A DNA stretch of 64,000 nucleotides from Pseudooceanicola sp. HF7 (GTDB lineage Bacteria; Pseudomonadota; Alphaproteobacteria; Rhodobacterales; Rhodobacteraceae): assembly GCF_011806405.1 (NCBI RefSeq), contig NZ_JAATOW010000019.1:1-64000 (forward strand). The letters are read 5' to 3'. A program made the translations under genes and the position numbers. Positions 1 to 64,000 of this stretch are shown in pieces. Every line of letters begins with the position of its first letter. Position 1 is the stretch's first letter. Under the pieces are notes generated by a model that was not told the DNA's origin, ran no database searches, and was given only the letters and a program-made list of their open reading frames with translations.

Positions 1-43
1 CGAGCGCCAGGATCAGGTGGACGATGAGGACGACGTTTTCCAT
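1..43 (-). CDS. secG: SecG, preprotein translocase subunit (5' end only)
   Basis: Only the first 14 codons are in the window; they read MENVVLIVHLILAL on the minus strand and the gene runs off the left edge. This is the usual N-terminus of Rhodobacteraceae SecG, a small two-helix inner-membrane protein that assists the SecYE channel. An AAGG-type ribosome site lies just upstream. The gene is divergent from purA. The call rests on a short but characteristic stretch. Confidence 0.75.
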   Translation of the reverse strand, partial: MENVVLIVHLILAL

Positions 44-380
44 CTTGGACCTTTGCAGCTTTTGTCTTGGTGCGGCGTGAAGCGGCCTCCCACTTGGCGC
101 GGGCGGCAGGATGGGCGGGTTCTAGGACAAGAGGGCGGGGCTCGCAAGGTGAAATGGGCGCGTCTGCCCCCGCGGTGCAGGGGCGCCGGCGGGGAAGGGG
201 CAGGCGGGGCGCGTTTCGGCGGCGCTCTGCCGCGCGCAAGCTGGCCAGCGGCGCCTGCGCGGGGTGGAACGGCCCGGAACGGCGGCAAAGGGCAGAATCC
301 GGTTTCGCAGCCCCCCGCGCTTCGCTATACGGGCGCGGGTTTACCAGCCAAGTCTAAAGCCAAGTCGAAAGGACCGTGGA
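44..380. other. secG-purA divergent intergenic region
   Basis: 337 bases without a convincing gene. The open frames here are short, rich in Arg/Pro/Gly and lack family features. Promoters for secG (minus) and purA (plus) must lie here, but I see no operator, riboswitch or hairpin that I would name. Confidence 0.5.
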
Positions 381-1676
381 ATGGCCAATGTTGTCGTTGT
401 CGGCGCCCAGTGGGGCGACGAGGGGAAGGGCAAGATCGTTGACTGGCTCAGCGAGCGCGCCGATATCATCGCGCGCTTCCAGGGCGGTCACAATGCCGGT
501 CACACGCTGGTCATTGACGGCGAGGTCTACAAGCTGAACGCGCTGCCCTCGGGCGTGGTGCGCGGCGGCAAGCTGTCTGTCATCGGCAATGGCGTGGTGC
601 TGGATCCCTGGCACCTGGTCGGCGAGATCGCCAAGATCCGCGAGCAGGGCGTGACCATCGACCCCGAGACGCTGATGATTGCGGAAAATACCCCGCTGAT
701 CCTGCCCTTCCACGGGGAACTGGACCGCGCCCGCGAAGAGGCCTCTTCCAAGGGCACGAAGATCGGCACCACGGGCCGGGGCATCGGCCCCTGCTACGAA
801 GACAAGGTGGGCCGCCGCGCGATCCGCGTCGCCGACCTGGCCGACCGCGCCACGCTGGAAGCCCGCGTCGATCGTGCGCTGACCCATCACAACGCCCTGC
901 GCAAGGGCCTGGGGCTGGAAGCCATCGACCGCGATGCGCTGATCGCCAAGCTGGAAGAGATCGCGCCGGAGATCCTGCAATATGCCGCCCCGGTCTGGAA
1001 GGTCCTGACCGAGCAGCGCAAGGCCGGCAAGCGCATCCTCTTCGAGGGTGCGCAGGGCTCTCTGCTGGACATCGACTTCGGCACCTATCCCTTTGTCACC
1101 TCCTCCAACGTGATCGCGGGGCAGGCGGCGACGGGCGTGGGCATCGGCCCCGGCTCCATCGATTTCGTGCTGGGCATCGTCAAGGCCTATACCACCCGCG
1201 TCGGCGAAGGCCCCTTCCCGACGGAGCTGGAAGACGAGACCGGCCAGCGGCTGGGCGAGCGCGGCCATGAGTTCGGCACCGTGACGGGGCGCAAGCGGCG
1301 CTGCGGCTGGTTCGATGCGGCACTGGTCAAGCAGACCTGCGCGGTCTCCGGCGTCAACGGCATCGCCCTGACCAAGCTGGACGTGCTGGACGGCTTCGAG
1401 ACGCTGAAGATCTGCGTCGGCTACGAGCTGGACGGCGCGCGGATGGATTATCTGCCCACGGCCTCGGATCAGCAGGCGCGCTGCACGCCGATCTACGAGG
1501 AAATGCCGGGCTGGAGCGAATCCACCGAGGGCGCGCGCAGCTGGGCGGATCTGCCGGCCAATGCGATCAAATACGTCCGCCGCGTGGAAGAGCTGATCGA
1601 TTGCCCCGTGGCGATGCTGTCCACCAGCCCCGAGCGGGAAGACACGATCCTGGTCACCGATCCCTTCGCGGATTGA
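381..1676 (+). CDS. purA: Adenylosuccinate synthetase
   Basis: Cytosolic enzyme that joins IMP and aspartate using GTP to make adenylosuccinate, the first committed step from IMP to AMP. The 431-residue product has the family length. It begins [18 protein letters not shown], which contains the GTP-binding signature with the catalytic Asp13; GHNAGHT with the catalytic His follows near residue 40. The frame is open further upstream, but the ATG at 381 follows AAAGGA by about 8 bases and matches the family start. It is a single gene with no close partner; the DUF2842 gene follows after 109 bases. Confidence 0.96.
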
Positions 1677-1785
1677 GCACCGGGCAACATCACGGGCGCG
1701 CGGAGGGGGTAGGCCCCGTCTGCGCGCCGAACCATTCGGGCCGGGGCGCACCTGGCCCGTTCTACCGGGATCGGGAGGCGCTTTC

Positions 1786-2058
1786 ATGGCACTGAGTTAC
1801 AAGGCACGGCGGCGCTGGTCGCTGTTCATCCTGGTCGTCGGCCTGCCGGTCTACATCGTGCTGGCGGTGAACATCCTGGCGCTGATGGAGCGCCCGCCCA
1901 TCCTGGTGGAACTGCTGGTCTATATCGTGCTGGGCGTGCTTTGGGCCGTGCCCTTCAAGATGGTCTTCAAGGGCGTCGGCAAGGCCGATCCCGATGCCGA
2001 TCCGGCGCTTGATGCCGCGGAGGACGAGACCGGCCGGGACTCCACCCCCCGGGGCTAG
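1786..2058 (+). CDS. DUF2842 small membrane protein
   Basis: A 90-residue protein with two hydrophobic segments (about residues 13-33 and 40-60) around a short loop. A charged, Asp-rich tail of about 25 residues follows. The pattern, including the WAVPFKMVFKG end of helix two, matches the alphaproteobacterial DUF2842 family, which has no known function. A GGGAGG site lies 8 bases before the ATG. In this group the family often sits near purA, as here. The tail is longer than in many relatives. Confidence 0.8.
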   Translation: MALSYKARRRWSLFILVVGLPVYIVLAVNILALMERPPILVELLVYIVLGVLWAVPFKMVFKGVGKADPDADPALDAAEDETGRDSTPRG

Positions 2059-2187
2059 GCAAAGGCCCCACGGGGCCCTGGCAAACGCGCTCTTGCGCCG
2101 GGTGCCTGCGGGCCCGGGCTTTCCATTGCCGGACAGGCGGGTGAAGGTAGGGGACCCGCTGAGGGGCTGCCCGGGGAGGAGCGACGC

Positions 2188-3417
2188 TTGGCAAGACAGA
2201 TGAAAGGCGCGCGGACACCGCCCGCCCTGGCGACGCTGATCGTGCTGACCGGCGTCTCCATCCTGAGCATCAACATGTTCGCCACCTCGCTGGCCCATAT
2301 GGCCGCGGATTTCCAGGTGGATTACGCGGTGATGTCGATCGCCGTGGGCGGCTACCTGTTCATGACAGCCCTTCTGCAGCTGATCTTCGGCCCTCTGTCG
2401 GATCTTTACGGGCGGCGGCCGCTGATCCTGATCGGCATGGCGATCTTTGCCCTGGCCTCGGTCGTCTGCGCGCTGACCGAGAACGTGCAGGTCTTCCTGG
2501 TGGCGCGGATGTGCCAGGCGGCCTCGGCCACGGGGGTGGCGCTGAGCCGGGCGATCATCCGGGATCAATACGAGGGCCGCGCGGTGGCCCAGAAAATGGC
2601 CACCGTGGCCATGGTCATGGCGGTGGCGCCATTGATGGGGCCAGCCCTGGGCGGCGTCATCGACCAGCTGCTTGGCTGGCGCGCGACCTTCTGGCTCTAT
2701 GCCCTTATCGGTATTGGGATTTTCGCCCTGGCCTGGGTCGACCTGGGCGAGACGAACCACCATCGCGCGGCCAGCTTTTCAGAGCAGTTCAGGGCCTACC
2801 CGGAGCTTGTCGCGGCGCCGCGGTTCTGGGGCTACACGATCTGCTGGAGCTTCAGCGTGGCGAGCTTTCACACCTTCGTGGCGGGGGCGCCGCTGGCGGT
2901 GAGCGGGGCCTTCGCGCTGCCGCCGAGCCGGCTCGGCGTCTACATGGGGGTGATGACCCTGGGCTATATCGCGGGCAACATGGTGTCGGCCCGGGTGGCG
3001 CGCCACTTGGACTGGCCGCTGACCCGGATGATGATCATCGGCCGGGTCGTGGCGATCCTGGCCATCGGGGCGGCGCTGGCGCAGGTCCTGCTGGGGGAAC
3101 CGCGCCTGGAGGTCTTCTTCTGCGCGGCGGGAATTTCGGGTCTTTCCAATGGTTTGTCGTCGCCCAACGCGGCCGCCGGGGTGATGTCCGTGCGCCCGCA
3201 GCTGGCCGGCAGCGCCTCTGGCCTGTCCTCTGCCATGATCATGCTGATGGGCGGGGTCGGGGCCACGCTGCAGGGGCTGGTGATCACGGCCGGCAACGGC
3301 GTGACAGTGGTGCTGACGGTGATGTTCGCGGCGGGCGCGATCTCTCTTGCCGCGGCGCTTTGGGTGCGCTGGCTGGAGGGGCGGCGGGCCCGGGAAGAGG
3401 CGCTTTCGGCGGAGTGA
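2188..3417 (+). CDS. MFS drug-efflux transporter, Bcr/CflA type
   Basis: A 409-residue inner-membrane transporter with about 12 hydrophobic segments. The loop after helix 2 reads GPLSDLYGRRPLIL, the MFS motif A, and PLMGPALGG near helix 5 is typical of the H+-antiporter drug pumps of the Bcr/CflA family. I chose the TTG at 2188 because GGAGGA lies 7 bases upstream; the ATG at 2200 would be too far from that site. It is transcribed alone, convergent with valS, and the substrate cannot be told from sequence. Confidence 0.85.
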   Translation: MARQMKGARTPPALATLIVLTGVSILSINMFATSLAHMAADFQVDYAVMSIAVGGYLFMTALLQLIFGPLSDLYGRRPLILIGMAIFALASVVCALTENVQVFLVARMCQAASATGVALSRAIIRDQYEGRAVAQKMATVAMVMAVAPLMGPALGGVIDQLLGWRATFWLYALIGIGIFALAWVDLGETNHHRAASFSEQFRAYPELVAAPRFWGYTICWSFSVASFHTFVAGAPLAVSGAFALPPSRLGVYMGVMTLGYIAGNMVSARVARHLDWPLTRMMIIGRVVAILAIGAALAQVLLGEPRLEVFFCAAGISGLSNGLSSPNAAAGVMSVRPQLAGSASGLSSAMIMLMGGVGATLQGLVITAGNGVTVVLTVMFAAGAISLAAALWVRWLEGRRAREEALSAE

Positions 3418-3550
3418 GCGGGGACGGTGAGGGGCCTTTGCAGCCTGTCGGTATCGCGTCTGTCTTGCGTCGGTATCACGTCGGTGCGGGGCGCGCGGGG
3501 GATTAGGGCTTTTTGAACCCTGGGGCGGGACGGGCGGCGGTGTGCGCTTG

Positions 3551-3597
3551 GCTCGTGGGGGCCTCCGGCGGGAGTTTTTTGGCAAGAAGAAGGGGGA
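3551..3597 (+). repeat. Dispersed intergenic repeat, copy 1
   Basis: A short GC-rich inverted segment (GGGGGCCTCC.GGCGGGAG) leads into TTTTTTGGCAAGAAGAAGG and a G-run. The same 3' block recurs at 6974-7041 and, more diverged, at 10520-10598, always between genes and always on this strand. Related extragenic repeats are common in Rhodobacteraceae genomes; function unknown. Confidence 0.55.
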
Positions 3598-3656
3598 GGT
3601 GGCGCGCGCAGGTGGTGGGGCGGGCGCTTCTGTGCGTGGGGAGAGGGCGTGCATGG

Positions 3657-3684
3657 AAAAAGGGCCCCTGGTTGGGGCCCTTTT
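3657..3684 (-). terminator. Terminator of valS (bidirectional-looking)
   Basis: An 8-bp stem AGGGCCCC/GGGGCCCT closes a five-base loop and is flanked by AAAA on the left and TTTT on the right. It lies 30 bases past the valS stop. It has a U-tract in both directions, so it could also stop transcripts arriving from the MFS gene. Confidence 0.8.
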
Positions 3685-3713
3685 GGCGGTGTTGGTCAGG
3701 CAGGCGGGTGGGA

Positions 3714-6700
3714 TCAGCCGAGTTCGGACATCCGGGCCAGGGCGGCCTGCAGCTTTGCCTGTTCGTCCTGGCGGGCGGCGATATTCTCGCGCGTTTCCAC
3801 GACAACCTCTTCGGGCGCGGAGGCGACGAAGTTGGGGTTGTTGAGGCGCCCGGCCATGCTGCCGATTTCCTTGGCGAGCTTTTCGAGGCTCTTTTCCAGG
3901 CGGGCCTTTTCCTCTGCCACGTCGATGACATCGGCGAGCGGCAGGCCGAAGGTCGCGCCATCGGCGGGGAGGGTGATCGTGCCCTTGGGGAAGCTGTCGA
4001 CGGTTTCCAGCGCCTCGATCCGGGCGAGACGCTTGATCATCGTCTCGTTGTTGTCCCAGGCGGTGCGGGCCGTGGCGCTCATGTCGGTGACCACCAGGGG
4101 CACATAGGCGCCGGCGGGGACATGCATGGTGGCCCGGGCCGAGCGGATGTCTTCGATCAGGGCGATGACCCAGTTCATTTCCCGGTCTGCTGCCGGGTCG
4201 ATGAGGCTGGAGTCATAGGCGGGCCAGTCGGTGAGCATCAGAAGCGCGTCGCGCTTGGCGGTGACCTGCCAGAGCTCTTCGGTGATGAAGGGCATGATCG
4301 GGTGGAGCATGATCAGGCACTGGTCGATGACCCAGCCCATGACGCGCTGCGTTTCGGCGCGTTCGGGCGCGTCTTCGTTCAGCAGCAGCGGCTTGGCCAG
4401 TTCAACGTACCAGTCGCAGACCTTGCCCCAGACGAAGGCATAGAGGCCCTGGGCGGCTTCGTTGAAGCGGTATTCGGCGAGCGCCGCGTCCACCGTTTCG
4501 CGGATGCGGGCGGTTTCGCCGATGATCCACTTGTTGACCGTGGCGGTGGCGACGGGGACATCCTGCGCGGGGGCGCCGTTGTCATAGACCCCGTTCATCT
4601 CCGCGAAGCGGGTGGCGTTCCAGATCTTGGTGCCGAAGTTGCGGTAGCCCTTGATGCGCTCTTCCGAGAGCTTCAGCACGCCGCCGATGGCCGCCATGGA
4701 GGTATTGGTCATGCGCAGCGCATCCGCGCCGTATTCGTCCACGATCTCCAGCGGGTCGATGACATTGCCGGTGGTCTTGGACATCTTCTTGCCCTTCGCG
4801 TCCCGGACCAGCTGGTGCAGGTAGACCGTGTGGAAGGGTTCCTGGTCGACCACGGCCAGCTGCATCATCATCATCCGGGCGACCCAGAAGAAGAGGATGT
4901 CTTCGCCGGTGATCAGCACCGAGGTGGGGAAGTATTTGTCCAGCTCGGGCGTCTGTTGCGGCCAGCCGAGCGTGCCGATCGGCCAGAGGCCGGAGGAGAA
5001 CCAGGTGTCCAGCACGTCGGGGTCGCGCCAGACTGGGTAGACGATGACGGTGGGATCCTGGGTGGCGGTGAAATTGGCCAGGCTTTCGGCCAGCATGTGC
5101 TGGGCTTCGCGGCGATCCGCGACCTCCACGATGCGGGCATGGGAGATGGGCGAGGGGGTATCCGCGATCTCGTCCCGGAAGGTTTCGATCACGGCGTCGA
5201 AATCCGTGCCGCAGGCCTGCACCGGGCCCATGTGCACCAGGTGCTCATCCAGGAAGAGCTTGAGCATGTCGACGAGATCCATGTCCCCGTCGCCGCCCTG
5301 TTTCAGGGTGCCGAGGTCCAGACCGTACCAGACCGGGATCTGGTGGCCCCACCAGAGCTGGCGCGAGATGCACCAGGGTTCGATGTTCTCGAGCCAGTGG
5401 AAATAGACCTTTTCGCCCGACTCCGGCAGGATCCGGGTGCGCCCGTCGCGCACGGCATCGAGCGCCGGGGCGACGATCTGCGCGGTGTCGACGAACCACT
5501 GGTCGGTCAGCATCGGCTCGATCACCACCTTGGAGCGGTCGCCGAAGGGCTGCATGATCGGCTTGGCCTCGACCAGGGGGGTGGGTTCGGCGAGTTCCTC
5601 TGCCGTGGGTTCCTGGCCCTTCTTGGGCTTGGGCAGGCCCAGGCGCGGATCGGCCCGGGTGGTCATGACCGCGAGGCCGGCTTCGTTGATATCGGCCACC
5701 ACGGCTTCGCGCGCCTCAAAGCGATCCATGCCGCGGTATTTCTCGGGCACGAGGTTGAGGCTGTCGATCTCCATCTCCGTGGCGGTGGCGCCTTCGGCGA
5801 TCTGGCGGGCGCGGGCGACGCAGGTGTCGTAATCATTGCCATCGGCGCGCATGTTCCCGGCCATGTCCATCAGGCGGTACATGGGCAGGTTGCCGCGCTT
5901 GGCGACCTGGTAGTCGTTGAAGTCATGCGCCCCGGTGATCTTGACCGCGCCCGAGCCGAAGGTGGGATCGGGGTATTCATCGGTGATGATCGGGATCAGG
6001 CGGTCGCAGAGCGGCAGGTGCACCATCTTGCCGACGATGGGCGCATAGCGTTCGTCCGAGGGGTGGACGGCCACGGCGCCGTCGCCCAGCATGGTTTCGG
6101 GGCGCGTGGTGGCGATGGAGATGTAATCGCGCTCTTCGGAGAAGGTGACGTGGCCGTCCTCGTCCTTCTCGACGTAGGTGTAGGTCTCTCCGCCGGCCAG
6201 CTTGTACTTGAAGTGCCACATGTGACCGGCGACTTCGACATTCTCGACCTCGAGATCGGAGATCGCGGTTTCGAAATGCGGGTCCCAGTTCACCAGGCGC
6301 TTGCCGCGGTAGATCAGGCCCTTGTCGTACATCTCCACGAAGACCTTGATGACGGCATCGTGGAAGTCGGGGGAGTTCTCATGGCCCGTGCGCGGATCAC
6401 CCGGCGCGCCGGCCATGGTGAAGGCGTTGCGCGACCAGTCGCAGGAGGAGCCAAGGCGCTTGAGCTGGTTGACGATGGTGCCGCCGTACTGGCCCTTCCA
6501 TTCCCAGACCTTTTCCAGGAAGGCTTCGCGGCCCATTTCGCGGCGGCCCGGAAGCTCTTGCGCGGCCAGCATCTTTTCGACCTGGAGCTGGGTGGCGATG
6601 CCGGCGTGGTCCTGGCCGGGCTGCCAGAGCGTGTCGAAGCCGCGCATCCGGTGCCAGCGCACGAGGATGTCCTGCAGCGTGTTGTTGAAGGCATGGCCCA

Positions 6701-6860
6701 CGTGCAGCGCGCCGGTCACGTTGGGGGGCGGGATCATCACGCAGAAACTCTCTGCTCCCGGCCTGGCATTGGCGCCGGCCTTGAAGGCCCCGGCCTTGTC
6801 CCAGGCGTCGTAGATCCGTGCCTCGGCCTCGGCGGCGTTGAAAGTCTTGTCCATGGCCAT
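3714..6860 (-). CDS. valS: Valyl-tRNA synthetase
   Basis: Charges tRNA-Val with valine in the cytoplasm. The 1,048-residue product is slightly longer than E. coli ValS. The class I signatures are present: [13 protein letters not shown] near the N-terminus (HIGH motif as HVGH) and [12 protein letters not shown] (KMSKS). Between them is the editing insertion with WFSSGLWP nearby. The C-terminal 60 residues form the typical coiled-coil tRNA-binding arm. The ATG at 6860 has GGGGAACC upstream; a second ATG two codons later is an alternative. The frame is open further upstream, but that part is repeat DNA. A strong terminator follows. Confidence 0.97.
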
Positions 6861-6973
6861 CTCGGTTCCCCGTTTTCCCAGCCTCAATCCGTTCTGGTGG
6901 GGATAGCGAATTGCGGCAGGGAGGGGAAGGGGGCGCACCATGGGGGCGATGTGCGGGGAGCGTCGGGCAGGGA

Positions 6974-7041
6974 TGGGGGGCTTTGCCCCCGGCCCGCGTT
7001 GCGGGCCTCCCCCAGAGTTTGGAGGCAAGAAGAAGGGGGAG
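6974..7041 (+). repeat. Dispersed intergenic repeat, copy 2
   Basis: Contains nested GC-rich hairpins (GGGGGCTTTGCCCCC, then GGCCCGC.GCGGGCC) followed by CAGAGTTTGGAGGCAAGAAG and a G-run. The 3' block GGCAAGAAGAAGGGGGAGG is identical to copy 1 at 3581-3599. It lies between the divergent valS and CoxL-like genes. Confidence 0.6.
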
Positions 7042-7172
7042 GGGCGTGCCCTTTGGGCTTGCGGGCTGGGCTTGTGGGGCGGAATGGCGCGGGGAAAGCG
7101 GCGCGGGCTCTGGACAGTGGCAGGGGAGCGGCTAGTGTCCAGATGTTGTCATGCCAGAAGGAGCGCCGCGCC

Positions 7173-9467
7173 ATGGAGAAATTCGGACGCAGTCAGCCGG
7201 TCAAACGGGTCGAGGATATCCGGTTCGTCACGGGTCACGGGGGCTATGTCGATGATATCGCTCCGGAAGGATCGCTGGTGGCGGTCTTCTATCGCTCGCC
7301 CGTGGCCCATGCGCAGATCACCGGGTTTGGGCTGGAGGAGGCGCGCGCGCTGGAGGGGGTGCATGCGGTGCTGAGCGCCGGGGACCTGGCGGCCGAGGGG
7401 ATCACCGAGGGGCTGGGCTATACGCGCGAGGACAACCGGGATGGCTCCCTCGGGGCGGCTCCGCGGTATTTCATGCTGGCCGAGGAGCGGGTGCGTTTCG
7501 TGGGCGAGCCCCTGGCGGTGGTGCTGGCCGAGAGCGTGGAGCTGGCCAAGGATGCTCTGGAGCTCATCGAGTTCGATTACGAGGAGCTGCCGGCGGAGAC
7601 GGAGATGGGCGCGGGCGCGGCCGAGCTGCACCCGGAGGCGCCGGGCAACAAGGCGGTCGATTTCTGCCTGGGCGATCCGGAGGCGATGGAGAAGGTCATC
7701 GCCGAGGCCGCCCACGTGGTGCGGGCCGATATCATGGACAACCGGGTGATGGTCGTGGCCATGGAGCCGCGCGGTTGTTTCGCCGAGTGGGACGGCACGC
7801 GGATGCACCTGAGCTACAATGGCCAGGGGGTCTGGGCGGCCAAGGCGGAGCTGGCGAAGCTTCTGTCGCTGGAGCCCGAGAACGTGCGCGTGACCCATCC
7901 CGACGTGGGCGGGGGCTTTGGCATGAAGGCCAAGCTTTACCCCGAGTACATCGTCTGTGCGGCGGCGGCGCGCAAGCTGGGCCGTCCGGTGCGCTGGATC
8001 GCGGATCGCACCGAATCCATGCTGGCAGACAATGGCGCGCGGGATCTGAGCCACGAGAGCCTGCTGGCCTTTGACAAGGATCTGAAGATCATCGGTTACC
8101 ACGTGAAGACGAAGTACAACCTGGGCGCCTATCCGTCGAACTTCGGCCAGAAGATCCAGACGACGCTTTTTGCCAAGGTCTTTACCGGGGTCTATGACAT
8201 CAAGACCGCGCTGCTGGAGGCCGAGGGTTATTTCACCAATACCACCCCCACCGATGCCTATCGCGGGGCGGGCCGGCCGGAGGCGATCTTTGCCCTGGAG
8301 CGCATGATGCATTACGCCGCCCATGAGCTGGGCGTGGATGTCTGGGAGCTGCGGCGGCGCAACTTCGTGCAGCCCGGGGCCTTCCCCTATCGCAGCTTCT
8401 CCGGCGAGCTTTACGACGTGGGCAATTTCCCCGCCCTGCTGGATCGCGCGGCCGAGGAGGTGGCCCTGTCCGGCTTTGAGGCGCGGGTTGCGGCCTCTCG
8501 CGAGGCGGGAAAACTGCGCGGCATGGGGCTTTGTTATTATATCGAAAGTATTCTGGGTGATCCTAACGAAACCGCACAGGTGGAATTTCTGAAGGATGGA
8601 TCGGTGAATATCTACGTCGGGACACAGTCGAACGGGCAGGGGCATGAGACCGTCTATGCCCATTTCCTGTCCGACCAGACCGGCATCCCGCAGGATCAGA
8701 TCCGGGTGATCCAGGGCGACAGCGACCTGATTGCCACCGGCGGGGGCACGGGCGGGTCCCGATCGGTCACGACGCAGGCCAATGCCACCCTGGCCGTGGT
8801 CGAGGTCATGGTGGAGGCCTTCGGCGATTTCCTGGCCGAGAAGATGGCCGTGCCGCGCGAGGATGTCTCTTTCGATGACGAGAGTTTCCGCATCAAGGGA
8901 TCGAATGCCGCGCCGACCATGCTGGACGTGGCCGAGATGGCGGCGGAGGCCGGGCGCCAGGATCTGATGATCCATCGCAAGTCCGCCCGCCTGCCCGGGC
9001 GCTCCTATCCCAACGGGGTGCATGTGGCCGAGGTGGAGGTCGATCCCGAGACCGGCGCGGTCAGCCTGGAACGTTACGTGGTGGTCGATGATTTCGGCAA
9101 CCTGATCAACCCGATGCTGGCAGAGGGCCAGGTGCATGGCGGCGTGGTCCAGGGCCTGGGCCAGGTGCTGATGGAGAACGTCACCTACGACGAGGATGGC
9201 CAGCTGCTGACCGCCAGCTTCATGGATTACGCCGTGCCACGGGCCGCCGATGTGCCGATGATCGAGTTCACCTCGGTTCCCGTTCCCTCCACCGCCAATC
9301 CCATGGGGATGAAGGGCTGTGGCGAGGCCGGCACCGTGGGCTCGATGGCGGCGGGGGCCAATGCGGTCATGGATGCGCTGGCGCGCGGGGGCGTGAAGCG
9401 GGCGGAGATGCCCTTTACCCCGTCGCGCGTGTGGAAAATGCTGAGAGATGCTGACACGGCTGCGTAG
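7173..9467 (+). CDS. CoxL-type molybdenum hydroxylase large subunit, orphan
   Basis: A 764-residue member of the xanthine dehydrogenase/aldehyde oxidase family that binds the molybdenum cofactor. Motifs along the chain include GEPLAVV, PDVGGGFGMKAK, AYRGAGRPEA, GTQSNGQGHET and, near the end, GCGEAGTVGS with the presumed catalytic Glu. AYRGAGR is the motif of form II CoxL-like enzymes, not the AYRCSFR loop of true CO dehydrogenase, so CO oxidation is not supported; the substrate is unknown. AGAAGGAG lies about 9 bases before the ATG. The FAD and iron-sulfur subunits that normally accompany such a protein are not next to it. Its end overlaps the DUF2235 gene by 20 bases. Confidence 0.88.
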   Translation: MEKFGRSQPVKRVEDIRFVTGHGGYVDDIAPEGSLVAVFYRSPVAHAQITGFGLEEARALEGVHAVLSAGDLAAEGITEGLGYTREDNRDGSLGAAPRYFMLAEERVRFVGEPLAVVLAESVELAKDALELIEFDYEELPAETEMGAGAAELHPEAPGNKAVDFCLGDPEAMEKVIAEAAHVVRADIMDNRVMVVAMEPRGCFAEWDGTRMHLSYNGQGVWAAKAELAKLLSLEPENVRVTHPDVGGGFGMKAKLYPEYIVCAAAARKLGRPVRWIADRTESMLADNGARDLSHESLLAFDKDLKIIGYHVKTKYNLGAYPSNFGQKIQTTLFAKVFTGVYDIKTALLEAEGYFTNTTPTDAYRGAGRPEAIFALERMMHYAAHELGVDVWELRRRNFVQPGAFPYRSFSGELYDVGNFPALLDRAAEEVALSGFEARVAASREAGKLRGMGLCYYIESILGDPNETAQVEFLKDGSVNIYVGTQSNGQGHETVYAHFLSDQTGIPQDQIRVIQGDSDLIATGGGTGGSRSVTTQANATLAVVEVMVEAFGDFLAEKMAVPREDVSFDDESFRIKGSNAAPTMLDVAEMAAEAGRQDLMIHRKSARLPGRSYPNGVHVAEVEVDPETGAVSLERYVVVDDFGNLINPMLAEGQVHGGVVQGLGQVLMENVTYDEDGQLLTASFMDYAVPRAADVPMIEFTSVPVPSTANPMGMKGCGEAGTVGSMAAGANAVMDALARGGVKRAEMPFTPSRVWKMLRDADTAA

Positions 9468-10509
9468 ACGGATACTGGTCGGGCTGCGCCCGCCCTGGCT
9501 GCGCCGCCAGCGCCGCCGGCCCCCCGGGCCCAACCGGGGGCAGGTGCTGCATGTGATCGTGCTGGATGGCACGATGTCCTCTCTCGAGGAGGGAGAGGAA
9601 AGCAATGCGGGGCTGATCTACAAGCTGCTGGCAGAGACCGCGGGGCCGGAGCTCTCCGTCTATTACGAGGCCGGGATCCAGTGGCAGAGCTGGCGGTCGA
9701 CCATGGATGTGTTGCTGGGGCGCGGGATCAACCGGCAGATCCGGCGGGCCTATGGCTGGCTGGCCTCTCGCTATCGGCCGGGCGACCGGGTGATGCTGTT
9801 CGGCTATTCGCGCGGGGCTTACGCCGTGCGCTCGCTGGCCGGAATGATCGACCGGGTGGGGCTGTTGCGGGCGGAGCAGGCGACGGAGCGCAACGTGCGC
9901 CAGGCCTATCGCCTCTACCAGGAGGCCCATGATCCGCAGACCTGCACCGCCTTTCGCCGCGCCTGGAGCCACGAGGCCGCGTCGATCGAGATGATCGGGG
10001 CCTTCGACACGGTGAAGAGCCTGGGGCTGCGGCTGCCGCTGATCTGGAAGCTTGCGGAGGCCAAGCACGGGTTTCACAACCACGCGCTTTCGGCCTGCGT
10101 GAAGTCGGGCTTTCATGCGCTGGCGCTGGAAGAGACGCGGCAGGTCTATGCGCCGGTGATGTGGGACAGCGATCCGGCCTGGGCCGGGCGGCTGGAGCAG
10201 GTCTGGTTCGCGGGGACCCATGGGGACGTGGGCGGCCAGCTGGGTGGCTTCGCGCCGGCGCGGGAGCTTTCCAACATCCCGCTGGTCTGGATCCTGGGCC
10301 AGGCGGAGCTGCGTGGCATGCCCCTGCCGGAGCATTGGCGGGCGCGGTTCCCGATGGATATCGATGCGCCCTCCGTTGGCCAGTGGCGCGGCTATGCCAA
10401 GCTGTTCCTGTTGCGCAAGGCCCGGGTCGTGGGCGCGGATCCCTCAGAGCGGCTGCATGACAGTGCCATTGCGCGAGGGCGCTATCCGACGCAGGGGCAG
10501 TTGGCGTGA
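9448..10509 (+). CDS. DUF2235 alpha/beta-hydrolase-like protein
   Basis: A 353-residue protein of the DUF2235 family, an alpha/beta-hydrolase fold also found in Tle1 phospholipase effectors of type VI secretion. GYSRGAYAVR near residues 113-122 is the GxSxG nucleophile elbow, and the start VLHVIVLDGTMSS carries the N-terminal strand with its conserved Asp. AGTHGDVGG near residue 258 probably supplies the His/Asp region. No signal peptide, VgrG or immunity gene is seen, so a housekeeping role is as likely as a toxin role. The start overlaps the preceding CoxL-like gene by 20 bases, which suggests translational coupling. Confidence 0.85.
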   Translation: MLTRLRRRILVGLRPPWLRRQRRRPPGPNRGQVLHVIVLDGTMSSLEEGEESNAGLIYKLLAETAGPELSVYYEAGIQWQSWRSTMDVLLGRGINRQIRRAYGWLASRYRPGDRVMLFGYSRGAYAVRSLAGMIDRVGLLRAEQATERNVRQAYRLYQEAHDPQTCTAFRRAWSHEAASIEMIGAFDTVKSLGLRLPLIWKLAEAKHGFHNHALSACVKSGFHALALEETRQVYAPVMWDSDPAWAGRLEQVWFAGTHGDVGGQLGGFAPARELSNIPLVWILGQAELRGMPLPEHWRARFPMDIDAPSVGQWRGYAKLFLLRKARVVGADPSERLHDSAIARGRYPTQGQLA

Positions 10510-10519
10510 TCTTGCGTCT

Positions 10520-10598
10520 CGGGGGAGGGGCCTTGCCCCTCTTGCGCCCGGGGCGGGCGCAATTCACCCCAAAGTATTTTGGGCCAGATGAAGGGGGA
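10520..10598 (+). repeat. Dispersed intergenic repeat, copy 3 (diverged)
   Basis: GGGGAGGGGCCTTGCCCC and GCGCCCGGGGCGGGCGC form GC hairpins, followed by CCCAAAGTATTTTGGG, itself an inverted repeat with 6-bp arms. CCAGATGAAGGGGG then matches the end of copies 1 and 2 (CAAGAAGAAGGGGG). It lies between the DUF2235 gene and the convergent thioesterase gene and may act as a shared terminator. Confidence 0.5.
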
Positions 10599-10636
10599 TC
10601 CGGGCGGTTGCGGCGACGGGGCGCGTCGGCGCGCGT

Positions 10637-11080
10637 TCAGGGGCGGGGGAGGACCATGCAGGTGGTGGAGCCGGTGGCATAGAGGCGGTCATCGGCGATG
10701 CCGCGGATCTCTCCGCTGGCGACGCCGGTGGAGCGGCCGACGTGCTGGGCCAAGCCCGTTGCGCGCACCGGCATGCCGAGGGGGATCGGGCGGATGATGT
10801 TCACCTTGTATTCAAGCGTGGTGTAGCTGGTCTCCACCGGCAGGCGGCTGAGGATCGCGCAGGCCATGCAGCTGTCGAGCAGGGTGCCGTACCAGCCGCC
10901 ATGGACCGTGCCCACGGGGTTCACGTGATCCTGCAGCGGGGTGCCGGTGAAGGTGACATGGCCGTCCTGCGCTGTTTCCAGGGAGAAGTTCAGCGGCACG
11001 GAGATCCCGGCGGGCGGCGCGTTGTCGCGCAGCATCCGAGTCAGCTTGTCCAGGCCCGTCATCTCTTTCACGTTTTGCAT
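10637..11080 (-). CDS. PaaI-family hotdog thioesterase
   Basis: A 147-residue single hotdog-fold protein. NPVGTVHGGWYGTLLDSCMA (around residues 53-72) carries the HGG motif and the downstream Asp used by PaaI/YbgC-type acyl-CoA thioesterases. It probably hydrolyses an aromatic or medium-chain acyl-CoA in the cytoplasm; the substrate is not predictable. The ATG at 11080 is preferred over the one at 11086 because GGGGAGG ends six bases upstream of it and directly abuts the earlier one. It stands alone, upstream of metF on the same strand but about 100 bases apart. Confidence 0.85.
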   Translation of the reverse strand: MQNVKEMTGLDKLTRMLRDNAPPAGISVPLNFSLETAQDGHVTFTGTPLQDHVNPVGTVHGGWYGTLLDSCMACAILSRLPVETSYTTLEYKVNIIRPIPLGMPVRATGLAQHVGRSTGVASGEIRGIADDRLYATGSTTCMVLPRP

Positions 11081-11185
11081 GAGCATCCTCCCCTTGCGGA
11101 AGGGTAATCCCGCAAGGTGGAGAGCTCAACCGCACAGTGGAAGATTTACGCAGCGTAGCGGCACGGGGTCAGCAGAGAGGCGGGG

Positions 11186-12052
11186 TCAGGCGACGTTTTC
11201 CAGCTTGGCCTCGGGCGGGACGCCCAGGGCATGGCAGACATCGCGGGTCAGCTCGGGCTTGTTGAGCGTGTAGAAATGCAGGTTCTCGACTCCCTCGGAG
11301 AGCAGCTTGTCGCACATCTCCGTGCAGAGGGCCGTGGCCAGCAGGTCCGCGCGGTCGTCGCGGTCGGCCTTTTCGAAGGCCTCGACAAGCCAGTCGGGGA
11401 AGTTGGCGCCGCAGCCCTTGGCGAACTTGCGCATGCCTTTCCAGTTCTCGATCGGCATGATGCCGGGGATGATCGGCTTGTCGATGCCGGCCCTGGCGCA
11501 TTCGTCGCGGAAGCGCAGGAAGGTCTCCGTTTCGAAGAAGAACTGGGTGATGGCGTCATCGGCCCCGGCTTCGAACTTGCGTTTCAGCCAGCGGACATCG
11601 GCGGTGCTGTCGGCGCTGTCGGGGTGGGGTTCAGGGTAGGCGCCCACGTGGATGGTGAACTTCTTCTGCTCTGCCAGGGCTTCGATCAGCTCGACCGAAT
11701 TGGCAAATCCGCCGGGGGTGGGGGTGAAGCTGCCTTCGCCCTTGGGCGGATCGCCCCGCAGCGCGACGATTTCGCTCACGCCGACCTCTGCAAAGCCATC
11801 CACGATCGCCATCGTCTCTTCCTTGGTGGCATTCACGCAGGTCAGATGCGCGGCCGTGTTCAGCCCCATGTGCTTGTGCAGCGTCGCCACGGCATCGCGG
11901 GTCAGGTCACGGGTCGTGCCACCGGCACCATAGGTGACGGAGACGAAGCGCGGGTCCAGCGGGGAGAGCACGTTGACCGTGTCCCAGAGCCGGAAGGAGG
12001 CTTCGAGGCTTTTGGGCGGGAAGAATTCAAAGGAAACGGCGGGCGTCGTCAT
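11186..12052 (-). CDS. metF: 5,10-methylenetetrahydrofolate reductase
   Basis: FAD enzyme that reduces methylene-THF to 5-methyl-THF, the methyl donor for methionine synthesis. The 288 residues match the bacterial MetF length. The start SFEFFPPKS is the family signature, SVTYGAGGTT and ALRGDPPKG carry the folate/FAD contacts, and GIMPIENW is also typical. AGAGG lies six bases before the ATG. It is divergent from metR with 89 bases between the start codons, and that space holds a MetR-type site, so MetR probably activates it when homocysteine accumulates. Confidence 0.95.
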   Translation of the reverse strand: MTTPAVSFEFFPPKSLEASFRLWDTVNVLSPLDPRFVSVTYGAGGTTRDLTRDAVATLHKHMGLNTAAHLTCVNATKEETMAIVDGFAEVGVSEIVALRGDPPKGEGSFTPTPGGFANSVELIEALAEQKKFTIHVGAYPEPHPDSADSTADVRWLKRKFEAGADDAITQFFFETETFLRFRDECARAGIDKPIIPGIMPIENWKGMRKFAKGCGANFPDWLVEAFEKADRDDRADLLATALCTEMCDKLLSEGVENLHFYTLNKPELTRDVCHALGVPPEAKLENVA

Positions 12053-12097
12053 CTGGAACCTCTTTGGAGTTGGTCTCTTGTGGCAAAGCCGAGGAAA

Positions 12098-12131
12098 TGA
12101 GACAACTTCATAATACTCACGATGATTATGA
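12098..12131. promoter_or_regulatory. Putative MetR operator(s) between metF and metR
   Basis: TGAGACAACTTCA at 12098-12110 matches the enterobacterial MetR consensus TGAA-N5-TTCA with one mismatch. It overlaps a second dyad, TCATAAT at 12108-12114 and ATTATGA at 12125-12131 (7-bp arms, 10-base spacer), which has the size expected of a LysR-type site. Both lie 11-44 bases before the metR start. Confidence 0.6.
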
Positions 12132-12141
12132 GCTAAAGCCC

Positions 12142-13056
12142 ATGCATATCGAATTGCGCCACCTGAAAACGATCCGTGCGATCCACGAGGCCGGAGGCCT
12201 GGCCAGGGCGGCTGATCTTCTGAAGATAACCCAAAGTGCGCTGTCGCACCAGATCAAGGGCCTGGAGGACCAGGCGGGCATGGAATTGTTCGTGCGCCGG
12301 ACCAAGCCCATGCGGCTGTCGGCGGCCGGTCTGCGCATGTTGCGCACGGCCGAGCGCATCCTGCCGGAGATGGAGGCGCTGGAAGCCGAGTTCGAGGGGC
12401 TGCGCGACGGCAGCGCGGGGCGTCTGCATATCTCTCTGGAATGTCACGCCTGTTTCGACTGGTTGCTGCCGGTGCTGGAGCTGTTCCGCCATGCCTGGGC
12501 GGATGTCGACATCGATATTCGCGCGGGCCTTGCCATGCAGGGGCTGGAGGCGCTGGAGCGCGAGCTGGTCGATGTGGTCATCACCTCTGAGCCCGAGGAC
12601 ATCCCCGGGCTGACCTTTGCGCCGATCTTCGATTATTCCCCGGCCTTCATCTGCCCCGCCTCCCATCCCCTGGCCTCCAAGAGCCATATCGAGGCCGAGG
12701 ACCTGGCCACGGAGATGCTGCTGACCTATCCCATCGACCGCAGCAAGCTGGATGTGACCAAGACGCTGCTGGACCCGGCGGGGGTGGAGCCCGCGGGGTT
12801 CCGACAGGTCGAGCTAACAGAGGTGATCCTGCTGCTGGTGGCCTCTGGCCGGGGGGTTGCCGTCTTGCCGGACTGGGCCCTGCGGGAGGCCCGGCGCAAG
12901 CCCGATTTCAAGGTGCTGCCGCTGACCCAGGGCGGTGTGACGCGGCGCATGTACGCGGCCTGCCGGTCCGAGGAGGCGGCCAAGCCCTACATGGCGCATT
13001 TCACCCGGCTGGCCCGGACAGAGGCGGTGAAGCTGCAACGCCTGCCCGAGAGCTGA
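12142..13056 (+). CDS. metR: MetR, LysR-type regulator of methionine genes
   Basis: A 304-residue LysR-family transcription factor. The N-terminal winged helix (residues 1-60) reads MHIELRHLKTIRAIHEAGG then SALSHQIKGLED, the recognition helix with the SQSALS-like pattern of MetR. The rest is the periplasmic-binding-like co-inducer domain, which binds homocysteine in characterised MetR proteins. The frame is open further upstream, but the ATG at 12142 aligns with the family start and lies after the operator. Divergence from metF supports the assignment over a generic LysR call. Confidence 0.88.
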   Translation: MHIELRHLKTIRAIHEAGGLARAADLLKITQSALSHQIKGLEDQAGMELFVRRTKPMRLSAAGLRMLRTAERILPEMEALEAEFEGLRDGSAGRLHISLECHACFDWLLPVLELFRHAWADVDIDIRAGLAMQGLEALERELVDVVITSEPEDIPGLTFAPIFDYSPAFICPASHPLASKSHIEAEDLATEMLLTYPIDRSKLDVTKTLLDPAGVEPAGFRQVELTEVILLLVASGRGVAVLPDWALREARRKPDFKVLPLTQGGVTRRMYAACRSEEAAKPYMAHFTRLARTEAVKLQRLPES

Positions 13057-13204
13057 CGCCACGACTTGACCTTGGGGCGGCAAAAGGGCAGGGCGAAGGC
13101 AGCTGCGCACCCTTGGCAAGCCCCATCCCGCAGTCTATACGGCCTTTTCGCATCACGCCCAGTTCCAGACTTTCACGCCTAACGCCTTCTCCCGGAGCCG
13201 ATCC

Positions 13205-13993
13205 ATGACCTTCAGTGCCAATCTCAACATCATGATGAAAGCCGCCCGCAAGGCGGGCCGGTCCCTCGTGAAGGACTTCCGCGAGGTGGAGAATCTGCAG
13301 GTCTCCATGAAGGGGGCCGGCGATTTCGTCAGCCGTGCCGATATCGCGGCAGAGAAGATCCTGAAGGAAGAGCTGATGGGCGCCCGCCCGACCTATGGCT
13401 TCCTGGGCGAGGAAGGCACCGAGATCGAGGGCGAAGACCCCACCCGGCGCTGGATCGTCGATCCGCTGGATGGCACCACCAACTTCCTGCACGGTCTGCC
13501 GCATTGGGCGGTGTCCATTGCGCTGGAGCACAAGGGCCAGATCGTCAGCGGCGTGATCTACGACCCGGCCAAGGACGAGATGTTCATGGCCGAGAAGGGC
13601 GAGGGCGCCTGGATGAACGACATGCGCATCCGTGTGTCCGGCCGGATCCGGATGATCGAATCGATCTACGCCACGGGCCTGCCCTTCGGCGGCCGCCGCG
13701 ATCTGCCCGACACCCTGAAGGACCTGGCAGAGCTGATGCCGGTCTGTGCCGGCGTGCGCCGCTGGGGCGCGGCATCGCTGGACATGGCCTATGTGGCCGC
13801 CGGCCGCTACGACGGCTTCTGGGAGCGCAGCCTGAAGCCCTGGGACATCGCCGCGGGCATCGTCATCGTGCGCGAAGCCGGTGGCCTGATCCAGCCGCTG
13901 AACCCCGAGGGCGACATCCTGGCCGATGGCGAGGTCATCTGCGCCAACGAGCCGCTGTTCGACAAGTTCTCCAAGATCATTCGCCGGGGCTGA
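13205..13993 (+). CDS. suhB: Inositol monophosphatase family protein (SuhB-like)
   Basis: A 262-residue Mg2+-dependent phosphatase. The metal and catalytic motifs are visible: GEEGTE (residues 69-74), WIVDPLDGTTNFLHG (84-98) and WDIAAGIVIVREAGG (about 217-231). These are the three metal-site blocks of the IMPase family. In bacteria SuhB dephosphorylates myo-inositol-1-phosphate and can also act in rRNA transcription antitermination; which role applies here is not visible. CGGAG precedes the ATG by 7 bases. It is transcribed alone and convergent with the rhomboid gene. Confidence 0.92.
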   Translation: MTFSANLNIMMKAARKAGRSLVKDFREVENLQVSMKGAGDFVSRADIAAEKILKEELMGARPTYGFLGEEGTEIEGEDPTRRWIVDPLDGTTNFLHGLPHWAVSIALEHKGQIVSGVIYDPAKDEMFMAEKGEGAWMNDMRIRVSGRIRMIESIYATGLPFGGRRDLPDTLKDLAELMPVCAGVRRWGAASLDMAYVAAGRYDGFWERSLKPWDIAAGIVIVREAGGLIQPLNPEGDILADGEVICANEPLFDKFSKIIRRG

Positions 13994-14058
13994 GGCCCGG
14001 GGCGAGTTCGGGGGCCTGATTTGAGGTCCCTGACTTTGCCGGGGTGATCCCGGCTGGG

Positions 14059-14089
14059 GGCGGCCTTGCGGGGCCGCCTCGAAAGAGGC
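14059..14089. terminator. Hairpins between suhB and the rhomboid gene
   Basis: GGCGGCC/GGCCGCC form a 7-bp stem with a six-base loop, overlapping a second hairpin GCCTC-GAAA-GAGGC. There is no T-tract. The position between two convergent genes suggests a shared transcript end. Confidence 0.45.
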
Positions 14090-14114
14090 GCGTCGTGGGC
14101 CGGGGCTTTGCCCC

Positions 14115-14834
14115 CTAGCGGCGTTTGCGCGGCACCTTCGGTACGATGCTGGGAGAGATCCTGTAGCGCGCCTCGGGGTGGGGCGGGCGGCCTTGGGAGC
14201 GATCCCAGAAGGCAGGACCGCCCAGGCGCAGGAAGGCCGGCAGGCTCAGCACCAGGCCGATCACGAAGCCGCCCGAATGCGCCCAATAGGCCACGCCGCC
14301 GCTTTCGGCATCCACGCCGAAGCTGCGAAACACTTGCAGCGCGAACCAGAGACCGAGCATGATCCAGGCCGGCATGGGGACGATCTTGATCAGGATCAGC
14401 ACGTCCACCCGCGCTTTCGGAAACAGCAGCAGGTAGCCCCCCATCACCCCCGCGATCGCCCCCGAGGCCCCCACCGTGGGCACCATGGACTGCGGCGCAG
14501 AGGCCAAGTGGACCAGCCCGGAGCCCGCCCCGCAGGCCAGGTAGAAGCCCAGGAAGGGCAGCGCGCCCATCTTGTCCTCCAGGTTGTCACCGAAGATCCA
14601 CAGGAACAGCATGTTGCCGGCCAGGTGCAGCAGGCCAGCATGCAGGAAGGTGGAGGTGAGCAGGGTGAAATAGCCCTCTCCGAAGGACAGGCGCGCGGGG
14701 ATCAAGGCGAATTCGAAAAAGGTCAGATCCTGCCAGCCCGACATGGAAAAATAGACCAGCACGTTGAGCGCGATGAGCGCGTAGGTGACATAGGGCGTGC
14801 TGCCGGAGGGGTTGTGATCGCGAAGGGGAAACAT
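14115..14834 (-). CDS. Rhomboid-family intramembrane serine protease
   Basis: A 239-residue inner-membrane protease with about six hydrophobic helices. The catalytic Ser124 lies in VGASGAIAGV and the partner His186 in YWAHSGGF. His66, His70 and Asn74 (STFLHAGLLHLAGNM) form the conserved HxxxHxxxN of helix 2. All active-site residues are present, so it should be active. The C-terminal 35 residues are basic and Pro-rich and lie in the cytoplasm. Substrates are unknown. It is transcribed alone, convergent with suhB. Confidence 0.92.
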   Translation of the reverse strand: MFPLRDHNPSGSTPYVTYALIALNVLVYFSMSGWQDLTFFEFALIPARLSFGEGYFTLLTSTFLHAGLLHLAGNMLFLWIFGDNLEDKMGALPFLGFYLACGAGSGLVHLASAPQSMVPTVGASGAIAGVMGGYLLLFPKARVDVLILIKIVPMPAWIMLGLWFALQVFRSFGVDAESGGVAYWAHSGGFVIGLVLSLPAFLRLGGPAFWDRSQGRPPHPEARYRISPSIVPKVPRKRR

Positions 14835-15028
14835 GGGGCCACTTGGCCGGTTTGCCCGGCGCGGTCAAGGTAAAGGCCCGCCGTCTTTGGGGCGCCCGGT
14901 CACTGGTGGCGGGGTCCGGCCGGTGCCTGCCTTGGTCTTGGCAGCTCGCGCGCAATTTCCCGGGGATTGGGGCGGCGGGGCATCTTTACTCTGCCGGTCC
15001 AATGATTATGGTCCGCCCACCTCCCGAG

Positions 15029-15112
15029 GCCCGCGTGGTGGAATGGTAGACACAGGGGACTTAAAATCCCTAGCCGCAAGGCGTGCCGGTTCGAGTCCGG
15101 CCGCGGGTACCA
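15029..15112 (+). tRNA. tRNA-Leu(UAA)
   Basis: A cloverleaf with a long class II variable arm. The acceptor stem GCCCGCG pairs with CGCGGGT and the T-arm is GCCGG-TTCGAGT-CCGGC. The anticodon loop CTTAAAA carries TAA at 15062-15064, which reads UUA leucine codons. CCA is encoded at 15110-15112. Confidence 0.95.
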
Positions 15113-15186
15113 GCAGGGCAACAGGGTGCGACGGGGATGTCGCATCGCGTTGCGCAGGGGGGGCTTTAGCCATTCAGCCGCGCGTC

Positions 15187-15218
15187 GGGCCTGCTTCCTT
15201 CTTCAGGAGGGCAGGCCC
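15187..15218 (-). terminator. Terminator after the tctCBA operon
   Basis: GGGCCTGC (15187-15194) pairs with GCAGGCCC (15211-15218), extended inside by TCCT/AGGA. It lies 12 bases past the tctA stop. No clear U-run follows. Confidence 0.55.
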
Positions 15219-15229
15219 TGGCGTGGTGG

Positions 15230-16735
15230 TCAGGAGGCAGGCTCGGCCGGGGTGCCTTTGCGCCGGATCACCTGCACCAGGGACATCACGATCAGCCCTG
15301 CGGCGGCGATGATGAAGGCCGCGGCGAGCGGACGCTGCAGGAAGACCATCGGATCGCCGCGCCCGATCAGCAGGGCCCGCCGCAGGTTGGTCTCGATCAG
15401 CGGGCCCAGCACGAAGCCAAGCAGCAGGAGCGCGGGATTGAACCGCGCGAGCATGAGCGCGTAGCCGATGACGCCGATCAGCGCGACGGCGAAGATGTCG
15501 AAGCTGGCCCCGCGCACCGAATAGACGCCGAGGCAGACGAAGATCAGGATCGCCGGATACAGCCAGCGGAAGGGGATGCGCAGCATCGAGACCCAGATCC
15601 CGATCAGCGGCAGGTTCAGGACCAGCAGCAGCAGGTTGCCGATGCCGAAGCTTGCGATCAGGCCCCAGAACATGTCGGGGCGCGCTTCCAGCATCAGGGG
15701 GCCGGGTTGCACGCCGTGAATGACCAGCGCGCCCAGCATCAGCGCCATGATCGGATCGCCGGGAATGCCAAGCGCCAGCGTAGGGACGAAGGCGCTGATG
15801 GCGGCGGAGTTGTTCGCGGCCTCCGGCCCTGCGATCCCTTCGATCGCGCCCTTGCCGAACTGCTCCGGGCGGCGCGAAATCCGGCGCTCTGCCGCATAGG
15901 CGAGGAAGGAGGAAATGGTCGAGCCGGTGCCGGGCAGCGCGCCGAAGAAGCTGCCCAGGCTGGCACCGCGCAGGGCCGGGAAGGGGATGCGGCGCAGCTC
16001 TGCCCGGCTGGGCATCAGGTCGCGCAGCGCCACGTGGGGCGGCACGCCGGTACGCTCGGCCTTGCGGATATTGGCGATGACCTCGGCCACGCCGAAAAGC
16101 CCCATGGCCAGCGCCACCAGGTTGATGCCATCCATCAGCTCTGTCTGGCCGAAGGTGAACCGCTGCGCGCCCGAGTTCACATCGGTGCCGACGCAGCCCA
16201 GGATCAGCCCCAGGACGACCATGGCCAGCCCCTTGGCCGGGGCCTTGGCCCCAACGGTGGAGGCGGCGACAAGGCCAAGCAGCATCATCGCGGCATATTC
16301 GGCGGCCCCGAAGGCGACCGCCGCCCGCGTGAGGGCGCCGGAGAGCACGATCAGCACGAAGATCCCGATCATCGATCCCGCGAAACTGGACACCATCGAG
16401 GTGAACAGCGCCACGCCGGCGCGCCCCTGCTGGGCCAGCGGGTAGCCATCCAGCGTGGTGACCGCCGATTGCGGGGTGCCGGGCAGGCGCAGCAGGATCG
16501 AGGCCACGGCGCCGCCGTATTGCGAACCGTAGTAGACCCCGGCCAGCATCACCAGCGCCGCTTCGGGCGACAGGTAATAGGTGATCGGCAGCAAGAGAGA
16601 GATCGTGGCCATTGCGCCGATGCCGGGCAGGACCCCCACGAAGGTGCCCAGCAGCACGCCGAACATGCAGTAAATCAGCACGTCAGGTTGTGCAGCAACG
16701 CTCAACCCGTGCAGGAACCCGTCCCAACCGCTCAT
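15230..16735 (-). CDS. tctA: Tripartite tricarboxylate transporter, large membrane subunit TctA
   Basis: A 501-residue inner-membrane protein with about 10-12 hydrophobic segments, the main channel of a TTT-type importer. The N-terminal part has [20 protein letters not shown] and [19 protein letters not shown], and the middle has [19 protein letters not shown]; this duplicated Gly/Pro-rich block is the family hallmark. It works with TctB and the periplasmic TctC encoded just upstream in the same operon. Likely substrates are citrate, tricarballylate or another di/tricarboxylate. No TctDE sensor-kinase pair is present beside it. Confidence 0.95.
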
Positions 16736-16748
16736 AGTCAGATGCCTT

Positions 16749-17192
16749 TCATAGACCCGGCCAGAGCGGGACAGTCATTTTCAATCCGAAGGAAAACACC
16801 CCGACCGAGAGGGTCGTGACGATCCCGGCCAGCAGGATCCGCCAGCCGATCCGGCGGTTCGGGGTGGCCAGCGTGGCGATCAGCACGCTGATCAGGGTCG
16901 CCAGCACCAGGCCCAGGCTGTTGAGGCCGGCGGCGAAGACAAGGATCGCCGCCAGCACCGCGAGGCATTCCTTCCATGCCACGCGGATCGCTTCACCCTG
17001 CCGCCCAAGGGCGGGAAGCGCGATGATCAGACCCAGCACGGAAAGGGTGCCGCCCAGGAGCACCGGGAAGAACCCGGGCCCCATGCGGCGCATCGTGCCG
17101 ATATCGTACTGTTCCACTGAGTAGAAGGTGACGAAAAGGCCGATGGCCGCCAGGATGAGGCCGCCCGCCAGGTCAGGAATATCGCGCTTCAT
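16749..17192 (-). CDS. tctB: Tripartite tricarboxylate transporter, small membrane subunit TctB
   Basis: A 147-residue protein with four hydrophobic segments, matching the TctB family in length and layout. RMGPGFFPVLLGG near residues 35-47 is the conserved loop between helices 1 and 2. It partners TctA in the inner membrane; its exact role in transport is not known. It lies 3 bases after the tctC stop and 13 bases before tctA, consistent with one operon. Confidence 0.92.
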   Translation of the reverse strand: MKRDIPDLAGGLILAAIGLFVTFYSVEQYDIGTMRRMGPGFFPVLLGGTLSVLGLIIALPALGRQGEAIRVAWKECLAVLAAILVFAAGLNSLGLVLATLISVLIATLATPNRRIGWRILLAGIVTTLSVGVFSFGLKMTVPLWPGL

Positions 17193-17195
17193 CGA

Positions 17196-18176
17196 TCAGT
17201 CTTTCGCGTCGATCCGGTCAAGCACCGAACCCCAGACCTTGGTGTCTTCGGCGATGCGCTTTTCCAGGTCTTCGGGCGTGCCGCCGGCAGCCTGCCAGCC
17301 CATGTCCAGCAGACGCTGCTGCACCGTTTCATCGTCGAGGATCGCGTTGATGTCGGTGCTGAGTTGATCGATGACCGCAGGGTCGGTGTCTGCCGGCGCG
17401 ATGAAGGCGTTCCACAGTTCGGCGCGGAAATCCTCGGGCAGACCGGCCTGGCCGGCCATGACCGGCACGCCGGGTGCCTGTGCAAAGGGCTCTTGCGAGG
17501 TGATGCCGAGGATCCGCAGCTTGCCCGCCTCGACGTATTGCATCGCGGCGGAGGGGGCCATGAAGCCGGCGTCGATCTCATGCCCGATGATCGCGGTGGT
17601 GACCTCTGCATAGGAGGTGAAGGGGATGTGCAGCATTTCCACGCCCGCACGATCAGAGAAGAGCTCTGCCGTCAGGTGCGCGCCGGAGCCCTGGCCGACG
17701 GAGCCATAGGCAAGCGCCTCGGGCTCTTCGCCGGCGGCTTCGACGAAGCCGGAGAGGTCCTCTGCCGTGAAATCGGCGGCCACGACCAGCACCAGGGGCG
17801 AGGTCGCGATCAGCGTGACCGGCGCGATATCCGCCGCGACGTCATAGCCCAGGCTGGGCGTCAGGCGCGGTGCGGTCGTCAGCGGGCCGTTGATCGTGGT
17901 GGCGAAGGAGTTTTCCTGGTCCTTCGCGTTCAGCATCTGCTGGATGCCGATGATGCCACCAGCGCCGGGCTTGTTTTCGATCACGAAGGGCTGGCCCAGC
18001 TTTTCGGCCAGCGGTTCCGTCACGATCCGCGCCAGCAGGTCGGGAGAGGAGCCCGCGGGGAAGCCCACGTAGACATGCTGCGGCTGGCTGGGCCAGCTGG
18101 CCTCCTGTGCGAAGACAGGCGTGCAGAGCGAAAGGGCTGCAGCGCCCAAAAGGGCTGCGCGACGCGAAATGAACAT
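17196..18176 (-). CDS. tctC: Tripartite tricarboxylate transporter substrate-binding protein TctC
   Basis: A 326-residue periplasmic binding protein. The N-terminus MFISRRAALLGAAALSLC to VFAQE is a signal peptide with cleavage expected after VFA. The mature part has VGFPAGSSPDLLARI and NKPGAGGIIG, which in this family form the ligand pocket. The ATG at 18176 has GGGAGG seven bases upstream and fits the signal peptide better than the ATG at 18197. It is first in the tctCBA operon. Bug-type relatives bind carboxylates, but the ligand cannot be read from the sequence. Confidence 0.93.
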   Translation of the reverse strand: MFISRRAALLGAAALSLCTPVFAQEASWPSQPQHVYVGFPAGSSPDLLARIVTEPLAEKLGQPFVIENKPGAGGIIGIQQMLNAKDQENSFATTINGPLTTAPRLTPSLGYDVAADIAPVTLIATSPLVLVVAADFTAEDLSGFVEAAGEEPEALAYGSVGQGSGAHLTAELFSDRAGVEMLHIPFTSYAEVTTAIIGHEIDAGFMAPSAAMQYVEAGKLRILGITSQEPFAQAPGVPVMAGQAGLPEDFRAELWNAFIAPADTDPAVIDQLSTDINAILDDETVQQRLLDMGWQAAGGTPEDLEKRIAEDTKVWGSVLDRIDAKD

Positions 18177-18490
18177 GGTGAAACCTCCCGGAGTCATGTT
18201 TGGCTTAAAGAGCCGTCAATCGCGCGCAAAATCGCGGAAAGTGCAGGCATTGGCAAGGTGCCGTCAAACATCCCGCACCAAGGGGAGATCGGGCGCGACT
18301 CGGTGGCCGGGACGGGGGGAGCAGCCGCCGCAGCCATGTGCGACAGCCGGGCTGGGACGCGGGTGGCGGGGCGCCCGCATTGGGGAGCTTCCTGCGGGAC
18401 GCGGCATTTTGTCAGCCTCACCGTCGAAAGACGGGGCGACGGGCAGAAAGACCCTTCCTTCCGCCCCTCCTGGCTGCCATCCTGGTCCCC

Positions 18491-19036
18491 ATGAACAGCA
18501 CCACATGGACATGCAAATGCGGCCAGGTCGCGCTGACCGTCGCACCGGACGGCGGCACGCGCGCGGTTTGCTATTGCAAGAGCTGCCGCGCCTACGCCAC
18601 GCGTCTTGGCGCGAGTGACATTCTTGATGAAGCTGGGGGCAGCGATCTTTACCAGGTCGCGCCCGAAGCCGCGCAGTTCGTGAAAGGCGCGGACAAGGTC
18701 GCCTGGACGAGGATGACAGGCAAGGGGCCCGCGCGGTGGTTCACGACCTGCTGTCACTCGCCGCTTGCCAATACCCTGCCGACACGGGCCATTCCGTTCA
18801 TGACGCTTCAGGCGGCCTATCTTTCGCAGAAAGATGCTTTGCCACCGATCAAGATACGCGTGTTCGAAGAGTGCGCCACGGGCCCCGTACCAGAGAAAAA
18901 ATATGGCAAGGGGCGCCTTTTGAGGGAATTTGCCCTGCGCTCTGTGAAGTCGCGGCTTTCCGGTGGCTGGCGGCGGAACCCGTTCTTCGATGATGCCGGC
19001 AAGCCGATCGGCCCGAAAGTGCCGCTGCCGGAGTGA
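18491..19036 (+). CDS. DUF6151 (GFA-like zinc) family protein
   Basis: A 181-residue cytosolic protein. WTCKCGQ (Cys8, Cys10) and VCYCKSC (Cys27, Cys29, Cys32) reproduce the CxC...CxCxxC zinc-site pattern of the GFA/CENP-V fold, and FTTCCHSPLAN supplies further cysteines. The fold binds structural zinc; enzymatic activity is unproven. It is divergent from tctC with 314 bases between starts. No clear ribosome site precedes the ATG, which follows CCCTGGTCCCC, so the start is less certain. A second GFA-family protein is encoded at 63313-63705. Confidence 0.78.
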   Translation: MNSTTWTCKCGQVALTVAPDGGTRAVCYCKSCRAYATRLGASDILDEAGGSDLYQVAPEAAQFVKGADKVAWTRMTGKGPARWFTTCCHSPLANTLPTRAIPFMTLQAAYLSQKDALPPIKIRVFEECATGPVPEKKYGKGRLLREFALRSVKSRLSGGWRRNPFFDDAGKPIGPKVPLPE

Positions 19037-19454
19037 TGTCACAGGCGCCGCGCCCCGCGCCGAGGGGCTGGCATCTTGGCCAGGGAGAGGTTTGGAAGCA
19101 TTCATTTGTCGCTATGTGTCGGCAAGCCGTATCTGCCATTGCGGCCGATGAACTCTCCTAACCCGGTCCGAAGTCGACATTCGAGTGCGGCGAGCGTTCT
19201 GCGCCCCACCTGGCAGGTGATGTCGGTGTTCAGGGAGTAGCTGGTCATCAGGACATCTTTGCTGGCTATTTCGCCATGTCGGCGTGAAGCCGTGGCGCGG
19301 GAGGGCGCCTGGCCTTGACGGGCACGGGCTGGTCGCTGTTTCCCGATGGATTTTAGACAGTTCGCGGCGGCGGAAGCGCTGGAGCATTAAGCCCGCCGCA
19401 ATCCTTTTCTTCCAAGGTGCCGGGCGAAGAATGCCTTGGATGAAGGGAAACCAC
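19037..19454. other. 418-base gap before the Cache protein gene
   Basis: No gene is supported here. Short frames exist on both strands but have no family features or good starts. I see no terminator for the preceding gene and no operator I would name. The promoter of the following secreted sensor gene probably lies in the last 100 bases. Confidence 0.4.
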
Positions 19455-20024
19455 ATGAAATCGATTTTTGCGGGTCTTGCGCTGACCCTTGCTGCCGCGC
19501 CCTGTTTTGCCAACCCCTATGAAGCCTCGATGCGTGATTACCTGGAAAGCGAATTGCTTGTCTGGGCCTTCTCGCCCGTCATCATTGAGGCCGTGCGCGC
19601 CCAGAACACCGCCCATGCCGATGTCGACCAGGCCTGGATCGATGCCGCGGACCTGCGCTGGCGCGCCGAAGTGGGAAGCGGCACGCAGCCGACGATCCGC
19701 CCGGTGCTGGAAAACCCGGCCGCGGATTTCCTGCGCGATCAGATGGACAACTCTGCCGGCACGATCTTCGAAGTCTTCGTGATGGATGAGCACGGGCTGA
19801 ACGTTGCCTCCAGTGGGGCAACCTCGGATTACTGGCAGGGCGACGAGGCGAAGTTCCAGCAGACCTATGGCGTGGGACGCGGTGCGGTCTTCGTGGACGA
19901 GGTCGAATTCGATGAATCCGTGCAGTCTTACGTTGGCCAGGTCTCCCTGACGATCTCCGATCCGGAAACCGGTGATCCCATCGGGGCGATGACCGTCGGG
20001 CTCAATGCAGAGATGCTGTACTGA
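19455..20024 (+). CDS. Secreted Cache/PDC-sensor-like protein
   Basis: A 189-residue protein with a cleavable signal peptide, MKSIFAGLALTLAAAPCFAN. The mature part resembles a stand-alone extracellular Cache (PDC sensor) domain: a long N-terminal helix region followed by IFEVFVMDEHGLNVASSG and WQGDEAKFQQTY, the typical strand-loop elements. No membrane anchor follows, so it should be free in the periplasm. GAAGGG lies about 7 bases before the ATG; the frame is open upstream but that part lacks features. It sits 204 bases before a chemoreceptor gene whose own sensor part is short, so it may present a ligand to it. That link is inference. Confidence 0.7.
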   Translation: MKSIFAGLALTLAAAPCFANPYEASMRDYLESELLVWAFSPVIIEAVRAQNTAHADVDQAWIDAADLRWRAEVGSGTQPTIRPVLENPAADFLRDQMDNSAGTIFEVFVMDEHGLNVASSGATSDYWQGDEAKFQQTYGVGRGAVFVDEVEFDESVQSYVGQVSLTISDPETGDPIGAMTVGLNAEMLY

Positions 20025-20228
20025 GGCAACCGCGCTGCGGGCCCCTGATCGACAGGGGCCGCAGGCCTTCGCGCCAGCGACTATGAAGGCGCGCGCCCCG
20101 CGATGTGCCGGGCTTGTCCCGGCGGTCATCGTCTGACCAAGCGCCGGGCCGGATCGCGCCGGCACAGAGCCGGGGCAGGAAGACCGCGCCAGATCCCCGG
20201 ACCATCGCGCCAGATCAAGGAAACCAGC

Positions 20229-22793
20229 ATGCCACGATCAGCCAGAGACAGCCGCGCCATTCCCTTCTTTCGCTCGACCTTCTTCCGGGCGACCTTCATC
20301 GTTGCGCTCTGCATCCTCTCCGTGGTCACCACGACGGAGCTGATCGCGATGTCCAAGGCACGCCAGTCCATCGTGGAGTGGACGGCGATCCGCGGCAACG
20401 AGGCCACGGCGGGGCTGTCGGGGCAGGTTGGCGGCGCGCTGAAGTTCAACCGGCCCGAAGCCGTGGACGAGCTGATCGAGGGCTTCGCAGGTGGTGTCGG
20501 GGGCGACCTGCGCGGGGCCATGTCCGTGCGCGCCGATGGCAGCACGCTGACCGAATTGCAGATCCAGGATTTTGACGTTGTGGCGGCCCGGCGCGCCGCC
20601 GAAGCCGCGATCCGCACCCAGAGCCCGCAGGTCGACATGGAAAACCTGATCTGGGCCTATCCGGCACGCTATGGCCCGGCGAAGGAAATCACCGGTGCCT
20701 TCGTGACCCAATGGGACGTGCGTGAGCGCATGGCTGCTGCCTTGGCGGGCCGCATCAACGCGATCTTTATGGCCTTCGGGGTCTTCCTGGTGGCGGTCGG
20801 GATCGCGGCGGTGCTGTTCTACCGGTCGATCTCTGTCCCGCTGCGGCATGTGACCGACCAGATGGGGGACGTGGCCAAGGGCCGGTTCGACGCGGTGATC
20901 CATGGCACCCGGCGTGCGGATGAGATCGGGGGCATTGCCAAGCGCCTGGACGAATTCCGCCTGGATCTTCAGGCGGCCCGGGCGACGGAGATGGAAAATG
21001 CGTTCAAGAGCGAGGCGCTGAGGACCTCAGGCGCGGCGATGATCCTGCTGGATGACAAGATGGACATCGCCTTCGTGAACGGCGCAAGCCGGAAGCTGCT
21101 TGAGCACCTTAAGGAGGTGATCCGCGGCGACTGGACGGATTTCGATCCCAAGGACCTGCAAGGGCAGCCGATGAAGCGGTTCCCGGGTGTGGATGCTTTC
21201 TTCGAGGAGGTCAGCAGTGGACGCGCCGCCCTGCCGCGCCAGACAGAGCTGAAATGGGGGGAGGCCCGCATCTTGGTGTCGGTGGATTCGGTTAGCGCCG
21301 AGGACAAGCATGTGCTTGGCTACGTGATCGAGCTGCAGGATGTGACCAAGCAGAAGCTGAACGAGGCGGTGCTTGCGGCGATCGACACCCAGCAGGTTCG
21401 GGTGGAATTCGATGAGAACTTCAACCTGGCCGGCTGGAACCGGCGGCTGGCAGAGATGGCCGGCCCCTCGGTCGAGACGATGCGCGGCCTGCGCCGCAGC
21501 AAGGTGCTGACCCAGGTCGGAGAAACGGAGGAAGAGGCCAAGGCGGCTTTCGTGGAGCTTCGCAAGGGGCTGTCCCTGACCGGCAAGTTCGTGCTTCAGG
21601 CCGGCGGGGATCAGGAGCTCTTCTTCCAGGGCAGCCTGACGCCGATCATGGATCCGGACGGCACTGTCGAACGCTGCGTCTTCGTTGGCTCCGACATCAC
21701 GGAGAGCCACCTGGCGATGGAGGCCGCAGACCGCGAGCGCAAGGAGACGGCCGCGCAGCAGCAGTTGGTGATGAACTCGCTCAAGGTCGGCCTGAGAAGC
21801 CTGGCGCAGGGCGATCTGACCAGCACGATCACCCAGCCGTTCCGGGCCGATTACGAGCAGCTTCGCGCCAATTTCAACCAGGCGGTGGAAGAGCTTCACG
21901 GGGCCATGTGCGCCGTGGTGCAGAACACGGAATCGATCCAGGGAGAGACTCGGGAAATCAGCAATGCCGCCGATGACCTGGCGCAGCGGACAGAGAAACA
22001 GGCCGCAACGCTGGAAGAGACCGCCGCGGCGCTGGATGAGCTGACGGCTTCGGTCAAATCGGCCGCGTCCGGCGCGGATGAGGCCAGCCAGATCGCCGCC
22101 GGAGCGCAGGCCAAGGCGGAAACCGGTGGCACCGTCGCCCGCCAGGCGGTGGAGGCCATGGATGCGATCCGGGCCTCGTCCCAGGAGATTTCCAAAATCA
22201 CCAGCGTGATTGACGACATTGCCTTCCAGACCAATCTTCTGGCGCTCAATGCCGGGGTGGAGGCCGCGCGGGCCGGGGATGCCGGGCGGGGCTTCGCGGT
22301 CGTGGCGACCGAAGTCAGGGCGCTTGCCCAGCGGTCGTCCGAAGCGGCGCGAGAGATCAATGCCCTGATCTCTGCCAGCGGCAATCACGTGAAATCGGGC
22401 GTGGACCTGGTGGACCGGACGGGGGAGGCGCTTGGCGATATCGTGACCTCGGTCGTGGATATCTCAAACCGGGTGTCGGCCATTGCCACCTCTGCGAGGG
22501 AGCAGTCGATGGGGCTGAACGAGATCAACACGGCCATGAACGACCTGGACCAGGTGACCCAGCAGAACGCCGCCATGTTCGAGGAAACCACCGCGGCCAG
22601 CCATTCCCTGACCTCGGAGGCAAATTCCCTGGTGGAGGCGGCCAGCAAGTTCAAGGTGAATGCGCCGCGGGGCAGCAAGAGCCGGAAGCGCACCGCCGGA
22701 GGGCCTGGCCGGGAAAAGGTCGCGGATCTTGTGGCGGTTGGCGGCGGGGCCGCGCCGGCAGGCAAGACGGCCCAGAAGTGGAAAGAGACCTGA
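20229..22793 (+). CDS. Methyl-accepting chemotaxis protein with PAS domains
   Basis: An 854-residue receptor. Helix 1 is at about residues 16-38, a periplasmic region of about 140 residues follows, helix 2 is at about 178-200 and a HAMP segment at 201-250. Two PAS-like segments follow (about 262-355 and 370-500). The C-terminal signalling coiled coil contains the hairpin tip [18 protein letters not shown], which contacts CheA/CheW. The chain ends QKWKET, only loosely like the CheR/CheB tethering pentapeptide. AAGGAAA lies about 8 bases before the ATG at 20229. The ligand is unknown; the preceding secreted Cache protein is a candidate partner. Confidence 0.92.
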
Positions 22794-22826
22794 GCTTGGG
22801 CGCTGGTCCGCGCAGAGCCAAAGAAA

Positions 22827-22857
22827 CAGGCCCGCTGCCGGAAACGGCGCGGGCCTG
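22827..22857. terminator. Strong hairpin between the chemoreceptor gene and metG
   Basis: A 9-bp stem CAGGCCCGC/GCGGGCCTG continues into GCCG-GAAA-CGGC with a GAAA tetraloop and one bulged base. It lies 34 bases past the chemoreceptor stop. In the minus direction it is followed by TTTCTT, so it could also end metG transcripts. Confidence 0.65.
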
Positions 22858-23060
22858 ATGCGGTTTGGGTCATGGCGAGCGGGGCAGGAGGGCGGCTGCG
22901 GCGCAACTTGCGCTCGGGGCCGGTGAACCGGAGCTTTTCTGAAAGCCCTAACCTTGGAAGCTGATCCGGGTCTGGTGAGGCCGCTCGGTCTGAGCGGCTA
23001 GCCCGGTCAAGCCTGCGGAGGCCCGGCCCGCTGAACTGCGGGGCCGGGTGCCGTCCAGTT

Positions 23061-24776
23061 TCAGTCGCGCTTGCCGCTGAACTGCGTCTGCCAGCTGTCA
23101 CGCTCTTCATCGGTGATCTTGCGGAAGAGGTTCTCGGGAACCGTGAAGGACGCCCCGGGCGCAAGGGCCGAAAGCGCCGCGCCGGCGTCATCGGGCCAGG
23201 GCTGATCGCCGGTCTGGCCAAGGGCGTCGCGAAGCGTGGCGCAGGCATCCGGAATGAAGGGTTCGGAGATCTTGGCGTAGAGCGCGATCAGGTTCAGCGA
23301 CAGGCGAATGATCGCGGCGGCGCGGTCCGGATCCTCCTTGTAGGCCGCCCAGGGGGCCGCGCTTTGCAGGTATTCATTGCCGGCCGCCCAGATGCCGCGC
23401 AGTTCCTGCGCGCTCTTGCGGATCTCGATCGCATCCATGTTGGCCGTGTAGCGCTGGAGCCGGGCAGAGATATCGGCGATCAGCGCCTCTTCTTCCGGGC
23501 CGTAGCTGCCGCCTTCGGGGATGGCTTCGCCGAACTTGGAGCGGCAGAACTTGGTCACGCGAGAAACGAAGTTGCCCAGCACGTCCGCCAGGTCCTTGTT
23601 CACGGAGGCCTGGAAGTTCTCCCAGGTGAATTCGCTGTCGGAGCTTTCGGGCGCGTGGGACAGAAGCCACCAGCGCCAGTAGTCCGACGGCAGGATCGAC
23701 AGCGCCTGGTCCATGAAGACGCCACGCCCGCGCGAGGTGGAGAACTGGCCGCCTTCGTAGTTCAGGTAGTTGAAGCTCTTGATGTAATCGACCAGCTTCC
23801 AGGGCTCTTTCGAGCCCAGGATCGTCGCCGGGAAGGAAAGCGTGTGGAAGGGGACGTTATCCTTGCCCATGAACTGGGTGTAGGTCACGTCCTCTGCGCC
23901 CTTGTCGGTGCGCCACCAGCGGGCCCAGTCATCGCCCTTGCCGGCATCGACCCATTCCTGCGCGCAGGCGATGTATTCGATCGGCGCGTCGAACCAGACG
24001 TAGAAGACCTTGCCTTCCATGCCGGGCCAGGGCTCTTCGCCCTTGCGCACGGGAATGCCCCAGTCCAGGTCGCGGGTGATGCCCCGGTCCTGCAGCCCGT
24101 CGCCGTCATTCAGCCATTTCTTGGCGATGGAGGTGGTCAGGATCGGCCAGTCGTGTTTGCTGTCGATCCAGGCCTCCAGCTCTGCCTTCATTTCCGACTG
24201 GCGCAGGTGAAGGTGCTTGGTTTCGCGCACCTCCAGGTCGGTGGCGCCGGAGACGGTGGAATGCGGGTTGATCAGGTCGACCGGGTCCAGCTGCTTGGTG
24301 CAATTGTCGCATTGGTCGCCACGGGCGCTGTCGAAACCGCAGTTGGGGCAGGTGCCTTCGATGTAGCGGTCGGGCAGGTAGCGGCCATCGGTGGGCGAAT
24401 ACATCTGGGTTTCAGAGACTTCGCGGATCAGCCCCTGGTCTGCCAGAACGCCCGCGAATTGCTGGGTCAGCGCGTGGTTCTGGGCCGAGGAGGAGCGGCC
24501 GAAGTGATCGAAGGACAGGCGGAAGCCTTCCGCGATCCCGGCCTGGATATCGTGCATTTCGGCGCAGTAGTCCGCGACGGGCTTGCCGGCCTTGGCGGCG
24601 GCAAGCTCTGCGGGCGTACCGTGTTCATCCGTCGCGCAGAGAAAGAGCACTTCGTTGCCGCGGCCGCGCTGGTAGCGCGCGAAAACATCGGCGGGCAATT
24701 GGGAGCCCACGAGATTGCCGAGGTGTTTGATCCCGTTGATATAGGGAATGGCCGAGGTGATGAGGTGCCGTGCCAT
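23061..24776 (-). CDS. metG: Methionyl-tRNA synthetase
   Basis: Charges initiator and elongator tRNA-Met. The 571-residue product has [12 protein letters not shown] (HIGH motif as HLGN) and [11 protein letters not shown] (KMSKS variant). A zinc knuckle lies near residue 145, with CPNC and CDNC about 16 residues apart. It ends in the anticodon-binding helical domain and has no C-terminal tRNA-binding-domain extension, matching the shorter MetRS class common in Alphaproteobacteria. The ATG at 24776 follows GAAGGG by about 8 bases and matches the family start [12 protein letters not shown]. It is convergent with the chemoreceptor gene. Confidence 0.96.
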
Positions 24777-24958
24777 GGAATGCCCTTCGCGTAGCGGTTT
24801 CGGCCTCCCATACAATTCCGGGGCGGTGAGCGCCAGAGGGGAGCCAGAGGAAGCCCAGAGGAAGCCTTGTGGCATCCGGCCGTGCGACTGTGAAGGGGGA
24901 AGGTGATTTGTGCTTTATCCCGGTGGCGGCGGGCACGGGACTTGCGCTGAAATGAAAG

Positions 24959-24984
24959 GCCCCGCTTCGCAAGGGAAGCGGGGC
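24959..24984 (-). terminator. Terminator of the SDR gene
   Basis: A perfect 10-bp stem GCCCCGCTTC/GAAGCGGGGC with a six-base loop, 35 bases past the SDR stop. In the minus direction it is followed by CTTTCATTT, a weak U-tract. Confidence 0.75.
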
Positions 24985-25019
24985 GGGGCGCGATCAAACG
25001 GGTGATCTAGCAGGCGGGG

Positions 25020-25775
25020 TCACTGGGCCGTGTAGGCGCCGTCGACCAGGTGGTAGGAGCCGGTCACGAAGCTGGCGCGGTCCGACAGCAGGTAGACCAC
25101 GAGCGAGGCGACCTCTTCCGGGGTGCCCATGCGCCCGATGGGGTGGGCCCCGGAAAGCGCCTCTTGCGTGTCGGCGTCCAGGTTGCTGTCCACCAGGGGG
25201 GTATGGATGAAGCCCGGCCCGACGGAGTTGATCCGAACGCCTTCCTTGGAATGTTCGATGGCGGCGGATTTTGTCAGCCCGACGACCCCGTGCTTGGCGG
25301 TCACGTAGGCGGCCGATCCGGCAATCCCGACGGAGCCGAGGATCGAAGCGATGTTCACGATGGAGCCGCCGCCCGCGGCCTTGATCGCGGGAATGGCGTA
25401 GCGCATCCCGTAGAAGACGCCGTTGAGGTTCACATCGATCACCTGTTTCCAGCTGTCGATCGGGTATTCACCCACGGGCGCCTGGGCGCCGCCGATGCCG
25501 GCATTGTTGACCATCATGTGCAGCGCGCCGGTTTCGGAGGTCGCAAAATCGACCAGCCCGGCGACGGCTTCCGGATCTGCCACGTTGGCGGCATAGGGCA
25601 GGGCCTTGCCGCCGGCGGCGGTGATCTTGTCGACCTGGGCCTGCGCGCTTTCCTTCTGGAGGTCGGCGACGATGACGGTGGCGCCGGAGGCGGCCAGTTC
25701 CTCGGCGATGGCTGCGCCGATGCCAGAGGCCGCACCGGTCACGATGGCGGTTTTTCCGTTGAATGTCAGGTCCAT
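25020..25775 (-). CDS. Short-chain dehydrogenase/reductase
   Basis: A 251-residue NAD(P)-dependent oxidoreductase with a Rossmann fold. TGAASGIG (residues 13-20) binds the cofactor, NNAG (90-93) is the structural motif, and Ser144, Tyr157 and Lys161 form the catalytic set. Asp38 at the end of strand 2 (IVADLQ) favours NAD over NADP. The substrate is not predictable. AAGGAG lies 7 bases before the ATG at 25775, which is preferred over the ATG at 25814. It is transcribed alone with its own terminator. Confidence 0.92.
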   Translation of the reverse strand: MDLTFNGKTAIVTGAASGIGAAIAEELAASGATVIVADLQKESAQAQVDKITAAGGKALPYAANVADPEAVAGLVDFATSETGALHMMVNNAGIGGAQAPVGEYPIDSWKQVIDVNLNGVFYGMRYAIPAIKAAGGGSIVNIASILGSVGIAGSAAYVTAKHGVVGLTKSAAIEHSKEGVRINSVGPGFIHTPLVDSNLDADTQEALSGAHPIGRMGTPEEVASLVVYLLSDRASFVTGSYHLVDGAYTAQ

Positions 25776-25890
25776 GAGATAACTCCTTTCATCTCTGCTG
25801 TCCCTGCACTTCATATAATCACGCCCTGGGCGAATTCACGGCTGGGCATGGTGCGATTTTGCCCGGGGCGGGTCTGCATAAGGGCCCTTT

Positions 25891-27117
25891 TCAGGATTTC
25901 TCACGTTGTCCGCGCAGCAGCCGCCCGATCACGAAAGAGGTCCGCGGCGCGTAGGTGTAGCGCGTGCGTTCGCCGATGGGGCGCGAGGGGCGGACGCGCA
26001 TCCGGGCAAAGCCGTAGGCCAGCAGGGCGGCGTGCCCCAGGGCGATCATCCCGAAGATCGCCGCCGGACCCCAGAGCGTGATGAGCTGCGAAGCCAGGTA
26101 GGGAGAGGCAATGGCCCCCACCGCGTAGAAGAACAGCAGGGCCGCCGAAAGCTCTGCCCGTTCGGTGCTTTCGGCGAAGTCATGGGCGTGGGAGGCGGCG
26201 ATGGAATAGATCGGAAAGCTTGCCGCGCCGAAGAGGAAGGCATTGATCTGCGCGCTTGAGGGCGTGCCGGAGGTCAGCGCAGAGGCCAGGCTGGTCACCA
26301 TGGTCGACAGCGAGATCCAGACCAGTACCCAGCGGCGGTCATACTTGTCCGCAAGCCAGCCTGCGGGATATTGCGCCAGCGCGCCGCCCAGGACGTAAAG
26401 CCCCAGGAACCAGGCGATCTGTCCCTTGTCGAGGCCGATCTCCTGTCCGTAGATCGGGCCGATCATCCGGAAGGTCGCCCCCGAGAGTGCCGAGACCATC
26501 ACGGCCACCACCGCCAGCGGCGAGAGCTGCCAGGCAAGCGCCGGGCGCAGCCGGGGGGCTTCGCGCATCGCCGGGGCCGGGGCGCGGGACAGCGCCAGCG
26601 GCAGCAGGGCCGCGCAGCACAGGATGGCCAGCAGGTTGTAGGAGACATAGGAGGCGGGCGCCAGGATCCCCACCAGCAGCTGCGCCCCGAGAGAGGCGCT
26701 CATGTCCGCGACACGGTAGATCCCGGTCACCTTGCCGCGCTCGGCGTTCTCGATCCGGGCCATGAGCCAGCCTTCGATCACCGTGTAGCATCCCGCGATG
26801 CACATGCCGGTGGCGACCCGCATCAGCGCCCAGGCATAGGGATCGGTCACCAGCATATGCGCCAGCAACCCCATGGCGCCAAGGGCCGTGAAGGCGGCAA
26901 AGGCGCGGGCATGGCCGACCCGGCCCATCAGCCGTGGCGCGCCCCAGCACCCCACGAAGAAGCCAAGGAAATGCGCCGATCCCAGCATCCCGATCTCTCC
27001 GCGGGAGAAGCCCAGGGCGACGCCGGAAAGCGCGTCCAGCGGGCCGACCGTACCGGAGGACAATTGCAGCAGGATGACGGAAAGGAAGAGGGCCGAGAGG
27101 CTGAGTATCAGTCGCAT
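25891..27117 (-). CDS. MFS transporter, YcaD-like
   Basis: A 408-residue inner-membrane transporter with about 12 hydrophobic segments. The chain starts MRLILSLSALFLSVILLQL; the loop after helix 2 is degenerate (GAPRLMGRVGHARAF), and YPAGWLADKYDRRW between helices 8 and 9 is the second-half motif. The overall pattern resembles E. coli YcaD, whose substrate is unknown. The start overlaps the ImuA-like gene by 10 bases, so the two are probably co-transcribed and this transporter may be part of an SOS-responsive transcript. The long open stretch upstream in this frame is antisense/overlap, not a longer protein. Confidence 0.83.
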   Translation of the reverse strand: MRLILSLSALFLSVILLQLSSGTVGPLDALSGVALGFSRGEIGMLGSAHFLGFFVGCWGAPRLMGRVGHARAFAAFTALGAMGLLAHMLVTDPYAWALMRVATGMCIAGCYTVIEGWLMARIENAERGKVTGIYRVADMSASLGAQLLVGILAPASYVSYNLLAILCCAALLPLALSRAPAPAMREAPRLRPALAWQLSPLAVVAVMVSALSGATFRMIGPIYGQEIGLDKGQIAWFLGLYVLGGALAQYPAGWLADKYDRRWVLVWISLSTMVTSLASALTSGTPSSAQINAFLFGAASFPIYSIAASHAHDFAESTERAELSAALLFFYAVGAIASPYLASQLITLWGPAAIFGMIALGHAALLAYGFARMRVRPSRPIGERTRYTYAPRTSFVIGRLLRGQREKS

Positions 27118-27920
27118 ACCCCCGTCTTGGGGCGTTCCTGTCCGGCTGTGCCGCCTGTTGGCGACATCGGGTGACGGTTTTCTGCGCCGCCTGCGTCCTG
27201 ACATCTGGTGTCCGGAAGTCCTGCCGCTGGCATGTCGGGTGCCGGTGCGGTTGCGCCCTTTTGCGAAGGGGGCTGTTTCACGGGCGGGTAGGGCCCCAGT
27301 TCCGGTCCCTCCCGCCCCATCTGCAGGGCCCAGCTTCGGGGGGGCTCCATGCGGGCGCGGCGGCGATCCAGCTGCCAGCGCTCTCCGCCCTCTGCCGGGC
27401 TGGCGTGGTCCGAGGACATGTGCCAACGCGTTTCGATCCCGGGCGCGCCGCCATTCCCGGGGGTCAGGATCAATCCCATGGGGCGCTCGCCATGGGCTGC
27501 TGCCCCGGTCTCTGCCGCAAGGTGCAGGCGGCGCACCTGGGTCAGGCCCGGGGGCTCTGGCAGTTCTGCCACGGCCAGGGGCACGGCGCCGCTGCGCAGG
27601 ACCTCCTCCAGCGCCCAGAGCGCGTCATCGGGCTTTTCCAGTTTCACGAAGACAAGCCGGCTGGGATCGCAGAATGGCGGCAGACCTTCCATGTGCAGCT
27701 CTTCCTTCTGCCGGACGAGGGTTATCCAGTAGATCGGCGCGCCGGTATCGGCCTGCGCCAGGGTGCGGTCCGCAAGCATCAGGGCCAGGGCCTGCCGCGC
27801 GGGGCCGCAAAGTTCATGCAGGCGGATCAGGCGGAAGCTGACCTCTGCCGCGCGGTCCAGAGACAGGCGGGGGATCTTCGGGCCCGGACGGCGGGAGAGC
27901 AGGGGATGATCGGTCTGCAT
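27108..27920 (-). CDS. ImuA-like SOS mutagenesis protein
   Basis: A 270-residue protein. The core ALWALEEVLRSGAVPLAVAE then LPEPPGLTQVRRLHLAAETG matches the conserved block of the RecA-like ImuA family, which works with ImuB and DnaE2 in SOS translesion synthesis. RLHELCGPARQALAL replaces the usual Walker A loop, so ATP binding is doubtful. The ATG at 27920 lies 18 bases from an exact LexA box, which fixes the promoter and argues against the longer frame starting at 28121. The expected imuB and dnaE2 do not follow; instead an MFS gene overlaps the 3' end by 10 bases. The tail of about 90 residues is Pro-rich and probably disordered. Confidence 0.68.
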   Translation of the reverse strand: MQTDHPLLSRRPGPKIPRLSLDRAAEVSFRLIRLHELCGPARQALALMLADRTLAQADTGAPIYWITLVRQKEELHMEGLPPFCDPSRLVFVKLEKPDDALWALEEVLRSGAVPLAVAELPEPPGLTQVRRLHLAAETGAAAHGERPMGLILTPGNGGAPGIETRWHMSSDHASPAEGGERWQLDRRRARMEPPRSWALQMGREGPELGPYPPVKQPPSQKGATAPAPDMPAAGLPDTRCQDAGGAENRHPMSPTGGTAGQERPKTGVCD

Positions 27921-27937
27921 GAGATGAAATGTAGAAT

Positions 27938-27952
27938 GTTCGCTAAATGTTC
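27938..27952. promoter_or_regulatory. LexA box (SOS operator) of the ImuA-like gene
   Basis: GTTCGCTAAATGTTC is an exact GTTC-N7-GTTC direct repeat, the LexA site of Alphaproteobacteria. It lies 18 bases upstream of the ImuA-like start and about 140 bases upstream of the divergent aldo/keto reductase start, which it might also influence. Confidence 0.85.
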
Positions 27953-28089
27953 TCAAGCCTGACCAGGCAGGCGCCACTGTGGCGAAAAGGCGGGATTGAC
28001 CGAAAAATGAAGGTTTCCGGGTGACGCGAGGCAGGAATTTCGTAACTTTCCGTGGATATTGCGAAATGATGGCGATGGACGGGTGAAAA

Positions 28090-29136
28090 ATGCGCATGAA
28101 AGAGCTTGGCCGCACAGGCATAGAAGTCTCGACCTACTGCCTAGGCACCATGACCTGGGGCACACAGACACGCAGTTCGGAAGCGCATAAGCAGATCGAC
28201 GCCGCGCTGGAGCACGGGATCAACTTCCTGGACACGGCGGAGATGTATCCGACGAATCCGGTAAAGGAAGAGACGATCGGGCGGACGGAGCGGATCATCG
28301 GCCTCTGGCTGGAGAAATCCCGCGGCCACCGCAGCGAGGTGGTGATCGCCACGAAGCATTCCGGTGAGGGCATGAAACATGTCCGAGAGGGGGCACCGAT
28401 CACGGCGCAGTCCATCCCGGAAGAGATCGAAGGCGCGCTGCGTCGTCTCAAGACCGATTACATCGACCTTTACCAGTTCCACTGGCCCAATCGCGGATCC
28501 TACCATTTCCGGAAGAACTGGTCCTACGATCCCTCGGGGCAGGACCCCAAGGCCGTGATCGAGAACATGCAGGAATGCCTGCTGGCGCTGGAAAAGGAAC
28601 GCAAGCGCGGCACGATCCGCGCCTTCGGCCTGTCCAATGAGACCGCCTGGGGCATGGCGCAATGGCTGCGCCTGGCGGAAAACGGCGGCTGGTTGCGGGC
28701 GGCCACGATCCAAAACGAATATTCGCTGCTGTGCCGCGGCTTCGATACCGACCTGGCCGAACTTTGCCTGAACGAGGACGTGGGGCTGATGGCCTTTTCT
28801 CCGCTGGCGACGGGCCTGCTGACGGGTAAGTACCAGGGCCGGGCGAAGCCCGCGGGGTCCCGCATCACGGTCAGCCCGGAACTGGGCGGGCGCAAGACCA
28901 AACGCGCCTTCGCGGCCGTGGATGAATACCTGGACATTGCTTTCAAGTACGACCTGGACCCGGTGCATATGGCCCTGGCCTGGGTGGAACAACGTCCGTT
29001 CACGACCTCTGTCATTTTCGGGGCAACGACTCAGGCCCAGCTCAAGCATGTCCTGGCGGGCAGGGATCTCAAGCTGGGGGAAGAGGTGCTGAACGAGCTG
29101 GACGAGGTGCACAAGGCCCATCCGATGCCCTTCTGA
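28090..29136 (+). CDS. Aldo/keto reductase, Tas-like
   Basis: A 348-residue NADPH-dependent oxidoreductase with the AKR barrel. The tetrad is visible: Asp in NFLDTAEMYP, Tyr in the same motif, Lys in VVIATKHSG, and His in LYQFHWPNR. GLSNETAWG and the C-terminal ATTQAQLKHVLA form the cofactor site. The sequence resembles E. coli Tas, whose gene can suppress a tyrosine auxotrophy; the true substrate is unknown. The ATG at 28090 is weakly preceded by GGGTGAAAA; a second ATG two codons on is possible. It is divergent from the LexA-controlled ImuA-like gene. Confidence 0.9.
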   Translation: MRMKELGRTGIEVSTYCLGTMTWGTQTRSSEAHKQIDAALEHGINFLDTAEMYPTNPVKEETIGRTERIIGLWLEKSRGHRSEVVIATKHSGEGMKHVREGAPITAQSIPEEIEGALRRLKTDYIDLYQFHWPNRGSYHFRKNWSYDPSGQDPKAVIENMQECLLALEKERKRGTIRAFGLSNETAWGMAQWLRLAENGGWLRAATIQNEYSLLCRGFDTDLAELCLNEDVGLMAFSPLATGLLTGKYQGRAKPAGSRITVSPELGGRKTKRAFAAVDEYLDIAFKYDLDPVHMALAWVEQRPFTTSVIFGATTQAQLKHVLAGRDLKLGEEVLNELDEVHKAHPMPF

Positions 29137-29365
29137 GCAGGCGCTCATCGTGGCCTTGCGGGGCGACGGGATGCCGAAAGCGCCCGGTATCCCGGCCCTT
29201 CTGGCGAAGGCGCGGCGCGCGCTCGGGGCGCATTCCCTGACGCGCTATGGGGGCTATTTCTACCGGTCCTGTGCAGAGGTCTTCTGGCGATAATTTCGAC
29301 ACGCCAGGGACCCGGTTCCGCATAGGCTATGGTCTTCCGCCGGAGAATAGGCAAAGAGGCACCCC

Positions 29366-30259
29366 ATGTCGCAATGGATCCTCTTCACGCTGGCCGCGGT
29401 GGTCTTTCAGACCGGGCGGTTCATGCTGCAAAAACATCTTTCCGGAACGGGGCTGAGCCCTTCGGGGGCGACCTTTGCGCGCTTCCTGTGGTCGGCGCCC
29501 TTGGTCTGGGCGGCGCTGCTGGCAAGCGGCCTTGCCGATCCTCAGATCTGGAGCGCCCTGCCGCCGGCCTTCTGGGCGCAAAGCGTACTGGGCGGGATCA
29601 CGCAGATCCTGGCAACGATCTGCGTCGTCGCCCTGTTTCGCAGCCGCAATTTCGCCGTCGGCGTGACGCTGAAGAAGACAGAGGTCCTGATCACCGCTTT
29701 CGTCGGTGTCGTAGCCCTTGGCGAATTCGTTTCCCTGCCGGCGCTGCTGGCGATGCTTTGCGGGCTGGTGGGGGTCCTGTTGATGACGGAGGTCCCGGGC
29801 GGCAAGGGGCTGGCGCGCTTTGCCAACCGCGCCGCGGCGCTTGGCCTTGCCTCCGGCGTCTTCTTTGCCGTGTCGGGGGTGACCTATCGCGGGGCCTCCC
29901 TGCTGGTGACGGGCGAGGCGCTGACCCGCGCGCTGGTGACGCTGGGCGCGGTCGTGACCTCTCAGCTGTTGCTGATGGCGGTCTGGCTGGCCTGGCGGGA
30001 AAGCGGAGAGATCACCCGCGTCCTGCGCGGCTGGCGCGTCACCTCGCTGGTCGGGCTGACATCGGTCTTTGGCAGCTATTGCTGGTTCGTGGCCTTCACG
30101 CTGCAGAACGCCGCCTATGTCTACACGATCGGCCAGTTCGAAGTGGTGCTGAGCCTGCTCGCATCCGTCCTGTTCTTCCATGAGAAGGTGAGCTGGCGCG
30201 AGCTGCTGGGGATCTGCGCGGTGACGGCCAGCGTACTGGCGCTGATCCTGTTCGGCTAA
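29366..30259 (+). CDS. EamA/DMT-superfamily transporter
   Basis: A 297-residue inner-membrane protein with ten hydrophobic helices in two repeats, the layout of drug/metabolite (EamA) transporters. VTLKKTEVLITAFVGVVALG at the end of repeat one and IGQFEVVLSLLASVLFFHEK in repeat two are the characteristic blocks. The substrate is unknown. Its TAA stop overlaps the stop of the convergent NUDIX gene by four bases (CTAA at 30256-30259). Confidence 0.88.
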   Translation: MSQWILFTLAAVVFQTGRFMLQKHLSGTGLSPSGATFARFLWSAPLVWAALLASGLADPQIWSALPPAFWAQSVLGGITQILATICVVALFRSRNFAVGVTLKKTEVLITAFVGVVALGEFVSLPALLAMLCGLVGVLLMTEVPGGKGLARFANRAAALGLASGVFFAVSGVTYRGASLLVTGEALTRALVTLGAVVTSQLLLMAVWLAWRESGEITRVLRGWRVTSLVGLTSVFGSYCWFVAFTLQNAAYVYTIGQFEVVLSLLASVLFFHEKVSWRELLGICAVTASVLALILFG

Positions 30260-30930
30260 CCGCGCAGGCGCTTGAAAAGCTGATCTTCCTCGCCCTGGGC
30301 GAAGTAGGGCACGCTGTCCGGCGGGCCGGGGTTGTCAAGGCGCGCGGCGACCTCTGCCAGCACGATCTCGGTTATGAAGGGCAGGTCGAAGCGGCGGATT
30401 TCCGACAGCGGAATCCATTGCAGGTGCGACAGCTCATCCGAGGCAGCTGAGAAGTCATCGGGATCGCTGGCGATGGCTGTCTCTGCCTCGATCAGGAAGA
30501 ACCGCGCGTCGAACCGGCGCGGACGGCCCGGGGGCGTCACGGCGCGAAAGATGAAACTGAGGCCGGAGGGATCCGGGCGGTGGCCGGTGGCGGCAAAGTC
30601 GCGCCAGTCGTCTGGCGCGTCGGGCCAGTCGCCGGGCGTACCAAGCAGCAGGCCGGTTTCCTCCCAGAACTCGCGGATGGCAGCTGCCGCCAGGGCCGGT
30701 GCCATGTCCGGCGGGCTGTTGCTGGCCAGCCGCGTGGCGCAGGGTTCTGCAAGCGGGGGCAGCGGGATCGCCGCATCGCCGGGGTCGACCGCGCCGCCGG
30801 GAAAGACGAACTTCATCGGCATGAAGACCGCCTGCGCGCCGCGCTGTCCCATCAGGACCCTGGGCACCGTGGTGCGGTCGCGGATCGCGATCACGGTTGC
30901 CGCATCTCTGATCGTGGGGCCATCGCCCAT
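30256..30930 (-). CDS. NUDIX hydrolase
   Basis: A 224-residue hydrolase of nucleoside-diphosphate-linked substrates. AIREFWEETGLLLG carries the core REUxEExGU of the Nudix box. The upstream half is drawn out, with FVFPGGAVDPGD about 35 residues earlier, which is the pattern of the larger CoA- or NADH-pyrophosphatase-like members. The N-terminus VLMGQRGAQAVFMPMKFVFP is typical of that subgroup. GGAAG precedes the ATG at 30930. It follows the DUF983 gene by 29 bases on the same strand, a pair that recurs in Rhodobacteraceae. Confidence 0.88.
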   Translation of the reverse strand: MGDGPTIRDAATVIAIRDRTTVPRVLMGQRGAQAVFMPMKFVFPGGAVDPGDAAIPLPPLAEPCATRLASNSPPDMAPALAAAAIREFWEETGLLLGTPGDWPDAPDDWRDFAATGHRPDPSGLSFIFRAVTPPGRPRRFDARFFLIEAETAIASDPDDFSAASDELSHLQWIPLSEIRRFDLPFITEIVLAEVAARLDNPGPPDSVPYFAQGEEDQLFKRLRG

Positions 30931-30959
30931 GGGTCTGCTTCCTTCGCGCAGACGGACCC

Positions 30960-31379
30960 TCAGGTCTTGGCCTGGCCGAATCCGTGCATGTGGCGGGCCC
31001 ATTGGAAGGCGACCAGCCCGCCCTTGAGCCTGGGAAGAAGATAAAGCGAGAGCGCCACCGTGCCAATCGTAAACCCGGTGAAGAGCACCATGGGGTCGGG
31101 CCGCCAGGCCAGCCAGGTGCTGAGCAGGGCGGGCGCCACAATATGGCCCACGATCAGGATCGTGAGGTAGGCCGGGCCATCATCGGCGCGATGATGGGAG
31201 TAGACCTCTCCGCAGACCGGGCAACTGTCGCGCACCTTGAGGTAAGATTGCATCAGGGGACCGTTGCCGCAATGCGGGCAGCGGCGGCGCCAGCCGCGCG
31301 TGATCGCGGGCATGACCGGACGGTCCTCTCCCTCTGGAAGGGGGGCGACGGTTTGTGCGGTATCTGAACTGTCTTGCAT
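30960..31379 (-). CDS. DUF983 family zinc-ribbon membrane protein
   Basis: A 139-residue protein. RRCPHCGNGPLM and DSCPVCGEVYSHHRADDGPA form a zinc-ribbon-like N-terminal part. Two hydrophobic helices follow (LTILIVGHIVAPALLSTWLA and LFTGFTIGTVALSLYLLP). This is the DUF983 family, found near cytochrome oxidase or NUDIX genes in Alphaproteobacteria and of unknown function. The ATG at 31379 has GGGAG about 8 bases upstream and is preferred over the ATG at 31424. Confidence 0.87.
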   Translation of the reverse strand: MQDSSDTAQTVAPLPEGEDRPVMPAITRGWRRRCPHCGNGPLMQSYLKVRDSCPVCGEVYSHHRADDGPAYLTILIVGHIVAPALLSTWLAWRPDPMVLFTGFTIGTVALSLYLLPRLKGGLVAFQWARHMHGFGQAKT

Positions 31380-31616
31380 CTCTGAAACTCCCGCCCGTGT
31401 CGGGCTGCGTCGAAGCTGGAACATGGGGCAAGGTTGAGTGGATTCCTAGGTGGTGCAACGTCTCCGCGTCCCGATGTCGCAAAACATGCCTTTCGGATGT
31501 GGCGAAAGAAAATCGCGATGGCGGCCGACGGAAGCGCTGAACCGGCCCGTATGAGGAAGCAGATGACGGGCGGAACAACCGCGCGCATCCGATAACGGGT
31601 AGTTTAGGAGAACGCC

Positions 31617-32207
31617 ATGAAGAAGGCCATTTTGCTGAGCGGGCTGACGGCCCTTTCCCTGACCGGTTTTACGGCCGCGTCTTTCGCGCAGGAGGGCGGT
31701 GATACGCCGCCGGCGAGCCGGGCGCTGGACTTCAGCCAGCTTGACGTCGATGGCAACGGGGAGCTGACGCTGGAAGAAATGCAGGCCCATGGGAAGGCCC
31801 GCGCCCAGGAACGTTTCGCGGCGGCCGATACCGATGGGGACGGCAAGCTGAGCGAAGCGGACGTTGCCGCCCACATGAAGGCGATGCGGGCCGAGCGGGA
31901 AGCGCAGCGCGATGCCCGCCGGGCCAAGCATTTCCTGGCTGAACGCGACGCTGATGGTGATGGCCTTCTGTCGATCGATGAGATGGCTCCGAAGGGCGCG
32001 CGCGCGGAAAAGATGTTCGGTCGCGTGGATCGCGACGGGGATGGCGTCATCTCTGCCGAGGAGTTCCAGGCCATGCAGGATCGCTTTGCCGAGCGTGGTA
32101 TGCACCCGCATGGGGATCACGGCCCCCGCAAGCGTGGCGAACACGGCGGTGACCATCGGGACGGCCACCGCGAGGCACCCTGGAAGCACGGCCAGGACCG
32201 GGGCTGA
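31617..32207 (+). CDS. Periplasmic EF-hand protein
   Basis: A 196-residue secreted protein. Residues 1-25 are a signal peptide ending ASFAQ. Four calcium-binding loops follow at residues 43-54, 71-82, 111-122 and 138-149, each of the form DxDGxGxLxxxE/D. The C-terminal 40 residues are His/Gly/Arg-rich and could bind transition metals. It may buffer or sense periplasmic metal ions. AGGAGAACGCC lies before the ATG. The next three genes encode an ECF sigma factor, an anti-sigma-like protein and a periplasmic metal-sensor-like protein, separated from this one by a strong terminator. Confidence 0.9.
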   Translation: MKKAILLSGLTALSLTGFTAASFAQEGGDTPPASRALDFSQLDVDGNGELTLEEMQAHGKARAQERFAAADTDGDGKLSEADVAAHMKAMRAEREAQRDARRAKHFLAERDADGDGLLSIDEMAPKGARAEKMFGRVDRDGDGVISAEEFQAMQDRFAERGMHPHGDHGPRKRGEHGGDHRDGHREAPWKHGQDRG

Positions 32208-32268
32208 GGCCAATTACGCCGGACCGGATATCCGGGGCAAAGACTGACCCTGGGCATTCGGTCCTGAG

Positions 32269-32297
32269 CTGCCGGCGCCGTGCCCTGGCGCCGGCAG
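32269..32297 (+). terminator. Terminator after the EF-hand gene
   Basis: A perfect 11-bp stem CTGCCGGCGCC/GGCGCCGGCAG with a seven-base loop, 62 bases past the EF-hand stop and about 90 bases before the sigma-factor gene. No T-run follows. Confidence 0.65.
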
Positions 32298-32388
32298 GTC
32301 AAAGCTTGACCCGCAAGGAGAGGCGCATGGCGCAGCCAGCAGGTGACGCGATTGCCAGGGCCCGCACGAAGGGATACCTCGCAGAGGT

Positions 32389-32982
32389 ATGAGTGACATG
32401 GCCTTCGACGATCCAGATGCCATACCGGACGACGCGCTGTTGGTGCTGTTTGCCAATGGCGACCGGGCCGCGGCTGCTGCGCTGACGGCGCGTCTGGGGC
32501 CGCGCGTGCTGTCGCAGGCCTGGCGGATGCTGGGCGACCGGGCCGAAGCCGAGGATGTGACCCAGGACGCGATGATGCGCCTTTGGAAGATCGCGCCGGA
32601 GTGGCGCCAGGGCGAGGCCAAGGTCTCTACCTGGCTGTACCGGGTGACGGCGAACCTGTGCACGGACCGTCTGCGCCGTCGCCGGGGGGGCACTCAGGAT
32701 ATCGAGGATGTGCCGGAACCGGCAGATCCGGGAGAACCGGCAGATGAACAGCTGCAGCAGCGGGCGCGACTGGATGCGCTGCAGCTTGCGCTGGATGCCT
32801 TGCCGGAGCGGCAGAAACAGGCGGTGATCTTGCGCCACCTGGAAGGGTTCGGCAATCCTGAGATTGCCGAGATCATGGAGATCAGCACCGAAGCGGTCGA
32901 AAGCTTGACCGCGAGGGGCAAGAGGGCGCTGACCCGGCTACTGGCCGGGAAGCGGGACGAGTTGGGGTATCAGGATGACTGA
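32389..32982 (+). CDS. ECF-type RNA polymerase sigma factor
   Basis: A 197-residue sigma-70 family factor with regions 2 and 4 only. Region 2 contains GDRAEAEDVTQDAMMRLWK and STWLYRVTANLCTDRLRR. Region 4 contains LPERQKQAVILRHLEGFGNP and EAVESLTARGKRAL, the promoter -35-recognition helix. It should direct polymerase to a small regulon. The ATG at 32389 sits directly on AGAGG; the ATG at 32398, ten bases beyond it, is also possible. Its last 8 bases overlap the next gene, which encodes a membrane protein placed like an anti-sigma factor. Confidence 0.9.
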   Translation: MSDMAFDDPDAIPDDALLVLFANGDRAAAAALTARLGPRVLSQAWRMLGDRAEAEDVTQDAMMRLWKIAPEWRQGEAKVSTWLYRVTANLCTDRLRRRRGGTQDIEDVPEPADPGEPADEQLQQRARLDALQLALDALPERQKQAVILRHLEGFGNPEIAEIMEISTEAVESLTARGKRALTRLLAGKRDELGYQDD

Positions 32983-33370
32983 CGGCAAGAAGGACGATCT
33001 GTTTCCCGAGGCGGCGCTGGAGGCGCTCTTCGATGAGGCCCGTGGTGCGCAGGACCTGCGCTTGCCCGATGATCTGACGGCCCGCATCCTGGCTGATGCA
33101 GAGCAGGCAGCCAGCGGGCGGGAGGCCCCGCCGCGTGCGCCCAGGCGCAGGGCGGGCTGGGGGGCGTTCCTTGCCTCCATCGGCGGGATCCCGGCGCTGG
33201 CGGGGCTGGCGGCGGCCACTGTTGCCGGGATCTGGATCGGTGTGACGCCGCCCGACGCCGTGCAGAACGGGATGCAGGCTTTCATGGGAACGGCCAGCAG
33301 CGAAGAGCTTTTCGAGCTTTACGTGGTCGACAGCGCGGATGGCTACGGTTTCGACGAAGGGGAAGGGTAG
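32975..33370 (+). CDS. Probable anti-sigma membrane protein
   Basis: A 131-residue protein with a soluble acidic N-terminus (about residues 1-60), one hydrophobic helix (about 69-92) and a short periplasmic tail. I recognise no named domain. The overlap of 8 bases with the ECF sigma gene and the single-helix layout fit an anti-sigma factor that holds the sigma factor at the membrane. No zinc (HxxxCxxC) anti-sigma motif is seen. Similar proteins in this group are annotated only as hypothetical. Confidence 0.6.
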   Translation: MTDGKKDDLFPEAALEALFDEARGAQDLRLPDDLTARILADAEQAASGREAPPRAPRRRAGWGAFLASIGGIPALAGLAAATVAGIWIGVTPPDAVQNGMQAFMGTASSEELFELYVVDSADGYGFDEGEG

Positions 33371-33374
33371 AGGA

Positions 33375-33893
33375 ATGAGCGAACCAAGGACTGCAGGGGA
33401 TCCCAGGCAAGGCCCCCGTCGGGGGCGCGGGTTGAAGATTGCCTTCTTCATTTCCCTTGCGCTCAACCTTGCCGTTGCCGGCATGGTCGGCGGTGCGATC
33501 CTGCGCGGGCATGGCGAACATGGTCCGCGTTCGCGCCCGCCTGGGGCGGATCGCTTCGGTGGCGTCATTGCCTATGCGCTGAGCCCCGAGGACCGGCGCT
33601 GGATCGGGCGGGAAATCGGGCGCGAGATGCGCGAGCGGCGTCCGGAGCGGGATGTCGTGCGGGCAGAGTTCGAACGTATCCTTGGGGCGCTCAGGTCCGA
33701 TCCCTATGAAGCGGACGTGCTGGAAGACAGCATGGAGCGTCAGCTTGAGGAAGCCATGCGACGCCTGGGGCTGGGCCAGAAGGTCTTGCTGGAGCGGCTC
33801 GCGGAGATGTCCCGGGAAGAGCGGCTGGCCGTTGCGGACCGGCTTGAGGAAGTCCTGCGGCGCCCGCTGTCAAAGCGCCACTCCGACGATTGA
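33375..33893 (+). CDS. Periplasmic heavy-metal-sensor-like (CnrX/CpxP-type) protein
   Basis: A 172-residue protein with one membrane anchor (about residues 21-43) and a helical periplasmic part. LSPEDRRWIGREIGREMRER and EVLRRPLS near the end fit the Metal_resist/CpxP-like four-helix fold. AAGGG lies 7 bases before the ATG at 33375, four bases after the anti-sigma-like stop. In the CnrYXH system a similar protein senses metal and releases an ECF sigma factor, so this three-gene operon probably works in the same manner. The ligand is not known; few His or Cys residues are seen. Confidence 0.75.
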   Translation: MSEPRTAGDPRQGPRRGRGLKIAFFISLALNLAVAGMVGGAILRGHGEHGPRSRPPGADRFGGVIAYALSPEDRRWIGREIGREMRERRPERDVVRAEFERILGALRSDPYEADVLEDSMERQLEEAMRRLGLGQKVLLERLAEMSREERLAVADRLEEVLRRPLSKRHSDD

Positions 33894-33961
33894 GGCAGCG
33901 GCAGGCCTGCATCCTTGCCGGGGGGCTTACCGTGCAAGGGCAGGTCTTGCGGGTGAGAGGT

Positions 33962-35398
33962 TCAGGAACTCAGCCGCATCTCACCGCTGATTTCGGACAG
34001 GTAGCTGGTTCTTGCATGCAGCGCGACCTGGTCCCGCCCGTTGCGCTTGGCGGTGTAAAGCGCGCTATCCGCATCTGTCAGAAGTTCTTCGGCGCTGCGC
34101 TGGCCAAGCTGTCCGATGGTCACCCCGATGGAGACCGTCAGGTTCAGGGGCGGTCGCTGGGTGTCCAGCGGCACGGGTGAGCAGCGCACGATCTCGCAAA
34201 GCTGGCTGGCGATGTAGAGGCTTTCGTTGGGTCCGGTCTCTGGCAGCATGATCAGAAATTCCTCTCCCCCCAGACGCGCCAGAAGATCGCAGGGCCGCAG
34301 GTTGTCACGCAGGACACCGGCCAGGCATTGCAGCGCGGTATCACCGGCCAGGTGGCCGTGGCGGTCATTCACCGCCTTGAAGTGATCGATATCTGCAATG
34401 CAGACGGCGAAAGACCCCGCCGCCTTGCCCGCGTTCGCAGCAAGCTGGTTCAGCCGGGGCAGGGCGAAGCGGCGGTTGTAGAGCCCGGTCAGCGGGTCGA
34501 TCACCGAGGCCCGCAGGCCATCGGCCAGGGCTGAGCGCAGGCAGCGGCGCCGTTCCAGGCGTCTTTGCAGGTTGATCAGTCGCGCATTCAGCTCCTCTGC
34601 GTCCAGACCGTTGGTCATCACCTCGCTGGCACCGATGTCGTACCCTTGGGACACGCAGCGCGGACTGGGATCTTGCGCGATAAGGACAACCTCTGTCTCT
34701 GGCGGATGGCGTTGCGAGCGCAGCTCTGCGATGATCCGGAAGACCCTGCTTTCGTTGCCCGCCTGAAGCCCCATGACCAGCAGCCTTGGGGTGTCATCCT
34801 GCGTGTCGCGAAGCTCTTCCGTGCGCGTGATCTGGTCCAGTGTGACGATATCATGGTGGATGCGGCGGCTTGCTGACATGGCCGTTTTCCACGCTTCGGC
34901 CATGCCCGCATCGGAGGCGACCATGGTCACGGGAATGCGGCCCGTGAAATCCATCGTGGCATCGGAGAAGCCGGGCATCGGTGGCGTGTCCCCGCCATCG
35001 CCGCGCAGCTGCAGGGCCTCTACCATGGCGCGGGCACGCTCATGCGAGCGCAGCCGGGCATGGAACACCTCATCCGGTTCGCTGCGGGGAATTACGTCAT
35101 CCGCTCCTTGGGACAGGAGCTCGGCCCGGTTCGTCTGTGCCCAGGCGGCCGTGACCACGAAAATGATCGTATCGCTGCACCGGGAGTCCTGGCGGATGCG
35201 TTGCAGGAAATCCCTTACCGTCGGGGCGCTCAGCTGGTCGGAAACAAGAATAACGCCCGGTTTCCATTGCTGCATCAAGGCGAAGGCTTCTTCGTCCGAT
35301 CCGGCGATGCGGATGTCATAGAATGCGCCCGAGAGACGCGCGGCCAGAGTGATCCGCCGCGTTACGTCATCGTCAACAATCAGAATTCTTCCTGGCAT
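33962..35398 (-). CDS. PleD-like response regulator, REC-REC-GGDEF diguanylate cyclase
   Basis: A 478-residue cytosolic protein. The N-terminal receiver domain has GRILIVDDD and the phospho-acceptor Asp in VILVSDQLSAP; the usual late Lys region reads IPRSE. A second, degenerate receiver follows. The C-terminal domain carries RLGGEEFLIM, an active GGEEF site, with RPCD five residues earlier as the inhibitory c-di-GMP site. It should make c-di-GMP. The ATG at 35398 (MPGRILIV) has GGGGCGG upstream; the ATG at 35422 lacks one. It is divergent from the DUF3572 gene, a pairing usual in Rhodobacteraceae. Confidence 0.92.
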   Translation of the reverse strand: MPGRILIVDDDVTRRITLAARLSGAFYDIRIAGSDEEAFALMQQWKPGVILVSDQLSAPTVRDFLQRIRQDSRCSDTIIFVVTAAWAQTNRAELLSQGADDVIPRSEPDEVFHARLRSHERARAMVEALQLRGDGGDTPPMPGFSDATMDFTGRIPVTMVASDAGMAEAWKTAMSASRRIHHDIVTLDQITRTEELRDTQDDTPRLLVMGLQAGNESRVFRIIAELRSQRHPPETEVVLIAQDPSPRCVSQGYDIGASEVMTNGLDAEELNARLINLQRRLERRRCLRSALADGLRASVIDPLTGLYNRRFALPRLNQLAANAGKAAGSFAVCIADIDHFKAVNDRHGHLAGDTALQCLAGVLRDNLRPCDLLARLGGEEFLIMLPETGPNESLYIASQLCEIVRCSPVPLDTQRPPLNLTVSIGVTIGQLGQRSAEELLTDADSALYTAKRNGRDQVALHARTSYLSEISGEMRLSS

Positions 35399-35499
35399 GT
35401 CCGCCCCGATCTTTTTGGTCATTGTTGCGGCTTGATTGACCTAGGAATTGGTGAAATTGGTTAAGAATCCATTTCTCTTGGTAAAGGAAACCTTGGCTC

Positions 35500-35784
35500 T
35501 TGGTGACAAGCACGCAGCGCGCGGAAGAGATTGCCCTGACCTGCCTGGCCTGGCTTGCGGGCAACGATGACCTGCTTCCGGTCTTCCTGGGATCCAGCGG
35601 ATTGTCCGTGGATGAGCTGCGCGAGGCGGCGCAAACCCCTGAATTCCTTGGGGCTGTTCTGGATTTTCTGCTGATGGACGACGCCTGGGTCAAAGCGTGC
35701 TGCGACGCTTCGGGCCTGGCCTATGATCAGCCGATGCAGGCGCGCATGGCCTTGCCCGGCGGCGAACAGGTGCATTGGACCTGA
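35500..35784 (+). CDS. DUF3572 family protein
   Basis: A 94-residue all-helical protein; ALTCLAWLAGNDDLLPVFLG and FLGAVLDFLLMDD are the family blocks. Function unknown. No ATG is available: the TTG at 35500 lies 10 bases after AAGGAA, and the GTG at 35503 is the alternative. It is divergent from the PleD-like gene with about 100 bases between them and convergent with the MarR gene. Confidence 0.85.
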   Translation: MVTSTQRAEEIALTCLAWLAGNDDLLPVFLGSSGLSVDELREAAQTPEFLGAVLDFLLMDDAWVKACCDASGLAYDQPMQARMALPGGEQVHWT

Positions 35785-35796
35785 GCAGGCGCTTGC

Positions 35797-36255
35797 CTAG
35801 AGGTGGCGAAGGTTCGCCTCTTCGCCTTCGGTCAATTCCTTGAGAAGGGCGACCAACCGGGCTGCATCGGCCTCTCCCAGACGATCGGTCATGACGTTCG
35901 AATTCTCTTGCGCGAAGGGGGTGCCAAGCCGCACCGCCTCTTCCCCCTTTTCGGTCAGCGAGATCTGCCGGGTGCGGCGGTCATCGGTGCCGAAGCGGCG
36001 CTCGATCAGTTCGGCGGCCTCCATCTGGCGCAGGGCGCGCGAGGTTGCCGTGCGATCGATGCCCACGAAATCCGCCAGTTCCGACGGCTGGGTAAGCCCT
36101 TCGTTGGCCAGGCCCAGCAGGATGCACCAGGTGATCCGGGTCAGCCCGATCTCACGCAGTTTCTCATCCAGGCGACGTTCCTGAAGGCGCGCGGCCAGGG
36201 ACAGCCAGTAGCCGAGCGATTGGTGCAGGCGATATCCGGGGGGCTGGGAATGCAT
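35797..36255 (-). CDS. MarR-family transcriptional regulator
   Basis: A 152-residue winged-helix dimer. QPSELADFVGIDRTATSRALRQ is the helix-turn-helix (about residues 56-78) and RRFGTDDRRTRQISLTEKG is the wing. The inducer and targets are unknown. It lies divergent from a HAD-phosphatase gene with 117 bases between the starts, so it may control that gene and itself. Only the last 152 residues of a much longer open frame are real; the upstream part is antisense to the HAD gene. Confidence 0.9.
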   Translation of the reverse strand: MHSQPPGYRLHQSLGYWLSLAARLQERRLDEKLREIGLTRITWCILLGLANEGLTQPSELADFVGIDRTATSRALRQMEAAELIERRFGTDDRRTRQISLTEKGEEAVRLGTPFAQENSNVMTDRLGEADAARLVALLKELTEGEEANLRHL

Positions 36256-36372
36256 GAGCGTTTTCAGCCTGACGCGCCGTGAAAAGTCAAGCGCCACGCG
36301 CCCTTGAGCGGCGCTTGCGCCAATGATCGAGATGCAGCAGGTTGCAGAAAGGCATGGGCACAGAGGGCAGGC

Positions 36373-37089
36373 ATGGCAATCACGGCGATACTCTTCGACA
36401 AGGACGGCACGCTGTTCGAATTTGGTGCGACATGGAACGCCTGGGCGGCTCAGGTGGTACAGGTGCTTTCGCAGGGGGATGCGACCCTGGCTGGCGCGCT
36501 GGCAGAGGCGATGCGCTTTGATCTGTCGACAGGCAGCTTCCATCCTGACAGCGCGGTGATTGCCGGGACGAACCGCGAGGTCGCAGGCCTGATCCGCAGG
36601 GTTCTGCCCGAAAGCTCCCTGGAAGAGATCGAGGATCTCCTGATCGCCTCTGCGGCCAATACGCTCCTGGTGCCCGCAGCCCCCCTCGAGGCGCTGCTTG
36701 ATGAGTTGGCGGGCGACGGAATCGCGCTTGGCGTGATGACCAATGACAGTGAAGTCAGTGCGCGCGCGCAGCTGAGCACGGCAGGGGTGCTTGACCGCTT
36801 TGCCTTCGTGGCCGGCGCGGACAGTGGTCATGGGGCAAAGCCCGATCCGGCCCCCCTGCGCGCTTTCCTGGAGCATGGTGGCCACCTGGCGGGCGACGCG
36901 GTCATGGTGGGTGACAGTACCCACGACCTGCTGGCAGGTCGCGCGGCCGGCATGCAGACGGTTGCGGTTCTGACGGGGATGGCGGACGCGCATGAGCTGA
37001 CGCCCTATGCCGATGTTGTCCTGCCGCATATTGGCCATCTTCCCGATTGGCTGCGCCAGGACGGGTCGGAGCAGCCCGGACGTAGTTAA
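36373..37089 (+). CDS. HAD-family hydrolase, phosphoglycolate-phosphatase-like
   Basis: A 238-residue hydrolase. Motif I is LFDKDGTLFEF with the nucleophile Asp9 and general acid Asp11, motif II GVMTNDS, motif III Lys in GHGAKPDP, and motif IV VMVGDSTHDLLAG. The helical cap sits between motifs I and II (C1 class), as in phosphoglycolate phosphatases. AGAGGG lies about 5 bases before the ATG at 36373. The physiological substrate is not shown by sequence. Confidence 0.9.
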   Translation: MAITAILFDKDGTLFEFGATWNAWAAQVVQVLSQGDATLAGALAEAMRFDLSTGSFHPDSAVIAGTNREVAGLIRRVLPESSLEEIEDLLIASAANTLLVPAAPLEALLDELAGDGIALGVMTNDSEVSARAQLSTAGVLDRFAFVAGADSGHGAKPDPAPLRAFLEHGGHLAGDAVMVGDSTHDLLAGRAAGMQTVAVLTGMADAHELTPYADVVLPHIGHLPDWLRQDGSEQPGRS

Positions 37090-37558
37090 CAGGATCTTTC
37101 CACATCGCCTGCTGACCTGACGTGCGGCGCGGACAGTGGTGCGGCTTGGCCTTCGCTGAGCGGTCCTAACCCGTTGATGGGCTGAGACCGGCGTTCCGCG
37201 ATGTAACGGGAAAGGCGGTCACGTCTTCGGCATCCAGCAAAAGCAGGCCGGCTATACGATGGCCGTTTACCACCCCTTCCTGTCCGATTGGCGCAGTTAC
37301 GAATTTTGGGAGCAGTCCCGCAGTCTAGGCCGTCGAAAGAGCCCATGCCAAGTAATTGCTGATATTGAAGGACTTCCCGCCGCCGCCAACGCCGGACGCC
37401 GCTCTTTTGGACTTCTTTTTAAGGCGCAAGGAATCGGGCGGCGCCCCCTCGGATTTCCAAGCCCGTCCTCGCAAGGATCGCGTAGGAAGAGCGGCACTTG
37501 TTGAAGTGATGTTAAGCCTCTGAGGCGATGCTGGCCGAAAGTGGCGGGCAATGACGAC
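37090..37558. other. 469-base gap before the H-NOX-like gene
   Basis: No gene is supported. Frames on both strands are Arg/Pro-rich with no family features. There is a locally AT-richer stretch near 37300-37430 and a short GC hairpin near 37437-37450. The length is unusual for this gene-dense window and would suit a small RNA or a long leader, but I recognise no known RNA. Confidence 0.4.
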
Positions 37559-38146
37559 ATGCACGGTTTGATCAACAAATCCATCCAGTCCTTTCTGCGG
37601 GACACCTACGGCGAGGCCGTCTGGAGTGATGTCGTTCTGGCGGCGGATCTGCCGACCAAGGAGTTCGAGGCGATGCTGGCCTATGATGACGAGATCACGG
37701 GCCTGGTTCTGGATGCCGCCGCCGCCCGCCTGAGCCGCCCGCGCGAGGTGCTCCTGGAAGATATCGGGACCTATCTTGTGTCCCACGAGAACAGCCGCGG
37801 CGTCAGGCGATTGCTGCGTTTTGCGGGGGTCTGTTACGAGGATTTCCTGTTTTCGCTGGAAGATCTTCCGGACCGCACCCGGCTGGCCGTCCCGGACCTT
37901 GAACTGCCCGCGCTGGACCTGCGCCAGGAAGAGGCAAGCCGCTTCACGCTGACGACGGGCAATGGCTTGCCCGGAATGGGGCATGTGCTGGTCGGCGTGC
38001 TGCGTGCCATGGCCGATGATTATGGCGCGCTGGTCATGCTGGATCACCTTGGCGAGGGGGGGCAGGGCGAATGCATAGAGATCACGCTGGTGGAACCCCG
38101 CTTTTCCGAGGGCAAACGGTTCGAGCTTGGGGTGCGCACCGGATGA
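37559..38146 (+). CDS. H-NOX-like (heme NO-binding fold) protein lacking heme ligands
   Basis: A 195-residue protein that aligns with H-NOX domains throughout: MHGLINKSIQSFLRDTYG at the start and RRLLRFAGVCYEDFLFSLED in the middle. In H-NOX proteins a His after this block holds the heme iron; here that place is Pro104 (SLEDLPDRT). The YxSxR motif that grips the heme propionates is replaced by Leu131, Thr133 and Asn135. It therefore probably does not bind heme in the usual way. The ATG at 37559 matches the family start; a GTG lies 18 bases upstream. The stop overlaps the next start as ATGA, so it is coupled to the GGDEF partner. Confidence 0.85.
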   Translation: MHGLINKSIQSFLRDTYGEAVWSDVVLAADLPTKEFEAMLAYDDEITGLVLDAAAARLSRPREVLLEDIGTYLVSHENSRGVRRLLRFAGVCYEDFLFSLEDLPDRTRLAVPDLELPALDLRQEEASRFTLTTGNGLPGMGHVLVGVLRAMADDYGALVMLDHLGEGGQGECIEITLVEPRFSEGKRFELGVRTG

Positions 38147-39165
38147 ACGGTGCGCAGGAAAACGTTGCGCTTTCCCCGGTTCGCATGAGCCCGGAAGCGA
38201 TGGATGTGCTCTTCCCGATGCATGTGCGCCTGGATGCCGATGGGCTGATCCGCCGTGTCGGACCGACGATGCAGAAATTGCGGCCTGGCAGGCAGCTTGA
38301 GGGGTTGCGCTTTCTCGACCTGTTCGAGCTGAACCAGCGTCGTTCGATCAGCGCGATGCCGGATCTGCTGGCGCAGGCCGGTCAGAAGCTGCGCCTGCGT
38401 CTGCGCGATGAGCCGCGCACGGCGCTCAAGGCGGTGGTCGTTCCGCTGGAGGATGGCGGTGCCATCGTGAACGCGGCCTTCGGGATCGCCTTCGGAGATG
38501 CCTTGCAGACCTACCCGCTGCACAGCGGGGATTTCGCTCCTACGGATCTGACGATCGAACTGCTTTACCTGGCAGAGGCCAATGCAGCCGTGACCCAGGC
38601 CTATCGCAAACTGGGGCTGCGATTGCAGGGCGCGAAGATGGCGGCAGAGGAACAGGCCTATACAGACACCCTGACCGGACTGAAGAACCGCCGGGCCATG
38701 GATCACGTGTTGGCCCGCCTGATCCGGAGTGGACAGGATTTTGCGCTCAGCCATATGGACCTCGATTTCTTCAAGCAGGTCAATGACACCCATGGCCATG
38801 CCGCCGGGGATGCCGTTCTGCAGCAAGTGGCCAAGGTGCTGGTGGAGGAAACGCGAGAGGCCGATACCGTGGCGCGCGTGGGCGGGGATGAGTTCGTGCT
38901 GATCTTCCCCCGCCTGACACGCCCCGCCCGGATCGAGGAAATCGCCGCCCGCCTGATCGACCGGCTGGAAGAGCCGGTGATGTTCGAGGGGCAGGAGTGC
39001 CGGATCTCCTGCTCTCTCGGTACGACCCTTTCCAGCTACTACGCGGCACCGCAGGCAGAGCAGATGCTGGCGGATGCGGATGCGGCTCTTTATGGGTCAA
39101 AGGAGTCCGGGCGGGCACGGCATTCCTTTTTCGTGCCCCATGCGGAGGGGCTGACCGGACGGTGA
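38143..39165 (+). CDS. Diguanylate cyclase with H-NOX-associated (HNOBA) domain
   Basis: A 340-residue cytosolic protein. Residues about 15-165 resemble the H-NOX-associated PAS-like domain (MDVLFPMHVRLDADGLIRRV and LEGLRFLDLFELNQ). A short coiled segment follows, then a GGDEF domain with DTLTGLKNRRAMD, LDFFKQVNDTHGHAAGD and RVGGDEFVLI. READ five residues before GGDEF is the inhibitory site. It should synthesise c-di-GMP under control of the H-NOX-like protein encoded by the overlapping gene. A similar H-NOX/cyclase pair is known in Dinoroseobacter shibae. Confidence 0.9.
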   Translation: MNGAQENVALSPVRMSPEAMDVLFPMHVRLDADGLIRRVGPTMQKLRPGRQLEGLRFLDLFELNQRRSISAMPDLLAQAGQKLRLRLRDEPRTALKAVVVPLEDGGAIVNAAFGIAFGDALQTYPLHSGDFAPTDLTIELLYLAEANAAVTQAYRKLGLRLQGAKMAAEEQAYTDTLTGLKNRRAMDHVLARLIRSGQDFALSHMDLDFFKQVNDTHGHAAGDAVLQQVAKVLVEETREADTVARVGGDEFVLIFPRLTRPARIEEIAARLIDRLEEPVMFEGQECRISCSLGTTLSSYYAAPQAEQMLADADAALYGSKESGRARHSFFVPHAEGLTGR

Positions 39166-39172
39166 CCTGCCC

Positions 39173-39280
39173 TTAGTAGGGCAGGGCCAGTTTTATGACG
39201 AGGGCCAGAACCCCCACGGCCAAGACACCCGCCAGCCAAAGGCCGGCGAACCACATGAGCCGTTTGGGTGATTGCCGCAT
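39173..39280 (-). CDS. DUF2474 small cytochrome bd subunit (CydX-like)
   Basis: A 35-residue protein, MRQSPKRLMWFAGLWLAGVL at the start and LALVIKLALPY at the end, with one membrane helix. Its ATG shares the last base of the cydB stop (TGATG), so it is translated with cydB. DUF2474 proteins accompany CIO-type bd oxidases and by analogy with CydX probably stabilise the complex. It is too short for most gene finders. Confidence 0.8.
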   Translation of the reverse strand: MRQSPKRLMWFAGLWLAGVLAVGVLALVIKLALPY

Positions 39281-40284
39281 CAGTGGTAGCCTTCTTCCGG
39301 ATCGATCTTACCGCGGAAGACCCAATAGGCATAGGCGGTATAGGCAAGGATGATCGGCACCAGCACGACCGCTCCGACCAGGATGAAGCGCAGGCTCTCA
39401 TCCGGTGCGGCCGCCTCTGCGATCGTCAGGTTCGGCGGCACCATGTAGGGATAGAAGCTGATCCCGATGCCGATGAAGCTGAGCACGAAAAGGCTTTGCG
39501 CGGCCAGGAAGGGCTGAACGTCCTTGCCCTTGCGCAGCCCGTCGAACAGCAGCGCGGCCGCGACCAGCAGCAGCAACGGAACCGCGGCGCTATACCAGGC
39601 GGCTGGGAAGGTGAACCAGCGGCCAAGGTACTGCGGGTGCAGGAAGGGCGTGACCAGGCTGACGGCGCCAATCGCAATCAGGGTGCCCGCCCCAAGCTTG
39701 ATCGCCAGGCGGCGCATCTGGTCCCGCAACGGGCCTTCAGTCTTCATGACAAGCCAGGTCGCGCCCAGCAATCCGTAGCCGAGCACCAGGGCGACGCCGG
39801 TCCCGATCGAAAAGGCGGAAAGCCAGTCCCACCAGCCGCCGGCATAGGCGCGGCCCTCGACCTCGATCCCCTGCACCAGCGCGCCAAGCGCCACGCCCTG
39901 CATGAAGGTCGCCACGAGCGAGCCACCGAAGAAGGCCGTGTCCCAGAGGGGCTGCCAGCGCTCCGATCGCCAGCGGTATTCAAAGCCAACGCCGCGAAAG
40001 ACCAGGGCCAACAACATCAAGATGATCGGGATGTAGAGCGCCGGCATGACCACCGCATAGGCCAGGGGGAAGACGGCAAACAGGCCGCCACCCCCAAGCA
40101 CCAGCCAGGTTTCGTTCCCGTCCCAGACCGGCGCGACGGTGTTCATCATCAGGCCGCGCTCTTTGTGATCCGTGGCCAGAGGGAAAAGGATGCCAATCCC
40201 CAGGTCAAAGCCGTCGAGCACGACATAGGTCAGGACCGCGAAAGCGATGATCCCGGCGAAGATGAAAGATAGATCGAAGATCAT
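39280..40284 (-). CDS. cydB: Cytochrome bd (CIO-type) ubiquinol oxidase subunit II
   Basis: A 334-residue inner-membrane protein with about eight helices. The start MIFDLSFIFAGIIAFAVLTY and LDGFDLGIGILFP, then VWDGNETWLVLGGGGLF, are the CydB/CioB signatures. It partners subunit I in a heme oxidase that takes electrons from ubiquinol to oxygen without pumping protons. It lies 12 bases after cydA and its stop overlaps the DUF2474 gene. Confidence 0.95.
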   Translation of the reverse strand: MIFDLSFIFAGIIAFAVLTYVVLDGFDLGIGILFPLATDHKERGLMMNTVAPVWDGNETWLVLGGGGLFAVFPLAYAVVMPALYIPIILMLLALVFRGVGFEYRWRSERWQPLWDTAFFGGSLVATFMQGVALGALVQGIEVEGRAYAGGWWDWLSAFSIGTGVALVLGYGLLGATWLVMKTEGPLRDQMRRLAIKLGAGTLIAIGAVSLVTPFLHPQYLGRWFTFPAAWYSAAVPLLLLVAAALLFDGLRKGKDVQPFLAAQSLFVLSFIGIGISFYPYMVPPNLTIAEAAAPDESLRFILVGAVVLVPIILAYTAYAYWVFRGKIDPEEGYH

Positions 40285-40296
40285 TTTTGGCGCTCC

Positions 40297-41706
40297 TCAG
40301 TCATCATGACGGGCATCGGGGTCGGATTGTTGAACGGGGGTAATCCCCGCCGTGCGGATGGGACCATCGCGCAGGCCCAGTTTCGGCGTTGCTGCCGGTT
40401 TGGCCATCATCAGCAGGATGTAAAGCGTGCCGGCCCCGAAGACGAAGAAGTAGACAGCCACGAAGCCCGCGAGAGAGGTCGCGACCGCCGGCAATTGGAT
40501 GGGTGACAGGCTGTCAGAGGTGCGCAGCAGGCCGTAGACCGTCCAGGGTTGGCGGCCGACCTCTGTCGTGATCCAGCCGGCCAGAACGGCGACGAACCCC
40601 ATCGGCCCCATGCAGAGGGCAAAGCGGTGCAGCCAGGGGCTTTCGTAAAGGCGTCCCATGGCCCGTTTCGTCACGGACCAGAGCCCCAGGGCCAACATGC
40701 AGAACCCCAGCCCGACCATCACGCGGAAGGCGTAGAAGACGATGGCCACGGGCGGCTGGTCTTCCCTTGCGACGGTATCCAGACCGTTCAGCGGTGCATC
40801 CCATTGGTGTTTCAGGATCAGGCTGGACAGTTTCGGGATCTCGACCGCGAATTCCATCTTCTGGTCCTCCTGATTGGGCCAGCCGAAAAGGACAAGCGGT
40901 GCGCCGTCGGGGTGGCTTTCGAAGTGACCTTCCATTGCCATGACCTTGACGGGCTGATGCTCCAGCGTGTTGAGGCCGTGCTGATCGCCCGCGAAGATCT
41001 GGATGGGCGCCACGATGACGATCATCCACATCGCCATGGAGAACATTCGGCGCGCCGAGGGATCAAGACGGTCGCGCAGCAGGTGCCAGGCGCCGACGCC
41101 GCCAACGACAAGCGCCGTGGTCAGGTAAGCGGCAAGAACCATGTGGACCAGGCGGTAGGGGAAGGACGGAGAGAAGATGATCGCCCACCAGTCCGCTGGC
41201 ACGAACTGGCCCACGTCATTCATCGCGTGGCCCGTCGGCGTCTGCATCCAGGAGTTCACGGCCAGGATCCATGTCGCGGAGAAGAGCGTGCCAACCGCCA
41301 CCATCAGCGTGGCGAACATGTGCAGCCCATCGCCCACCCGGTTGCGTCCGAACAGCATGATCCCCAGGAAACCGGCCTCAAGGAAGAAGGCCGAGAGCAC
41401 CTCGTACCCCATGAGCGGGCCGATGATGGGCCCGGCCTTGTCCGAAAAGACCGCCCAGTTGGTGCCGAACTGGTAGGACATCACGATCCCGGAAACGACG
41501 CCCATCCCGAAGGCAACCGCGAATATCTTCTTCCAGTACGTGAAGAGGGTAAGATAGGTGTCGTCCCGCGTTCGCAGCCACATCGCGTTGAGCACGGCAA
41601 GGTAGCTGGCCAGGCCGATTGAAAAGGCGGGGAAGATAATGTGGAAAGAGACCGTGAACGCGAACTGGATACGTGCCAGGGTCTCTGCTGTGACGCTTTC
41701 GAGCAT
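40297..41706 (-). CDS. cydA: Cytochrome bd (CIO-type) ubiquinol oxidase subunit I
   Basis: A 469-residue inner-membrane protein that carries the hemes. His in FAFTVSFHIIFPAFSIG near the N-terminus and GRQPW (in TEVGRQPWTVYGLL) are conserved heme/quinol-site features. The short length and short Q-loop put it in the cyanide-insensitive (CioA) branch and not the 520-residue E. coli CydA branch. It gives respiration that is insensitive to NO and cyanide. AAGG lies about 9 bases before the ATG. No FNR-type site is seen upstream. Confidence 0.95.
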   Translation of the reverse strand: MLESVTAETLARIQFAFTVSFHIIFPAFSIGLASYLAVLNAMWLRTRDDTYLTLFTYWKKIFAVAFGMGVVSGIVMSYQFGTNWAVFSDKAGPIIGPLMGYEVLSAFFLEAGFLGIMLFGRNRVGDGLHMFATLMVAVGTLFSATWILAVNSWMQTPTGHAMNDVGQFVPADWWAIIFSPSFPYRLVHMVLAAYLTTALVVGGVGAWHLLRDRLDPSARRMFSMAMWMIVIVAPIQIFAGDQHGLNTLEHQPVKVMAMEGHFESHPDGAPLVLFGWPNQEDQKMEFAVEIPKLSSLILKHQWDAPLNGLDTVAREDQPPVAIVFYAFRVMVGLGFCMLALGLWSVTKRAMGRLYESPWLHRFALCMGPMGFVAVLAGWITTEVGRQPWTVYGLLRTSDSLSPIQLPAVATSLAGFVAVYFFVFGAGTLYILLMMAKPAATPKLGLRDGPIRTAGITPVQQSDPDARHDD

Positions 41707-41719
41707 TTGGACATCCTTG

Positions 41720-41734
41720 CCTGGTTAACCCAGG
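41720..41734. promoter_or_regulatory. Inverted repeat upstream of cydA
   Basis: CCTGG-TTAAC-CCAGG lies 14-28 bases before the cydA start, overlapping a direct repeat GGTTAACCCAGGTTAA. It could be an operator or part of the cydA leader; no matching known site is recognised. Confidence 0.3.
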
Positions 41735-41953
41735 TTAAACCTACGCTGAGGATGTGCAAATACGACATGACAGATTGTAGCGTGGCGACGCGCCGCTGTG
41801 GCACTCTGTTGCAGGTAAGTACCGACACTAAAAGCGTATATCTGGGCCATTAAATTACGCGCTACCCAATTTACAGTGGACCCCCTATAGTGGCTGTGGA
41901 TAAATCGGAGCTGCCCCATATCTTGCGGGGCGGAGGTAGAGGGGTGCCATTCG

Positions 41954-42421
41954 ATGCGCTGTCCATTTTGCGGCAATATCGACACGCAAGTGAAAGACTC
42001 GAGGCCGGCGGAGGATCACGTGTCCATCCGCAGGCGTCGGTTCTGCCCGGCCTGCGGGGGCCGCTTCACCACCTATGAACGGGTGCAGCTGCGCGATCTG
42101 GTGGTCATCAAGTCCAACGGACGTCGCGAGGACTTTGACCGCGACAAGCTGGAACGCTCGATTCGGATTTCCATGCAGAAACGGCCCGTGGAGCAGGAGC
42201 GCATCGACCAGATGATCTCTGGCATCGTGCGGCGCCTGGAAAGCATGGGGGAGACGGATATCGCTTCTAAGGTGATCGGTGAGATCGTGATGGAGGCGCT
42301 GGCCCGGATCGATACGGTGGCCTATGTCCGCTTCGCGAGCGTTTACAAGAACTTCCAGGCGGCAGACGATTTTGACAAGTTTGTCAGCGAGCTGCGGCCC
42401 AACGTTCCGCCGAATGACTAA
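41954..42421 (+). CDS. nrdR: NrdR, repressor of ribonucleotide reductase genes
   Basis: A 155-residue transcription factor. Cys3, Cys6, Cys31 and Cys34 (RCPFCG and FCPACGG) form the zinc ribbon. An ATP-cone domain follows ([20 protein letters not shown] onward), which senses ATP/dATP. It represses nrd operons. It starts the conserved nrdR-ribD block; ribD follows after about 30 bases. Confidence 0.96.
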
Positions 42422-42454
42422 GGGCGGTTGCCGTGGCAGGGACTGGCGCAGCAA

Positions 42455-43588
42455 GTGAGTAGCGGTACGGTGCGTAGCGGGACCCTTAACCGATCCGAGG
42501 ATGAACGCTTCCTGGCCATGGCGCTGTCACTCGGGCGTCGTGGGCAGGGACAGACCTGGCCGAACCCGGCCGTGGGCTGCGTTATCGTCCGCGAGGGGCG
42601 CGTTGTCGGGCGGGGCTGGACCCAACCCGGAGGCCGTCCCCACGCCGAGGTTGTGGCCCTTGCGCAGGCCGGTTCTGCCGCGCGTGGGTCAACCGCCTAT
42701 GTCAGCCTTGAACCCTGCGCGCATCACGGAAAGACACCGCCCTGCGCCGAGGCGCTGATAGAGGCCGGCGTTGCGCGCGTGGTCGCCCCCCTTGAGGATC
42801 TCGATCCGCGGGTCGAGGGCAAGGGGTTTGACAGGTTGCGGGCTGCGGGGATCGAAGTCTCGACAGGCATGCTGGCGTCCGAGGCGGCCAAGGATCACGC
42901 CGGATTTTTCCTGAGACAGGCACATGGCCGCCCCTTTGTCACGCTGAAGCTGGCGCTCAGCCTGGACGGGCGGATCGCCACGGCGACCGGCGAAAGCCAG
43001 TGGATCACCGGGCCGGAAGCGCGCCGCGATGTCCATGCCATGCGGGCCCGCCATGATGCCGTCATGGTCGGTGCCGGCACAGCCCGGATCGACGATCCGT
43101 CGCTAACCGTGCGGGGGCTGGGCGTTACCCGCCAGCCGGTTCGGGTCGTGGTGTCCCGGCGCCTGGATCTGCCGCTGATGGGTCAGCTTGCCCGCACAGC
43201 GAAGGACATCCCGGTCTGGATCTGTCACGGCAAGGATGCGGATCACGCACTTGTGGACGCATGGCAGGGGCTGGGCGCAAAGCTGCTGTCCTGTGAGGTT
43301 TCGGGTCGCCAGCTGGACATCGCTTCGGTCCTGCAGGCGCTTGGGGCTGCCGGGCTGACGCGGGTCTTCTGCGAAGGGGGTGGCGCGCTGGCCGCGACGC
43401 TTCTGGGCGCGGATCTTGTAGACGAGTTGGTCGTTATGTCCGCCGGCCTCTTGCTGGGCGCGGAAGGACGGCCGGGCATCGGGGCGCTTGGCATCGATCG
43501 ACTGGCGGAAGCGCCGCGGCTGACCCTGGTTGAAAGCCGTCAGGTCGGCAAGGATGTCATGACGCGCTGGAAGCGGCCTGACAATTAA
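42455..43588 (+). CDS. ribD: Bifunctional riboflavin deaminase/reductase RibD
   Basis: A 377-residue cytosolic enzyme for two steps of riboflavin synthesis: deamination of the pyrimidine, then NADPH reduction of its ribosyl side chain. The N-terminal deaminase has HAE at residues 63-65 and PCAHHGKTPPC with zinc ligands Cys88 and Cys97. The C-terminal reductase has LKLALSLDGRIA and FCEGGGALAATLL. I chose the GTG at 42455 because AGGGA lies 9 bases before it; the TTG at 42428 and GTG at 42470 are alternatives. Its TAA overlaps the stop of the convergent capsule gene by 4 bases. Confidence 0.93.
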   Translation: MSSGTVRSGTLNRSEDERFLAMALSLGRRGQGQTWPNPAVGCVIVREGRVVGRGWTQPGGRPHAEVVALAQAGSAARGSTAYVSLEPCAHHGKTPPCAEALIEAGVARVVAPLEDLDPRVEGKGFDRLRAAGIEVSTGMLASEAAKDHAGFFLRQAHGRPFVTLKLALSLDGRIATATGESQWITGPEARRDVHAMRARHDAVMVGAGTARIDDPSLTVRGLGVTRQPVRVVVSRRLDLPLMGQLARTAKDIPVWICHGKDADHALVDAWQGLGAKLLSCEVSGRQLDIASVLQALGAAGLTRVFCEGGGALAATLLGADLVDELVVMSAGLLLGAEGRPGIGALGIDRLAEAPRLTLVESRQVGKDVMTRWKRPDN

Positions 43589-45594
43589 CGCCAAAGACCG
43601 GGCCAGGAGGCGAAGAGCCCCTGGGCCTTCGCCAGCATCCGCAGCCCTGGTCGGGGCCTGCCTGTCTTTCCGCTTTCAAGGCGCTCCACTGCGACCTCCA
43701 CGGTGCAAGGCTGGCCGCTGACCGGATCAAGGTAGCGCGGATAGTCGATCAGCATCGCGTGAACCAGCCCTTCAAGGGTCACGGTGCCGTGTTTCGCGGC
43801 GCGCCGCGGCATGGCCTCTCCAAGGTCGCGGGTCAGGCCCCAGCCGGCATAGAAGGGGCGCCCGGTCGTGGTGACCGGAATGCCGCGAACGAGGGCTTCG
43901 AACCCAAGGCCGGAGGTCATGGTCCAGACCTCATCCACCTGATCAAGCAAGAGCGCCGGGTCCGTGTCGCGCAGGACGAGATCCGCGAAACCCTCATCTG
44001 TCAGGGCACCGGGTCGCAGGCCGGCCTCTACGTCAGGATGCGGTTTGTAAAGCAGGATCGCGCCCGGGTTCTGCTGGCGCACATGGCGCAGAAGGGCGGC
44101 ATTTGTGCGTAGCGCGCCGGCCCCAAGCTGAACGGAGGCATCATCCTCCACCTGGCCTGGCACCAGGATGCGATGCCCGTCAGGCAAGGGCACGGGCGCA
44201 CCGCCGATGTTGTACTTGCTAAGCCCGAGCTCCTTCAATTTGCGGATCAGGCCCCGGGCACGGGTTTCTTGATCCGGGCGAAGGTGGATGCGCTGCGCGA
44301 CAAGTCTTTCGAAGCGGCTTTCCTGGGTCGGATCGTAGTAGATCCCGAGGTCGTCCAGCACCAGCGACAGGGGCGGGACCAGCTGTGCGCCAAGGCCACG
44401 GGACCGCAGCAGGCCATCCTCGACCCGGGTCACCTGTTGGTCTTCCTGCGTGGCCCCCCAATGCAGGGTCTTGCGCCCCTTGGCAGCGGTGAAGGTCAGC
44501 CGGCGGTACCGGCCGAAGAAGCGCTGAAAATGGCCGCGTTTCCAAAGGCGGATATTCTCACCGCTCCAGCCTTCGTGATCCTCGCGCCAGGCGCGGGCCC
44601 GTGTTGCAAGCGCTTCTGCTGCGTCTTCGGCCGGGCAAAGGCGGTCGCGCAGGGGATCGTACCAAGTGGGGTAGAGAAGCAGGGCTGCGGCGGCCAGTTG
44701 AACAGAGGAAAGCTGGCGGGGGCGGCGGTCCGGCATGTCCGGATGGCGATCATTGCTCAGACCCCAACCGGCGTAGAAAGGAATGCCGAAGGTTTCAGGA
44801 CGGTGACCGGCAAGGATGGCCTCGAACCCCAACTGGGAGGAAACGGTGTAGACCGCATGGGCCTTTTCCAACATGTCCCAAGGGCTTGCCGCTGCGGTAA
44901 AGAGCGTCACACCGGGGGCCGTATCGGCCTCGGTGAAATGGCCTTTTCGCAGGTTCTGGGCCGTTTCGGGGTGCGTGCGGATCAGGATGTGCCGATCGGG
45001 ATGTTCGGCGCGCGCGGCGGCAAGCATGCGCCGGAAGGTCTCTGCATCAGCGCTCCCTAGCCGCACAGAGGCGTCGCCCCGGACCTGATCGACGACCAGA
45101 ACGTAGCCCGGTTCGGGCAGGGGCAGGCCGGGATCCACGGCGGCATACTTCGTCAGATGTGCCTCTTTCATCCGCGCGATGAGGCCCTCTGCCCGGGTAA
45201 GAAGGGCGGGGTCATCCAGCGGGTGTTCCCTCAGAAGCGTTTCGAGGTCCGAGGGGCAGCTCGCGTCGAAATGGCAGCCCTGCCGGGTGATTGTCAGACC
45301 GATGGGCGCGTCCTTCGCACCAGTGTAAGCGCGGCCGGGAAAGAGCGAGCGCAGGAAAGCATCCTCGACCCGCAGCAGTCCGGCACCATGACGGGCGGCC
45401 AGGCGTTCCCCACGGGCAGCATGCCGGGAATGCCCCCAGACCGCGACCAGGTCGCCTGGGGCGGGGCGGCCGATGGAAATCCTGTAGCCGGCAAGGTGCA
45501 GGATCCGGCGAAGGCGGCGCTGCACCAGGAAACCAGAGGTGCGCACGCAGATCCTTTGCGGCGCTCCCGGCCTCTTGCCGGAGTCACGGCCCAT
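43585..45594 (-). CDS. kpsC: KpsC-like capsule polysaccharide Kdo transferase
   Basis: A 669-residue cytosolic glycosyltransferase made of two related modules. Each has the block YAGWGL.D/R (FGIPFYAGWGLSNDR about residue 285; GRPFYAGWGLTRDL about residue 595) and an LRKGHFTEAD/GLRPGALTDE-type segment. KpsC builds the short beta-Kdo linker that joins group 2-type capsules to a lipid. The other capsule genes here are the export lipoprotein 7 bases upstream and kpsS. Together they form a minus-strand cassette between ribD and ribE. Confidence 0.88.
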   Translation of the reverse strand: MGRDSGKRPGAPQRICVRTSGFLVQRRLRRILHLAGYRISIGRPAPGDLVAVWGHSRHAARGERLAARHGAGLLRVEDAFLRSLFPGRAYTGAKDAPIGLTITRQGCHFDASCPSDLETLLREHPLDDPALLTRAEGLIARMKEAHLTKYAAVDPGLPLPEPGYVLVVDQVRGDASVRLGSADAETFRRMLAAARAEHPDRHILIRTHPETAQNLRKGHFTEADTAPGVTLFTAAASPWDMLEKAHAVYTVSSQLGFEAILAGHRPETFGIPFYAGWGLSNDRHPDMPDRRPRQLSSVQLAAAALLLYPTWYDPLRDRLCPAEDAAEALATRARAWREDHEGWSGENIRLWKRGHFQRFFGRYRRLTFTAAKGRKTLHWGATQEDQQVTRVEDGLLRSRGLGAQLVPPLSLVLDDLGIYYDPTQESRFERLVAQRIHLRPDQETRARGLIRKLKELGLSKYNIGGAPVPLPDGHRILVPGQVEDDASVQLGAGALRTNAALLRHVRQQNPGAILLYKPHPDVEAGLRPGALTDEGFADLVLRDTDPALLLDQVDEVWTMTSGLGFEALVRGIPVTTTGRPFYAGWGLTRDLGEAMPRRAAKHGTVTLEGLVHAMLIDYPRYLDPVSGQPCTVEVAVERLESGKTGRPRPGLRMLAKAQGLFASWPGLWR

Positions 45595-45601
45595 AGCCGA
45601 C

Positions 45602-46729
45602 CTACGGAGACAGAGTGGAGACCGACGCGGCCGCTGAATCCAGCGATCCGAAGAGCGCGGAAACAGCCTTGTCCCACTGAGTGAAAGGCGCTTCGGTGAC
45701 GTAGATCAGGTCGCCGTCCCGAATCTTGAAGTCCCGGGCCGTGAACATGCCGTTGGGCTCCGTCAGGTTCAGCAGGTAGATGACCTTCTGCGGGCCGCTC
45801 ACGGCGCGACCAAGAACAGAGCTCGTGATGCCCTCGGATTCCGAGCGCAGAACGAAGATGCCCGTCGGGTCAGAGGTGATCGTGCGCAGGCCGCCTGCTT
45901 GGGCCAGCGCCTCGATCGCGGAAAGATCGGGGCTTTCGAACCGCTTGATGGACTGGCTGCCGATGGCACCAAGGATGGTGAATTCGCGCTCGTCCTGCTG
46001 CACCATGATCCGGTCGCCGTCCCGCACCGCGATATCGTTGCTGGCGGATTTGAAGATATCCTCGTAGCGGATTTGCGAACGTTGGCTGCCACGCAGAACG
46101 GTGACGATCGCGGTCTCTGGCGGGATGGCGATCCCGCCCGCCGCGGCAATCATCGCGGACAGGGTCCTGGTCGGGCGCTGGATGGGGAAAACGCCCTGAC
46201 CGCCAACAGCGCCGATCACCGTCACGGTCGCGCCATCGCCAGCCTCGCGCCGCACCTCTACCTGTGGGTCCGGGGTCTGCTCCTGAAGCTTTTCGGTGAT
46301 GATCCTGCGGATCGCTTCCGGCGTATTGCCCGCGGCGCGGATCCGACCGGCGTAGGGGACGAAGATGAAGCCGTCGCCATCCACCTGAACGGAGGAAAGC
46401 TGGGTTGCATTCAGGCCTTCGTTGGCCAGCAGCCCGTCATCCACGTTTTCCCAGATCGTCAGGCCCAGCACATCGCCGGCACGGATGGTGTCCGAGCCAA
46501 GCACACCGGCATTCCGGAAGCTGCTGGAGAAACCAAGCGCCTGATGGGTATCGGTGATCCGCGCAATGCGGGCATCGACCGGGACCACATAGGCATCGCC
46601 CTGTTCCTGTACGGATCCTGAAAAGATCTGCGACTTGTTGGGGCCGACCTGGGGCAGGGTGGAGCAGGAAGACAGGAGACATGCCATCGCGATCGGGGCA
46701 ATTGGGCGTGCGATGCGAATGGTCTTCAT
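45602..46729 (-). CDS. Polysaccharide export lipoprotein (Wza/KpsD-like)
   Basis: A 375-residue outer-membrane export protein. The N-terminus has a lipoprotein signal with lipobox LLSSC (Cys near residue 22). IRAGDVLGLTIWENVDDG opens the polysaccharide-export domain, and two SLBB-type segments follow (VTVIGAVGGQGVFPIQRP and FTILGAIGSQSIKRFE). It should form the outer-membrane channel for the capsule made with KpsC and KpsS. The ATG at 46729 gives a clean lipoprotein signal; GAGGAGG lies 12 bases upstream. Confidence 0.87.
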   Translation of the reverse strand: MKTIRIARPIAPIAMACLLSSCSTLPQVGPNKSQIFSGSVQEQGDAYVVPVDARIARITDTHQALGFSSSFRNAGVLGSDTIRAGDVLGLTIWENVDDGLLANEGLNATQLSSVQVDGDGFIFVPYAGRIRAAGNTPEAIRRIITEKLQEQTPDPQVEVRREAGDGATVTVIGAVGGQGVFPIQRPTRTLSAMIAAAGGIAIPPETAIVTVLRGSQRSQIRYEDIFKSASNDIAVRDGDRIMVQQDEREFTILGAIGSQSIKRFESPDLSAIEALAQAGGLRTITSDPTGIFVLRSESEGITSSVLGRAVSGPQKVIYLLNLTEPNGMFTARDFKIRDGDLIYVTEAPFTQWDKAVSALFGSLDSAAASVSTLSP

Positions 46730-46874
46730 CTTCAAGGTTGGCCTCCTCGCGCCTGGGTGCAATGAAACTGCGTCATTGACGCCTGGGCTATCCGGTAAAG
46801 TCACGGGATTCAGACTATTAGGTAAGACGATGGCAGAGGCGCGATGGAAACACCAGCCTGTGAAAGATCACCTA

Positions 46875-48155
46875 TCAGGGAACGATTCTCAACTGTTGCC
46901 GTGGGGCCGCGGTGCCTGATTTCAGAGCCTCATAGGGGTCTTCAGGTGCCAGCATCATGTCGACGATCTGGCGCAGCAGCTGGCGTCTTGCCCGCGCCGA
47001 ATAGAAGCCGCCCGCGACCTGGCTGGTTTCCAGCAGGTAGCGCCGATAATCGCCGTAGGCCTGGCGGTCCGGACGGATGGCTCCGGCGAAGAATTCTGCC
47101 AGCGGCTGGGACGAGACGAACTCCGGCTTGTTGTAGACGGCCTTGCCGAAACTGCGCAGGGGGATGCCCCGGTAAAGCGCCTGTTGCCCGGCGGTGGAGT
47201 TCACCGTGACCGCGGTGCGCGTATCGGCCAGCAGCTCTGCCAGTTTGCCGCCACGCAGGAAGTGCACGCGGCCCTTCAGGTCGTACCGCTCTGCCAGCGC
47301 CCGGATTTGGCGGCGAAGCCCGATATTACCATCGTCGAGGGGATGCGCCTTGATGACAAGGTGGTGGTGCCTGGGCGCGCCTTCCGCGAAAGCCTGCAGA
47401 ACCTCCTCCAGAAAATCGGCCATGGTGGCGAAGGGGGAATGGGTCTGGAAGGAACTGTCATGTTCCAGCTGAAGCAGCGCGATATGATAGGGGAACCGCC
47501 CCAGGCGGATCCTGCGCGAGGCGATCCGCCGCTCCGCACTGGTCACCGGCATCAACAGCAAGCCCTTGAGGTAGCCCAGGAATTCTCTTGCCACGGGCAC
47601 GCCGCGATGCGGGGTGAAGTTCGCGTAGGCACGATTGTTGAACATCACGAAGAAATGGTAGAGCGCGCCGTAGAAGATGTGCTGGCGCATGTCGCCCCAG
47701 CGGGCCGGGGACACTGGGGGTTCCACTGGCGACTTGGCAAGGACATCCCGCATCTCCTCCACGCTCATCTGCATGAGCCGCGAATGGCCGTTGGAACCGC
47801 CGCGCTCGTAACTGATCCAATAGGGCCTCAGGTAGCCTTCCTCGAACACGTGTATCGTCAGGCCGTGGATGTGGGCGCGGGCGATAGCCTCTGCATGGAT
47901 CGGGCGGGCATCGCCGTAGAGGACGATATCGGTCACCGCCTTGTCAGCGACGATCTGGTCGAACCGGTTTCCCCATTTCTCAAGGCCATAATCGAAAGGA
48001 ATGTAGCCTGCCTTGTCGCGCCAGAAGAAGGCATCGCCTGCATTGAAGCCCACGCGCCAGCAGTCCGCCCCGGCAGTGCGCATCATGGCGGCAAGTTGCT
48101 GGAAATAGGGGCCATGAGGTCCCTGCAGGAACAGGAAAACGCGCTTTTCGTCCAA
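46875..48155 (-). CDS. kpsS: KpsS-like capsule polysaccharide Kdo transferase
   Basis: A 426-residue protein of the Capsule_synth family. RVFLFLQGPHGPYFQQLAAM at the start is the KpsS signature, FEEGYLRPYWISYERGG follows near residue 115, and VIKAHPLDDG near residue 265 is the shared capsule-synthase block. KpsS adds the first Kdo to lyso-phosphatidylglycerol, and KpsC extends it. The TTG at 48155 gives the usual N-terminus; ATG codons at 48212 and 48236 would add 19-27 unconserved residues. It is the first gene of the capsule cassette, divergent from ribE. Confidence 0.87.
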   Translation of the reverse strand: MDEKRVFLFLQGPHGPYFQQLAAMMRTAGADCWRVGFNAGDAFFWRDKAGYIPFDYGLEKWGNRFDQIVADKAVTDIVLYGDARPIHAEAIARAHIHGLTIHVFEEGYLRPYWISYERGGSNGHSRLMQMSVEEMRDVLAKSPVEPPVSPARWGDMRQHIFYGALYHFFVMFNNRAYANFTPHRGVPVAREFLGYLKGLLLMPVTSAERRIASRRIRLGRFPYHIALLQLEHDSSFQTHSPFATMADFLEEVLQAFAEGAPRHHHLVIKAHPLDDGNIGLRRQIRALAERYDLKGRVHFLRGGKLAELLADTRTAVTVNSTAGQQALYRGIPLRSFGKAVYNKPEFVSSQPLAEFFAGAIRPDRQAYGDYRRYLLETSQVAGGFYSARARRQLLRQIVDMMLAPEDPYEALKSGTAAPRQQLRIVP

Positions 48156-48391
48156 GGGCCCTGCCTTTCTCCCCCCAACACGGCCCTGACCGCCGTGGCG
48201 GTCGTTCCGCATGTCCAAGCACACCTGGCCGGTCATGTCTGATCGCAGGCGTGCTCACCTTCCTGCGTCAACTGCCGCGAGAATGGATCACTATGTCCTA
48301 TCGGATCCTGCCAAAAGGTAAAGCCCGCTTGCGGCTCGTGGGCAATGGCGGTACCCCGAAGGGAAAGATCTTGCTGCCAGGGGGCCTGCCC

Positions 48392-48982
48392 ATGTTCACC
48401 GGAATTGTCACCGATATCGGCATCGTCCGCCGCCTTGAGCAACAGGGCGATCTGCGCGCGGAAATCCAGTGCAGCTATGACGTTGACGGTATCGATCTGG
48501 GCGCCTCCATCTGCTGCAACGGTGTCTGCCTGACGGTGATCGAACTGGGCGAGGACTGGTTCGCCGTGGAAGTCAGTGCAGAGACGCTTTCCAAGACCAA
48601 CCTTGATGAATGGGGCGAAGGGCGCCGGATCAATCTGGAGCGCGCCCTGAAGGTCGGTGATGAGCTGGGCGGTCATATCGTTTCGGGCCATGTCGATGGC
48701 GTGGCCGAGGTCGTCTCCATGGAGCAGGAAGGCGATAGCACGCGCGTTCTCTTCCGCGCACCTGAAGCCCTGTCGAAATTCATCGCGCCGAAGGGTTCCG
48801 TTGCTCTGAACGGCACCTCTCTTACCGTGAACGAGGTGGACGGGAACGTCTTCGGCGTGAACCTGATCCCGCATACCAAGGTCGTGACCACCTGGGGTGA
48901 CGTGAAGACCGGCGATGCGATCAACCTGGAGGTCGACACGATGGCGCGTTACGTCGCCCGCCTTCAGTCGAGCGCTTCCTGA
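48392..48982 (+). CDS. ribE: Riboflavin synthase alpha subunit
   Basis: A 196-residue enzyme that turns two 6,7-dimethyl-8-ribityllumazine molecules into riboflavin. The start MFTGIVTDIGIV and the second repeat GGHIVSGHVDGVAEV show the two lumazine-binding barrels; CCNGVCLTV and ALNGTSLTV are their matching strands. AGGGGG lies 8 bases before the ATG at 48392. It is followed 2 bases after its stop by a hypothetical gene and then by ribB and ribH. Confidence 0.95.
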   Translation: MFTGIVTDIGIVRRLEQQGDLRAEIQCSYDVDGIDLGASICCNGVCLTVIELGEDWFAVEVSAETLSKTNLDEWGEGRRINLERALKVGDELGGHIVSGHVDGVAEVVSMEQEGDSTRVLFRAPEALSKFIAPKGSVALNGTSLTVNEVDGNVFGVNLIPHTKVVTTWGDVKTGDAINLEVDTMARYVARLQSSAS

Positions 48983-48984
48983 GC

Positions 48985-49566
48985 GTGGAACCGGGATATG
49001 GCGATGCCCCGCTTTGCGGCATCGGCCATAACAAAGGCCCGTCGATGGATGACGGGCGTAGCTGGCGGATCCATGCCTGGAAACGGGCGCAGGCCCAGCA
49101 CCAGTCTGCCCGGTTGCCCGTCGAAATCGTGCGCTTGCGGATGGCGCGCGCGAAGGAGCTGGGGCTGAGCTATCGTGACTATGCGGCGATCCGTGCCAGT
49201 TCGGGGCGCGATGTCAGCGCCTATCTGATTTCTTCCAACGCGATGCAGGTCTATTCCAACGCGGCACCGCCCCCTGATCACGTGGCAGCCCGGCTGGCCC
49301 GGCTGCGGCATGTCAGGCGTATCGGTCTTGCCATGCCACCGCTCGTGCCCGAAGCGCTGATGGATTGCGTCGAGAACCTGGATGCCGCCTTTGCCGCGCC
49401 GCCGCTTCTGGCCAGCTTTCCCCGAATGCGCGACGCCTTGTCTCAGGCACAGGGGCGCTTACCCGCGGCTGGGCTTGTTGCGGTGATCGGTCACGCGCTG
49501 GAGGGGGAATGGGCTGCGGCAGGTCGCCTTGGTGGAGTACTGACATCGGACCGCCTGTTCGGCTGA
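48985..49566 (+). CDS. Hypothetical protein in the riboflavin operon
   Basis: A 193-residue soluble protein that I do not recognise. CGIGHNKGP at residues 11-19 is a short motif shared by many small alphaproteobacterial and phage proteins. The next 60 residues are basic and helical (WRIHAWKRAQAQHQSARLPV) and could bind nucleic acid. The rest is Ala/Leu-rich. It starts with GTG two bases after the ribE stop, which suggests translation coupled to ribE. A role in riboflavin synthesis is possible but not shown. Confidence 0.7.
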   Translation: MEPGYGDAPLCGIGHNKGPSMDDGRSWRIHAWKRAQAQHQSARLPVEIVRLRMARAKELGLSYRDYAAIRASSGRDVSAYLISSNAMQVYSNAAPPPDHVAARLARLRHVRRIGLAMPPLVPEALMDCVENLDAAFAAPPLLASFPRMRDALSQAQGRLPAAGLVAVIGHALEGEWAAAGRLGGVLTSDRLFG

Positions 49567-49719
49567 ACATCCCAAGGTCGCAATTGATGCGCCCTCGCGG
49601 CTGACGGGGACGGGGCTCTTGCGTCCCCTGCACAGGCCGTGTCCGTTAATGCAGGTACCGCGAGACTCGCTTTCCTTGTCCGGCTGCGGTATCTGCTGCC
49701 GCAAATTGAGGATCTGCCC

Positions 49720-50850
49720 ATGTCCAACAGCACCACATACGAACAGCCCGGCCCGGTCGAGGAAAGCTGGTCCGATGCCATCTCCTCTGTCGAGGAGATC
49801 ATCGAGGATGCGCGCAATGGCCGGATGTTCATCCTGGTGGATCACGAGGATCGCGAAAACGAAGGGGATCTGGTGATTCCCGCGCAGATGGCCACGCCAG
49901 AGGCGATCAACTTCATGGCGACCCACGGCCGGGGCCTGATCTGCCTTTCCCTGACGGGCGATCGTGTCGACCAGCTGGGTCTGCCGCTAATGTCCTCTCA
50001 GAACTCGTCGCGCCATGAGACCAACTTCACGGTTTCCATCGAGGCGCGCGAAGGGGTTTCCACCGGGATCTCTGCCCATGACCGTGCGCGCACCGTGGCT
50101 GTGGCCATCGACGCGGGCAAGGGTGCCCAGGATATCGCCACGCCAGGCCACGTCTTCCCTTTGCGCGCCCGCGAGGGCGGCGTTCTGGTGCGTGCTGGCC
50201 ATACTGAAGCGGCCGTGGATGTGTCCCGGCTGGCCGGTCTGAACCCCTCCGGCGTGATCTGCGAGATCATGAACGACGATGGCTCCATGTCGCGCCTGCC
50301 GGAGCTGATTGCCTTTGCGCAGAAACATGGGCTGAAGATCGGGACGATCTCTGACCTGATTTCCTACCGCCGTCGCCATGACAACCTGGTCAAGGTGGAA
50401 AAGGAATCTGCGCTGGTGTCCGAGTTCGGCGGTGAATGGGCGCTCAAGATCTACGTGGATGAGACCCAGGGTGCGGAACACATCGTGCTGACCAAGGGCG
50501 ACATCACGACCGATGAGCCGGTGCTGGTGCGCATGCATGCGCTGGATCCCCTTAAGGATGTCGTGGGTGCCGGGCCGGATGGCCGCGCCGACGAGTTCCG
50601 CGATGCCATGAACGTGGTCGCCGAGGAGGGCCGGGGCGTGGTCGTTCTGCTGCGCGACCTGCATATGAAGCTTGCCACGGAAGACGATGTGTCCCCCCAC
50701 ACGCTGCGCCAATACGGGCTGGGGGCGCAGATCCTGTCCTCGCTCGGGCTGCACAAGCTGGTGCTGCTGACCAATTCGCCCAAGCCCAACGTGGTGGGGC
50801 TGGAAGCCTATGGGCTGGAAATCACCGGCACCCGCCGGATTGGAAACTGA
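49720..50850 (+). CDS. ribB: 3,4-dihydroxy-2-butanone-4-phosphate synthase with degenerate GCH II domain
   Basis: A 376-residue protein. The N-terminal 205 residues are a complete RibB: DHEDRENEGDLVIPA with the metal-binding acidic loop, GHVFPLRAREGGVL and RAGHTEAAVD. The C-terminal part has the GTP cyclohydrolase II fold (LRQYGLGAQILSSLGLHKL and LTNSPKPNVVGLEAYGL), but the Cys triplet that binds the zinc is absent, so it should not open GTP. This RibBX-type layout is known in other Alphaproteobacteria. GAGGA lies about 9 bases before the ATG at 49720. No FMN riboswitch is seen in the 153 bases upstream. Confidence 0.93.
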   Translation: MSNSTTYEQPGPVEESWSDAISSVEEIIEDARNGRMFILVDHEDRENEGDLVIPAQMATPEAINFMATHGRGLICLSLTGDRVDQLGLPLMSSQNSSRHETNFTVSIEAREGVSTGISAHDRARTVAVAIDAGKGAQDIATPGHVFPLRAREGGVLVRAGHTEAAVDVSRLAGLNPSGVICEIMNDDGSMSRLPELIAFAQKHGLKIGTISDLISYRRRHDNLVKVEKESALVSEFGGEWALKIYVDETQGAEHIVLTKGDITTDEPVLVRMHALDPLKDVVGAGPDGRADEFRDAMNVVAEEGRGVVVLLRDLHMKLATEDDVSPHTLRQYGLGAQILSSLGLHKLVLLTNSPKPNVVGLEAYGLEITGTRRIGN

Positions 50851-50865
50851 GGCGCGGAGGCAACC

Positions 50866-51408
50866 ATGGCCGGAAATGAACTTCATTACAGCTTGCCGCG
50901 CGGCAAGGTGGAAAAAGCCACCAAGGTGCTGATCGTCGTCGCGCCCTATTACAAGGACGTTGCCGACGAGATGATCGCCGGTGCCAAGGCCGAAATCGAG
51001 GCCTGGGGCGCAGTACATGACCTGGTCGAAGTGCCGGGCGCGCTGGAAATCCCCTCTGCGATCTCCATCGCGGGTCGGATGGCGGATTACGACGCCTACG
51101 TGGCGCTTGGCTGTGTCATCCGGGGCGAGACGACCCATTACGACACCGTCTGCAACGACAGCTCACGCGGGCTGACGCTGCTGGGGCTCCAGGGCTTTTG
51201 CATCGGCAACGGGATCCTGACGGTCGAGAACCGGGACCAGGCCCTGGTGCGCGCCAGGGTGGCCGATCAGAACAAAGGTGGCGGCGCGGCGGCTGCGGCC
51301 TTGCATCTTCTCGCGCTTTCGCGCAAATGGGGCGCTCCGAAAAGCGGCGTTGGATTCCGTCCTGCCGCAGACGAGTTTGGCCTTGCCGGGGGAGAACCCT
51401 CCGCCTGA
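50866..51408 (+). CDS. ribH: 6,7-dimethyl-8-ribityllumazine synthase
   Basis: A 180-residue cytosolic enzyme that condenses the RibB product with the ribityl pyrimidine. The core has VEVPGALEIPSAI, GCVIRGETTHYDTVCND with the catalytic His, and GILTVENRDQA. It has a C-terminal tail of about 20 residues beyond the usual end. It lies 15 bases after ribB and 28 bases before nusB, as in many Alphaproteobacteria. Confidence 0.95.
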   Translation: MAGNELHYSLPRGKVEKATKVLIVVAPYYKDVADEMIAGAKAEIEAWGAVHDLVEVPGALEIPSAISIAGRMADYDAYVALGCVIRGETTHYDTVCNDSSRGLTLLGLQGFCIGNGILTVENRDQALVRARVADQNKGGGAAAAALHLLALSRKWGAPKSGVGFRPAADEFGLAGGEPSA

Positions 51409-51436
51409 GGCACCCTCCAGATCCGATAGGCCTCCG

Positions 51437-51934
51437 ATGAGCGAAGACACCCAGACCCCCGAGCCCGCGCCCCTTTCGGGCAACCAGAAGCGCAAGATGC
51501 GCTCGGCTTCGCGTCTTTACGCGGTTCAGGCGCTGTTCCAGATGGAAGCCTCGGGCCAGACGGTCGAACGTGTAATTGCGGAATTCGAAGATCACCGTTT
51601 CGGCGCGACCTACGAAGAGGGTGAATACACCGAGGGTGACGTTACGCTTTTCCGTGATGTCATGAAGGGCGCCGTGAACTGGCAGGTCAAGATCGACCAG
51701 ATGACGGACCGGGCCCTGGTGGCGAAATGGCCGATCGCGCGGATCGATCCGACGCTGCGGGCGCTCTTCCGGGCCGCGGGTGCAGAGCTTCTGGAAGGCG
51801 ATGCCCCGCCCAAGGTCGTGATCGTCGAATACGTAGGTGTGGCTCAGGCGTTCTTCCCGGAAACCAAGGAGCCGAAGTTCGTCAACGCCGTCCTGGACCA
51901 CATGGCGCGCGAAGCCCGGCCGGAAGCTTTCTAA
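51437..51934 (+). CDS. nusB: Transcription antitermination factor NusB
   Basis: A 165-residue helical RNA-binding protein that joins NusE on boxA to antiterminate rRNA transcription. SASRLYAVQALFQME is the boxA-binding arginine-rich start and AGAELLEGDAPPKVVIVEYV and FVNAVLDHMARE are the family end blocks. The ATG at 51437 gives the usual N-terminus with a short disordered lead. It ends the riboflavin block and is convergent with the DUF3108 gene, 3 bases away. Confidence 0.93.
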   Translation: MSEDTQTPEPAPLSGNQKRKMRSASRLYAVQALFQMEASGQTVERVIAEFEDHRFGATYEEGEYTEGDVTLFRDVMKGAVNWQVKIDQMTDRALVAKWPIARIDPTLRALFRAAGAELLEGDAPPKVVIVEYVGVAQAFFPETKEPKFVNAVLDHMAREARPEAF

Positions 51935-51937
51935 GCC

Positions 51938-52546
51938 TCACAGGCCCCGTTCAATGTGATCGAAGAAGACGCCTGAAACCGGCGTATCCTCTGCATTCTT
52001 CGCAACGGATCCCAGAACGATGCCAAGTTTCGGCGCATAGAGCTGTTCAAAGTTGCTGTAGAGTTCGGGGCGATACATCCGCGCCTCGACCACCCAGACG
52101 TTGTAGCGGCACTCGCCGATGACGACATTCGCGCTGCGTTTGTAGCTCAGCGTGAAGCGGCCTTTGAAGAGCTCTTCCCCGTCTGAAGACACCGTGTAGC
52201 CGCTTTCCCATTTCTTGTCCCGATCCAGCGTTTCGATACCCTGCAGCGGGGCATCGTACCGCATGGTGATCTTCGTCTGGTCCGATGTCAGGCGGGCAGG
52301 GACCAGGGGGTGAGCGTAGAGGGTCGTGCTGTCACGCGTCAGTCCACGCACTTCCATTGTCCTGTCTTCGCGCAGGCCTTCGGCGGTACTTGTGTAGTCG
52401 ATCTGCATGAAAGGGTCCGCACGTGTCAGGCGCAGCGGCGCGTCGTTGACCGGCGTCTGCGGGCAGGACTGGGCCAAGGCCACCGCGGGGCACATGAGGG
52501 CGCAAGCGGCCAAGGTTCTCATGACAGGGGGGATCAGATGGGCCAA
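51938..52546 (-). CDS. DUF3108 periplasmic protein
   Basis: A 202-residue secreted protein. RTLAACALMCPAVALAQ forms the signal peptide, and the rest is beta-rich with blocks typical of DUF3108 (IDYTSTAEGL, YTVSSDGEELFKGRF and YSNFEQLYAPKLGIVLGSV). The family is periplasmic and of unknown function. The TTG at 52546 is preferred because AAGGAGA lies 5 bases upstream; the ATG at 52522 also leaves a signal peptide. It is convergent with nusB. Confidence 0.78.
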   Translation of the reverse strand: MAHLIPPVMRTLAACALMCPAVALAQSCPQTPVNDAPLRLTRADPFMQIDYTSTAEGLREDRTMEVRGLTRDSTTLYAHPLVPARLTSDQTKITMRYDAPLQGIETLDRDKKWESGYTVSSDGEELFKGRFTLSYKRSANVVIGECRYNVWVVEARMYRPELYSNFEQLYAPKLGIVLGSVAKNAEDTPVSGVFFDHIERGL

Positions 52547-52715
52547 GCTATCTCCTTCGCATCGGTGCGGGTCAGACTGGGGATGCGGGCGGGCAGGGTC
52601 AAGCACGCAAGAGGCGGGGCGCGACGCCGCGTCGCTGCCCAAAAGCCGGGGAGGCCGATGACTTTGGCCCCTTTCTGCACTATCTTAGGCGGGTATGCAG
52701 ATTCCGGAGGCCGCC

Positions 52716-53045
52716 ATGCCGAAGCTCATCCGACTCTATATCATCCAAGTTGCCATTGGTTTCGCCATCTCAGCGGGCTTCACTGCCGCGCTGGTAGGCT
52801 TCGACGTCGCTGGCCTGAAGCACCTTGTGCTGGAAACGCGTGACGGCCCTCTTGCGGCCTTCATGATCTTCTTTTTCAACGGCATCGTTTTCGGGGGCGT
52901 GCAATTCGCCATCGCGATCATGGCCATGCGTGACGACGGAACGCCGCGCGGTGGCCTGCGCCAGATGACGCATCAACTGATGCCCATCCGGGTCGAGTCG
53001 AAGTCGAAAGAAAAGCGGCGGGCCCGCACGCAACCGTTTGGTTAA
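52716..53045 (+). CDS. Hypothetical two-helix membrane protein
   Basis: A 109-residue protein with two hydrophobic segments (about residues 7-28 and 47-72) and a basic C-terminal tail of about 35 residues that should face the cytoplasm. I do not recognise the family. GGAGG lies 5 bases before the ATG at 52716, which is better placed than the ATG at 52695. It is divergent from the DUF3108 gene and stands alone. Confidence 0.7.
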   Translation: MPKLIRLYIIQVAIGFAISAGFTAALVGFDVAGLKHLVLETRDGPLAAFMIFFFNGIVFGGVQFAIAIMAMRDDGTPRGGLRQMTHQLMPIRVESKSKEKRRARTQPFG

Positions 53046-53344
53046 CGCATTCCCGAGGACCTGTATATACAGGTGGGCGCCAGGTAACCGGACCACGGCC
53101 CGGACAGAGCCAGCTCCCTCGGATTTGCTTAAGGCCACCGGAATGTAACCGTTCACGAGAAGGGCAGCACCCGCCACTGCTTCACCTAGGGCTTCGCACC
53201 CGGTGGAGCAAGGGGCGTGACCACCGAATTGGCAGAATTTTCCATCCAGCCATTCAGCGCCTTGTCGCCGGAATGGTAATCGGTTCAGCTTTCGCGGCGC
53301 TCAGCCTGCTTGTTCTTCCGCTCAGCGCCAATCCTGGCCGGGCT
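53046..53344. other. 299-base gap with a palindrome
   Basis: No supported gene. A perfect 16-bp palindrome lies at the left end (53059-53074). A short frame near 53273 encodes a signal-peptide-like stretch, but it runs into the antisense of the next gene and has no ribosome site. The gap could hold a small RNA; none is recognised. Confidence 0.4.
53059..53074. promoter_or_regulatory. Perfect 16-bp palindrome
   Basis: ACCTGTATATACAGGT is a perfect dyad 13 bases past the stop of the two-helix membrane protein gene. Its half site ACCTGT resembles half of a LuxR-type lux box, but the spacing is four bases shorter than the usual 20-bp box. Confidence 0.4.
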
Positions 53345-54100
53345 TCAGGCGCCCTCTGTTACAAGAGTATAGCGGGTCAGTTCCTCTTGGGTGAGCAGGT
53401 AGATCTGGTCCGGCGGTGTCAGCAGGCCGTGGCTCATCAGCATTGGATCTACGCCCATTTCTGACAGGTAGTTCATGACCATGCCCTGTCCTTCCTGGAT
53501 GCTTTTGACGGCAGTGAAGGCAGGCAGCAGCGTGTTCTCTCCGAAATAGTGCTGATGGACGCCGATCCGGGCATCTTCATCCGCGATGCGGCTCACGCCG
53601 GCCGCGAAAAGGTAGGGGCAAGCGGACAGGCAGACATCCTTGCTGCCCATGCGCGTCGTGAGCCCGGCGTCGCGAATGACACGCCCAAGCGCCAGGGCAT
53701 CCCCGACAGAGCCGCCCGGTGAATTCAGCCAGATGTCCTGCGGCGGAGCCTCTGCCGATTGGCGGGTCTCGATGCGGGCGGCAATACGCTCTGCATCACC
53801 TTCCGCGATGCGTCCGGTCAAACGCCAGCCGCCGTCGCGCTCTTCCAGGACCAGGCGGTCAGGCATGGGGCCGGACGGGCCAGGGCCAGTGTTGGGCAGC
53901 TCCGACGGGTCATAGCGGCGGGTCTGATCCCCAGGGCTGACGGGCAGGTCGAAGCCGGGCGCTGAAGGGCCACGGGAGGGCAGGGAGAAGCCCTTTCCGA
54001 GATCACCGAGGAAGAGCAAGGCGCAAAGTCCCAGCTGGAACACCAGGACACCGGCCATGATGCGCCGGATGCTGCGGCCTTCTTCACGGGGCGCGCTCAT
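53345..54100 (-). CDS. Membrane-anchored ClpP-fold periplasmic protein
   Basis: A 251-residue protein with one N-terminal membrane anchor (about residues 14-32) and a periplasmic ClpP/crotonase-fold domain. WLNSPGGSVGDALALGR is the substrate loop, CLSACPYLFAAG carries the candidate nucleophile Ser in CxSAC, and IGVHQHYF the candidate His. This is the pattern of COG3904-type periplasmic proteins, thought to be proteases but mostly uncharacterised. Its start overlaps the stop of the preceding coiled-coil membrane protein as ATGA, so both are made together. Confidence 0.75.
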   Translation of the reverse strand: MSAPREEGRSIRRIMAGVLVFQLGLCALLFLGDLGKGFSLPSRGPSAPGFDLPVSPGDQTRRYDPSELPNTGPGPSGPMPDRLVLEERDGGWRLTGRIAEGDAERIAARIETRQSAEAPPQDIWLNSPGGSVGDALALGRVIRDAGLTTRMGSKDVCLSACPYLFAAGVSRIADEDARIGVHQHYFGENTLLPAFTAVKSIQEGQGMVMNYLSEMGVDPMLMSHGLLTPPDQIYLLTQEELTRYTLVTEGA

Positions 54101-55449
54101 TTCGGCGCTCCGCTGGGTGCTCCTTGCGCCGTCTCAGGCACCTGTTCGGCTCTGGCAGAGGGGCGCTGTGCATGATCGGTGGAAAGGTCCGGGGCCTGTG
54201 CGGTCTGACGGCCCGCGATTAGCGCCGCGTCAACATCCCGGGCCGCCGCAAGGGCCGCGCGCAGCTCTGCGATCGTCATGCGATCCTCGATGGGCGCGCC
54301 ATCCCGGCCGGCGCGGATGGCGCCATGGGTGACGGCCAGGATCAGGACCAGCACGGCCGGAAGCAGGTCGATCGCGATGGCGCCTGCCCAGGAAGGAACG
54401 AAGTTGCCCGCATAAAGAATCACGGCGTCAGCGGCAGACACTGGGGTGTATTCGACCTCCGCTGCGGGCTCCATCTGAACGACCTCCTGCGCGGCGGCCT
54501 CCAGCGTGGTGGCGCGCTGCGCCAGAACATTCAGGACGGAGGTGATGGTTGCGCCCTGGGCCCCGCGCATCGCTTCGTTGGTTCCGTCAAGTTCCGGCAG
54601 GACGACAGAGGCCGAAAGGTCCTGGGCGGCCCTGGCCACCAGAGGCGCCACGGACAGCTGACGCAGTTCTGCCACGATGCCGGCCAGGCGCACGGCCTTT
54701 TCACTGAATTCGACGGAGCGTGCCTGCACCGGGCCGGGTTCGACCGTGAGGGCGCGCATCTCGCTCAGAAGCGCATTGCCTTCTGTGAAGGCGGCATCGA
54801 CCAGCGGGCCCTGTTGCGCGATCTGCTCCTGAAGCGCGGAAAGCTCCTGGCTTTTCTGGCGCAGGACCCGGAAAACCGCTCCCCGGCCTGCAAAGCCCGA
54901 AAGGCCACCGTCCGCTTCCTGTTCGCTGAGATCCGCAAAGCTTTGCTGCGCGCGGGCAACGTCACGCTCAAGTCCCTGTGCCGAAAGCGCGATCTCATGC
55001 GATCGCTCAAGGGCAGCCTGGTAGTCTTGGACAGTTTCGGCCAGGTGCTGTTCGACGGCGGCAGCCCCGGCAAGGGCGGCGGCGTTCAGCCAGGAAGACA
55101 TGGCGATGATCGCGAGGGATCCCAGCCCCATCGCGCCCAGCAGGCCGGCGCGCGACCGCGCGGTGCGCATGGCTGGAAAGAGCCGCATCATGTAGGACCA
55201 GAACACGAAGATCCCGGTGGAAACCGCGACAGAATAGGCGATCGCGGCGAAGGCCTGCATCGCCCCGTCGCCATCCAGCAGGGAAGAAACGCCGAGGTAG
55301 GTATAGATGCCCGAGGCGACCGAGAGCACGCCAAGCGCGGCGCCCGTGAAGGTATCCAGGAAGGCCAGGTGTGATTCCAGCTCGCGGGCCATGCGGGCGT
55401 TACGCGCGCCGGACGTCGGGCCTTCGGTGCGCTTCTGATCATCGGTCAA
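54097..55449 (-). CDS. Coiled-coil membrane protein of unknown function
   Basis: A 450-residue protein that I do not recognise. Hydrophobic helices lie at about residues 30-50, 60-82 and 95-120. A long helical region rich in Ala, Glu and Gln (about 120-310) should form a coiled coil in the periplasm or cytoplasm. A further hydrophobic helix (AGAIAIDLLPAVLVLILAV) lies near residue 365, followed by a disordered tail. The TTG at 55449 has GGGGAG 8 bases upstream and is preferred over the ATG at 55548. It is coupled to the ClpP-like gene and divergent from mmcB. Confidence 0.65.
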   Translation of the reverse strand: MTDDQKRTEGPTSGARNARMARELESHLAFLDTFTGAALGVLSVASGIYTYLGVSSLLDGDGAMQAFAAIAYSVAVSTGIFVFWSYMMRLFPAMRTARSRAGLLGAMGLGSLAIIAMSSWLNAAALAGAAAVEQHLAETVQDYQAALERSHEIALSAQGLERDVARAQQSFADLSEQEADGGLSGFAGRGAVFRVLRQKSQELSALQEQIAQQGPLVDAAFTEGNALLSEMRALTVEPGPVQARSVEFSEKAVRLAGIVAELRQLSVAPLVARAAQDLSASVVLPELDGTNEAMRGAQGATITSVLNVLAQRATTLEAAAQEVVQMEPAAEVEYTPVSAADAVILYAGNFVPSWAGAIAIDLLPAVLVLILAVTHGAIRAGRDGAPIEDRMTIAELRAALAAARDVDAALIAGRQTAQAPDLSTDHAQRPSARAEQVPETAQGAPSGAPK

Positions 55450-55542
55450 GGTCTTCTCCCCACAGCGTTCCGCCGGGCCAGAGGCGCGGCATTGTCCCGA
55501 TAGATAGGTGTTTTCCGTGCCGGCACCATGGTACTTGCACTT

Positions 55543-55557
55543 GTTCACGTATTGTTC
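55543..55557. promoter_or_regulatory. LexA box (SOS operator) of mmcB
   Basis: GTTCACGTATTGTTC is an exact GTTC-N7-GTTC LexA site. It ends 11 bases before the mmcB start and lies about 94 bases upstream of the divergent coiled-coil membrane protein gene. Confidence 0.85.
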
Positions 55558-55568
55558 AGAATGCCCGG

Positions 55569-56024
55569 ATGCCCATTACACCGCTTGCTCCCGACCCCGC
55601 AGATCCCCAACCCGGCCAGCTTCTTGCCCGCGGCACCTGTCGCATGCTGGCCAGTCACGACTTCGCCTGCCTGGAGGAATTCGTGCCCGAGCGCGGCAAG
55701 CGCATGGACGTGCTGGCCCTTGGTCCCAAGGGAGAGCTCTGGTGCATTGAGTGCAAGAGTTCGCGGGTGGATTTCACCTCTGACAGCAAGTGGCAGGGCT
55801 ACCTGGAGTGGTGCGATCGCTTTTTCTGGGCGGTGGGGGCGGATTTTCCGCTGGAGCTGCTGCCAGAGGAAACCGGGCTGATCATCTGCGACGCCTATGG
55901 CGGAGAGATCCTGCGCATGCCGGAAGAAAGCAAGCTCGCCGGAGCCCGCCGCAAGAGCATGACGCTCAAGTTCGCACGTGATTCAGCGCGCCGCCTGCAA
56001 GGCTGGCGCGATCCGCGGCTTTAG
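55569..56024 (+). CDS. mmcB: MmcB-family DNA repair protein
   Basis: A 151-residue nuclease-fold protein. Asp47 in RMDVLALG and Glu61/Lys63 in WCIECKSS form a PD-(D/E)xK-type active site. In Caulobacter mmcB is an SOS gene that protects against mitomycin C. The exact LexA box just upstream agrees with this. The ATG at 55569 is in the right frame; an ATG at 55561 is not. The TAG stop overlaps the stop of the convergent DUF6324 gene by 4 bases. Confidence 0.87.
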   Translation: MPITPLAPDPADPQPGQLLARGTCRMLASHDFACLEEFVPERGKRMDVLALGPKGELWCIECKSSRVDFTSDSKWQGYLEWCDRFFWAVGADFPLELLPEETGLIICDAYGGEILRMPEESKLAGARRKSMTLKFARDSARRLQGWRDPRL

Positions 56025-56221
56025 CGCCGCTTCTTGCCGCGTGCACTGCGCGCAGCCTGAACCGCGGCAAGGATTTCCTCGGCGATTTCTTCGGCTTCCT
56101 CGGGATCGAAATCCATCGGAATCTCCATACTGCCTGCCTCGATGAAAAGGCGGACCATACCGGCGTCGGTCGGGCCGATCTGGAGATTTGCTTCGATATC
56201 GCGTTCTGTGTCGATTCCCAT
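56021..56221 (-). CDS. DUF6324 small acidic protein
   Basis: A 66-residue soluble protein. MGIDTERDIEANLQIGPTDA and IPMDFDPEEAEEIAEEILAA are the family blocks. Function unknown; it is common in Rhodobacterales. It is convergent with mmcB, with a four-base stop overlap. Confidence 0.82.
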   Translation of the reverse strand: MGIDTERDIEANLQIGPTDAGMVRLFIEAGSMEIPMDFDPEEAEEIAEEILAAVQAARSARGKKRR

Positions 56222-56365
56222 GGCACTGCTCCCGGATTGATCGGCATCCGCTACAGGGCAGCGCCAGATTTTTCAAGACCCAGGATGACCCGGCGGCTGG
56301 CTGTCATTTTTCCGTCAAGAGGGACTTGCATTCGCCCGGAGGCATCGGTAAGTCACCCCCCACGT

Positions 56366-56442
56366 GCCGCCTTAGCTCAGTTGGTTAGAGCGCTGGATTG
56401 TGGATCCAGAGGTCCCCCGTTCAAACCGGGGAGGCGGTACCA
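56366..56442 (+). tRNA. tRNA-His(GUG), without G-1
   Basis: A cloverleaf with acceptor stem GCCGCCT/AGGCGGT, T-arm CCCCG-TTCAAAC-CGGGG and anticodon loop TTGTGGA with GTG at 56400-56402. CCA is encoded at 56440-56442. The base before the stem is T and the discriminator is A (56439), so the usual G-1:C73 identity pair is missing. This is a known feature of one alphaproteobacterial branch whose HisRS has adapted to it. An integrase gene lies just downstream. Confidence 0.95.
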
Positions 56443-56488
56443 ATAAAATCAGACACTTAGCAGTCGTTTTCGGTCGGTCGACACAGGC

Positions 56489-56523
56489 GGTTGGAAAGTG
56501 GTTGGAAAGTGAACTTTCCAACC
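56489..56523. repeat. Direct and inverted 11-mers between tRNA-His and the integrase gene
   Basis: GGTTGGAAAGT occurs at 56489-56499 and again at 56500-56510 in tandem, and its inverted copy ACTTTCCAACC at 56513-56523, two bases later. The second and third copies form a perfect 11-bp hairpin five bases past the integrase stop. It may be an integrase arm site, a terminator, or both. Confidence 0.7.
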
Positions 56524-56527
56524 TTGC

Positions 56528-57766
56528 TCACCGCCTGCTGCGCAGCTGGACCACGGACGCGATATTCTTCTCCCGATTCCTCAGGTAGCGGTCCGTTGTC
56601 GCCACGTTCTGGTGGCCTGCGGCATCGCGCAGAATCGTCGGATCGATGCCTAGCGAACTTGCTTCGCTGAGGGCGCCGGCCCGGGTGTCCATCATCTTCA
56701 CCTCCTCTGAAATACCGGCAGCGCGCCGGCAGCGGATGAACGCCTGCGTCCAACCATCGCGTGTGTAAGGCATCCCCGTCCGTTCCCCGACAATCACGGG
56801 GCCAGCTCGGTTCTGCGAGCCTAGGATCCGCAGTCGGTGCTGCAGCTCCGGGGCGTAGGTCATGTCGAAGAAGAGCGGTTCGGGCATCGACTTCCGCGTC
56901 TTCGAGATCGTCTTCCGGAAACCCGACAGGTCGTCCTCGAACATTTCCCAGGTCAGGCCGTCCTGCCACCGCTCGTAGGTTTGGGGCAGGTGCATCTGAC
57001 GTCGGTTGCGGGCCAGTTCGCGGACGATGCCTGCCTCGTCGGGGGAACACTCCAGCCACTGCCCGCGAACATCGACCGCCCGTAGGGCGAAGACCCACTG
57101 GAAGAGCAGCCCGGTCGCGAAGGCGAAGAGGCCTTGCTCATCGGCCTTGTCGACAATCGCGCGGATCTGCTCCTGGGTCGGGGCCTTCGACTTCTTCGGC
57201 GCAGACTCGATCCGCATGCCGGCGAGGGTCTGGGCGACTCGCGCAGCGGCCTCGTTCTCGATCAGCGAGCCGTAGTTCGCCACGATCCGCAGGTGCGTGA
57301 AGATCTTCTTCACGTAAGAGGGCGTGCGGCCGCGGTCGAGCATCCCGTCGCGCAGCTGACAGAGCACCTCGTAGTTGGTTCCAGAGATCATCGACGGGCC
57401 GATAGCCTTCTCGAGCTTGCCTATGTAGATCAGATAGCTCTCACGGGTGTTGGCCTTCACCTTGTGGATCGGGCTGAAGCGGTCGGAACGATAGCGCTCG
57501 ATCAGCCAGGCCCAGGTCCCGGTGATAGGTTCCCGGCCTGCCGGGTTGAAGAACTCGTACACCTCCCGGGTCAGCTCGCGGCAGCGTCGCGCGCGCTCTT
57601 GGTCCCGGCCGTCACCGTCTTCGCCTACAAGTCGCTCTCGCTTCCCTGGGTAGCCCTCCTTTACGGCTTGGGCTGGGGGTTTCCAGTAGAACAGGTTCTT
57701 CGAGCGGGTCCTCCCCGGCGCGTAGTCCGGGTCGGACCCGTCCCATAGGGCGTCCTTGAATTTCAT
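56528..57766 (-). CDS. int: Tyrosine-family site-specific integrase
   Basis: A 412-residue phage-type recombinase. The catalytic set is visible: Arg229 (WVFALRAVDV), Arg362 (MMDTRAGALSEA), His385 and the nucleophile Tyr394 (AGHQNVATTDRYL). The His of the usual HxxR box is replaced by Asp360-Thr361. GGAGG lies six bases before the ATG. It is the last gene of a minus-strand train and ends 86 bases from the 3' end of tRNA-His, the usual place for an element that inserts into a tRNA gene. Confidence 0.92.
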   Translation of the reverse strand: MKFKDALWDGSDPDYAPGRTRSKNLFYWKPPAQAVKEGYPGKRERLVGEDGDGRDQERARRCRELTREVYEFFNPAGREPITGTWAWLIERYRSDRFSPIHKVKANTRESYLIYIGKLEKAIGPSMISGTNYEVLCQLRDGMLDRGRTPSYVKKIFTHLRIVANYGSLIENEAAARVAQTLAGMRIESAPKKSKAPTQEQIRAIVDKADEQGLFAFATGLLFQWVFALRAVDVRGQWLECSPDEAGIVRELARNRRQMHLPQTYERWQDGLTWEMFEDDLSGFRKTISKTRKSMPEPLFFDMTYAPELQHRLRILGSQNRAGPVIVGERTGMPYTRDGWTQAFIRCRRAAGISEEVKMMDTRAGALSEASSLGIDPTILRDAAGHQNVATTDRYLRNREKNIASVVQLRSRR

Positions 57767-57781
57767 CGGTGTCCTCCGTGA

Positions 57782-58039
57782 TCAGAGCTCATTGAAGTCG
57801 ATGACCATCGGCTCTACCGCTGGTTCAGGAGGCGCGGCCTCAGGTACCGTGCGGCGGTTCTCGAGCCAGGCTTCGACGTCGGCCTTGATGTAGATGTTGA
57901 GGAGGGGGTCTCGCTTGGGGAACCCCTCAGCCTCCAGGTTGCGGCGCCGGTCGCTGAACCGGCGCTTGCTCATGCCTAGGAACTGGGCCGCCCAGGAGAT
58001 GTCCCCACAGGCCGTTTCGACTGTCGCGAAATCACGCAT
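57782..58039 (-). CDS. Excisionase-like small DNA-binding protein
   Basis: An 85-residue protein. ISWAAQFLGMSKRRFSDRRR resembles a winged-helix/MerR-like recognition helix as in AlpA or Xis proteins, and IYIKADVEAWLENRR is the usual end of such folds. It directly precedes the integrase gene (15 bases), the normal place for an excisionase. An acidic, Pro-rich tail of 20 residues follows. Confidence 0.65.
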   Translation of the reverse strand: MRDFATVETACGDISWAAQFLGMSKRRFSDRRRNLEAEGFPKRDPLLNIYIKADVEAWLENRRTVPEAAPPEPAVEPMVIDFNEL

Positions 58040-58067
58040 CGAACCAGCCCTGCGGGGGCGGGTCGTG

Positions 58068-58226
58068 ATGTCGGGGCTGCTGAAGCGCTACCTGAAGTCG
58101 CGGTTCGGGATGTCCCCTGAAGAGTACCTCGAGAGGTGGGGCCTACTTGATGACTACCCCTTCGTGACCAAGAACTTCTCCGAGAAGCGGAGCCAGATCG
58201 CGCAGGACTCAGGCCTCGGGCATTAA
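58068..58226 (+). CDS. Truncated MucR/Ros-like protein without zinc finger
   Basis: A 52-residue frame whose LKRYLKSRFGMSPEEYLERW and GLLDDYPFVTKNFSEKRSQI match the C-terminal half of MucR/Ros regulators. The Cys pair is missing and the two His ligands are replaced (LKRYLKSRF). The frame is open upstream, but only 28 bases separate the ATG from the divergent excisionase start. It could be a decayed regulator or a small relic domain. The stop overlaps the next minus-strand gene by 4 bases. Confidence 0.5.
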   Translation: MSGLLKRYLKSRFGMSPEEYLERWGLLDDYPFVTKNFSEKRSQIAQDSGLGH

Positions 58227-58354
58227 TGGACCCGCTGGAACTCCCGCAACATCTTCTTCAGCGCATCTAGCTGGAGCAGGAGCGCGTGCTGCTGACCATG
58301 GTGGGGCACCGTGCTTCGGATGACCTCTTCCAGGGAAGCGAATAGGTCATCCAT
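58223..58354 (-). CDS. Small hypothetical protein (43 aa)
   Basis: Begins MDDLFASLEEVIRSTVPHHG and is helical and amphipathic. No family is recognised. It overlaps the previous gene of the train by 8 bases and follows GAGGG in its leader. It is part of the minus-strand train that ends with the integrase. Confidence 0.45.
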   Translation of the reverse strand: MDDLFASLEEVIRSTVPHHGQQHALLLQLDALKKMLREFQRVH

Positions 58355-58592
58355 GAGGTACGCCCTCAATCTCGGTGGTGACCACCGTGTCGAGCCAGTC
58401 TGTGGCGATCTGCACCCCGAGTAGGAACGCCTCCAGAGCCTCGCGGCTCTGGAAACTCTCACACCGGACGGCGCCGATCCGGTTCAGCTCGGAGAACCGC
58501 CTCTCGCCACCTTCGTAGGCGTCGACGGCCTCCATCCCACAGACGAGTATCGCCTCATGCGGCGAGCGCTCCGGGGCTATCGGTCGTTTCAT
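58347..58592 (-). CDS. Small hypothetical protein (81 aa)
   Basis: A soluble protein with an acidic middle and a helical end (SREALEAFLLGVQIATDWLD). No family is recognised. AAGGA lies about 8 bases before the ATG. It overlaps its upstream neighbour by 38 bases and its downstream neighbour by 8. Confidence 0.5.
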   Translation of the reverse strand: MKRPIAPERSPHEAILVCGMEAVDAYEGGERRFSELNRIGAVRCESFQSREALEAFLLGVQIATDWLDTVVTTEIEGVPHG

Positions 58593-58770
58593 ATATCAGG
58601 TCCTTTTTCTGGGCTTTGACAAGAGAACCCTTCGGCTTCAGGCCTACGACGCAGGGCGTCGGGTCCAGGAACCGGAGGTCGTGCTCATCACCGTCGATCA
58701 CAGGGTATCCGAAGAGTGTGCCCTCGGGGCGGTCAGTGATGGCGGCGATGTGCATCCCAGCCGCGAGCAC
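58555..58770 (-). CDS. Small hypothetical protein (71 aa), possibly a frameshifted half
   Basis: A GTG at 58770 is the first convenient start; the frame is open back to a TGA at 58834-58836 and reads LTFSLNERNQHQARAVLAAG just upstream, which looks like real coding. It may therefore be the second half of the gene at 58733-58948 joined by a frameshift. The C-terminal part (TLFGYPVIDGDEHDLRFLDP) is beta-like. No family is recognised. Confidence 0.4.
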   Translation of the reverse strand: MLAAGMHIAAITDRPEGTLFGYPVIDGDEHDLRFLDPTPCVVGLKPKGSLVKAQKKDLIYETTDSPGALAA

Positions 58771-58948
58771 AGCGCGCGCCTGGTGCTGGTTCCGCTCGTT
58801 GAGCGAGAACGTCAGGTGGTAATTCTGGGGCGTTCACGAAACATCCTTTGGTGTTTCTTCGATCGTCGAGGATCGAAATACAGCCTTCGACCACCGACAC
58901 GCCTGTGACGTGATGGAAGGCGCCGAGGACCAGGTCTTGGTCGTTCAT
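58733..58948 (-). CDS. Small hypothetical protein (71 aa)
   Basis: Begins MNDQDLVLGAFHHVTGVSVV with GGAGC seven bases upstream. The first 45 residues look natural; the last 25 are Arg/Pro/Ala/His-rich, as is common in out-of-frame high-GC DNA, which again points to a frameshift into the next frame. The ATG overlaps the stop of the HNH-like gene (ATGA). Confidence 0.45.
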   Translation of the reverse strand: MNDQDLVLGAFHHVTGVSVVEGCISILDDRRNTKGCFVNAPELPPDVLAQRAEPAPGARCARGWDAHRRHH

Positions 58949-59532
58949 GTCAGATGCTCCTTGTTCAGGGATTTGAGGACGTCGCGGATCATCTCCGGCG
59001 GCAGGTCCTCCATGAGGGTATTGGAGATCACATCCGTCCAGGTGGCCGGCATGTGTTCGTCGAGCAGAATCTCGACCAGTTCTTCGACCTCCTCCACTGT
59101 GACCTCGTCCGTCGTTCCGAAAGAGAAGTCCGGAACGCCTTCTGGATCGTGCTGGGGCACCTCGCGGTTCAGCTGGATGACTTCGAAGTGGTGCGGGTTG
59201 ACACAGAGAGGCGTCGAGCAAGTCTGCTGCAGCCGGAACTCGACCGACGGCTGTTGGGTCAGCTGGATAAGCAGGCGGGGGACCCGATGCTCTTTGCCGT
59301 TGTACTGGATGACACCGACCGGGAGGTCGGAGCGAATTTCGAGATAAGGGAGGTTGTCCCGCCCTCGACGCTTCGTTGCTCTGGGAGTATTGCTGTTCCC
59401 TCTGGAGGTTCCCGTCCAGGGGAGGCAGTCAGGCCCGAGATCCTCAAGCGGCTTATTCCCGAGCGCGATCTGCTCGAGGAGAGGCTCACCCGAACGCTCG
59501 GCGAGCCGCTTTGCGAGAGTGGTCAGCTTCAT
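58945..59532 (-). CDS. HNH-endonuclease-like protein with altered active site
   Basis: A 195-residue protein. CLPWTG near residue 40, VIQYNGKEHRVPRLLIQL near residue 80 and CSTPLCVNPHHFEVIQLNRE near residue 110 match the phage/homing-type HNH fold (CWLWTG, ..NGKR..AHRLAYE, HxCxNPxCVNPxHL). In that fold the catalytic His sits two residues before the first Cys of the final block; here it is Gln (LQQTC). It may thus be inactive as a nuclease. The last 60 residues are acidic and helical. It overlaps both neighbours by ATGA junctions. Confidence 0.6.
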   Translation of the reverse strand: MKLTTLAKRLAERSGEPLLEQIALGNKPLEDLGPDCLPWTGTSRGNSNTPRATKRRGRDNLPYLEIRSDLPVGVIQYNGKEHRVPRLLIQLTQQPSVEFRLQQTCSTPLCVNPHHFEVIQLNREVPQHDPEGVPDFSFGTTDEVTVEEVEELVEILLDEHMPATWTDVISNTLMEDLPPEMIRDVLKSLNKEHLT

Positions 59533-59735
59533 TGGCCCAGGTCCTGCAGTAGCCGCTCTTTGACGCCCGCGTGGCGCTTGCGCAGAGCGTTGTGGGTGAA
59601 GCGGTTCAGCTTCATGAAGCGGAGGGGGTCGGTATTGTCGACCTGATCCGCTAGCTTGACCCGGATCACACGCCGATTGCCTGGCTGGAGTTGGGAGTGC
59701 AAAGTCGCCCTTGAGAAGAGGTTCTGGATCGTCAT
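59529..59735 (-). CDS. Small basic hypothetical protein (68 aa)
   Basis: MTIQNLFSRATLHSQLQPGN is the start, and the product has many Arg/Lys/His residues, so it may bind nucleic acid. No family is recognised. It overlaps the HNH-like gene and the preceding pseudogene, each by ATGA. An ATG four codons earlier (59747) is possible. Confidence 0.5.
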   Translation of the reverse strand: MTIQNLFSRATLHSQLQPGNRRVIRVKLADQVDNTDPLRFMKLNRFTHNALRKRHAGVKERLLQDLGQ

Positions 59736-60158
59736 GGGGTAATCCATCGGACAGAATACCCTCCAAGAGCTCGAGAATTGAGGCGCAGAGGGGCAAGTCG
59801 GGATTTTATGGGGTAGGGGTGCTGAGTGGGGGAGATGGCGCTCTGTGCGTCGATTTTTGCGAGGGGCGCTTGTGCCGGGGCCAGGTCGAACCCCACAGGG
59901 GCGGTTGTGTAGGCCTCGGCCGGTTTGGCGCGGAAGGTCATCAACTCGAGGGTCTGCGTATCGGGCAGGGTCCGGATGTGGGCCAGGGTGGTTTCGTAGA
60001 CCTCGGCGAAGGTCTCGTGGATGTTCTCGACGTTCTACCGGATGATGTGCGGCCGCTCGCTGTCCAAGGTCGAGACGAACAGCGTCGGGTTCGCGTAGGG
60101 GGGCGAGCACGTCGGTCAGGCAGGTCTTCAGGTCTTTGAGGGCTTTCACTGGATCCAT
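59732..60158 (-). pseudogene. Broken gene at the head of the small-gene train
   Basis: An ATG at 60158 with GGAGAA upstream reads MDPVKALKDLKTCLTDVLAP and then meets a run of six G (60098-60103, C on the coding strand). A shift there continues as YANPTLFVSTLDSERPHIIR, a TAG at 60035-60037, then NVENIHETFAEVYETTLAHI and on to 59732. The codon pattern is convincing on both sides. It thus carries one frameshift and one nonsense codon. I recognise no family. Its final stop overlaps the next ATG (ATGA). Confidence 0.65.
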
Positions 60159-60230
60159 TGTACTTCTCCGGTTTCGACGAGGGTGTCGAGCGTCGCCTAC
60201 AATGGGTGATTGGAGCGGGGAATGTGTAGT

Positions 60231-60248
60231 CCCACTTCGCGAAGTGGG
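60231..60248. promoter_or_regulatory. Perfect 18-bp palindrome upstream of the small-gene train
   Basis: CCCACTTCGCGAAGTGGG lies 73 bases upstream of the broken head gene. It fits a dimeric repressor operator for the train; a hairpin terminator is less likely because no T-run follows. Confidence 0.5.
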
Positions 60249-60389
60249 TTCCTCAGGGCCGAGCACCACTGTGAGCGAGCCTCAGAAACTCGGGTCTAGG
60301 AAAGGGGGGACGGCGGTTCCCGTCTCACGTCTCACGAAGCCCAGGGGAGGGGGCGGGATCGCAAAAGCGTGGTGCGCTACATCCTGTTT

Positions 60390-60580
60390 TTCTTTTATAA
60401 GAATAATAGGATTTCGCGAAATTAGAATTTCTCGCGGGGCTAGTAAGTTCTTGTAGGGCACCACTGTTTCTAACTTCTCCTTAGATCATCTTTTTTTCAT
60501 CTTGAGGCTTGGTCTTTGAGAGAAAGAAGAAAAAGAAAATAGGAAAAATAGCCATTTTTATCAATAAAAACAGTTACTTA
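60390..60580. other. AT-rich block in the accessory region
   Basis: About 190 bases of low GC with poly-purine and poly-T tracts, a 12-bp palindrome ATTTCGCGAAAT at 60411-60422 and an A/T dyad near 60547-60562. No convincing gene. It could be a promoter region or a replication/transfer origin; no iterons or DnaA boxes are recognised. Confidence 0.45.
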
Positions 60581-61027
60581 GATGGGTTTTGGGGCGTGCG
60601 CCACGAGGGCGTATTGCTGGCCGAACCCGATCCGGAGCCCACCAAAACGGTTCGAACCTGAACCAGACCCTAGAACCGCCCCAAATGGCCCTGATACGGG
60701 CTTTGGATCGCAAATATCTGATTTCATTGGATTTTCCTCGGATCTGCGATATTTCTCGCTCCGGTTGCATTTCTCTTCTTCTTTACAGCTTCTTTCCTCA
60801 AAAAATCGGCGAGGCGGGCTCAGGAGGCGATTTTGCTCCCGACCCCGACCCCGCCGCAGTCGACGAAATGCCTACGTGCAGGCGACACGCAGGCGGGGCA
60901 CACACGCGGAGGCAGTCGCGTGTATCTCGAAAAAAGTCCCAAAATCCGCCTCACGCGGAAACATTGGAACCCTGGGGCTCACGTCCGTGACGTGGGCGGA
61001 GGCAGATGCCTGGGCAGACCCACGCGC
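60581..61027. other. Stretch without a supported gene
   Basis: About 450 bases. A plus-strand frame of 133 codons starts at 60589 but has irregular composition and no ribosome site, so I do not call it. GGTTCGAACC at about 60651-60660 is a short palindrome. Confidence 0.35.
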
Positions 61028-61273
61028 TTAGCGCGTGGACCAGCGTTTCGCGGGCCCCTGGCCGCGGGGCACGGGCGCGGCGAACCGGGTCCCGGGCTTG
61101 TCCCGCTCGGGCACGAAGGGGGCCTTGCGGCTGGCCCGCTTGGCCCAGCCGGGCTTGGCTCCGGATGTGGGCTCGGGGTCGGAGGCGGCGAAAGCCGCCT
61201 CGCGTTCCCGCTGGACCCGGGCGACTAGCGCCCGGGTTTCGTCGGAGGGGCGGGGATTAACCGGCAGCAGCAA
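61028..61273 (-). CDS. Small basic hypothetical protein (81 aa)
   Basis: A TTG at 61273 with GGAGG seven bases upstream starts a chain reading LLLPVNPRPSDETRALVARV. It is rich in Lys, Arg and Pro and is probably disordered or nucleic-acid binding. It overlaps the end of the preceding interrupted ORF by 17 bases. No family is recognised. Confidence 0.45.
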   Translation of the reverse strand: MLLPVNPRPSDETRALVARVQREREAAFAASDPEPTSGAKPGWAKRASRKAPFVPERDKPGTRFAAPVPRGQGPAKRWSTR

Positions 61274-61472
61274 GGGCCACCTCCTCGGCGCGGCGTTCCA
61301 TTTCGGCAAGCACCGCGTCCCGCATCTCAATCAACTGGGCATCGGTCCAGCTGGTCAGGTCAAGGCTGACGAGGTGGTAACGGTAGCCGCACTACATTGC
61401 ACCCCGCATGCTGGCCTTAGAGGTTAAGGCGAGATCAGCGATTGCGCTGGCGATGATGTCTTTCTCTTCCAT
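61257..61472 (-). pseudogene. Small ORF interrupted by an in-frame TAG
   Basis: An ATG at 61472 reads MEEKDIIASAIADLALTSKA and SMRGAM, then a TAG at 61392-61394, then CGYRYHLVSLDLTSWTDAQL and further helical sequence to a TAA at 61257. Both sides have natural codon use in the same frame, so the TAG probably broke a 71-residue protein. Restart at the ATG at 61325 is possible. The 285 bases to its right, up to 61757, show no gene. Confidence 0.45.
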
Positions 61473-61805
61473 TTCGTTGGTGTCAGGTTCAATTATTGAA
61501 CCTCAGTTTCTATTGGACACACCTCGCCCGGCGGCTTCGCTGGCCTCGTGTCGGGTCCGGTATGTAGTGCCCCAGACCGGATCGTTTCCGGCCTCTCTGA
61601 CTGAGACCCACTAGACCCTTTTTATAGGCACGCGGGAAGAGTGGGTTGCTACTATGCAGTTGTTATTGCTGGGGAAATTTCAGAATTTCAGAATGAACCA
61701 ATTTGGTTGAGTGCTCACGCTTTGAAAGCTCTGTTTGAGCTCATCATGCGGACGTTCGTAAGCGGCGTCTGCGCCCCCGCGGAGTTCAGCTTGCCGGCTT
61801 GAGTT

Positions 61806-62583
61806 TCACGGCAGGAGCTCGTCGAACCGGTGCGCAGGAAGGCCTGCCGCGATCGCCTCAAGCGTCGCCTTGAGATAGATGGTCGGCGAACTTGGTGACG
61901 AGTACACGCGCGATGGCGCCCTCAGTCGGTAGCGCGCCCTCGATCAGGTGGGCGGGGGCCGGAGCTTGGGTGATCCCTTCGGCGCAGGCACGACAGGCAT
62001 ACTTAGACCGGACCGTCACCCTCTCGCACATGCAGGCATGTGCTGCTGGTTAGAGGATGACGCGGAGCTGGGCCGGTACGATTTCCAGCCTCCCGCTCCG
62101 GTCGTCTCGCCAGAGGTTAGCTTCCAACACGACGCCGATCCGGTGCATCGAGCCGCAGCCGCACGGACACTCCAGGCTGGCCGGCTCGATCACCTGCTCA
62201 ATCCGGGGAAGTCCCTCGGGCAGATCGCCTCGGTTTCGCCGGGCGGTCTTGGTTCGTCGCGGTCCGGATGAGGCCGGGGCCACTTCGGTTTGCTGTGCCT
62301 CTACCTCGGCGAAGGCAGTTTCCGGATCCTCGAGCGCCATCTGCCGATCGTCCTCGCTGAGCCTCTCGGACTTCTTGCCATGCACGAACTGGTTGAGCTC
62401 GGTGACGAGATGCTCGAGGCGCTTGTTGGCTTCCCTGAGTGCATCGCGCTCACGCAACGCGGCCAGAACAGCTTCGCGTTCGTCTTCCGGGATGGCCGAC
62501 AGGTCGACGGATGGGGCGCTGGATATGGCGGGATGATACCCTGCTCCCGTCCCCGGCAGGCAGGCTTCCCGCTCCTGAGTCAT
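61806..62583 (-). pseudogene. tnpC: IS66 transposase TnpC with frameshift and internal deletion
   Basis: The ATG at 62583 starts a normal TnpC N-terminus with LREANKRLEHLVTELNQFVH and the zinc part ECPCGCGSMHRIG. After EIVPAQLRVI a frameshift occurs; the zinc knuckle goes on as KYACRACAEG and LVTKFADH. The DDE core is deleted, and another frame gives the C-terminal end YLKATLEAIAAG to DELLP with a stop at 61806. Confidence 0.75.
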
Positions 62584-62973
62584 TCTGCCACAGCCGGGCG
62601 GCGCGTCCCCAGGGACCGCACCCGCCGCCGATCCAGCCCGGCGAACAGCGCCTCGAACTGGGCGCGGTTCAGCGTCATTGCCCGATCCCGGATCGCGGGC
62701 CAGGTGAAGGCGCTCTCTTCCAGCTGCTTGCAACCCATAACGAGGACGCTGCCGTGCCGGAACAGGATCTTCATTCGGTCCGCGCGCTTCGCCCGGAAAA
62801 CAACGACCGTCCCGGTGAACGGATCCTCGGCCAGGGTCGACTGAACTGGGGCGGCCGGGCCATCACGTCCCAAACGAAATCTACCCACTGCCCGGCAGGG
62901 GCATGCGCCGCAGGCGCCCGAGAGGGGGCTTCGTCGCCACCAGGATGCGGACGCCTTGGGGTGGCATCAGCAT
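62580..62973 (-). pseudogene. tnpB: IS66 TnpB, frameshifted
   Basis: MLMPPQGVRILVATKP is the normal TnpB start at 62973. Shortly after, the frame shifts; the second part reads AEDPFTGTVVVFRAKRADRM and ILFRHGSVLVM to AQFEALFAGLDRRRV and ends at 62580, overlapping tnpC as ATGA. TnpB is the accessory protein of IS66 transposition. Confidence 0.72.
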
Positions 62974-63250
62974 GTCGGTGCTTCCAGAGCATGCACGATC
63001 GCGGCGATCCGATCCGCCTGCGTGTTGGGCGACAGCCCGATCTGCATCGCTCCCCTGATGATCCAGATCAGCTCGGGCGTCGCGCTCGTCGGCTCGTTCC
63101 TTTCGGCCGGGTCGCAAACGATCAGCGCCATGCAGACCAGCACGCCGATCTCCTCGGCGGGGAGAACCAACTGTCCGTGCTTTGCCTGGCGGCGCCAGGC
63201 CGAGAGCTGGTTCGAAAGGGCGGGAAGCCGACATTCGCTGCGCCCTGGAC
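62967..63250 (-). pseudogene. tnpA: IS66 TnpA, C-terminal remnant
   Basis: A frame ending at 62967 reads LSAWRRQAKHGQLVLP near its start and GAMQIGLSPNTQADRIAAIV near its end, which resemble the middle and tail of IS66 TnpA proteins. The N-terminal helix-turn-helix is missing. The left limit is approximate. Confidence 0.5.
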
Positions 63251-63312
63251 GAACGGCGGCTCAGCGGGACAAAGCAGGCATTCATCACTATGGTTTGAGT
63301 GTCCGCAAATAC

Positions 63313-63705
63313 TTACTCAGGATGCCCGACATTCTGGGGTGCATCATCGCAGATTTCATACCATGAGGGTTTTTCGCCAACGAATTCGTGTAATTGATTC
63401 ACAAGGTCCAGATCGCCATCCAGAGTGTTCGCGGCAATTGGAAAACTGTCTTCAGCCGATAAAATCTCACCCAAGGACGTGCCACAGATTTTGCAGAAGC
63501 AGCGCGGGTAGATGTAGGGCGCAACCGGCTCGAACACCTGCACGCAGTCTTTGCCTGATATCCATTTCACGTCTTCGCCTTTGACAAATGCAATCGCACT
63601 TGCGCCAACTTTTCGGCACCGCGAGCAGTGGCAAGTTCCGACAAATGAAGGTGGGTTTGCCAGCTCAAATTGAACGGCTTGGCAGCAGCAACTTCCTTTA
63701 ATCAT
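63313..63705 (-). CDS. GFA-family (glutathione-dependent formaldehyde-activating-like) protein
   Basis: A 130-residue zinc protein. SCCCQAV (Cys6-8 region), CHCSRCRKVG and CFCKICGTSL are the zinc-site blocks of the GFA/CENP-V fold. Members are proposed to bind glutathione adducts; activity is rarely proven. Composition is AT-richer than the core genes, which suggests transfer. It is divergent from a YafY-type regulator gene with 106 bases between them and a likely operator there. Confidence 0.88.
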   Translation of the reverse strand: MIKGSCCCQAVQFELANPPSFVGTCHCSRCRKVGASAIAFVKGEDVKWISGKDCVQVFEPVAPYIYPRCFCKICGTSLGEILSAEDSFPIAANTLDGDLDLVNQLHEFVGEKPSWYEICDDAPQNVGHPE

Positions 63706-63768
63706 GGTGGTCTCACTTTCTGTTTAAAGCACCGTCCTGTCATGTTTTCTGAGCGCGATAAATATGGC

Positions 63769-63781
63769 ATGCTGACAGCAT
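63769..63781. promoter_or_regulatory. Inverted repeat, likely operator for the YafY-type regulator
   Basis: ATGCT-GAC-AGCAT is a perfect 5-3-5 dyad located 31 bases before the regulator start, with a further partial copy GTGGCAGCAT just after it. YafY-type proteins often bind such short dyads in their own promoter. Confidence 0.5.
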
Positions 63782-63811
63782 AGTGGCAGCATAAGGCGAA
63801 GGGGTGTGATC

Positions 63812-64000
63812 ATGCGCAAGGCAGAGCGCCTGTTTGAGATTGTTCAACTGCTGCGGCGCGTGAGTGGCCCTGTCTCTGCTGAAAAGATCGCGCAGGAACT
63901 AGGGTCGTCGAAGCGCTCGGTATATCGCGATATCGCGGCCTTGACGGCGCAAGATGTCCCGATCCGTGGTGAGGCTGGTATCGGATATGTTCTTGAAAGA
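63812..64000 (+). CDS. YafY/DeoR-type HTH regulator (5' part only)
   Basis: The first 63 codons are in the window. MRKAERLFEIVQLLRRVSGP and QELGSSKRSVYRDIAALTAQ form the winged-helix HTH_11 domain of YafY/WYL regulators. The ligand-binding WYL part lies past the edge. AAGGGG is about 8 bases before the ATG. It is divergent from the GFA-family gene and probably controls it. Confidence 0.85.
   Translation, partial: MRKAERLFEIVQLLRRVSGPVSAEKIAQELGSSKRSVYRDIAALTAQDVPIRGEAGIGYVLER

Follow-up and report, generated by a model that had tools for sequence, protein, structure and literature searches.

The window analyzed here is a 64,000-nucleotide stretch of Pseudooceanicola sp. HF7 (contig NZ_JAATOW010000019.1, positions 1 to 64,000), whose genome is 4.27 Mb in size and 97% complete. 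Its forward strand carries an hnoX-like gene (37559-38146; ATG 37559, TGA 38146), coding for a 195-aa H-NOX/HNOB protein of the group 5 type that lacks the proximal His, followed by dgc (38143-39165, forward strand; ATG 38143, TGA 39165), coding for a 340-aa diguanylate cyclase. The two genes share the four bases of an ATGA stop/start overlap (38143-38146). The cyclase comprises an N-terminal PAS/HNOBA-like domain, a long helix (residues 136-196) and a GGDEF domain, and on the same strand both its GGDEF active-site motif (38881-38895) and its RxxD inhibitory (I) site, READ (38854-38865), are intact. The first-pass annotation of this DNA had described the pair with these coordinates, this overlap and these intact sites, all of which are borne out. 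A CtrA-like site, TTGA-N7-TTAA (TTGAAGTGATGTTAA, 37501-37515, forward strand), lies 58 bp upstream of the hnoX start.

The H-NOX protein matches Pfam HNOB (PF07700) at 8.5e-22 and 78.2 bits, well above the cut-off of 25.5, over profile positions 1-157 of 163, and among solved structures its sequence comes closest to Nostoc Alr2278 (phmmer, 1.2e-16). The AlphaFold model (mean pLDDT 87.6, pTM 0.84; residues 182-195 below 50) matches the Nostoc H-NOX structure 2o09 with a TMq of 0.81, which confirms the H-NOX fold first read from the sequence. Alignment to Alr2278 places Pro104 (codon CCG, 37868-37870, forward strand) at the proximal His105, again as first proposed. The YxSxR residues Tyr134, Ser136 and Arg138 of Alr2278 correspond to Thr133, Asn135 and Leu137 by both phmmer and MAFFT; the motif is indeed absent, but the positions originally assigned to it (Leu131/Thr133/Asn135) were two residues off. 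The original statement that every usual heme-contact residue is gone was too strong: the His and YxSxR are lost, but the protein retains Pro117 (the equivalent of the heme-bending Pro118 of Alr2278) as well as both Gly hinges, G70 and G146. The roles of this Pro in heme bending and of the Gly residues as hinges are described in PMC7108781. Since the proximal His is gone, and with it YxSxR, which binds the propionates, the protein should be without a normal His-ligated heme. Loss of His-ligated heme with retention of the fold and of an intact cyclase is thus well supported by the alignments, and most likely the protein is without heme in the cell.

The class itself is already known. Kumar and Spiro (2017, PMC5588039) reported that the axial His is missing from the H-NOX of P. 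denitrificans, as from that of R. sphaeroides, and described an overlap between the P. denitrificans gene and a GGDEF gene (hnoX-dgcA, Pden_3719/3720). Lee-Lopez and Yukl (2022, PMC8738867) named a "very large" group 5 in which fewer than 10% of the proteins have the His and most have Pro, with Gly hinges kept, a GGDEF neighbor and no conserved Cys; these authors ask by what means group 5 would sense NO or any other signal. The window protein, with Pro104, the Gly hinges, no conserved Cys in its group and a GGDEF neighbor, has no feature that we found to distinguish it from that description. It also resembles the P. denitrificans pair, as published, in being a His-less H-NOX gene overlapping a GGDEF gene, and differs in belonging to another genus and in being known from sequence, whereas mutants were studied in P. 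denitrificans. The window pair is therefore the hnoX-dgc operon of the Rhodobacteraceae, its H-NOX being of the group 5 type, and adds a member to a described class.

We assessed the spread of this class by drawing 149 Rhodobacteraceae genera, 108 of which gave an HNOB match, and by reading the matched genes of all 108. A protein was assigned to group 5 when it was at least 30% identical to that of the window, a criterion other than the review's similarity network; below this threshold the nearest protein stands at 25%. The orthologous group is carried by 104 of the 149 genera and a canonical H-NOX by 17, with 13 of the 104 having both. His is kept in 7 of the 104 (one other is a fragment, G061, with an unreadable residue). 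A larger set of 173 distinct full-length proteins, the window's included, was assembled from the genus draw, a class draw and the best 80 of 541 relatives; since the last component favors window-like proteins, the set leans toward them and the genus draw is less biased. In these 173 proteins, including the best 80 of 541, the proximal residue is Pro in 130, His in 11, Ser in 9, Ala in 7, Asn in 4, Gln in 3, Thr, Arg and Gly in 2 each, and Asp, Lys and Glu in 1 each. Both His frequencies, 11/173 (with the best 80 of 541) and 7/104, agree with the <10% given in PMC8738867. Left out of the counts were L123 (missed by the profile), L126 (a D. shibae plasmid), 15 duplicates and two fragments shorter than 150 aa, namely L213 and a part of L215. 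The His-less state is thus the majority state of an orthologous pair found throughout the Rhodobacteraceae and in print between 2017 and 2022, and not a peculiarity of this genome. Outside the family H-NOX is rare: the class draw gave an HNOB match in 14 of 289 genomes, 10 of them outside Rhodobacteraceae.

Across the 173 members, again with the best 80 of 541 relatives, hnoX is in all cases followed by a same-strand GGDEF gene (range allowed, -150 to +400 bases relative to the hnoX stop), GG[DE]EF is present in all partners and RxxD in 171, the ATGA overlap occurs in 105 (the window's among them), and G70, G146 and Pro117 are 100% invariant. Cys content varies from 0 to 7 per protein in the same set (best 80 of 541 included), 8 proteins having none, and among 62 aligned group 5 sequences no invariant Cys was found, while 33 columns are invariant. 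The commonest Cys column is the Tyr position of YxSxR (63% of group 5), where the window protein, which contains two Cys, has Thr. His2 (codon 37562-37564) occurs in 92% of group 5, compared with Lys in 80% of 28 canonical H-NOX proteins, and His76 in 74%; His2 is an unexplained signature of the group and a possible alternative heme ligand. The conserved group-specific residues are common to members with and without the proximal His, which fits either mode of action.

Dinoroseobacter shibae, which had been offered as an example of an H-NOX/cyclase NO sensor set against the window pair, belongs to the same group. The genome G035 is that of D. shibae DFL 12, since its second contig is 100% identical over the first 8,000 bases to a plasmid of this strain. 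Its single HNOB gene falls in the orthologous group among the 11 His keepers of the 173 (best 80 of 541 included), and its product is 44% identical to the window protein. Its proximal segment reads LDDLHDRARL; Cys and Trp replace the Tyr and Ser of YxSxR, and the Arg is aligned. The H-NOX-Dgc1 pair was reportedly described by Bedrunka in 2018. In both organisms a GGDEF partner lies next downstream, with an HNOBA-GGDEF partner in D. shibae, and the difference is that D. shibae keeps the His and is reported to sense NO. The literature records one H-NOX gene adjoining dgc1 (PMC6473078) and inhibition of Dgc1 by NO-bound H-NOX (PMC7232146, PMC8846402). The example is therefore a reported NO-responsive system, but an ortholog rather than a contrast. 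Because D. shibae also lacks the YxSxR Tyr and Ser and is yet reported to respond to NO, the absence of YxSxR by itself argues only weakly for heme loss. In the literature searched, which covered few subscription papers, we found no prior statement that the D. shibae NO sensor is a group 5 ortholog.

The window cyclase has a strong GGDEF domain (Pfam, 137.1 bits) and, with its GG[DE]EF motif and RxxD I-site, is predicted to be an active diguanylate cyclase. The HNOBA label first given to its N-terminus is less secure, as the match (PF07701) is 14.6 bits and below the cut-off of 23.4, but the D. shibae ortholog passes with 31.5 bits. In the structural model (pLDDT 90.9, pTM 0.60) an N-terminal mixed domain, the helix of residues 136-196 and the GGDEF domain can be distinguished. 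The top Foldseek matches are a PAS-GGDEF-EAL protein and, next, soluble guanylate cyclase (sGC) beta, over 313-360 columns with a large overall rmsd, so that the likeness holds domain by domain, and the VIA-align comparison is chiefly a test of the GGDEF part. Given domain matches that include sGC beta, the window pair is arranged like a split sGC, sharing with the beta and alpha subunits the layout of H-NOX, PAS/HNOBA, coiled coil and cyclase, and differing in that it consists of two proteins instead of one and makes use of a diguanylate rather than a guanylate cyclase. The H-NOX domain of the sGC alpha subunit is itself heme-free.

His-less genes are under purifying selection, with a median dN/dS of 0.096 over 27 pairs that are 75-97% identical (NG86; several synonymous distances exceed 1 and are uncertain). 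Changes between His and non-His number at least 8 among group 5 rows in a quick H-NOX tree, where starred (supported) branches force only 1; 7 in a joined H-NOX and cyclase tree of 168 rows, where starred branches force 5; and 5 in a 98-row genus-draw tree. These trees are quick and have many weak forks, the joined one was built with no mixture model and leaves out five long-branch rows (L216, L214, L208, L020 and L138, none with His), and the counts do not separate loss from regain. The His codons CAC and CAT are one base from the Pro codons CCC and CCT. The window itself sits in a starred 12-row clade, mostly Pseudooceanicola, in which all members have Pro.

The window genome carries nirK (TIGR02376, 526.8 bits) and the cell therefore probably produces NO, from which it follows that making NO does not keep the His. 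Across the 104 group 5 genera, nirS or nirK is present in 43, namely 6 of the 7 with His and 37 of the 97 others, the fragment with the unreadable residue (G061) counted among the latter (Fisher p 0.019, ignoring kinship). When kinship is allowed for, the 98-row tree yields only 3 independent pairs on starred branches (median p 0.5), and with so small a number 0.05 is out of reach. For these counts nirK was called by TIGR02376 over cut-off and nirS from PF02239 rows above about 310 bits (33 of the 62 genomes with any match); one gene (G069) is split over contig ends and one best row of 360 bits (G114) may be NirN rather than NirS. A lack of NO production was considered as the whole reason for His loss and rejected, in view of the 37 of 97 non-His genera with nirS/nirK and the nirK of the window genome. 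A second, heme-binding H-NOX handling NO in this cell was likewise rejected, as a profile search of the 97% complete genome found one HNOB gene only.

The upstream site recurs across the group. Among the 171 group 5 loci that have 200 bp of upstream sequence, 155 place their best TTNN-N7-TTAA-like site at 45-70 bp ahead of the start, and with a trained site matrix 157 score above the 95% point of shuffled sequence. Because 36 of these upstream sequences served to train the matrix, the shared position is the stronger argument for the site. With no training involved, a search for the consensus TTAA-N7-TTAA that tolerated a single mismatch gave hits in 36 of the 171 loci, where shuffled sequences gave 3.5. 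We take TTAA-N7-TTAA to be the CtrA consensus, and the CtrA label on the window site rests on this and on reports from relatives: CtrA is said to control rcc02629 in R. capsulatus (PMC9143464) and, in D. shibae, the genes for H-NOX and c-di-GMP (PMC7232146). The window copy of hnoX may likewise be under CtrA control.

Taken with the kept fold, the lost His and the intact cyclase, our assessment, at a probability of roughly 0.6, is that the window protein is a heme-free H-NOX that regulates its cyclase by contact, probably inhibiting it. The first-pass annotation had suggested a heme-free switch with another ligand or a pure protein-protein regulator; this is the best reading of the pair, the other ligand being hypothetical. 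The protein keeps the H-NOX fold, the Gly hinges, the heme-bending Pro and the group-specific conserved residues, and would act by contact with the partner cyclase, in which the PAS/HNOBA-like domain and the long helix look like the PAS domain and coiled coil of sGC. It would probably hold the cyclase down, in a state either fixed, like the broken Fe-His form, or gated by another ligand. For the fixed state we take the Shewanella H103G H-NOX (PDB 2kil), which presumably traps the kinase-inhibiting form, as precedent. In P. denitrificans, biofilm formation is partly impaired in the hnoX mutant and excessive in the dgcAB mutant (PMC5588039). These phenotypes are opposite; c-di-GMP there is reported below detection, so that inhibition by H-NOX in that organism would be an indirect conclusion. 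It counts against a contact regulator that a permanently active inhibitor, expressed together with its target, would be of little regulatory use if nothing fed into it. In one version of the contact regulator the aliphatic pocket could bind some other, probably neutral hydrophobic molecule that sets the hinge, a tentative proposal that we regard as possible.

Alternatively, the protein could still bind heme and sense NO through another ligand (His2 or His76) or with no protein ligand. The 92% and 74% conservation of these residues and the invariance of Pro117 point in this direction and so count against a heme-free regulator, as does the nirK of the window genome. The P. denitrificans authors, too, keep an NO model: NO stimulates biofilm there, and they propose that it is sensed and acts via the His-less H-NOX (PMC5588039). 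But NO also raised biofilm in their hnoX and dgc mutants, and the propionate-binding YxSxR is lost in the window protein; we consider alternative ligation unlikely. A redox sensor using Cys and zinc, as in the heme-free Vibrio cholerae H-NOX (PMC7108781), would signal without heme, and 63% of group 5 have Cys at the Tyr position. The V. cholerae protein, however, keeps the proximal His and has a Cys3-zinc site that is absent from the window protein, which has two Cys rather than three plus His/Gln and Thr at the Tyr position; with a Cys count that varies as described above, this mechanism is very improbable. Decay of a former NO sensor, suggested by the lost heme motif and the drifting proximal site, is refuted at the group level by the low dN/dS, the 33 invariant columns and the cyclase partner kept in 173 of 173 (best 80 of 541 included), and hardly deserves further consideration.

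A broader and rather speculative extension of the contact regulator is that one codon (CAC/CAT versus CCN) toggles the sensor between NO-sensing and NO-blind forms within a single orthologous operon. The His-less form would then be a natural mimic of the NO-activated, broken Fe-His conformation and a standing brake on the cyclase, set by CtrA-timed expression, with His lost or regained at least five times. Since the missing His (Kumar and Spiro 2017) and the class (Lee-Lopez and Yukl 2022, PMC8738867) were already known, what is added here is that the operon occurs across the family (104 of 149 genera) with group 5 as its usual form, and that the D. shibae protein reported to sense NO belongs to this group and keeps the His. 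The question raised in the review thereby becomes testable with orthologs that differ at the proximal site, and "NO sensor" labels carried by homology within Rhodobacteraceae (e.g., R. capsulatus, PMC7232146) need a check of the proximal residue.

Some further observations concern related sequences and the surroundings of the pair. In one H-NOX of canonical type (L017/L220, G086), which has retained the YxSxR Tyr and Ser, a Gln aligns with the proximal His, apparently a separate loss outside group 5. A genome titled Exiguobacterium profundum MAG (L096, CP059262.1) has the Rhodobacteraceae pair, groups with Rhodobacteraceae rows and is probably mislabeled. Convergent with the window cyclase gene are cydB and cydA of a cytochrome bd oxidase (39280-41706, reverse strand); a CydB match was found in none of the 142 group 5 loci examined. 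A HAD-family hydrolase gene lies upstream of hnoX on the same strand (36304-37089, forward), with a homolog likewise placed in 92 of 142 group 5 loci. The reverse strand encodes another diguanylate cyclase, a PleD-like protein that includes a receiver domain (33962-35422), roughly 2 kb away from hnoX, and such a gene besides the partner is present in at least 39 of the 142 group 5 loci (at least 2.4 kb on both sides, which are short flanks), D. shibae included.
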